Shown here: positions 1 through 26,109 of the stretch, piece after piece
How the letters are laid out: each line of letters starts with the position of its first letter
Position numbering within the stretch: position 1 is the first letter of the stretch
Virus record (IMG/VR): IMGVR_UViG_3300025435_000078
Location: 1 to 26,109 of that record
DNA length: 26,109 nt
Strand: one strand, 5' to 3'
Origin: a virus
Made by a program: the position numbers and the translations under genes
The notes under the pieces: model-generated
Told to the model about the DNA's origin: nothing
Seen by the model: the letters and a program-made list of their open reading frames with translations, nothing else
Database searches by the model: none

Positions 1-2106
1 GCCTGTACCAGCACCTGTAAATGATGTTGCTGATAATACTCCAGTTGATGGAACAAAACTTAATTTAGTTGAGCTAGTAGTTTGTGGCAAATTTCCTGTG
101 GTAGCAGATACAATTGTTGGATACCAAGTAGAAACAGAACTTGTATTGTCAGTAATTGCAGTATTAGTAGCATTTGTTGCTGTGGTGGCTGTAGATGCGC
201 TACTTGCTGACCCTGAGATATTAACTGCAAGTGAAGTAATGCTACCGCTTGCCGCATTGAGTGGTACAGCAGTCGTGCCAATATATAGTGATGAATTACC
301 TAATACGCCACTAGGAATTGTGCCTGATAAGTTACCAGCAGTTAAACTTGTCAAACTTGCGCCAGAGCCACTAAATCCTGTTGCAGTCAATAAACCTGTT
401 GATGGATTAAACTGATATTTAGTAGAACTTGTATATTCAGTAGAAATATTACCGCTAGTTTGATTAGCAAATAATGGATAGCGAACAGCGTTAGTAGTTG
501 TATCGTCTGTGACTGTTGCGTAAGCCGTTGGAGTTGTCCAAGTAGGTGCGCTAGTGCCATTAGATGTTAATACTTGACCTGTAGTTCCAGCACTTAAAAA
601 TAATGTTGAACCTGCGCCTGATTGGTAAGGAATATATCCTGCACCACCACCAGCTAAATTAGTTGCAGTAGTCGCTGTAGTTGCTGAACCTACAGATAAA
701 GTAGATTGAGCAACATATTGTGGCGCAGAAGCACCAGCAGTTAGCACATAATTAGTCGTTCCTAACGCTAAAAATGTTGTAGCACCAACACCTGTGTTAT
801 AAGCCAAAGCACCAGCAGAACCACCACCAATATTAGTTGCTGTTGTAGCAAGCGTAGCAGAAGCCACAGCACCACTTACAATAGAACCTGATATAGATGT
901 TATCCATGCAGGATTTGAATAGCTACCAGTCGTATAAACACCATTGGTGACTGTTCCTGCGTTACCTGTGATGCCAATACCCCAAGTTCCAGATGCGTTT
1001 GTACCTGTTGTTGATGGTGCGCCTACAGTATTGTAAGAAATAGTTTGTGCAGTACCACCATTAAACGTAATTCCAGATGCTGCACCAGTTCCGCTATTAT
1101 TAAACGTCAATGCGTTTGGTGTGTTAGCTGTAACTGTTGTAGAACCGCCTAAACTGACTGAATTACCATTAATCGTAATACTAGAATTAGCTAAATAGCT
1201 ATTAGCAATTGGAGTGGCGTTCCATGTACCTGCTGTTAGTGTTCCTACTCCAGTAATTCCTGTGTATGAACCACTAATTAAGCTAGATGCAATCGTTCCG
1301 CTAGTAACTTGTGATGCCGCAATCGCAATAGATGTGCTACTTGCGTTAGTTAATTGACCTTGAGCATTGACAGTAAATGTGCCAACACTTGATGCAGAGC
1401 CATAAGAACCTAATGTAACGCCAGTATTTGTAATAGAAAACTGATTGGCAGCTAAAGTTAAGCCTGTTCCTGCTGTATAAGTAGAAACGCCTGAGAATAA
1501 TACCCAAGTAATTGGCGTTACGTTAATAGTACCTGTGTCAGCAGATGTTGATACCCATGCTGTGTTAGCTTGACCACCATTTAAAACGACTGTGTATGCG
1601 CCTGGCACTTCTGACCATACATCCATGTCAGTTGCACGAGTCCAAGTGCTTGCAGAAGCGTTATAAATACCATTGTATTGACTAGAACCTTGATTTTTTA
1701 CTAATACTCTATCGCCAGCCAACGTAGTGTAGCCATCAATGGTCTGTAAACCTGACAATGTAATGCTAACTGTAGTAGCACATTTACATGCTGCTTTAGG
1801 GCCTAGACCTTGAGCAACTGTATCTACATAAAATTTATTAGCAATGTCTGTGTTGCCACTAGGTGTTGTTGTAATTTGACCTGTCAACATTGACACATTA
1901 GTAAATGCGCCAGTAGAAGCACTAATTGAACCAATAGATGAGCTATCAATCGTGCTATTTGTAATTGTTAATCCTGATTGAATAGGATTAATTGTTGCGT
2001 AGAATGGCTGACCCTGCCCGATAAAAGTATTAAAACTATTATCAAGATTGAATAACGCCTGTACGGGCAGAATATTCTGGTCTATGGTTTTAGCAGGGTC
2101 TGACAT
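1..2106 (-). CDS. Tail fibre-like repetitive virion protein, C-terminus beyond left edge
   Basis: One frame stays open from the ATG at 2106 to base 1 without a stop: 702 codons visible, carboxyl end missing. A Shine-Dalgarno (AAAGGA) lies 7 nt before the ATG. The protein is rich in Ser, Thr, Gly, Ala and Asn with almost no charged residues after the first 150, as in beta-structured phage fibres. Near residues 110-160 is a stretch including VLVKNQGSSQYNGIY and WTRATD, which I recognise from many phage tail proteins. Two kinds of internal repeat are visible: a module of about 48 residues twice (near 535-685 and 710-850) and a module of about 55 residues ending in NPSTGLLTAT or VPSTGVLSAT twice (near 1-150 and 345-520). 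Fibres of this type often end in an intramolecular chaperone (peptidase S74), which would lie outside the window. A role in host recognition is inferred from family style. Confidence 0.85.
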   Translation of the reverse strand, partial: MSDPAKTIDQNILPVQALFNLDNSFNTFIGQGQPFYATINPIQSGLTITNSTIDSSSIGSISASTGAFTNVSMLTGQITTTPSGNTDIANKFYVDTVAQGLGPKAACKCATTVSITLSGLQTIDGYTTLAGDRVLVKNQGSSQYNGIYNASASTWTRATDMDVWSEVPGAYTVVLNGGQANTAWVSTSADTGTINVTPITWVLFSGVSTYTAGTGLTLAANQFSITNTGVTLGSYGSASSVGTFTVNAQGQLTNASSTSIAIAASQVTSGTIASSLISGSYTGITGVGTLTAGTWNATPIANSYLANSSITINGNSVSLGGSTTVTANTPNALTFNNSGTGAASGITFNGGTAQTISYNTVGAPSTTGTNASGTWGIGITGNAGTVTNGVYTTGSYSNPAWITSISGSIVSGAVASATLATTATNIGGGSAGALAYNTGVGATTFLALGTTNYVLTAGASAPQYVAQSTLSVGSATTATTATNLAGGGAGYIPYQSGAGSTLFLSAGTTGQVLTSNGTSAPTWTTPTAYATVTDDTTTNAVRYPLFANQTSGNISTEYTSSTKYQFNPSTGLLTATGFSGSGASLTSLTAGNLSGTIPSGVLGNSSLYIGTTAVPLNAASGSITSLAVNISGSASSASTATTATNATNTAITDNTSSVSTWYPTIVSATTGNLPQTTSSTKLSFVPSTGVLSATSFTGAGTG

Positions 2107-2116
2107 CCAATTTCCT

Positions 2117-2617
2117 TTAAGATGCTGTATGCAATATTGAGTAATTGATAGTTACTGATTCACTATAAGCATTATTGGTACTATTTTTAATGATTACAGA
2201 GAATGAGCCGTTAGCAATTGCTGCAATAAATACATTGTATGCACCCACAGTTCCACCAGAAGCGATAGAACAGATTACGTTGTCATTAGCACTTACTTGA
2301 CTATTTGTAACTACAAATAATGCTTGAGCTGCTGGTGCTAATTGTGAGTTTGCAGTAATAATTTGACCAGATGATGTGTTAATTGTCACACCAGTAGTCT
2401 TATTGTTAGCTTGCGTTACTGTGCCAAAGTTGCCACCGTTATAGCCAATCTCTGATGTAGCATAAATGTTTGTAGCAGTAATTGTAGAAGGTAATGGAGC
2501 ATTAAAATACTCACCACCAGGGCCAATTAAGCTGATACATACACCATTTTGGTCAAAAACACCTTGAACTGGAACAATATTGGTTACTGCACTATTTGCT
2601 ACACCTGGATTAGCCAT
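2117..2617 (-). CDS. Small beta-rich virion protein with fibre-like N-terminus
   Basis: A 166-residue protein with low charge and high Ser/Thr/Asn/Ala content. Residues 13-40 (NIVPVQGVF followed by LIGPGGEYF) match the start of the adjacent tail fibre (NILPVQALF, then FIGQGQPFY), so both may share an attachment module. The C-terminal 80 residues form alternating hydrophobic strands of a kind I recognise from uncharacterised environmental phage proteins. Its stop lies 10 nt before the tail-fibre ATG and it is preceded by AGGAG, so the two are probably made from one message. A short fibre, adaptor or head decoration are all possible; function is not established. Confidence 0.7.
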   Translation of the reverse strand: MANPGVANSAVTNIVPVQGVFDQNGVCISLIGPGGEYFNAPLPSTITATNIYATSEIGYNGGNFGTVTQANNKTTGVTINTSSGQIITANSQLAPAAQALFVVTNSQVSANDNVICSIASGGTVGAYNVFIAAIANGSFSVIIKNSTNNAYSESVTINYSILHTAS

Positions 2618-2626
2618 AATAAGCTC

Positions 2627-2977
2627 CTATGACTGGTCAGCACATGGTGTTACATAAAGTGTTGTCGTAGAGCCTGATGGACAAACAGCAGTCATGTAAA
2701 ACGGTGTGGTTGGTACAGCAATAACGATTGGCACTTCCATCAATGGCGGCAACACAAAGCCTTCTTGTGCTGTTCCATCAGCAGCCCAAACAGCGGCAGG
2801 ACATGGTGAGTAATTCGTAAATCTTACTAAACAAGCACCAGAACCCACGTTCAAGAATGAAGCGTAGTTTACTTGGTCGTTTGTCGTGTCATCAATCAAA
2901 GTTGATGCGTAAGATGTAGAAGTTACTGAAAAACCATACGTTTTACCTGCTAAACGAATAACTGATGTATTAGCCAT
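2627..2977 (-). CDS. Hypothetical small virion-type protein
   Basis: A 116-residue protein, mostly uncharged, with four cysteines (in SGACLVRF, NYSPCPAAVW, TAVCPSG and VTPCADQS), which is unusual among its beta-rich neighbours. Many short alternating hydrophobic stretches suggest a beta sandwich. It sits between two other small virion-type genes with 9 nt gaps on each side and has a good Shine-Dalgarno (AAGGAT), so it belongs to the structural operon. I do not recognise the family. A decoration or head-completion role would fit the position but is inference. Confidence 0.65.
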   Translation of the reverse strand: MANTSVIRLAGKTYGFSVTSTSYASTLIDDTTNDQVNYASFLNVGSGACLVRFTNYSPCPAAVWAADGTAQEGFVLPPLMEVPIVIAVPTTPFYMTAVCPSGSTTTLYVTPCADQS

Positions 2978-2986
2978 GATTTATCC

Positions 2987-3322
2987 TTAAACAGCAGTTG
3001 CAGGAGCTGGGCCTTCAAGACGAGTAATTTGGAGAATGTAAGCACCAGATACAGGTTTTAAAGTAGCAGTAGCAGTTAAGTTACCGTATTGAACTTGAAT
3101 TGTGTTAGCAGCAGTAGCATCAGCTTCAGCAATAACAACACCAGCAGTTTGAGTACCAACAGCACCGATTACAGTCACAATATCAGTAGCTAAAATGCCA
3201 GGGATTGTGTAAGTAACAGCAGTAGTTGTGTTAGCAGCCAATGAGTTAGATGTATTGTCTAAAGTTGGTTGAATGTAAAAAGTTTCGTGTGAGTTACCAC
3301 GAGTGATAGTAGTAGATGACAT
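2987..3322 (-). CDS. Hypothetical small beta-rich virion-type protein
   Basis: A 111-residue protein dominated by Thr, Ala, Val and Ile, consistent with a compact all-beta fold. The Shine-Dalgarno AAAGGAAA precedes the ATG. It is the first gene after the intrinsic terminator at 3367-3394, so its expression should depend on read-through or on a weaker unseen promoter. The position three genes after the coat protein fits a capsid decoration or stabilising protein, but no recognised motif supports one. Confidence 0.65.
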   Translation of the reverse strand: MSSTTITRGNSHETFYIQPTLDNTSNSLAANTTTAVTYTIPGILATDIVTVIGAVGTQTAGVVIAEADATAANTIQVQYGNLTATATLKPVSGAYILQITRLEGPAPATAV

Positions 3323-3366
3323 GATTTTTCCTTTGCAGAAAGATGGTTAATTATAGCTTTAAATAG

Positions 3367-3394
3367 AAAAAAAGCTACCCTTTTTGAGAGTAGC
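3367..3394 (-). terminator. Intrinsic terminator within the structural operon
   Basis: On the minus strand GCTACTC, a 7-nt loop TCAAAAA, and GGGTAGC form a 7-bp stem (one G-T pair), followed directly by seven T. It lies 26 nt after the stop of the 3420-3845 gene and 45 nt before the next start. It should limit transcription from the coat gene into the minor virion genes. Confidence 0.85.
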
Positions 3395-3419
3395 CTTTCT
3401 CCATTACTACATTGTTTTA

Positions 3420-3845
3420 CTAGCTAAAATCGTAACCGTAAACATAAACATCAACCGTTGCTGCAACGAATGGTGTTGAGATGTTTGCGTATAGATTTTG
3501 AGCAGTTTGAACAGCAGTAGTTGTTGGGCTGATTACATCAACAACTGTAGAGCCTGTTACGCTAGTCAAAGCTGTTGCTGAGTAAACAGCAGTACCGCCT
3601 TGTGCTGGAGCTGTGTAAAGACCAAATACTACTGTGTGAACGTCAGCAGTTGTACCGTTATTGTTAGCGTTAGTCACTACAATGTTTTGAACAGAGTAAG
3701 ATGTGCTATCAATAATAGGTAATTGTGTATCGCCTGCTGCCGCTGTGCTAACACCCTTGTAAACTGCTAACAAACGAACTGCTTGATTAGAGTTTAATAA
3801 CTGTGGGTGAGCTGAAACGGTGGTTGCTGGACCTGGATTCGCCAT
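3420..3845 (-). CDS. Candidate capsid decoration-type protein
   Basis: A 141-residue, almost uncharged protein beginning MANPGPATT, rich in Val, Thr, Ala and Asn with repeated short strands (for example VQNIVVTNANNN, VDVYVYGYDFS). It is immediately downstream of the major coat gene and upstream of a strong terminator, so it should share the highest transcript level of the operon, as expected for a protein needed in many copies per head. The Shine-Dalgarno AAAGGAAA precedes the ATG. The decoration role is inferred from position and composition; no catalytic motif is visible. Confidence 0.65.
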   Translation of the reverse strand: MANPGPATTVSAHPQLLNSNQAVRLLAVYKGVSTAAAGDTQLPIIDSTSYSVQNIVVTNANNNGTTADVHTVVFGLYTAPAQGGTAVYSATALTSVTGSTVVDVISPTTTAVQTAQNLYANISTPFVAATVDVYVYGYDFS

Positions 3846-3874
3846 GATTTTTTCCTTTAATTAAATGTTAAACA

Positions 3875-3892
3875 GGGGGAACTTAATCCCCC
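3875..3892 (-). other. Hairpin after the coat gene
   Basis: GGGGGA, a 6-nt loop, and TCCCCC form a perfect 6-bp stem on either strand, beginning 8 nt after the coat-protein stop. On the minus strand it is followed by TGTTTAACATTT, a poor T-tract, so it is more likely a weak terminator or an mRNA-stabilising 3' structure than a full stop. Confidence 0.6.
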
Positions 3893-3899
3893 TTATTCA

Positions 3900-5147
3900 T
3901 TAAGCTGCTACGCGGCAAGCCAACTCTGGGTAGAGTGGAGCCCAACCGTACAACACATCTAAACGAGTAGGAATTGAGTCATTGTTAATTGTGTATTGAC
4001 GAACAACACGCATTGACAAACCAATTTCCTTATCGCTTGCACGACCAGCAAAGTGAACGCCATCTGGCAATTCCAAATCAGCACAAGCAAGTGTAAATGC
4101 GTTGCGGTGCATGATAATGTTTTGTGGTGATACTACGCCTGTGTTATTGAATGGAACTACTGATTGTGAACCAGTTGAAGTTACAGTAACGTTTTGGAAC
4201 TGACCAGCAGTAATAACGGCTGGAGATACGTTCACAGTTACAGAACCGCTTGATGGAACAGTTACAGCAGAGTTCACAACAAAGTTACGCAACTTGTTAG
4301 AGCCGTATGCTTGACGGTTTTGTGGGTTGACTGCATATACGCCAGCAATAGTGATAACGTCACCTTGATTCAATGCTGCTGAACCAGCAGAAGTAGCAGC
4401 GATAGTGATGTTAGAGCTAGAAGCCCAACCACTTGTCAAGAAGCCAGTTGCTGTTGTTACGTTACATGATAGAACTGCTGATGAATATGAACCGAATTGA
4501 TGTGAAACAACGTTCTGGTCCATTTTCCAGTTCATACCTGCTGAGTCACGACCCATCAAGCCTTTACGATATTGTTCGCCAATAGCTTCTTGTGGTACGA
4601 ATAGACCTTTCAAGCTGTCAACGATAGTAGCTGCTGTGAATGGCTCAACTGTGCATGAACGGCGGCCATCGCGTGGTGCGCCTTCAGAGTCAAGATAAGC
4701 ACCAGCAGTTAGATATGTAATCAAACCTGTAGGTGGTGTACCTGCTGTACCAACGATGTTAGCTGTGCTATTTTTAGCCATTACTAAGCCGTCACGGTCA
4801 ATCTTGTTGGCTACTGCTGCTACTGCTGGTTTCAATACACGGTCAGAGAACATATCTAAAGATAATGCCAAATCTTGTGTAGTGAATTGAGTATCAACGT
4901 GGAACTGTGTTGACAATGTTACTGGTACTGATGTTTCGTTGAAATCTTCAACGTTCAATGCAGGGCCAGTGGTACCGATGAAACGACCTGGACGACGAAC
5001 GTTCACTGTGTTACCAATTTTACCGCCAACAACAGCGAATTGGTCATCATAGTTACGGTCAACTTCAGATGTAAATGTTAATTCATTCTCCAAAACCATT
5101 AAGGCTTCATTAGTAATTTTCGATATCGTGAGCAAGTTATTTGCCAT
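3900..5147 (-). CDS. Major capsid (coat) protein, P22 gp5-like
   Basis: A 415-residue protein, close to the roughly 430 residues of P22 coat. The N-terminal region (residues 1-130), with ALMVLENELTF, VNVRRPGRF and HVDTQFTTQDLALSLD, is of the P22 coat-protein type seen in many environmental phages. It builds the icosahedral head on the scaffold. Neighbours agree: terminase, portal and scaffold lie upstream. The ATG has AAAGGA 9 nt before it. An endonuclease gene separates it from scaffold by only 15 nt on this side. Residues about 210-340 are rich in Ser, Thr, Asn and Val and may be an inserted surface domain. The family call is confident; the inserted domain is inference. Confidence 0.9.
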   Translation of the reverse strand: MANNLLTISKITNEALMVLENELTFTSEVDRNYDDQFAVVGGKIGNTVNVRRPGRFIGTTGPALNVEDFNETSVPVTLSTQFHVDTQFTTQDLALSLDMFSDRVLKPAVAAVANKIDRDGLVMAKNSTANIVGTAGTPPTGLITYLTAGAYLDSEGAPRDGRRSCTVEPFTAATIVDSLKGLFVPQEAIGEQYRKGLMGRDSAGMNWKMDQNVVSHQFGSYSSAVLSCNVTTATGFLTSGWASSSNITIAATSAGSAALNQGDVITIAGVYAVNPQNRQAYGSNKLRNFVVNSAVTVPSSGSVTVNVSPAVITAGQFQNVTVTSTGSQSVVPFNNTGVVSPQNIIMHRNAFTLACADLELPDGVHFAGRASDKEIGLSMRVVRQYTINNDSIPTRLDVLYGWAPLYPELACRVAA

Positions 5148-5162
5148 GATTTAAATCCTTTT

Positions 5163-5723
5163 CTATAAAAGTGCTGATTTGTTTTTGGTTTTTGCTATAG
5201 ATATTTTTAATTTTGTTTCATCAGAAAGCGTTACCCCTTTTCTTGGGCTAACTCTTCCTTTTAAAGCAATTTTCATATTATTTATATGCTCAACCGACAA
5301 TTTTTTACCTTTTTTACCAGCAGATATAGCAGCTTTGGCTGATTCTGTTCTTGGAACTCCTTTTAATGGGCTTGGGCGACCTTTTTGCGCTTCACTCATT
5401 CTTTTTCGGACTTCTTCAGACCTTTTCAAACCAAGTACCGAGCCAGCTACAGGAGCAGAATTGAAAATTGGTTGAATTAATAACATCCAATAATTTTCAC
5501 GTTCTATTCTTACAGCTTCATCGCTTATATCACATTCTTCTAATACAACAAATTCAAACGCTTCTTCACCGTAAAAATTAAAAGCATTTGCTAAATGTTT
5601 AGCAGGATGCGTACCGTTTTTGATACGTTGGCGATGTTCTTTCCATCTGCGTTCAATATTAACTGAACTACCAATATAACTACGGCCTGTTTCTATTTGC
5701 CTTATAAGGTATATACCTTGCAT
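5163..5723 (-). CDS. GIY-YIG homing endonuclease with NUMOD3 repeats
   Basis: A 186-residue protein. The catalytic domain is at residues 1-95: GIYLI (3-7), YIGSS (15-19), the ERRWKEH helix with the expected arginine, a glutamate in RIERENYW and IFNSAP with the expected asparagine. The C-terminal half carries repeated basic DNA-binding modules with the pattern SEEVRKRMSEAQKGR, SVEHINNMKIALKGR and SDETKLKISIAKT, typical of NUMOD3. It is a free-standing mobile gene between scaffold (4 nt gap) and coat (15 nt gap). Such enzymes nick or cut an allele lacking the insertion so that the gene spreads. I see no intron ends beside it. It resembles the endonuclease at 22551-23141 through most of its catalytic domain. 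Confidence 0.92.
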   Translation of the reverse strand: MQGIYLIRQIETGRSYIGSSVNIERRWKEHRQRIKNGTHPAKHLANAFNFYGEEAFEFVVLEECDISDEAVRIERENYWMLLIQPIFNSAPVAGSVLGLKRSEEVRKRMSEAQKGRPSPLKGVPRTESAKAAISAGKKGKKLSVEHINNMKIALKGRVSPRKGVTLSDETKLKISIAKTKNKSALL

Positions 5724-5726
5724 CAG

Positions 5727-6638
5727 CTACCTTACTTTTCCTGCTTTACGAGCTTCACGCCATTGTTGATATGTTCCATGAAATTCACCATTGGAATCTA
5801 CGCCCACATCTACAACGCCTGATGAACCCTTAATAGGATTAATAGGTGCTGGTGCTTTACTGCGAGCGACAGAAGGTTTAGTTTCAGCGACAGGAGCTTC
5901 TTTACGCTCAAACTGTGCTTCCAAACGACCAATTTGACGGAGTGCGCTAATAGCAGATGCAGAATTTAGCTTTTCAGCAATCTCAGGGTTCTCAGCCAAG
6001 TGATATAGGATTTGTGGGCCTACATCTGACTCTAAAATTGCATCTCTGATAGTGTCATTAACTTTCACATCAGAACTTGCAACCATATCATCAAAGTCTG
6101 GTAACTCTGCTTTAGCTTCAGTTAAACGCTTATTCCAGTCATCAATGACCTTGTTGCGTTCTTCTTGTGCTTTGCGTTCAGCTTCTTGCTTATCTCTATT
6201 AATTAACGCTTGTTCAGTTGACCATTCCGCTAACGCTTCTGCATATTCAAAAGCATCATTGAATTGATGTGGCTGTGGCTTCACATTTTCTTGTATTTCT
6301 ACAGGAGCAGGTGCAGCTTTTCCTTCTAACTCTCTTAAACGATTCTCTAATGACTCACGTTGCTCACGTTCACGTTGCGCTTCTTTACGCGCTTCTTCAC
6401 GTTGCTTAGTAAGTTCACTAAACCGCTTTTCAAGTTTTGGGTTTGGTTTTTTTTCTTCTGTTGCTTTAATTTCTTCAGCTTCTTGTCCACTCTGTTCTTC
6501 AGCTTCCGCAGTCGGCTCTGTAGGAGTTTCCTCAACTACAGCCTCAACTGGGGCTTGTTCAGCTAGACCTAGCTTCTGTGCATAAAACGCTTCTGAGTTT
6601 TCAGAAGTTAATACATTTGCTACTTGTTGCTCTGACAT
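5727..6638 (-). CDS. Scaffolding protein
   Basis: A 303-residue, highly charged protein. Residues 20-60 are very acidic, and 65-165 are a long Lys/Glu/Arg/Gln helical region with heptad character. The C-terminal end is basic (TYQQWREARKAGKVR), as expected for a tail that binds the coat protein in P22-type scaffolds. It lies between portal and coat, the standard place. The start is taken at the ATG at 6638, because GGAG lies 6 nt before it; a TTG four codons upstream overlaps that ribosome site and is unlikely to be used. The gene is preceded by its own promoter at 6688-6716. No protease gene was seen, so the scaffold may be recycled rather than cleaved. Confidence 0.85.
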   Translation of the reverse strand: MSEQQVANVLTSENSEAFYAQKLGLAEQAPVEAVVEETPTEPTAEAEEQSGQEAEEIKATEEKKPNPKLEKRFSELTKQREEARKEAQREREQRESLENRLRELEGKAAPAPVEIQENVKPQPHQFNDAFEYAEALAEWSTEQALINRDKQEAERKAQEERNKVIDDWNKRLTEAKAELPDFDDMVASSDVKVNDTIRDAILESDVGPQILYHLAENPEIAEKLNSASAISALRQIGRLEAQFERKEAPVAETKPSVARSKAPAPINPIKGSSGVVDVGVDSNGEFHGTYQQWREARKAGKVR

Positions 6639-6659
6639 GGATGACTCCAAGAAATATAC

Positions 6660-6675
6660 CCAATGAACCCATTGG
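6660..6675 (-). other. 5'-UTR hairpin of the scaffold message
   Basis: CCAATG, loop of 4, CATTGG: a perfect 6-bp stem. It starts only a few bases after the predicted start site of the 6688-6716 promoter, so it would form at the very 5' end of the scaffold/coat message, where such stems protect phage mRNAs from decay. The role is inferred. Confidence 0.5.
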
Positions 6676-6687
6676 TAGGTTTAACGC

Positions 6688-6716
6688 TTTATAACATAAT
6701 AGTTTAAATTTATCAA
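6688..6716 (-). promoter_or_regulatory. Sigma70-type promoter for scaffold and coat
   Basis: On the minus strand TTGATA (6716-6711), exactly 17 nt, then TATAAA (6693-6688); each hexamer matches the sigma70 consensus at five of six places. Transcription should begin near 6680 and read scaffold, endonuclease and coat. It lies in the only sizeable gap (6639-6747) in the head module. Confidence 0.75.
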
Positions 6717-6721
6717 TATAT

Positions 6722-6738
6722 CTAAACTAATAGTTTAG
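6722..6738. repeat. 17-bp palindrome upstream of the scaffold promoter
   Basis: CTAAACTA-A-TAGTTTAG is a perfect 8-bp inverted repeat with one central base, 10 nt after the portal stop and 5 nt upstream of the -35 element. The decamer TAATAGTTTA inside it (6728-6737) recurs at 6697-6706 in the promoter spacer. This looks like an operator or activator site; on the plus strand it is followed by TTTT, so a weak antisense terminator is an alternative. Confidence 0.5.
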
Positions 6739-6747
6739 TTTTATGAC

Positions 6748-8874
6748 TTAAATTGCTCTTTCAATTGCTTCAGCTTCTGATGCTTTTTCGCTTGTCTTAT
6801 TAATATGCGCCAAAACTAAAGCTAATTGTGCTTTCATGTGTTCAATTTCAAGCTGTGTTTGTGTCTTAATAACTGTGTCGTGTGCTTGAGTATGTGTACG
6901 CATCTCAGTATCGTGTCTGCGTTCTGCATCACGCAATTCAATATCGTGTGCTTTAGCAGTTTGTTTCATCAATTCACGTTTAGTTGCACCATCTTCTTTA
7001 ACTTGTGCCACAGACTTGTTAAATTGTAAGTCTTGTTGCAATTGTTGATTAACTTGTTGCGCTTGTTGTAATTGTGCTTGCAAGTTTTTAAGTTGCATTT
7101 GAACTTGTGGTGGCACTTTAGACTTGTCATCAACTTGAGCCAATGGATTATTAGTAGCCAAGCGGTCAGCAATCGTTTCAGCACCAGGGAAGTCCATAGT
7201 ACGGAATACCAAGTCACCGATTTGTGGCATTAGCGTTGGGTCAGCTTGAATTACAGCCATCATTGCTTCAGCAGCTTCTTGACGTTTACTGTTGTAGCCT
7301 GGGCCTGTTTCCATCACTACGTCATATTCACCAATAGTGACATCGTTTAATACACGCTCAACGCCTTCTTCATCTTTGCCAAACTGATTAATCGTCAATA
7401 ACTCAGGTTTTCCATCATCGCCAATGATACGCAATACACGCTCACGGTCATAGATTTTAGGAATTAAGTCTAAGATTACACGACCAGCTTGACGAATAGA
7501 GCGTGTCAAGTTGTCATAGTAATGGAAGTTGGTCATGTCAATCTGTTGTTGCTGACCTTGCAATGCTTTACCGCTAATGTTACCTGTTGGCAATTGATTA
7601 GGGTCAAAGATACCTACTACTTGTTGCAAGTCTGACGTAATACCTGCTGCTGCTGCCATAATACCTGTTGGTGGTGGTTCTGGTTGCAAGCGTTGTGGTG
7701 CAGGTGCTGGTCTACCATCAATATCTGTCTGTTTGTAGCGTAGAACTGGCATCGCTTTGATGTTAGCCATTGCCCATTCGTTTTCGTGGCCTTCATCTTG
7801 ACCTTCAGCAAGCAACCATTTAGCTTTTGGTGCTAGAGCTACTGACTCGGTAATAGATGTTGTCCAGAAGTTATACATACGTTGTGGGTCTTTAGCAAAG
7901 CGCACTAGACCAAACTTCTTACGTCTGTTTTCTACTGTTAATTGTTGACCATAAACAGGAATGATTGGAATGTATTTGCCAGCCCATGTGCCTTCTTCTA
8001 GCACTTGGATACCTGTCAACTTGCACCATTTAACTGATTTACGAATTGACCTGCGTTTATCTACAATAGTTACGCCTTGTTCTTCCATTGCAGCACGGAT
8101 TTCTTCAGTCAATTCATCTTCGTATGCAGAAGTGCCATCAGAGAGTAGCACCAACGTAGCTGCTTCGCGTTCTACATAGAAATATTCAGCTAGACGTATA
8201 TCGTCTTTCATAATCCATTCGGATAGCGTATCGCCTGTGCCACGTTGTGTGAAGCCTGTGCCATCATCAGCATCAGGATATTGCTTCCTAAACGCTGCTT
8301 TGCTCATTACAGTAGTGATTAAGACTTTTTCCGCATCTGAGCCATCAGGCATTGTTGAGTTTGGGTCAAAGTAAACTGTAAATGGGTTGTCGATGGGCTT
8401 AATATAAATTTCTTGGTCAAACGAATCATCTTTATAATAATCAGTAGTAATACGGAAATAACCCCAACCCATACGAACAGCAAAGTCGAAAGCAGTATCG
8501 TAAGCAGCATCCGCATCTGATTGCACCTCAATGTGTCTAAAAATTCCAGAGATAACGTCAGCCATGTGTTCATCGGCTTGCGTGTTCATGCCATGCGCTT
8601 TCATGCGTGGGCGTTGTTGACGTTGTTGGTTAGCGATTTGACGGCAGTAAGCATCAACCTTGTTAATTGTTAAACATGGTCTAGCTTCTAGTGTGCGTGA
8701 GTTTTGGATTTCTACAGGCCATTGGTCACCAGCAGCGAACTTTAAGTCCTCTAGTGCTTCTGAGCGATTATTTTGGTCTGCTTCGTTAGCAAACTGTAAG
8801 AACTGTTTGGCATCCTCAATTCGAGGGTCGTTCTCATCATTGTAATCAATAGATTTCTCAGGTGTCTTTGCCAT
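6748..8874 (-). CDS. Portal protein, P22-like
   Basis: A 708-residue protein, close to P22 gp1 (725). The N-terminal part has the family pattern LKFAAGDQWP, PCLTINKVDAYCRQIANQQRQ and the stretch with FRHIEVQSDADAAYDTAF (about 120-137). The body ends around residue 570; after that is a Gln-rich, strongly helical tail (about 590-708, repeated LQAQLQQAQQVNQQLQQDL-type heptads), probably a coiled-coil barrel reaching into the head. It forms the dodecameric ring through which DNA enters and leaves. It is 2 nt after the large terminase, and a promoter-bearing gap separates it from scaffold. Confidence 0.93.
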   Translation of the reverse strand: MAKTPEKSIDYNDENDPRIEDAKQFLQFANEADQNNRSEALEDLKFAAGDQWPVEIQNSRTLEARPCLTINKVDAYCRQIANQQRQQRPRMKAHGMNTQADEHMADVISGIFRHIEVQSDADAAYDTAFDFAVRMGWGYFRITTDYYKDDSFDQEIYIKPIDNPFTVYFDPNSTMPDGSDAEKVLITTVMSKAAFRKQYPDADDGTGFTQRGTGDTLSEWIMKDDIRLAEYFYVEREAATLVLLSDGTSAYEDELTEEIRAAMEEQGVTIVDKRRSIRKSVKWCKLTGIQVLEEGTWAGKYIPIIPVYGQQLTVENRRKKFGLVRFAKDPQRMYNFWTTSITESVALAPKAKWLLAEGQDEGHENEWAMANIKAMPVLRYKQTDIDGRPAPAPQRLQPEPPPTGIMAAAAGITSDLQQVVGIFDPNQLPTGNISGKALQGQQQQIDMTNFHYYDNLTRSIRQAGRVILDLIPKIYDRERVLRIIGDDGKPELLTINQFGKDEEGVERVLNDVTIGEYDVVMETGPGYNSKRQEAAEAMMAVIQADPTLMPQIGDLVFRTMDFPGAETIADRLATNNPLAQVDDKSKVPPQVQMQLKNLQAQLQQAQQVNQQLQQDLQFNKSVAQVKEDGATKRELMKQTAKAHDIELRDAERRHDTEMRTHTQAHDTVIKTQTQLEIEHMKAQLALVLAHINKTSEKASEAEAIERAI

Positions 8875-8876
8875 AC

Positions 8877-10160
8877 TTAGCCCATCCAGCTCGCGCCATA
8901 ATTATTCTGTGGTTTAGGTTTCTTACGTTCTTTAGTATCGTTAATCATTAAGCCGATATACCTAAAAGCATCCGCACCATGAGAATAAACGTCATGTAGT
9001 GGAACACGGCTGAACATCTTAGTGTCTGGGTCAACATCATAGCGATAATGCCTAAGGCATTGTAATCCCTCGTCACAATTTGTTCTGTCAAAGTAACAGC
9101 TAGTAAAGATTGTTCGTGCAGCGTTAATAGAATCGACAACAGGAACTCTCGGCAATACATTAGTTTTATAGCCAGCATTTCTAACGATTTCCTCGATACT
9201 TCTGCCATTAGAGCCAATGGTTTTAGATTGTGCATCATGTGGCAAGTGTATAGTATCATAAATATAGCCTAATTTTTGCATTTCAGCTAGATAGTGAGAC
9301 ATAGTTTTTTGCGTGTCTTGCATATAGTTGATTAGGCGTGTTTCCATGCCAATGAACTGCACAAACCAAATAGCTGTATGGTCAGCCCAACCTAAGTCAA
9401 ACACAGCGTGAACTGGCTTACTTGCATCGTGTGGGACGTTAGTAATGCGACCTGTGGCTTCTGCTGCTTGCATCTCTCTTGCAAAGATAGCACCATCAAC
9501 AGTCATACGACATACGCCTTCCCAAACTGTGTTATAGCTTTCTATATCACGTTGTCTGAGCGCATCCTTTTCCATGCGTAGCGTTTCGGGAAACCAGGGA
9601 TTGTCTGACCAATTAATCTTTTGAACAATTGCGTTGCTTGGCGCATGAATAACAAAGCGTTGATACGTTTCGTCTGTTTCAAGCTCTGGGTTAAAGCTAA
9701 TCCATACTTCTGATTGCTCTTTACGAATGGTAGGAATAAGAATATCCCATGAACGCTTTGATACTGTCTGAGCCTCTTCCACCCAGCATATATCTACACC
9801 TTCAAAAGACTTTACGTTGGCTGTGTTGTTTTTTAGACCGACAAAGCTAAACTCTGTTCCGTTCTTACCACGGATAGATGCTTGCGTTATCTCATAGAAG
9901 CTAGACATACCCAAGTCATCAATCTGGTCGCTTAATAACTTATGAACCGAGTCTTTCATTGATGTCATAAACTCACGAGCGCAAAGTATACGCAATTGGT
10001 CTTTAGCACCAAGTATCAGCAATGCTCTTGCAATACCCCATGATTTAGCACCACCACGACCACCATATAATACTTTGTAACGTGCCTTATCAAACAGACA
10101 CTTTAACTTCATAGGGAACTGCGCTTTAGCTAACGCAGATTGAACTAACTCATTGCTCAT
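8877..10160 (-). CDS. Terminase large subunit (packaging ATPase/nuclease)
   Basis: A 427-residue protein, a normal length. ATPase domain: Walker A GGRGGAKS (residues 33-40), Walker B ICWVEEA (124-130) with the acidic pair, and a likely motif III at VWISFNPE (152-159). RNase H-like nuclease domain from about 245: FDLGWADHT supplies Asp255 and Asp260, HLPHDAQSK and HGADAFRYIG further acidic residues. It docks on the portal, cuts the concatemer and pumps DNA. It overlaps the small subunit by 11 nt and is followed 2 nt later by the portal gene. Family style is the Terminase_3/PBSX type; the packaging strategy (headful or fixed ends) cannot be read from this sequence. Confidence 0.95.
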   Translation of the reverse strand: MSNELVQSALAKAQFPMKLKCLFDKARYKVLYGGRGGAKSWGIARALLILGAKDQLRILCAREFMTSMKDSVHKLLSDQIDDLGMSSFYEITQASIRGKNGTEFSFVGLKNNTANVKSFEGVDICWVEEAQTVSKRSWDILIPTIRKEQSEVWISFNPELETDETYQRFVIHAPSNAIVQKINWSDNPWFPETLRMEKDALRQRDIESYNTVWEGVCRMTVDGAIFAREMQAAEATGRITNVPHDASKPVHAVFDLGWADHTAIWFVQFIGMETRLINYMQDTQKTMSHYLAEMQKLGYIYDTIHLPHDAQSKTIGSNGRSIEEIVRNAGYKTNVLPRVPVVDSINAARTIFTSCYFDRTNCDEGLQCLRHYRYDVDPDTKMFSRVPLHDVYSHGADAFRYIGLMINDTKERKKPKPQNNYGASWMG

Positions 10161-10428
10161 CAGGTTGATTTGCGTCTAAGAATACAACTTGAATACCTTG
10201 TAGAGCTTCGCCATCAGCTCCTGTTATTTCTTGGAATTGAACAGCTTTACCATCTACTCTATCAAGAAGCTCTTTTACAGCCCACGGCTCTCTAGCATCA
10301 GCAGCTTCAATTAAGCCTTCTGCAATACTAGAGAGTTTGCTTGGGTTCTGTATCAAAACTTTACGCAGAGCATCATAGAACATTTTGCCCTTCTTATTGT
10401 TTTGATTTCCTTCTGGTGCGCCTGCCAT
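10150..10428 (-). CDS. Terminase small subunit (probable)
   Basis: A 92-residue protein beginning MAGAPEGNQNNKKGK, with a helical basic middle (FYDALRKVLIQNPSKLSSIAEGLIEAA) and the WAVKELLDRVDGKAVQ segment found in many short phage small-terminase-like proteins. It overlaps the large subunit by 11 nt, which supports the assignment. It would recognise the packaging site on the genome. It is shorter than classical small subunits (about 140-180), so it may carry only the DNA-binding and assembly helices. Confidence 0.75.
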   Translation of the reverse strand: MAGAPEGNQNNKKGKMFYDALRKVLIQNPSKLSSIAEGLIEAADAREPWAVKELLDRVDGKAVQFQEITGADGEALQGIQVVFLDANQPDEQ

Positions 10429-10456
10429 ATTAACTCAATTTATAAGTGATTAATTT

Positions 10457-10690
10457 TTAAGCAGATGTTACTTCTTGAACAATGCTTTCGTCTACAGGTG
10501 CAGTACCAGATGCTGTATCTGTTGGTGCAACACTTACTGTTTGACCTTGAGCTTGTTGAGCTGCAACTTGTGGCAATGCTTGGTCACGAATTTTGCAGAT
10601 AACTGGTGATACTTCAATAAATGCACCAGCAGATAAATGCTTCAATGCAATCTCAATCTCGTTTACTTCTAACTCTAGTGTAATAGCCAT
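10457..10690 (-). CDS. Small hypothetical protein
   Basis: A 77-residue protein. The N-terminal part (LELEVNEIEIALKHLSAGAF, then VICKIRDQALPQV) has a pattern I have seen in small uncharacterised phage proteins: a short strand, then a helix, then a helix ending near a Gln-rich segment. The C-terminal 30 residues (VSVAPTDTASGTAPVDES) look disordered. Its ATG overlaps the stop of the preceding gene by 1 nt (TAATG). The function is unknown. Confidence 0.65.
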   Translation of the reverse strand: MAITLELEVNEIEIALKHLSAGAFIEVSPVICKIRDQALPQVAAQQAQGQTVSVAPTDTASGTAPVDESIVQEVTSA

Positions 10691-10833
10691 TATTTTTTCG
10701 CTTTCTTTTTAGTTGCTTCACGTTTTTCAGAATAGGCAATTGCCACAGCTTGCTTTGGTGGTTTGCCTGCTTTGATTTCAGTTTCAATGTTTTCTTTAAA
10801 TGCTTTTTTACTTGTTGATTTCTTTAGTGGCAT
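10690..10833 (-). CDS. Small basic protein, DUF6496-like
   Basis: A 47-residue, lysine-rich protein starting [17 protein letters not shown], with the core [15 protein letters not shown], which resembles the DUF6496 pattern (Pro-x-Lys-Gln-Ala-x-Ala-Ile-Ala) common in phages and bacteria. AAGGA lies 8 nt before the ATG at 10833. It overlaps the upstream gene by 10 nt and the downstream gene by 1 nt, so it is almost certainly translated. The family has no known function; basic composition suggests nucleic-acid binding, which is inference. Confidence 0.75.
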
Positions 10834-11033
10834 GATGCGTTCCTTCTATCTGGGTCTAAGTTATCTTCAATAAATTCTGCTATGTCGTACAAACTATCTA
10901 CTACTATTAATTCGTTTTCAATAAAAGATGTTAGTTCTATATATCCTTCGGTGTCAACTGTAGCAATAACAAGTGTCTGAATACTATCAGTTTCGTCATC
11001 TTCCACAGTCATGTGAAGTCTAATAAATTGCAT
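10824..11033 (-). CDS. Small acidic hypothetical protein
   Basis: A 69-residue acidic protein (many Asp/Glu, for example [12 protein letters not shown] and [10 protein letters not shown]). The ATG overlaps the stop of the endonuclease gene by 1 nt (TAATG) and has only a weak AAAGAAAAG purine stretch before it, so it may be translated by reinitiation after the endonuclease. The end overlaps the next gene by 10 nt. I do not recognise the family. Confidence 0.6.
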
Positions 11034-11581
11034 TATTTAGCAAATCTTTTCTTTTGAGCCATACTCATTTTAAGTCTTGTTTCTTCTGAAAATACACGGC
11101 CTTTCATTTTCTCTCTTATATACTTTTTGTGTTCTTCAGTATGACTCTTGCCTGCAAAAGTAGCTATTCCTGTTGGTATTCCTTTTCTGCGCTTATTCGC
11201 TTCAGCAACAGCCTTTCTAGTTTTCTCAGGAATTATGCAGTTTTTAGCATATTGATTACCAATCATAAATTGTGAGTGCTTTTTTTTATTTTCTTCTGAT
11301 ACTGGATGACTATGACCAGAAGAACCTTCGCCACCATTAGTAAGATTAACTAAATTGATACCACGTTTACGATAAGTATCTATAAGTTCCATTTCAATTA
11401 ATAAAGCAAATTCTTCATCTAAATTGTTTTTAATAATTTCAGCAATAAAACCATGTTTATTAACTGTGTTTTTCCAATACTTATTTCTTCCTTGCAATCC
11501 AGTTAATCGTTTGCCCTTACCTTTTCCAACATAAAATATTTCATTGCTATCAGCTTTTCTATGTTGATAAACGTAATACAT
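11033..11581 (-). CDS. GIY-YIG homing endonuclease, second subtype
   Basis: A 182-residue protein. The catalytic domain at residues 1-90 has YYVYQHR in place of GIY, and FYVGKGKGKR (16-25) for the YIG part, the variant in which Lys-Gly-Lys-Gly-Lys-Arg follows; a glutamate in LIEMELIDTYRK and an Asn in LVNLTNGGEG follow. The C-terminal half has NUMOD3-like repeats (SEENKKKHSQFMIG, PEKTRKAVAEANKRRKG, TEEHKKYIREKMKGR, SEETRLKMSMAQKKR). Both ends join neighbours with TAATG overlaps (GroES-like gene upstream, 69-residue gene downstream). It belongs to a different branch from the endonucleases at 5163 and 22551. Confidence 0.9.
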   Translation of the reverse strand: MYYVYQHRKADSNEIFYVGKGKGKRLTGLQGRNKYWKNTVNKHGFIAEIIKNNLDEEFALLIEMELIDTYRKRGINLVNLTNGGEGSSGHSHPVSEENKKKHSQFMIGNQYAKNCIIPEKTRKAVAEANKRRKGIPTGIATFAGKSHTEEHKKYIREKMKGRVFSEETRLKMSMAQKKRFAK

Positions 11582-11889
11582 TACTCATTTTCCTCTACAA
11601 AACACACATCGCGCCACGAAAGCACCAAATATTTAACGCCATCTTCTACATAAGGAAAGTATTTAAGATATTCATCTTTAGGGTCATCGTTCATTGTGCC
11701 AAAGCGAACTCTTGCGCCAACTTCAACTGGCATCTCTTCACGCTTGTCATCAATTAATTTAACGCCAGGGCCAACAGCTATAACTGTACCCATGTTTTCA
11801 GCTTCTTTGTTGTCTACAATAAGAACGCTAGATAGTTCCCTTACATCAGGCTTAACTAATATTTTGTCGCGCATTGGTTTGAATTTCAT
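11581..11889 (-). CDS. GroES-like co-chaperonin
   Basis: A 102-residue protein, slightly longer than the 95-97 of bacterial GroES. Recognisable core: PMRDKILVKPDV (residues 5-16), MGTVIAVGPG (33-42), PVEVGARVRFG (54-64), YLVLSWRDVCFV (88-99). The mobile loop (17-32) reads VRELSSVLIVDNKEAE: the usual Gly-Gly-Ile-Val-Leu/Ile is replaced by Ser-Ser-Val-Leu-Ile, and the loop is short. The protein caps the chaperonin ring and lets substrates fold; T4 gp31 is the known phage example, needed for coat folding. It lies upstream of the terminase genes in the late operon and is flanked by TAATG overlaps on both sides. No GroEL gene is in the window, so it presumably works with the host ring. Confidence 0.85.
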   Translation of the reverse strand: MKFKPMRDKILVKPDVRELSSVLIVDNKEAENMGTVIAVGPGVKLIDDKREEMPVEVGARVRFGTMNDDPKDEYLKYFPYVEDGVKYLVLSWRDVCFVEENE

Positions 11890-12146
11890 TATGCTGCCCT
11901 CGCTGGTCTGCCACGTTTTTTAGCTGGCTCAATATTTCCCTGCACAATACCTGCACGTTCATCGTCAAATATATTAACGATAGGAATAATTGTAGCTACA
12001 TAATTGTGATTTTTTGAGTATTCTCCGCACCAGTCGTTCTCATGTTTACTGATTGACTGTGGAAAGCGATGACATTCGCCTAGTATGCCCCCTGTAATAA
12101 AGAATTTACAAGAGATACATTTTTGTTTAGAATCAACTTCAGTCAT
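11889..12146 (-). CDS. Cys-rich protein with AT-hook-like tail
   Basis: An 85-residue protein. The N-terminal half carries CISCKFF, GECHRFPQ and DWCGEYS, spacing that suggests a small zinc or metal site built from four cysteines with or without the histidine. The C-terminus ends in KKRGRPARAA; Arg-Gly-Arg-Pro is the core of the AT-hook, which binds the minor groove of AT-rich DNA. The start at 12146 has AAGGGG 6 nt before it; an ATG five codons upstream overlaps that site. It ends with a TAATG overlap with the co-chaperonin gene. The DNA-binding role is inferred and the family is not recognised. Confidence 0.7.
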   Translation of the reverse strand: MTEVDSKQKCISCKFFITGGILGECHRFPQSISKHENDWCGEYSKNHNYVATIIPIVNIFDDERAGIVQGNIEPAKKRGRPARAA

Positions 12147-12172
12147 GTTATGCCCCTTCATAATGTGATTAG

Positions 12173-12211
12173 AACCCCCTTTGGCTTCTCCACCATTGGG
12201 GGTTTGTTTTT
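12173..12211 (+). terminator. Hairpin with T-tract on the plus strand
   Basis: AACCCCC (12173-12179) pairs with GGGGGTT (12198-12204) across an 18-nt loop and is followed on the plus strand by TTTGTTTTT. All genes nearby run on the minus strand, where the following sequence (CTAATCACATT) is a poor T-tract. It could stop antisense transcription or act as a weak leftward attenuator after the gene that ends at 12213. Confidence 0.5.
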
Positions 12212-12212
12212 A

Positions 12213-12473
12213 CTACATACTGTCTTGTGCGTGTTCAGTACGTTTGTGTGAGTAACATTCATGCTCACGCGCACCGCCTTTAAACTCGCCTAAACGACCA
12301 TCGTTCATGCCAGCGTGGCTTGGTTCACGACCACCAATACCATCTTCTTTACCCATAGCAACGCCACCTTTTAGCTTGCCTTTACGTTCACCTGACATAT
12401 CAGATGCGTTTACACCTTTAGGCAATTTCTCGCCTGTTTCGCCTTTAGCTGGCTTTGTATCTTTAATACCCAT
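12213..12473 (-). CDS. Glycine- and charge-rich hypothetical phage protein
   Basis: An 86-residue hydrophilic protein, rich in Gly, Lys, Glu and Asp, almost without hydrophobic stretches and so probably disordered. It has segments such as KGETGEKLPKGVNASDMSG and ECYSHKRTEHAQDSM. I recognise this pattern from unnamed proteins of environmental phages but know no function. The start is set at the ATG at 12473, with AGGA about 8 nt before it, rather than at a TTG eight codons upstream that precedes the ribosome site. A hairpin follows the stop. Confidence 0.65.
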   Translation of the reverse strand: MGIKDTKPAKGETGEKLPKGVNASDMSGERKGKLKGGVAMGKEDGIGGREPSHAGMNDGRLGEFKGGAREHECYSHKRTEHAQDSM

Positions 12474-12515
12474 GATTTTATTCCTATTAATTTGCAAATT
12501 AATTAAATTATAACT

Positions 12516-13061
12516 CTATACCGCAGAGTTGTGAAATTTTATTCTATCAGAATATTTCTTTTTTATCTCAATTATTTCTTCAATCGTATAATGCTTTGGT
12601 TCATGTTTACCCTCAAGCCATTCTAACTGCGCTAGACCTAGCTTTTTAATAAGCGATTGTCTGTAGAGTATGATGTTTCCTGATAAATGGTGATTGCATA
12701 CGACACATTGCTTATGGCAATTGTCCTCACAGAAACGCAATTCTGGAGCAGAGCCAACAGTTCTATAATGACCTGCGTGATATTGACCTGTGTGGTATCG
12801 CCCACAACTGATACATGGGTCTTTTTCATCTCTAAGCCTTATCCAACGATTGAAAATGGTTTGCGCCTCTCTCAACCAATCAGCTTTGGTCTTGAGTTTG
12901 ACTTTTTTCTCCTTGTATTCTTTACGTTCCTTTGACTCACGCTGCTTTGTTGCCATTGCTACTGCACAGTTAAACCCACAAACCGACTGCAATGGTTTTA
13001 ATGGGTCAAACTTATCTCCACATATTTTACACTTCTTTTGCTTTGGTGGTTTTAATTGCAT
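12516..13061 (-). CDS. ninG: NinG/Rap-like recombination nuclease
   Basis: A 181-residue protein of the lambda NinG family (lambda NinG is about 200). An N-terminal zinc ribbon has Cys11, Cys14, Cys28 and Cys32. A charged helical linker (40-65) leads to the HNH-like core: CISCGRYHTGQYHAGHY (83-99) with Cys83, Cys86, His95 and His98, and CHKQCVVCNHHLSGN (115-129). Lambda Rap (NinG) is a structure-specific endonuclease acting on recombination branches. This gene overlaps a small upstream gene by 35 nt and is part of the leftward operon, while the annealing protein and SSB are in the rightward operon. Confidence 0.9.
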   Translation of the reverse strand: MQLKPPKQKKCKICGDKFDPLKPLQSVCGFNCAVAMATKQRESKERKEYKEKKVKLKTKADWLREAQTIFNRWIRLRDEKDPCISCGRYHTGQYHAGHYRTVGSAPELRFCEDNCHKQCVVCNHHLSGNIILYRQSLIKKLGLAQLEWLEGKHEPKHYTIEEIIEIKKKYSDRIKFHNSAV

Positions 13062-13263
13062 CTATTTTCTCACAGTAGATTTTGGCTTCCGCTGCTGACC
13101 TAAACGTCAACAATGGCTCTGCCTTGTGATAATCAGTTTTCTTGTTATAGCCAGCAAGTCTGAATACATGATAAATGTAATCATCTGCTGGCCCTGTCTT
13201 TGCTATCGAATACTTACCACATTCGCTAATTAATGCGTATTCACCCCATTTTTTCCACTTCAT
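13027..13263 (-). CDS. Small hypothetical protein
   Basis: A 78-residue protein starting MKWKKWGEYALISECGKYSI. The ATG at 13263 has GGAGAAAG before it; a TTG five codons upstream overlaps this site and is not a likely start. The sequence suggests a small alpha/beta protein with a C-terminal helix (SAAEAKIYCEKIDAIK). It overlaps the methyltransferase gene by 23 nt and NinG by 35 nt, so the three are translated together. I have seen similar openings (WGEY, SECGKYSI) in unnamed phage proteins; function unknown. Confidence 0.7.
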   Translation of the reverse strand: MKWKKWGEYALISECGKYSIAKTGPADDYIYHVFRLAGYNKKTDYHKAEPLLTFRSAAEAKIYCEKIDAIKTTKAKEV

Positions 13264-14347
13264 TAATTCTTTCTCCAATCCACTTCATTACAGGAACTGC
13301 CATTGAATTACCAAGCGCTTTGTATCTTGTGCTATCGCTTGATGTCGGTGTGTTTGTGTAGTTGTCAGGAAATCCTTGCAATCTTTCACATTCTATAGGA
13401 GTTAATCTACGAACACGCATATTTTGTAAAGCATTAGTTCCAACACCTGCTCTTGTTAATGTATTTGATGTATCAGTTTCATTTACATACAGTCCATTAT
13501 CAGGTCTATCTTTACGAGTTCCATTAGCATCACAAAATGTAATGTTATAAGCAGTAGCTATAGGAACATTGCCACCACCTGTTCCCCAGCTTGATGTTAT
13601 TGTTTGACATACATCGCCCATTTCTTTTACTCGACTATCAGCAGGATGTGTTTCGTAAACAGTTGGCACAAACAATGGCGCACCGCTATTTATGTGTTGA
13701 TTTTCTAATCCTTGTTTGTTTCCAAAACTTGCATTGAGTGTTGAAGCGCAATTTTTAGGCCAATCGGAAGCTCCTTGTTTCTTACTTCTGCGCGGCGTAA
13801 TATCCCTGCACAGGCTTTCTGACTCAAAAAGTACCTTTGCTGCACTTCGCCAGTCTCCAAGACATCCGACAACGAACACACGCCTGCGTCTTTGTGGCAC
13901 TCCGAAATATTGAGCGTCAAGAACTCTGTAGGCGAACCCATACCCGAGTTGAGCCAACCCTTGAAGTAAGGCTGCAAAGTCACTTCCTCTGTTACTAGAC
14001 AATACGCCTGGTACGTTCTCCCATAAAAGCCACTTGGGTTTAAATTTATCAGCCATTGCGAGATAGGTAAGCATGAGGTTTCCACGAGGGTCTGCCAAAC
14101 CTTTTCTAAGTCCTGCAATGGAAAATGATTGACAAGGTGTTCCACCGACCAAAAGTTCAATTGAATCATCTAAATTCCATTCTTTAAATTTTGTCATGTC
14201 ACCATAATTAGTAACGTTTGAATAATGATGTGCAAGTAATTGACTAGGAAATTTTTCAATTTCAGAAAATCCTACAGGATTCCATCCCATGTGATGCCAA
14301 GCTACAGTTGCCGCTTCTACGCCACTACATACTGATAAGTAATTCAT
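13241..14347 (-). CDS. dcm: DNA (cytosine-5) methyltransferase
   Basis: A 368-residue, apparently complete enzyme. Motif I YLSVCSGVEAATVAW (3-17, SAM binding), motif IV GGTPCQSFSIAG (68-79) with catalytic Cys72, motif VI WENVPG (109-114), motif VIII QRRRRVF (about 152-158), then a variable target-recognition region (about 180-310), motif IX region RLTPIECERLQGFPDNYT and motif X GNSMAVPVMKWIG. It transfers a methyl group to carbon 5 of cytosine; the target site cannot be predicted. No restriction enzyme gene is adjacent, so it is an orphan, most likely protecting phage DNA from host restriction. It overlaps the preceding gene by 4 nt (ATGA). Confidence 0.95.
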   Translation of the reverse strand: MNYLSVCSGVEAATVAWHHMGWNPVGFSEIEKFPSQLLAHHYSNVTNYGDMTKFKEWNLDDSIELLVGGTPCQSFSIAGLRKGLADPRGNLMLTYLAMADKFKPKWLLWENVPGVLSSNRGSDFAALLQGLAQLGYGFAYRVLDAQYFGVPQRRRRVFVVGCLGDWRSAAKVLFESESLCRDITPRRSKKQGASDWPKNCASTLNASFGNKQGLENQHINSGAPLFVPTVYETHPADSRVKEMGDVCQTITSSWGTGGGNVPIATAYNITFCDANGTRKDRPDNGLYVNETDTSNTLTRAGVGTNALQNMRVRRLTPIECERLQGFPDNYTNTPTSSDSTRYKALGNSMAVPVMKWIGERINEVEKMG

Positions 14348-14784
14348 GCGTCTTTCAATTCTTCTAAAAAGTTCATGTAAGGGATGCGAACGTGTTTATT
14401 AAAAAATTCTGCAGCTGGTGCGTTTGTATTTAACTCTTTACGGCTTTCAATGTTGCAAATAGCTTTAACTGCATCTGCTGCATCTTCTTCAGAATCAATC
14501 TCATTGCCAAAATTATCCTCTAGCCATTCCCAGAACATTGTTTCTTTACACCAGCGAACAGCCAATAAACCCAAACCATTCATTCTGTTTTCTTGACTGA
14601 CAATGTTAGCTCGCAATTGTCTAGCAGATGCTTCTTGTGTCATACGCACTATTGCTATTGGTGTATCAATAGGAAAGTTTGCTAAAAACGCATCTTTAAA
14701 CTGCATATCAATGTCAACGGTGACACGAATTGTGCCATCCGCAAGTTCTTTCATCTGCCTTCTTACGCCTGTAATTGCATCCAT
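14344..14784 (-). CDS. Conserved hypothetical phage protein
   Basis: A 146-residue protein. The N-terminal half (MKELADGTIRVTVDIDMQF followed by FLANFPIDTPIAIVRM) has a pattern I recognise from uncharacterised phage proteins; the C-terminal half is acidic and helical (EDNFGNEIDSEEDAADAVK). AAGGAG precedes the ATG. It overlaps the methyltransferase start by 4 nt (ATGA), so the two are translationally coupled. The link suggests, but does not show, a role in DNA modification or recombination. Confidence 0.65.
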   Translation of the reverse strand: MDAITGVRRQMKELADGTIRVTVDIDMQFKDAFLANFPIDTPIAIVRMTQEASARQLRANIVSQENRMNGLGLLAVRWCKETMFWEWLEDNFGNEIDSEEDAADAVKAICNIESRKELNTNAPAAEFFNKHVRIPYMNFLEELKDA

Positions 14785-14785
14785 A

Positions 14786-14938
14786 TTAAAGCTCCTTTAA
14801 CTTTTTCCAGATTAACGATAACTTAATAATTTTCCACCATACCTTTTTTGCTTTTTTGTCTTTGTGTTGCGCCCACGCCTTTAACATTTTTTTGTTTAAG
14901 ATGTGTGACTTGTATTCAATCTTTTCTAATTTGTTCAT
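14786..14938 (-). CDS. 50-residue basic Trp/Lys-rich protein
   Basis: The sequence runs MNKLEKIEYKSHILNKK through KVWWKIIKLSLIWKKLKEL. It is very basic, with four tryptophans, and the last 20 residues form an amphipathic helix that could bind a membrane or nucleic acid. The start is joined to the preceding gene by ATGA, and the stop lies 1 nt before the next ATG, so it fits the translational chain. No family is recognised. Confidence 0.65.
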   Translation of the reverse strand: MNKLEKIEYKSHILNKKMLKAWAQHKDKKAKKVWWKIIKLSLIWKKLKEL

Positions 14939-15108
14939 AATTGTTCCTTGTTTTTAACTTCTCTAGCATCACGCATAGATTCTTTTTCTAACGCTTGTAT
15001 GTATTGATAAATAATTGTGCCTACTTCTTCGTTAGTTAATGCTTCTTTGTCATCAACACAAATGTTTCTTACTGCACGACCTAGCATCTGTAAGTATTTA
15101 GCTTCCAT
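14935..15108 (-). CDS. 57-residue hypothetical protein
   Basis: An all-helical, charged small protein (MEAKYLQMLGRAVRNICVDD, then TNEEVGTIIYQYIQALEKES). AAAGGAAAAG precedes the ATG. It overlaps the upstream gene by 11 nt and the downstream gene by 4 nt (ATGA). It looks like a small soluble helical-bundle protein; function unknown. Confidence 0.65.
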   Translation of the reverse strand: MEAKYLQMLGRAVRNICVDDKEALTNEEVGTIIYQYIQALEKESMRDAREVKNKEQL

Positions 15109-15325
15109 GATTCTTTTCCTTTTTGGAATAATATTCTTCTACTAATTTTTCATATGTAATCCATGCTTTATTGAACCGCATTTCGTATACATAAGCTAGA
15201 CCTAAAGCCTTGTTATAAACGTCCACATCACAGTGCTTATACTCATCGGCAAATAACTTTAAGTCTTCCGTCACACCCCAGCACTGCAATACTTCTTGCT
15301 CTAAATCTTGTAGGCTATTTGACAT
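15098..15325 (-). CDS. 75-residue conserved hypothetical phage protein
   Basis: Helical throughout: MSNSLQDLEQEVLQCWGVTEDLKLF and a Tyr-rich second half (ALGLAYVYEMRFNKAWITYEKLVEEYY). The opening LQDLEQ-x-x-L-x-CW-x-V-x-x-D is one I recognise from unnamed phage proteins of Gram-negative hosts. It overlaps both neighbours by 11 nt. AAAGGAAAAG lies before the ATG. Function unknown. Confidence 0.7.
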   Translation of the reverse strand: MSNSLQDLEQEVLQCWGVTEDLKLFADEYKHCDVDVYNKALGLAYVYEMRFNKAWITYEKLVEEYYSKKEKNHGS

Positions 15326-15464
15326 GATTCTTTTCCTTTTTAGATATTAAAGGCAAGCCATCTTTAGAATCTTCTTTTTCGTAAAATGCTTTCAATAATG
15401 ACTCTTGCCATAACTTACGCAAAAGTTCTAGCCATTGCTTTCTAGTAAGTGGGGTACTAGACAT
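15315..15464 (-). CDS. 49-residue hypothetical protein
   Basis: MSSTPLTRKQWLELLRKLWQ followed by a charged Lys/Glu end. The first 30 residues form an amphipathic helix with two tryptophans. The ATG lies inside the last codons of the upstream 27-residue gene (8 nt overlap) and the end overlaps the next gene by 11 nt. The case for translation rests on this chain of overlaps, as the ribosome site is weak. Confidence 0.55.
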   Translation of the reverse strand: MSSTPLTRKQWLELLRKLWQESLLKAFYEKEDSKDGLPLISKKEKNHVK

Positions 15465-15540
15465 GGCACAAATAACCATTGATAAACCCTACAATATAAA
15501 CACCAAGTAGGCATAAAAATTGAATATCTGTTTTATCCAT
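15457..15540 (-). CDS. 27-residue membrane peptide
   Basis: MDKTDIQFLCLLGVYIVGFI then NGYLCHV: one hydrophobic segment of about 18 residues preceded by a charged head. AAAGGAAAAG is 5 nt before the ATG, as strong as for any neighbouring gene, and the end overlaps the next gene by 8 nt. It is very short, so translation is likely but not certain. A small membrane effector is a guess. Confidence 0.5.
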   Translation of the reverse strand: MDKTDIQFLCLLGVYIVGFINGYLCHV

Positions 15541-15552
15541 AATTCTTTTCCT

Positions 15553-15672
15553 TTAATGCTTTTTTAGCCATGCTACAAAATAAATACAACAAATCATTCC
15601 AACAATTGCTAAACTGCCAACAATCAATGCTGAAATAAATTGGGCTAACCAAAATGCAATATATTCATTCAT
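15553..15672 (-). CDS. 39-residue single-pass membrane protein
   Basis: The sequence has a hydrophobic stretch from about residue 5 to 35 (LAQFISALIVGSLAIVGMIC and CIYFVAW) and ends in LKKH, giving a cytoplasmic positive end. The ATG overlaps the preceding stop by 4 nt (ATGA), and AAAGGAAAAG is nearby. The gene is far from the holin/lysozyme cassette, so a role in lysis is less likely than one at the host membrane during early infection; this is inference. Confidence 0.6.
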   Translation of the reverse strand: MNEYIAFWLAQFISALIVGSLAIVGMICCIYFVAWLKKH

Positions 15673-16049
15673 GTGTTCTTTTCCTTTAATGCTTGTTCAA
15701 TAGCACGATAAACCCTCTTAAAATCCTGTCCGTTCATTGGTACTGCTTCGTGCATCCAAATACTTGCAATTACATCATCCGTTAATCCTTGCCATGCTGA
15801 TTTAACTTTATGATGAACAGCATAATTATATTTTGGATTACCCCAAGCCACAGGTTCTTGCGCTGGTTGTTCATCAGGCACATATTCAATTCCTAAATCA
15901 TCACCACATCTTTTACATATAAATACATAATCTTGCGCTGGTTGTTCTAGTGCTTCTTTACAAGCGTTTAACAATTCTTCAGGATAATAAAAATCCCCAC
16001 CTTCAAACCAATTAATCACCATCTTTAATGCTTCGTCTTTAGAGGTCAT
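15669..16049 (-). CDS. Hypothetical phage protein with QPAQEPVAW motif
   Basis: A 126-residue protein. It begins MTSKDEALKMVINWFEGG, a helical head also seen in the next upstream gene. A two-cysteine knuckle (FICKRCGDDLG) sits between two copies of the short sequence EQPAQ. The segment DEQPAQEPVAWGN matches a motif I have seen in many uncharacterised phage proteins. The start is set at the second of two adjacent ATGs (16049), which gives GGAG a 6-nt spacing; 16052 is possible. The protein ends ATGA-coupled to the membrane peptide. Confidence 0.65.
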   Translation of the reverse strand: MTSKDEALKMVINWFEGGDFYYPEELLNACKEALEQPAQDYVFICKRCGDDLGIEYVPDEQPAQEPVAWGNPKYNYAVHHKVKSAWQGLTDDVIASIWMHEAVPMNGQDFKRVYRAIEQALKEKNT

Positions 16050-16215
16050 CATGTTCTCCACATTCACAATTTAACATTCCACATTTATCACAAGTATCTA
16101 CTACTTCTTCACACGCATTGATTGCACTTTTTACCCATGCAGTTTCATATACTCTGTCGTTGTTTAAACAATTTAAAACCTTTAATGCTTTGTGTATAGC
16201 TTCGTCTTTAGTCAT
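16039..16215 (-). CDS. Small Cys-rich paralogue of the neighbouring protein
   Basis: A 58-residue protein. MTKDEAIHKALKVLNC, then INACEEVVD, parallels MTSKDEALKMVI and LNACKEALE of the downstream gene, suggesting a tandem duplication. The end is TCDKCGMLNCECGEHDDL, with four cysteines and a histidine, likely metal binding. The start at 16215 overlaps the upstream stop as ATGA; an in-frame ATG three codons earlier lies only 1 nt from GGAG and is less likely. Function unknown. Confidence 0.65.
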   Translation of the reverse strand: MTKDEAIHKALKVLNCLNNDRVYETAWVKSAINACEEVVDTCDKCGMLNCECGEHDDL

Positions 16216-16355
16216 AGTAAACATTCTCCGAATTTTTCAAACAGTTCATCTAATGTTAGCTTTGGCTCAACAATCTCAATTGTTCCTGGTGCATTGTGGT
16301 CAAAATATCTAACAGGCTGACCTTCATCATCTAACAACACATAAACAGCCATCAT
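16212..16355 (-). CDS. 47-residue hypothetical protein
   Basis: MMAVYVLLDDEGQPVRYFDH then an acidic end with LTLDELFEKFGECLL. It looks like a small beta-hairpin followed by a helix. The start at 16355 (or 16352) overlaps the upstream stop as ATGA, with AGAGGA just before. A longer reading from 16481 would lie entirely within the helicase-loader gene and has a composition unlike a real protein. Similar short phage proteins with QPVRYFD exist to my knowledge, without a function. Confidence 0.6.
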   Translation of the reverse strand: MMAVYVLLDDEGQPVRYFDHNAPGTIEIVEPKLTLDELFEKFGECLL

Positions 16356-16684
16356 GCAATCCTCTTGATGTTGAGTTGTGCTAATACTTCTTGCAGCTTG
16401 CGATGATTTTCTTGCTTCTGCTCTAGCGTAAACTTGCGTGTAAGCATCACAGGTATGTGCTTTGCTTCTTCTGATTTGCATAAATCAATAATATCTGCTG
16501 GTGTTGGCATTGTTTTATTGTCATTAGTCCATTTGTCAAAAGATTTGCTAACAACATTAAAATCAAATCTAGCCAATTTTTCAAACCAGATAACAATCGC
16601 TTCTTTTGAAAGCTCTGGTCGTTTATATAATTCAGAGCAAACATTTACCATACTCCAAAATCTGCGTTTATCATCATTAGTCAT
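16352..16684 (-). CDS. Candidate helicase loader (G39P-like)
   Basis: A 110-residue, mostly helical protein. The pattern of the first 70 residues (FWSMVNVCSELYKRPELSKE, then IVIWFEKLARFDFNVVSKSF and MPTPADIIDLC) resembles small phage helicase loaders such as G39P: helices ending at a Pro-Thr-Pro-Ala-Asp-Ile turn, then a disordered charged tail. The start at 16684 has AAGGA 8 nt before it. It overlaps the replisome organiser by 8 nt, the usual organiser-loader order. The assignment rests on pattern and context; no helicase gene is in the window. Confidence 0.55.
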   Translation of the reverse strand: MTNDDKRRFWSMVNVCSELYKRPELSKEAIVIWFEKLARFDFNVVSKSFDKWTNDNKTMPTPADIIDLCKSEEAKHIPVMLTRKFTLEQKQENHRKLQEVLAQLNIKRIA

Positions 16685-17426
16685 TTTCAATGTCCTTTAC
16701 AATTTTAAGTTCGGGTTTTCCAATTCCCAACCATTGTGTAAAATCTACTGATTGAGATTCACTTTCTACATCCATCCAACTTCCATGTGTTATGTATCTT
16801 TCTGGGTATTTAATAAATTTGCCGTTTTCTTTAACCCAATCTTTAGAATTAATTTGCCATTCCAATGCCTTTAATACTAAATCAATAGGTGGCTTTTCTT
16901 TTTTCCAAGCTGCTTTAGCTTTAATTTTGTCTTTTTTCTTTGGATACATATTCCAAAATACTTCAAAATCTTCGTCTGTTTGCGATAGTGCGACAGCACG
17001 GTTTGTTTTACTTTCCTCAACTAAACTAGCCTTACCTATACTAACCTGTGATTCCATTTTGGATACATCCTGTAAACATTTTGTATCCATTGTGTAAACA
17101 TTGTTGTTTTTAATAGATAATTTTTCCTTTTCTTCATGGTAAACGCTAGGTTTATATCTATCTTTTTGAATTAAATTGTGTATGCGCCAATGTTTAATTA
17201 CACATACTCCAGTTTCAAAAGGGATAATAAAATTTTTAGCCAAAAGTATTTTTAAATCATCATCAGCACAACCCAACATTCTCTGTATTTTTTTAGCATT
17301 ATTAATAAATCCATCATCATCAGCTCGCATTGATAAATGAAAATAAAGAGCTTGACTTGATAAAGGCATATCTAAAAACGCATCGCTATCTATAATTGTT
17401 TTAGCAAACATTCTGCGTTCAGCCAT
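16677..17426 (-). CDS. Phage replisome organiser / replication initiator
   Basis: A 249-residue protein. The N-terminal domain (1-100), beginning MAERRMFAKTIIDSDAFLDM and continuing with SSQALYFHLSMRADDDGF and VIKHWRIHNLIQKDRYKPS, is a winged-helix type well known from phage replisome organisers, mainly of Firmicutes. A low-complexity linker (105-155) follows, then a C-terminal domain with FEVFWNMYPKKKDKIKAKAAW and YPERYITHGSWMD, as found in many phage initiator proteins. It would bind the origin, often inside its own gene, and recruit the helicase through the loader. The start at 17426 follows the previous stop as TAATATG with GGTGAG before it. Confidence 0.85.
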   Translation of the reverse strand: MAERRMFAKTIIDSDAFLDMPLSSQALYFHLSMRADDDGFINNAKKIQRMLGCADDDLKILLAKNFIIPFETGVCVIKHWRIHNLIQKDRYKPSVYHEEKEKLSIKNNNVYTMDTKCLQDVSKMESQVSIGKASLVEESKTNRAVALSQTDEDFEVFWNMYPKKKDKIKAKAAWKKEKPPIDLVLKALEWQINSKDWVKENGKFIKYPERYITHGSWMDVESESQSVDFTQWLGIGKPELKIVKDIEND

Positions 17427-17427
17427 A

Positions 17428-17613
17428 TTACTCACCGCTTCCTTTAAAAAAAGCATAAAGAGCATCAATAATATAAGGTCTTACCTGGTCACCATTTCCA
17501 TTTTTTATCTTATATACAGTAGGATTACTAATGCCACTTAATTTGCAAACCTTGCTAATGTTCCATTTACCACTCATTAATTGAAACCGTATATATCTAA
17601 TTTTATCTTCCAT
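17428..17613 (-). CDS. Cro-like helix-turn-helix regulator
   Basis: A 61-residue protein. Residues 18-39, NISKVCKLSGISNPTVYKIK, are a helix-turn-helix with the Ser-Gly-Ile-Ser turn; the rest are short helices (RPYIIDALYAFFKG), matching small XRE/Cro folds. AAGGAG precedes the ATG. It is the first gene of the leftward operon, directly beside the divergent promoter region, so it probably binds there and controls one or both promoters. No second repressor was found beside it, so a full lysogeny switch is not shown. Confidence 0.8.
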   Translation of the reverse strand: MEDKIRYIRFQLMSGKWNISKVCKLSGISNPTVYKIKNGNGDQVRPYIIDALYAFFKGSGE

Positions 17614-17639
17614 TTATATCTCCTTTTTGTAGATGGCTC

Positions 17640-17669
17640 ATTGTAACAATTGCTTTATAAATTACGCAA
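17640..17669 (-). promoter_or_regulatory. Leftward promoter candidate
   Basis: On the minus strand TTGCGT (17669-17664), 18 nt, TACAAT (17645-17640). It would start transcription near 17633, ahead of AAGGAG and the ATG of the Cro-like gene. The -10 overlaps a perfect 9-bp palindrome TTGTAACAA (17641-17649), a candidate operator. Confidence 0.5.
17641..17649. promoter_or_regulatory. Candidate operator on the leftward -10
   Basis: TTGT-A-ACAA is a perfect palindrome covering the leftward -10 element. Such short symmetric sites suit Cro-type dimers. A related half, TTGCAA, lies at the rightward -35. The assignment is inference from position. Confidence 0.35.
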
Positions 17670-17713
17670 GCATTTTTTTAATTAAAAATTATTTTAATAA
17701 ATTCGTTAAAAAA
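17670..17713. other. AT-only tract between the divergent promoters
   Basis: Nearly every base is A or T, with TTAATTAA and runs of six or seven A or T. It separates the two promoter candidates and lies just upstream of the rightward -35, so it could act as an UP element, a bent spacer or an easily melted region. I see no iterons that would mark an origin. Confidence 0.4.
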
Positions 17714-17716
17714 GTG

Positions 17717-17744
17717 TTGCAATCGTTTTTTATGTATGTAGAAT
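17717..17744 (+). promoter_or_regulatory. Rightward early promoter candidate
   Basis: TTGCAA (17717-17722), 16 nt, TAGAAT (17739-17744); both are near-consensus sigma70 hexamers. The start would be near 17751, leaving a short leader with GGAGAG before the ATG at 17786. It would drive the whole rightward operon. Confidence 0.5.
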
Positions 17745-17785
17745 AGGAACTGTAGTAACTAATTAACTTTGATTGGAGAGTCAAA

Positions 17786-18007
17786 ATGAGTTTAGAACAA
17801 GTAGAAGTCCTCGGTGTTTTGTTTGACGTATATTACGACTGTCAGATTGAAAACGACCCATACGGTACTGGTGACAGTCCTACATCATACGATATAACTA
17901 TTATCTCAATTGAAACTGCTGGCGATACACAAGACCTACAAGAAGTATTAGCCAATTACGTTATTGAACAAATCACAAAAGAATTAATTAAAGTGGAGAG
18001 CAACTAA
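17786..18007 (+). CDS. Small acidic hypothetical protein, first rightward gene
   Basis: A 73-residue acidic protein: MSLEQVEVLGVLFDVYYDCQ, a Gly/Pro/Ser loop (DPYGTGDSPTSYD), then a strand and a helix (LQEVLANYVIEQITKELIKV). The pattern of strand, long loop, strand, helix with VLFDVYYDCQIEND recalls small unnamed proteins in phage early regions. GGAGAG lies before the ATG. As the first gene after the rightward promoter it should be made early. Function unknown. Confidence 0.7.
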   Translation: MSLEQVEVLGVLFDVYYDCQIENDPYGTGDSPTSYDITIISIETAGDTQDLQEVLANYVIEQITKELIKVESN

Positions 18008-18009
18008 TC

Positions 18010-18108
18010 ATGTTAGACAATATATTAATTTTGGCTTTGGGCGGTTGTGTAGTTTGTCTTATCTTTGTAGTTTTCGGTGCTATTGCTGAATGGAAGGATT
18101 GGAAATGA
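18010..18108 (+). CDS. 32-residue membrane peptide
   Basis: MLDNILILALGGCVVCLIFV followed by VFGAIAEWKDWK: one hydrophobic segment of about 22 residues with a charged Trp-containing end. GGAG lies upstream (in the last codons of the previous gene), and the stop overlaps the next ATG as ATGA (18105-18108). The coupling supports translation. Function unknown. Confidence 0.6.
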   Translation: MLDNILILALGGCVVCLIFVVFGAIAEWKDWK

Positions 18109-18302
18109 GCCAACGCGACCTTGACTATGATGCAATGTATGACAAGTATGAAGATAGGTTTATTGAATATCTTTACGACCACTTTCCAATTGGCAACGGC
18201 ACTATGCTAATTAACAAAATGGAAGATACAGACAACTTTGAAGATTTTGTAGATTGCAGATTAACAGAACAAGAATTAATTTATATTAAGGAGAAAGCAT
18301 GA
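18105..18302 (+). CDS. Small acidic hypothetical protein
   Basis: A 65-residue, Asp/Glu- and Tyr-rich protein (MSQRDLDYDAMYDKYEDRF, then FEDFVDCRLTEQELIYIKEK). AAGGA is 6 nt before the ATG at 18105, better than for the in-frame ATG at 18090. The stop overlaps the next ATG by 4 nt (ATGA). The strong negative charge could make it a DNA mimic or a partner of the annealing protein next to it, but nothing in the sequence proves this. Confidence 0.65.
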   Translation: MSQRDLDYDAMYDKYEDRFIEYLYDHFPIGNGTMLINKMEDTDNFEDFVDCRLTEQELIYIKEKA

Positions 18303-18913
18303 GTAACTATCAAACACTACGAGCAATTAACGTTAATGCTCACACAGAAAAGAAAAACAATTTAACTTACTTGTCATGGGCTTGGGCTGTTGACCAATTA
18401 TTAATGCAAGACCCAGCAGCTACATGGTATTACGCTGAACCACAAAAATTTGGTGAAACATTAATGGTATTTTGCACAGTAGATGCTTTTGGTAAAACAA
18501 TGACTGCTCAGTTACCTGTAATGGACTATCGCAATAAAGCTATACCAAATCCTGACTCAATGGCAGTTAATACAGCGATGCAACGTTGTTTAGCTAAAGC
18601 AATTGCATTACATGGTTTGGGTCTTTACATTTACGCAGGAGAAGATGTGCCAGAAGAAGATAAAGTGCAAGCACCTAAAGCAGTAACACCTACGGCTGGT
18701 GCAATGGATGAAATGGATGAAGAATCTAAACAGTTTCTTAAAGACTTAGCAATGGATATTATTTCTGATGTTGAAGGCGGGCACGTTGAAGATGCTTATG
18801 GTAAAACATCAACCTTGCTAAATGAAGAAAAATTAGCATTATGGACTTTGCTTGATAGCAAAACTCGCAGCGCAATTAAGAAACATTCTGAATCATTAAA
18901 AGGGGTTAAATAA
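18299..18913 (+). CDS. Single-strand annealing protein, Sak/DUF1071 type
   Basis: A 204-residue protein. The N-terminal 120 residues (LTYLSWAWAVDQLL, then the YYAEP strand and LPVMDYRNKAIPNPDSMAVN) are of the DUF1071/Sak group of phage annealing proteins, related in fold to Rad52. RCLAKAIALHGLGLYIYAGED closes this domain. An acidic linker and a helical C-terminal region follow. It would pair complementary single strands during recombination-dependent replication, with the SSB coded 350 nt downstream. ATGA overlap with the gene before and TAATG with the gene after point to coupled translation. Confidence 0.85.
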   Translation: MSNYQTLRAINVNAHTEKKNNLTYLSWAWAVDQLLMQDPAATWYYAEPQKFGETLMVFCTVDAFGKTMTAQLPVMDYRNKAIPNPDSMAVNTAMQRCLAKAIALHGLGLYIYAGEDVPEEDKVQAPKAVTPTAGAMDEMDEESKQFLKDLAMDIISDVEGGHVEDAYGKTSTLLNEEKLALWTLLDSKTRSAIKKHSESLKGVK

Positions 18914-19125
18914 TGTTGACACAACAAGCACGTTTGATGGAACATTTAGAGTTGCATAATCAAATTGACCCATTAGAAGCATGGACAAAGCTAGGCATCT
19001 ACAGACTAGCAGCAGTAGTTCATTTATTGCGCCAAGCTGGGATTAAAATTAAAACTGAACGCATGGAAGTATCAAATCGTTTTAATGAAGTATGCAATGT
19101 AGCTAATTATGTTTTGGAGAAATAA
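18913..19125 (+). CDS. Helix-turn-helix protein (HTH_39-like)
   Basis: A 70-residue protein: MLTQQARLMEHLELHNQIDP, LEAWTKLGIYRLAAVVHLLR, then QAGIKIKTERMEV. The layout (helix, a Pro-Leu-Glu-Ala turn, recognition-type helix with RLAA, and a short wing ending in Ile-x-Thr) matches a small winged helix-turn-helix common in phage early regions. It sits between the annealing protein and SSB with a 1 nt overlap at its start. It may regulate this operon or act as a DNA-binding partner; its target is unknown. Confidence 0.75.
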   Translation: MLTQQARLMEHLELHNQIDPLEAWTKLGIYRLAAVVHLLRQAGIKIKTERMEVSNRFNEVCNVANYVLEK

Positions 19126-19126
19126 T

Positions 19127-19285
19127 ATGATTATCAGCTCACTTTATGGAATGGCATCACCAAAACCTACAAAAGAACATCAAAAGAAACTGCAAGCAGC
19201 TATTGATTATTTAGGTGACAAATATAGACTTGCAAAACCAATTAAAAAAGGAGAAAGTAATGAACAATTTATCAGCAGTAGGTAA
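19127..19285 (+). CDS. 52-residue basic protein overlapping the SSB start
   Basis: MIISSLYGMASPKPTKEHQK, then KLQAAIDYLGDKYRLAKP. TTGGAGA lies about 6 nt before the ATG, and the reading frame runs 26 nt into the SSB gene in a different frame. The SSB ribosome site is inside it, so its translation should open the SSB start. The sequence is a plausible helix-rich protein but not a recognised one. Confidence 0.5.
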   Translation: MIISSLYGMASPKPTKEHQKKLQAAIDYLGDKYRLAKPIKKGESNEQFISSR

Positions 19286-19643
19286 TGTAGGCTCTGATGC
19301 GGAGCTACGTTTCACAAAAGATGGTACAGCAATTGCAGGCTTTAGCTTTGCATTGTCATCTGGTTATGGCGATAAAAAGAAAACCACATGGTTACGTTGC
19401 AGTATTCTTGGTAAACGTGGTGAAACTCTTGCGCCAATGCTTACCAAAGGCACACAAATTGCTTTAAATGGCGAAATATCATTAAATGAATATGTCGCTA
19501 AGGATGGTACAAATAAATCGTCTGTAGAGTGTTTGGTGCAGTCCGTTACATTGCTAGGTAAAAAAGATGCAGCACCTAAAGAAGCTGGCAAGTCTAATGG
19601 TCATCAACCACAACCTTTAGACGAGGAAGATGTGCCTTTCTGA
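19260..19643 (+). CDS. ssb: Single-stranded DNA-binding protein
   Basis: A 127-residue protein, OB fold: MNNLSAVGNVGSDAELRF, FSFALSSGYGDKKKTTWLRC, GETLAPMLTKGTQIALNGEI, VECLVQSVTLLG. The C-terminal tail is a short linker ending EEDVPF, close to the usual DDIPF tip that binds partner proteins. The ATG at 19260 has AAAGGAGAAAG just before it; a longer in-frame opening from 19215 would add an unrelated charged leader and is not used. It protects single strands for the annealing protein and replication machinery. It is shorter than the E. coli protein (178) because of its short linker. Confidence 0.93.
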   Translation: MNNLSAVGNVGSDAELRFTKDGTAIAGFSFALSSGYGDKKKTTWLRCSILGKRGETLAPMLTKGTQIALNGEISLNEYVAKDGTNKSSVECLVQSVTLLGKKDAAPKEAGKSNGHQPQPLDEEDVPF

Positions 19644-19664
19644 TTTATGGGCGAAAGCGTATTA

Positions 19665-19680
19665 GTCTGACAGGTCAGAC
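19665..19680. repeat. 16-bp palindrome after SSB
   Basis: GTCTGAC-AG-GTCAGAC is a perfect 7-bp inverted repeat with a 2-nt centre. The loop is too short for a good RNA hairpin and there is no T-tract, so a dimeric protein site is more likely than a terminator. It lies 67 nt before the ATG of the next gene, in a 103-nt gap that holds no gene. Confidence 0.55.
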
Positions 19681-19746
19681 CATAATATATTGCGCTCACT
19701 TTATATTAACCAGCGTTAGTAGCCCACCCTCATTTATGGAGATATT

Positions 19747-20217
19747 ATGAGTGAAATTTATAAAAGATATTATGAAACAGATTTATTAAGAGAAAAAATT
19801 ATTAACATACTTAAAGAACAGCCAATGTCTGTGCCTGGAGTATGTAAATTATTAAGTTTAGACAATATCAAAATGAATTGGATATTTAGTCGCTTATCTG
19901 AAAGCGGTTACATTCTTAAACTTAGAGAGAAAAAAGTTTGTCCAGTAATGAATAAAAAGTATTTCATTATGCAAGCAACTGACCTTAAGTTTGTACCAAA
20001 GTCTATTGATGAAATTGTTGATTTGTTATCGTTTCGGTCTGCTAATGCTGCAAAAATTAGAGAAGAACGAAAAGGCAATAAGTCAGAAGTAGTTAATCAT
20101 CCTAATGGCAGAGTCATTCGTTTGTTAGATAGACGGCATGGTTGGCAAAATCCAGTAAAGAAACATAAAACTGTAGTGGCAATTGGTTCATCATTTACAT
20201 TAATGGATTATGCGTAA
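19747..20217 (+). CDS. Hypothetical protein with winged-helix-like head
   Basis: A 156-residue basic protein. Residues 15-70 (LREKIINILKEQPMSVPGVC, KLLSLDNIKMNWIFSRLSES, then GYILKLREKK) have the layout of a winged helix: helix, Pro turn, helix, recognition helix, wing. A helical region follows (DEIVDLLSFRSANAAKIREE) and a basic tail with RVIRLLDRRHGW. GGAG is 7 nt before the ATG. It could be a regulator acting at the nearby 16-bp palindrome; that is inference. No catalytic motif is visible. Confidence 0.65.
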   Translation: MSEIYKRYYETDLLREKIINILKEQPMSVPGVCKLLSLDNIKMNWIFSRLSESGYILKLREKKVCPVMNKKYFIMQATDLKFVPKSIDEIVDLLSFRSANAAKIREERKGNKSEVVNHPNGRVIRLLDRRHGWQNPVKKHKTVVAIGSSFTLMDYA

Positions 20218-20224
20218 ATTATTA

Positions 20225-20233
20225 TGTTATAAT
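20225..20233 (+). promoter_or_regulatory. Extended -10 promoter candidate
   Basis: TGTTATAAT combines the extended TG motif with a perfect TATAAT (20228-20233). There is no clear -35 at the right distance, as is usual for extended -10 promoters. Transcription would start near 20240, at the base of the predicted RNA structure at 20238-20294 and ahead of the HNH gene. Confidence 0.55.
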
Positions 20234-20237
20234 TATT

Positions 20238-20294
20238 TGTCGGTTGCGGGAGCGCAGGTAAGTATCTTTTGCTTGTACCATTAGATAGCCGACA
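20238..20294 (+). ncRNA. Predicted three-way-junction RNA
   Basis: Closing stem TGTCGG (20238-20243) with CCGACA (20289-20294), perfect 6 bp. Inside is hairpin 1, TGCG-GGAG-CGCA (20245-20256), and hairpin 2, GGTAAG (20257-20262) with CTT-gt-ACC (20272-20279), 6 pairs with a 2-nt bulge. A 9-nt single strand ATTAGATAG completes the junction. It follows an extended -10 promoter and lies in the otherwise empty 20218-20326 gap, with local G+C higher than around it. It does not fit a tRNA (no T-loop or anticodon stem). It could be a small RNA or a leader element of the HNH gene. Seen by eye only. Confidence 0.35.
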
Positions 20295-20326
20295 CACTCA
20301 CTCACTATCGTACAAGGATGCTCAAA

Positions 20327-20806
20327 ATGATTACGCAAAAAGAATTAAAATCACAATTACATTATGACCAAAAAACTGGTATTTTTATTTGGAAATCAAA
20401 TAATAAAATAGCTGGCTACACTAAAGAAAATGGTTATAAATTTATAAGATTAAATTATAAATTGTATAGAAGTCATCATCTTGCTTGGCTTTATGTTAAT
20501 AATGAATTTCCAAAAGATGAAATAGACCATATTGATGGAAATCCAAGTAATAATTCAATTAATAATTTAAGATTAAGCAATTCATCACAAAATAAATGGA
20601 ATACTAGAAAAAGAAAAGATAATACTTCTGGAGTAAAAGGATTGCATTGGTACAAGGCTTATAATAAATGGCAAGTTTATATAAATGCCAATAAAAAAAG
20701 AATTAGTCTTGGTTATTTCAATGATTTTTTTGAAGCGTGTTGTGCAATATATTCTGAAAGAAATAAATTACATGGGGAGTTTAAAAATTATGGCAACGTC
20801 TTATAA
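20327..20806 (+). CDS. HNH homing endonuclease with AP2-type DNA-binding domain
   Basis: A 159-residue protein. HNH_3-type core: HHLAWLYVNNEFPKDEIDHI, DGNPSNNSINNLR; the His-Asp-Gly-Asn-Pro and Asn-Asn-Leu-Arg signatures are complete. The C-terminal AP2-like domain is GVKGLHWYKAYNKWQVYI, SLGYFNDFFEACCAIYSE. AAGGA has 8 nt to the ATG at 20327; an ATG three codons earlier overlaps it. The end overlaps the next gene by 17 nt, as expected for an inserted mobile gene. It is very AT-rich (many AAA, AAT, ATT codons) compared with neighbouring genes, a sign of recent transfer. It is free-standing. Confidence 0.92.
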   Translation: MITQKELKSQLHYDQKTGIFIWKSNNKIAGYTKENGYKFIRLNYKLYRSHHLAWLYVNNEFPKDEIDHIDGNPSNNSINNLRLSNSSQNKWNTRKRKDNTSGVKGLHWYKAYNKWQVYINANKKRISLGYFNDFFEACCAIYSERNKLHGEFKNYGNVL

Positions 20807-20975
20807 CGAGCATACTGGCGATAATCTAGTCAGTCGTGGTTTAACTAAAGAAGGTGAAATAGCCTTTGAACGCATATTTGGCGTTAAAAAAAAAGAGCAA
20901 TGGATTCCACCAGCATTGCCTTTAAGCGAATACCCAGACAACAGTAAGGATGAAAATGATTCAAACAATCTTTGA
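20790..20975 (+). CDS. Small hypothetical protein
   Basis: A 61-residue protein: MATSYNEHTGDNLVSRGLTK, then FERIFGVKKKEQWIPPALPL. The ATG at 20790 has GGGGAG about 10 nt upstream, inside the end of the HNH gene. A short opening with YN-x-H-T-G-D and a central I-F-G-x-K-K is a pattern I have seen in small phage proteins without a function. The tail (DNSKDENDSNN) is disordered. Its end overlaps the start of the next gene. Confidence 0.6.
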   Translation: MATSYNEHTGDNLVSRGLTKEGEIAFERIFGVKKKEQWIPPALPLSEYPDNSKDENDSNNL

Positions 20976-21075
20976 TTTTGTAGCGTGTTACGTTACAGCT
21001 TACGCTATGGGATTTATTACTTGTTTGTGTCTAATCTATTTCATGCAAAATAGTTTGCTTGTAAAAAAACGCTAA
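20956..21075 (+). CDS. 39-residue single-pass membrane protein
   Basis: MIQTIFDFVACYVTAYAMGF followed by ITCLCLIYFMQNSLLVKKR: a hydrophobic segment of about 25 residues with a basic end. AAGGA is 5 nt before the ATG at 20956 (an ATG two codons earlier overlaps it). It overlaps the previous gene by 20 nt and is the last gene of the rightward operon. Its function is unknown. Confidence 0.55.
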   Translation: MIQTIFDFVACYVTAYAMGFITCLCLIYFMQNSLLVKKR

Positions 21076-21086
21076 ATATTACAGAC

Positions 21087-21111
21087 AAACACAGACTCTC
21101 CAACTGTGTTT
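21087..21111. other. Hairpin before the operon terminator
   Basis: AAACACAG (21087-21094) pairs with CTGTGTTT (21104-21111), a perfect 8-bp stem with a 9-nt loop. On the plus strand ATTTT follows, a short T-tract. It stands just before the strong terminator and may add to it; on the minus strand it could help stop leftward transcripts after the phosphoesterase gene. Confidence 0.55.
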
Positions 21112-21116
21112 ATTTT

Positions 21117-21141
21117 AAGAGGCTTCGGCCTCTTCTTTTTT
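21117..21141 (+). terminator. Strong intrinsic terminator of the rightward operon
   Basis: AAGAGGC-TTCG-GCCTCTT is a 7-bp stem with a stable TTCG tetraloop, followed by CTTTTTT. It ends the rightward operon 42 nt after its last stop and directly faces the convergent leftward gene, whose stop is at 21144. Confidence 0.92.
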
Positions 21142-21143
21142 GT

Positions 21144-21896
21144 TTAGTAGTTTGCTACAATTGTAGTCAGCGGAACGGCTACTTCATTAAACGACCCATC
21201 CTTAACATCGTTTAATATATATAGGCCACGAAAATGATTGTTGCCCTGTACGCCCAAATATTCTTCATCGTGTTCGTAACATGAGCCACAGATAATCGCT
21301 GTGAGGGGCTTGCCATCGGCTCGCTTACCATAAGCTACTTGACGGCCTTGTTGATGTCCTGCAAATGCGCTCATGTGTAACTTGTTGAGCATCTGTTGAG
21401 CTGTGCCTATTGGTCTACCCATTAAGCCAGATGTGAAGTAGTGAGAAAATGCTACACCTTCTACATTTACCACTTCTAAAAATGGATAAACTTCCCAATC
21501 TTGATATGGTAAATCATCTATAGATATAAGCCCTTCAAGTTTTCTATCATTATTGATTGCAGTATTTATACGTTGACAATGATTTCCTAACGTCATTATC
21601 ATTCGTGGTCGATATTGTTTTTCTTTGTTTTTCTTTGCTTTGGCATTAAAGTCATATAAAGGCTTTAGGAGCGCATCCATTGCTTCTCTAGCCGCCCAAA
21701 TATCTTTTTGATAACTACGACCTTCAAATGACTTTTTACCTACGTCATAAGAGCTTAAACTTTCCATGTCTGCAAAATCGCCTATACAAATAAATACATC
21801 TGGGCGTTCTTTTAATACAAAGTTTCCGATTGCCGTAAGAAAAGCAAAATCGTTACCTTCTTTAGCTTGCACATCTGGTAATACAAGTATTTTCAT
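21144..21896 (-). CDS. Metallophosphoesterase-like protein
   Basis: A 250-residue protein. Calcineurin-like motifs in order: LPDVQ (6-10), IGDFAD (38-43), LGNH (103-106), FSH (150-152) and AGHQQG (179-184). The first motif normally reads Asp-x-His; here it is Asp8-x-Gln10, so one metal ligand is changed, while the others (Asp40, Asn105/His106, His152, His181) are present. It would hydrolyse a phosphate ester of unknown substrate. It is the last gene of the late leftward block, after lysozyme. Phages often carry such enzymes, but their roles are mostly unknown. The ATG at 21896 is at the natural start of the fold. Confidence 0.82.
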   Translation of the reverse strand: MKILVLPDVQAKEGNDFAFLTAIGNFVLKERPDVFICIGDFADMESLSSYDVGKKSFEGRSYQKDIWAAREAMDALLKPLYDFNAKAKKNKEKQYRPRMIMTLGNHCQRINTAINNDRKLEGLISIDDLPYQDWEVYPFLEVVNVEGVAFSHYFTSGLMGRPIGTAQQMLNKLHMSAFAGHQQGRQVAYGKRADGKPLTAIICGSCYEHDEEYLGVQGNNHFRGLYILNDVKDGSFNEVAVPLTTIVANY

Positions 21897-21918
21897 TGGG
21901 TTATACCCCTAATGCGAT

Positions 21919-22101
21919 TTACTTTCGCATATTAGGCAAAGGATGTGCTTCTTGTAAAGATGTTTTTTCGTGCTTTTTTAACTCTTTTTCTAAAGCCATA
22001 ACGTGTTCACGTTCTTTTTTCCACTCACGTTCAATAGCGTATTCTTTTTTCTCGCTACGAATTGCTGGTTTTTCTGCGTTAAATTTAAAATTTGTTGCCA
22101 T
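21919..22101 (-). CDS. Small charged coiled-coil protein
   Basis: A 60-residue protein, over 40 percent Lys/Glu/Arg: MATNFKFNAEKPAIRSEKKE then REWKKEREHVMALEKELKKH, a single long helix. AAGGA lies 6 nt before the ATG. It sits between lysozyme (9 nt) and phosphoesterase (22 nt) in the same operon. No family is recognised; it has no signal peptide or membrane segment, so it is not an obvious spanin. Confidence 0.6.
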   Translation of the reverse strand: MATNFKFNAEKPAIRSEKKEYAIEREWKKEREHVMALEKELKKHEKTSLQEAHPLPNMRK

Positions 22102-22110
22102 GATAATTCC

Positions 22111-22554
22111 TTATGATAAAAATAATAGTGCTTCTGCTTTACGTCTGTTATCTAATTGCGGAATAACTTTGCCACCAGCTTTGTTATATCTAAGTAGATT
22201 TCTAACAACGCCTGCTTTATCTCTACGATTAATCGCTTGCCTGACGGAACTCCGCTGAAATGTTCCAAGACCGAGATTAAAGCAATAATCAATAATAGCG
22301 TCAAACTGATTTTGGCTGAGTTCAACATCAACGTATCTTGCCAATCCAAGTTCAAATTTTCTGACATCTGCAACCAATAAGTCATTGACCTCTCCTAAAG
22401 TAAATGTGCGATTCCAGCTATCAGGTAAAACAGTACCATCGCCAATGAGATGCCCAACACCCACGGTATACAGACCAACACAATCACGATAAGGTTTAAG
22501 CCTAACGCCTTCATACGCTTTAATTAGCTCTAGACCGCGTTGAGATGTTTTCAT
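22111..22554 (-). CDS. Lysozyme (endolysin), glycoside hydrolase 24
   Basis: A 147-residue T4-type lysozyme. The catalytic triad fits: Glu15 (AYEG), Asp24 (YRDCVG) and Thr30 (YTVGVGH), with the usual spacing. RSSVRQAINRR, VVRNLLRYNKAGGKVIPQLD and RRKAEALLF follow the family. It cleaves peptidoglycan to release progeny. There is no signal peptide, so it needs the holin at 23141-23623. The start at 22554 overlaps the endonuclease stop as ATGA and has no Shine-Dalgarno, so translation should depend on the endonuclease being translated; a TTG four codons upstream has no ribosome site either. Confidence 0.92.
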   Translation of the reverse strand: MKTSQRGLELIKAYEGVRLKPYRDCVGLYTVGVGHLIGDGTVLPDSWNRTFTLGEVNDLLVADVRKFELGLARYVDVELSQNQFDAIIDYCFNLGLGTFQRSSVRQAINRRDKAGVVRNLLRYNKAGGKVIPQLDNRRKAEALLFLS

Positions 22555-23141
22555 TTGTTTTTGCAATTATCAAAATGATACCTTTTCATATTTGCACCAG
22601 CACCAATTAATTTACAATGGGGACAAGTAACGCTTTTGCGCTTTCCCTTCATAGCTTGTTTTCTTTTTTCAGTATCTTCTTTATTAGACCATCTTGCTTT
22701 AGACACCAAAGATTTTAATTCTTTTGTTTTATCGCTGTTTTTAGTACCTAACATTTTTCCATATCTGCGTTTACGTTCTTCATCTGATACGTTTTGCATT
22801 ACAGATTTCATGTGCCAATTATCTTTTTTAGCTGGATTTAATTCACCAGACGCAGCACCAATAGCTTTATTTTTAGTATTAAATAATTTGTCTTTAAAAA
22901 ACAAATCAATATATAACTGCTCTACTTGTCTAGCTTTTTGCAAATCTTTAGTTTCAATAAATTCTTTAAATTCAAATTCATTTTCACCGTACAAATTCCA
23001 AGCTCTTTGCAAATGGTCACAATGATGTGAATTTCTTTTAAGTTCACGTTTATGTGTTGCAATTCTATCCTTTATGCTTACAGAACTGCCAACATAAAAT
23101 TTATTGCTTGGTTTATGTATTATTGCGTAAACGCCAATCAT
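22551..23141 (-). CDS. GIY-YIG homing endonuclease with zinc-finger tail
   Basis: A 196-residue protein. The catalytic domain (1-95): GVYAI (3-7), YVGSS (16-20), the helix with IKDRIATHKREL, and YGENEFEF. It matches the 5163-5723 endonuclease through this domain. A basic middle (KKDNWHMKSVM, DEERKRRYGKML, KARWSNKEDTEKRKQAMKGK) follows, then a zinc-finger-like end: CPHCKLIGAGANMKRYHFDN with a last Cys, a module I know from phage homing endonucleases. It starts with TAATG overlap on the holin gene, without a Shine-Dalgarno, and ends with ATGA overlap on lysozyme, so it sits inside the lysis cassette. Confidence 0.92.
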   Translation of the reverse strand: MIGVYAIIHKPSNKFYVGSSVSIKDRIATHKRELKRNSHHCDHLQRAWNLYGENEFEFKEFIETKDLQKARQVEQLYIDLFFKDKLFNTKNKAIGAASGELNPAKKDNWHMKSVMQNVSDEERKRRYGKMLGTKNSDKTKELKSLVSKARWSNKEDTEKRKQAMKGKRKSVTCPHCKLIGAGANMKRYHFDNCKNK

Positions 23142-23623
23142 TATTTATTAAAATGCCTACAACCAAAATAAAACCCACAAATAGAAGCCCAAACTGTTTG
23201 TGTGTCTGTATTCCATAAAAGTGGAAGTGCCGCATCAAATTTAACACCGTTATAATAAGCATACCAGCATCCAAATATCTCTACGAATAAGAAGATTGCA
23301 AATAACCCAAAAGTGATTGCTGGGCGCACTAACGCACGAATATTAATTACCCATGTGCTTGCACCAACTGCTGATGCAGAATCGTTTGCAAGCGCAGCAA
23401 TAAGGTCTGATGATGCTGTTTGCTCTTGAACTTCGCTAAACTTAATTTCTTCCAAGTCTTTTTGTGCAACATAGCCCAACTTTTGTAATTCTAGTTGTTG
23501 AGTGAATTGCAATTGAGCCATTTCTAGTTCATGTTTGTTATCAGACTTGTTTTGGAAGTATTCTAGTATTTTAGGAAAACCACCAGATAAGAATGAAACA
23601 ATTGTAGTGAGAAGAGTAAACAT
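23141..23623 (-). CDS. Holin, GTA 3TM-like
   Basis: A 160-residue protein. A hydrophobic N-terminal segment (1-20), a charged helix rich in Gln and Glu (30-70), then from residue 90: INIRALVRPAITFGLFAIFL, FVEIFGCWYAYY and a last hydrophobic helix near ASICGFYFGCRHF. The layout of an amphipathic front, a Arg-x-x-x-Arg-Pro turn leading into two or three membrane helices, and an ending in GFYFG-x-R matches the holin-of-three-TMs family (PF11351 type). It would permeabilise the inner membrane for lysozyme. Overlaps of 1 nt on both sides link it to the membrane protein upstream and the endonuclease downstream. Confidence 0.8.
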   Translation of the reverse strand: MFTLLTTIVSFLSGGFPKILEYFQNKSDNKHELEMAQLQFTQQLELQKLGYVAQKDLEEIKFSEVQEQTASSDLIAALANDSASAVGASTWVINIRALVRPAITFGLFAIFLFVEIFGCWYAYYNGVKFDAALPLLWNTDTQTVWASICGFYFGCRHFNK

Positions 23624-23913
23624 TATTTAACTATCCTATTAATACGTTCTTGTAAAATTGCAATGTTTTCACGATTAATACCAATATCATCACGATTCTT
23701 TTGAATATCTTTTTCTAAGTCCATGCGTAACTTTTCACGAGCTAACTCTGCACCTGTATTTACTGCTTGATTATTGTCGCTAGTAACAACAAGACTGATT
23801 TTACTATTTAATACTGTGATGTTATGTTGAATATCACTAATTTGAGAAAGCAACCATCCTATGCTTAATACAAGCACAGGAAACATCATCTCGGTTAATT
23901 TAGTAAAGTTCAT
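23623..23913 (-). CDS. Membrane-anchored coiled-coil protein
   Basis: A 96-residue protein: an N-terminal membrane helix (about 8-26, MMFPVLVLSIGWLLSQI), then an asparagine/serine-rich link and a long charged helix (55-96, LAREKLRMDLEKDIQKN, then IAILQERINRIV). The topology, a membrane anchor and a long periplasmic coiled coil, is that of an inner-membrane spanin, but there is no clear outer-membrane lipoprotein partner nested in it. It is ATGA-coupled to the next upstream gene and TAATG-coupled to the holin. Confidence 0.65.
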   Translation of the reverse strand: MNFTKLTEMMFPVLVLSIGWLLSQISDIQHNITVLNSKISLVVTSDNNQAVNTGAELAREKLRMDLEKDIQKNRDDIGINRENIAILQERINRIVK

Positions 23914-24143
23914 TTATCTGCTTTATTATCAATTTTATCAAACAACTTGCTTAACATATCTTTAATTTCACGAATGTCATCACGATAGTCATCTTTAGCA
24001 AGATATTGTTTTGGTAGTTCTTCGCGTAAATGAGCTAAATCAGCTTTTAATTCTTTAACCGCAGCCCATAGTTCTCTTGCAAACCAACCTACAACTAAAC
24101 TTGTTGTAGTTAAACCAAAGTTGACGATAGTTTGAAAATCCAT
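23910..24143 (-). CDS. Second membrane-anchored coiled-coil protein
   Basis: A 77-residue protein: MDFQTIVNFGLTTTSLVVGW forms one membrane segment, then a charged coiled coil (VKELKADLAHLREELPKQYL, DDIREIKDMLSKLFDKIDNK). The LREELPK-x-YLAKDDY pattern is familiar from small phage proteins near holins; the exact role is unknown. It overlaps the next gene by 4 nt. With the neighbour it makes a pair of similar topology but no clear sequence identity. Accessory holin, antiholin or spanin-like function is possible. Confidence 0.7.
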   Translation of the reverse strand: MDFQTIVNFGLTTTSLVVGWFARELWAAVKELKADLAHLREELPKQYLAKDDYRDDIREIKDMLSKLFDKIDNKADK

Positions 24144-24151
24144 GATAAGCC

Positions 24152-24874
24152 CTATAGTTTAAAGATGTAAGCAAGTGCATAGTAAGGTGGAATGTTTGCA
24201 CCTGTACCGCTTGTACCTGTTGATTGGTTAGCAACAGTAATTCCTGTTGTTGCTGTAGAAGTATTTGCTGTTGTTAAAGATGTTAAACATTGAGTTGAGC
24301 TTCCTGATTGTGGTTGCAATCCTGTTGCTTCTTGATATGTATGATTATGGCCTGGGTCAGTAACAATAGCAGTATGTGTATGTGATACAACAATACTATC
24401 TGCACTACCACCTGTTTGACCTACTGAATAAGAACCACCAGCAGCAATAACAAATCTATCACGCAAATCAGGTGAACCATTAGTACCATCACACAAATTC
24501 CATCCGCTAGGAATAGAACCAATTGCACCAGACCACAACATAATCATGCCAGTAGTGAATGATGATGGTGCTACAGGAATACTACCAATAATGCCGTAAA
24601 TGTTGTCGTAAGTAGCAATCAAATTGCCTACAGAATCTTTTAATACTAGCTTATAGTTATAACCAGCTTGAAACCATAACTCGCTAGGTAAACGACCATC
24701 TGTACCTATAACAATAGGATTAGCGTTAGGAATAAGACCATTAACGTCTGTGTAAGATGTAAGCGGTGTGCTTGAACCAGCTTGGTAAGTATATAAAAGA
24801 CCACCAGCTAAAGGTTGGCCTGTGTTATCTAAAAACGATATTCCGTTTCCGATTGGGGATAGATTAACGCTCAT
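24152..24874 (-). CDS. Tail collar-domain tail fibre protein
   Basis: A 240-residue protein. Residues 1-105 (VNLSPIGNGISFLDNTGQPL, LLYTYQAGSSTPLTSYTD, NPIVIGTDGRLPSELWFQAG, YNYKLVLKD) form a beta-rich head familiar from podophage tail proteins. Residues 108-150 are a tail collar domain (MIMLWSGAIGSIPSGWNLCD, GSPDLRDRFVIAAGG, then VGQTGG). The C-terminal part has histidine pairs (SHTHTAIV, GHNHTY), common in iron-binding trimeric fibre tips, and ends in PPYYALAYIFKL, the usual ending for this group. It likely contacts the host surface. It is followed 8 nt later by the small membrane genes and preceded 2 nt earlier by a structural gene. Confidence 0.88.
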   Translation of the reverse strand: MSVNLSPIGNGISFLDNTGQPLAGGLLYTYQAGSSTPLTSYTDVNGLIPNANPIVIGTDGRLPSELWFQAGYNYKLVLKDSVGNLIATYDNIYGIIGSIPVAPSSFTTGMIMLWSGAIGSIPSGWNLCDGTNGSPDLRDRFVIAAGGSYSVGQTGGSADSIVVSHTHTAIVTDPGHNHTYQEATGLQPQSGSSTQCLTSLTTANTSTATTGITVANQSTGTSGTGANIPPYYALAYIFKL

Positions 24875-24876
24875 TT

Positions 24877-26109
24877 TTATTCCTTACCTATATTTGATAA
24901 TAAATTAACAACATTAGAAGTTGCAGGAAGCATATTTGCCCCAACTCCATATACTGCTGCTTTTGTAGCTGCTTTAGGAAGTGTTTTTGTTAATAATTGT
25001 TTACGCATTGTATCGCTACTCATGCCAGCACCAAATTCATATTTAAGTCTATTACGTTCTTTTTCTGCCATTGATGCTGCTGTTGCTTCTGCATTTTTAG
25101 ACAATTTATTTACAGTTGATGCCACAGGAAGTCCCGTTGCTATATCAATAGCACCAGCAACTAAATTACCTGCATTTTCACTTCCTTGTTTATTTTCTTG
25201 CTGTTGTTGAGTAAAGAATTTTCTTAATGAACCGCCAGTTCCTGACATACTTACATGATGACCAACAGGCAAATTAAATGCTGCATCAGCTACTTCACCA
25301 AAATTCTTTAATTTTTTAATCATTTCTGGTGAAAATATTAAATCCAACTTTTTGTTATCTTCTAAATTTTTAATAATTTTGTTATATGTAGTTGCACTAA
25401 AACCATTTCCAGATTTAGTTGATTCAGTTCTTATATGATTTAACACGCCAGCTTGCATATTTTGCATTGCAACAGGGTCATCTTTAATTAAATCAATATA
25501 ATTAGCTAACTCTTTATTTTTTGCTTTAATAATATATGAAGAATTAAAATTATCAGGACTTAATTTTCCATTTTTAAAATCTGCATAAGTTTCATTATAT
25601 AAAGGACTATTTTCATCTTGCATTTGTTTTTCATGTCTTGCTAAAGAACGTGCTTCATCAGCCGCTGTTTTTAATTCAGCAGTTGCACCTTCTGGTATTG
25701 GCAAGTTTTCCATTTCATCTCTAATTAAACCTAATGCGTGTTTAATTGTTCCATCTACAGATGGTGACCGTTGAATTGTTGCAATATCACTTCTAAGTTT
25801 TTCAAATTTTGAAAAATTCATTGAAACTTTTCCGCTTGCATAATCTTGTATTTGTTTTAATATTTTTCCACCAGTACCTTCGGGTTTACCTTCATGGTCT
25901 GTTAAATAAATCAAATCATTTTCAGCATTTAATCTATCGAGTGCATTTTTACCTAATACAGTTCCATCAACTGGCAAATTACCACCATTTAAATCTGCAA
26001 CTTTTTTATATGCAGAAGTAATTGCTGATTTTAATGAATCAGCTTTTTTTGCAACGCTTTTAATTTGTTCTTCTGCCGTTGAAAAATGACCAGAATCTTG
26101 AACTAAAGG
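24877..26109 (-). CDS. Large helical structural protein, N-terminus beyond right edge
   Basis: The frame is open from the stop at 24877 to the right edge: 410 residues visible and no true start. A TTG at 25977 could be read as a start but has no ribosome site, and 44 in-frame codons precede it to the edge. The visible part is almost wholly helical and charged (for example KILKQIQDYASGKVSMNFSK, LRSDIATIQRSP, NKELANYIDLIKDDPVAMQN), with a more hydrophobic Ala/Gly-rich end (VAGAIDIATGLPVASTVNKL, AAVYGVGANMLPATSNVV). This recalls internal virion or ejection proteins of podophages, which are long and helical with membrane-active ends. The assignment is inference; no named domain is recognised. Confidence 0.7.
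   Translation of the reverse strand, partial: PLVQDSGHFSTAEEQIKSVAKKADSLKSAITSAYKKVADLNGGNLPVDGTVLGKNALDRLNAENDLIYLTDHEGKPEGTGGKILKQIQDYASGKVSMNFSKFEKLRSDIATIQRSPSVDGTIKHALGLIRDEMENLPIPEGATAELKTAADEARSLARHEKQMQDENSPLYNETYADFKNGKLSPDNFNSSYIIKAKNKELANYIDLIKDDPVAMQNMQAGVLNHIRTESTKSGNGFSATTYNKIIKNLEDNKKLDLIFSPEMIKKLKNFGEVADAAFNLPVGHHVSMSGTGGSLRKFFTQQQQENKQGSENAGNLVAGAIDIATGLPVASTVNKLSKNAEATAASMAEKERNRLKYEFGAGMSSDTMRKQLLTKTLPKAATKAAVYGVGANMLPATSNVVNLLSNIGKE

Follow-up and report, generated by a model that had tools for sequence, protein, structure and literature searches.

A conserved leader RNA predicted to pair with the ribosome-binding site accompanies mobile nuclease genes in phages

Introduction

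What does the short gap in front of a phage endonuclease gene hold, and does it act on that gene? The question arises from a virus record in IMG/VR, 26,109 bases long, the whole of which is called here the window. Its terminase is closest to those of the uncultured 'Manatee Spring' phages, its nearest relatives, which carry P22-like coat and portal genes. In the window, the gap (20218-20326) is flanked by a 156-aa gene (19747-20217) and an HNH gene. An earlier note, made from the letters of this DNA, had placed there an extended -10 promoter followed by an RNA folding into a three-way junction, which could be a small RNA, a leader controlling the endonuclease or a relic of its insertion.

There is a known precedent for RNA control of such genes. 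In phages T4 and Aeh1, RNA structures sequester the ribosome site of the homing endonucleases I-TevI, I-TevII, I-TevIII, segB and mobE, and these hairpins are found on transcripts from upstream promoters, being bypassed by an internal late promoter (PMC2988022).

Results

The HNH_3 endonuclease gene occupies positions 20327 to 20806 on the plus strand, and its product matches Pfam PF13392 (E=2.7e-12) and PHROG 99, HNH endonuclease (E=2e-62). We consider ATG 20327 (MITQKELK...) its most likely start, since the N-terminus of the family fits and the codon lies 8 nt from the Shine-Dalgarno (SD) sequence AAGGA (20314-20318). Automatic gene calling would instead choose ATG 20318, a codon overlapping the SD. 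With a terminator-like site at 21117-21134, the predicted mRNA is about 0.9 kb long.

A first pattern built from the core of the structure recovered two phage contigs, and a search with the HNH protein led to L006, which has the same leader before an HNH protein 50% identical to that of the window. With wider patterns and a covariance model, R1, the set grew to 46 copies, of which 30 are distinct in sequence, carried by 44 phage contigs of IMG/VR, the window included; the initial finds leaned on the conserved bases of P1, the GGAG loop and the linker, so the diversity of the family is under-sampled in this set. One contig (L087) has three leader copies in front of three different HNH genes. 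Family copies score from 42.8 to 95.1 bits with R1, while chance pattern matches stay below 26 bits. Some contigs are near-duplicates, and for this reason the statistics below were obtained on distinct sequences (29). The collecting patterns specified neither P3, nor the pseudoknot, nor the downstream gene.

All copies share a three-way junction. In the window, P1 is formed by TGTCGG (20238-20243) and CCGACA (20289-20294), and in the alignment of 29 distinct sequences it appears as TGTCGG/CCGACA, TGTTGG/CCAACA, CGCTGG/CCAGCA and other variants, with 98.3% of the cells paired. The P2 hairpin, TGCG-GGAG-CGCA (20245-20256), keeps its GGAG loop on a variable stem that shows two-sided changes at all four pairs and 99.1% pairing. 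P3 (20263-20287) consists of TATCTTTTG (20263-20271), the loop CTTGTAC (20272-20278) and CATTAGATA (20279-20287). Two-sided changes are observed at each of its nine pairs across the 29 distinct sequences, and the window copy pairs at 7 of the 9 positions; P3 is imperfect in some copies, which have an internal loop, and 77.8% of its cells are paired. Considering the three stems together, compensatory changes occur in 15 of 19 pairs, with every stem represented, and 88.7% of the cells are paired against 75.1% in shuffled alignments, counts that come from an alignment fitted to the model structure and therefore favour it. The stem covariation score is 0.422 (0.170 when shuffled), none of 500 shuffles reached the observed value on any of five measures, and sliding the 3' partners by 1 to 3 columns lowers the score to 0.03-0.10.

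Thus, the closing stem and the GGAG hairpin of the earlier note are present as drawn and vary in a compensatory way among relatives, but its third stem was mis-drawn and the pseudoknot described below was overlooked. The bulged hairpin that it had proposed within 20257-20279 (GGTAAG..CTTGTACC) depends on a GGTA/TACC pairing kept in only 8 of the 29 distinct relatives. The note had also held that homologues keeping the bases while losing the pairing would speak against a structured RNA; what we observe is the opposite, with bases that vary and pairing that is kept. As it had stated, this is not a tRNA (no tRNA or tmRNA match was obtained with ARAGORN). Folding of the window copy alone is marginal (z = -1.9, with 12 of 200 shuffles folding equally well), and its minimum-energy fold, which is misleading, adopts a competing pairing that is not conserved and that engages the bases of the note's third stem.

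The P3 loop has a second partner. In the window, CTTGTAC is complementary to GTACAAG (20310-20316), which overlaps the SD AAGGA, and throughout the family the P3 loop complements 6 to 7 nt overlapping the SD of a gene that, in nearly every copy, starts about 72-90 nt after P1. Of the 17 distinct P3 loops that a script extracted, 16 fully complement their own leader, and the remaining one (L094), mis-parsed by the script, does so on inspection (CTTATCC/GGATAAG). Permuting the leaders gives on average 2.0 complementary loops, with a maximum of 9 in 20000 permutations. The column-wise covariation score of the pseudoknot is 0.499 against 0.204 after shuffling (0/500 as high), the share of paired cells agrees with it, and the mean duplex energy of the loops is -7.1 kcal/mol with their own leaders and -2.6 kcal/mol with those of others.

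This pairing bears on what kind of element the gap holds. A stand-alone small RNA, one of the options of the earlier note, or a site acting at the DNA level, such as a recombination end or a mimic of a homing target, would make the likeness to a leader incidental. In favour of this, the end of the cassette lies near the element, but the P3 loop always covaries with the SD of the next gene, the stems show compensatory changes and the same element is common to different nuclease families, so that we regard both forms as very improbable. The data favour instead the note's option of a leader controlling the endonuclease, since the structure pairs with the ribosome-binding site of the following gene and covaries with it family-wide. 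Repression through this pairing may be partial, as the SD is only partly paired (AAG of AAGGA in the window).

The extended -10 element of the earlier note, TGTTATAAT, is found where it had been placed (20225-20233, plus strand) and is the predicted promoter of the cassette. In each of the 29 distinct copies, P1 is preceded at 4 to 8 nt by a -10-like hexamer with at least 4 of 6 matches, and matches at 5 or more positions occur in 86% of them against 15% of shuffled flanks. Several relatives also have a TTGACT -35. A simple promoter scan of the window omitted the leader promoter, whose -35 is poor there, and listed none inside the structure. With the -10 fixed in place upstream of P1, transcription should start in the first bases of P1, about 20239-20240 in the window, in line with the note's prediction of a start at the base of the structure.

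The position of the promoter also bears on a timing mechanism like that of T4, in which read-through transcripts fold the inhibitory structure and an internal promoter yields a short mRNA that escapes it. Expression of I-TevI, segB and Aeh1 mobE is known to be delayed to late infection in this way (PMC2988022). Here, however, the promoter is upstream of the whole structure in 29 of 29 distinct copies, so the gene's own mRNA carries the inhibitory fold, and by inspection the L064 cassette appears to be antisense to its neighbours, where little read-through would be expected. We therefore find this mechanism improbable for the leader.

The leader and the nuclease gene move together. In L004, the upstream gene is 98% identical to that of the window and the flanking genes are present, with neither leader nor HNH gene between them; the absence of both in a nearly identical phage shows that they form one cassette. 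Other cassette-free counterparts are L074 (compared with L006), L071 (with L064) and L062 (with L068). Between unrelated loci, the homology starts at the -10 or at P1 and continues into the nuclease gene. Having an HNH domain (PF13392) and allelic sites devoid of the gene in close relatives, this is, as judged by genome comparison, a mobile homing-type endonuclease cassette, with homing itself putative. The suggestion that the RNA is a relic of the insertion was wrong as worded, since the RNA is conserved and travels with the nuclease. At its 3' end (20790-20806), the HNH gene of the window runs into the next gene (ATGGCAACG...), which indicates that the insertion kept a start codon and the SD-like GGGGAG for the downstream 61-aa gene. 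The window also contains three more probable homing-type nucleases (5163-5723, 11033-11581 and 22551-23141, the last on the minus strand), two of them clear GIY-YIG (PF01541) and one with a weak GIY-YIG/NUMOD3 match; each begins at or beside the end of the upstream gene, leaving no room for a leader.

The downstream genes, identified by HMM where tested and otherwise by a shared MITQ/MLTQ..LK N-terminus, are mostly HNH_3 nucleases. The others encode HNH proteins of PF01844 (L069, L073 and L092), an endonuclease VII/HNH-like protein (L080), a serine recombinase of PF00239 (L077), a ParB-like protein of PHROG 2159 (L056) and a 113-aa protein with no family assigned (L085). In two pairs of loci (L064/L071 and L057/L066) the leaders are 100% identical over 67 nt although the HNH proteins that follow share only 44-46% identity, so either the leader is swapped between genes or it is far more constrained than they are. 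At most HNH relatives R1 finds nothing, including the closest one (L005, 53% identical), which indicates that the RNA does not follow the descent of the HNH proteins.

In L094 (816-1200), a diverged leader copy stands before an HNH_3 gene in which the first reading frame stops after 23 codons; leader and pseudoknot persist there, and the nuclease seems to be decaying. L223 (4101-4182, minus strand) has a pseudoknot with one mismatch (CCCTTTT with AAATGGG) and is perhaps a decaying copy too. Two further HNH leaders, L022 (1716-1812) and L224 (2370-2560, minus strand), resemble diverged forms, with P1 as GCAGC/GCTGC, a G.AAG junction and CACTTCC past P1; in L022, the loop TTGTCA complements TGACAA at the SD.

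As to its distribution and novelty, the leader has no match in Rfam 15, neither at gathering score in the window nor at E values up to 5 in the leader, and its members L080 and L064 gave only chance-level matches, with no riboswitch or HEARO. Neither blastn of the leader, run on cultured phages and on plasmids, nor R1, run on 797 whole genomes from the order and phylum of the Pandoraea genome G001, found a family member. The tool used with R1 did detect the RNA in every one of 14 phage records that carry it, although the filters applied in the large runs were stricter. A pattern scan of bacterial and archaeal genomes gave, among the matches listed, only chance ones (below 26 bits with the covariance model), the best listed (L213) falling inside a coding frame. 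We found no description of the leader in the open-licence papers searched, and on present comparisons it is an RNA family of its own.

Around 20 unpaired bases are conserved while the helices covary. The GGAG loop of P2 was recovered in 36 of 37 loci by a pattern that did not require it, L223 being the only copy devoid of it. The J2/3 junction GGTAAG (20257-20262; G-Y-A-A-G in the family) is unpaired in the family structure, and the single-stranded linker CACTCACTCA (20295-20304) is nearly invariant in the alignment; among the exceptions, some copies have TACTCA, L001 has CTCATTCA and L056 has lost 2 nt. Since these unpaired parts are kept while the stems and pseudoknot vary, we suggest that they form a binding or folding domain, which probably determines for how long the ribosome site is kept shut. 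A switch by pairing of J2/3 with the P3 loop was considered and set aside, as the long complementarity is present in only a subset of relatives.

Discussion

The comparisons support a leader with its own promoter whose SD-hiding pseudoknot limits translation of the nuclease, and we hold this to be very likely. Transcription from a sigma-70 promoter within the cassette would begin at the first bases of P1, and the nascent RNA would fold into the junction of P1, P2 and P3. The P3 loop would then reach about 30 nt downstream and pair with the 7 nt overlapping the SD, and the resulting pseudoknot would hide the ribosome site and hold nuclease translation low.

Whether such a leader would respond to a signal depends on how its conserved bases are read. 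A passive leader would sense nothing, giving a constant low translation and protection of the mRNA 5' end: a start within P1 would block 5'-end-dependent decay, and the pseudoknot would damp initiation. We give this reading somewhat less than an even chance. It agrees with the predicted start, which in every copy falls at the base of P1, and with the fact that damping a DNA-cutting enzyme requires no signal, and ligand gating is not part of the description of the T4 hairpins (PMC2988022); on the other hand, a GGAG loop and a CACTCACTCA linker that are invariant across divergent phages are not obviously needed for it.

These same bases point to a binding or tertiary core, for which a sensing function is possible. 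A riboswitch-like sensor would be a stronger form of the preferred explanation, in which a metabolite, or a protein of the host or the phage, binds to the core and thereby locks or opens the pseudoknot, the nuclease being made only in a certain state of the infection. This remains tentative. An aptamer with an SD-hiding pseudoknot is a common riboswitch layout, and the leader has the corresponding traits: its core is conserved and aptamer-like, and the structure of its expression platform covaries. The same core stands before unrelated genes, which makes the gene product an unlikely binder. Nevertheless, there is no match to Rfam riboswitches even at loose thresholds, the downstream genes suggest no metabolite, and tertiary folding alone could account for the conserved bases. 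P2, with GGA in its loop, resembles a CsrA-type target; CsrA consensus sites usually carry two loop bases before GGA, and these are missing in the P2 loop. Most copies have an AGGA-type SD in addition to the GGAG loop, while L001 and L067 have no GGA at the SD.

How does the leader compare with known systems? Like the T4 and Aeh1 hairpins, it precedes a phage homing-type endonuclease gene and pairs the ribosome site within the leader. It differs from them in that its own predicted promoter precedes the whole structure, with no promoter listed inside the structure in the window, and in that it combines a three-way junction with a pseudoknot in one family with a conserved core, shared by unrelated nucleases of many phages. 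With riboswitches that sequester the SD in a pseudoknot, as a general class, it has in common a compact conserved core and a loop whose pairing partner is the SD downstream, but it has no Rfam 15 match or known ligand and accompanies mobile nuclease genes rather than metabolic ones. Like HEARO and the OMEGA RNA of IscB-IsrB, it is a structured RNA beside an HNH gene in mobile DNA; however, it is only about 85 nt long, lacks an Rfam match, is followed by HNH_3 rather than IscB and pairs with the ribosome site of its own mRNA.

A similarly shaped leader stands before HNH and other nuclease genes of the Salmonella phages INT55, Segz_1 and ST46, the Klebsiella phages YX3973 and VLCpiS13e and the Escherichia phages Bas80 and swi2 (L229, OP745620, 889-981; also L232-L241). 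It likewise has a three-way junction, a -10 box just upstream in the inspected cases and several nuclease families downstream. Its P1 covaries (ATGCAGCA/TGCTGCAT, ATGCGGCA/TGCCGCAT, TGGCA/TGCCA) and its last hairpin loop complements ACCGA adjoining the SD, but this short pseudoknot (UUGGU/ACCGA beside GG) shows hardly any variation. R1 does not detect this leader, which has no Rfam match at gathering score. It is similar in shape and unrelated in sequence, and is only a lead towards a sister family of the window RNA.

RNA control of phage homing endonucleases has so far been known mainly from a few individual hairpins in T4-like phages. What is new here is a conserved RNA family with a pseudoknot backed by covariation, which several families of nucleases and recombinases have in common and which moves together with them, and it offers a compact test case of how selfish DNA curbs its own toxicity. 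An RNA of 85 nt with a conserved unpaired core makes the question of sensing directly testable, and the similar leader in cultured phages of E. coli, Salmonella and Klebsiella opens the idea to laboratory hosts. It is conceivable, though we would rate it as doubtful, that the family is a widespread orphan riboswitch-like RNA of selfish phage nucleases and recombinases, a shared module opening the ribosome site according to the state of the infection or the host. If so, unrelated mobile nucleases would be timed by one common RNA sensor.
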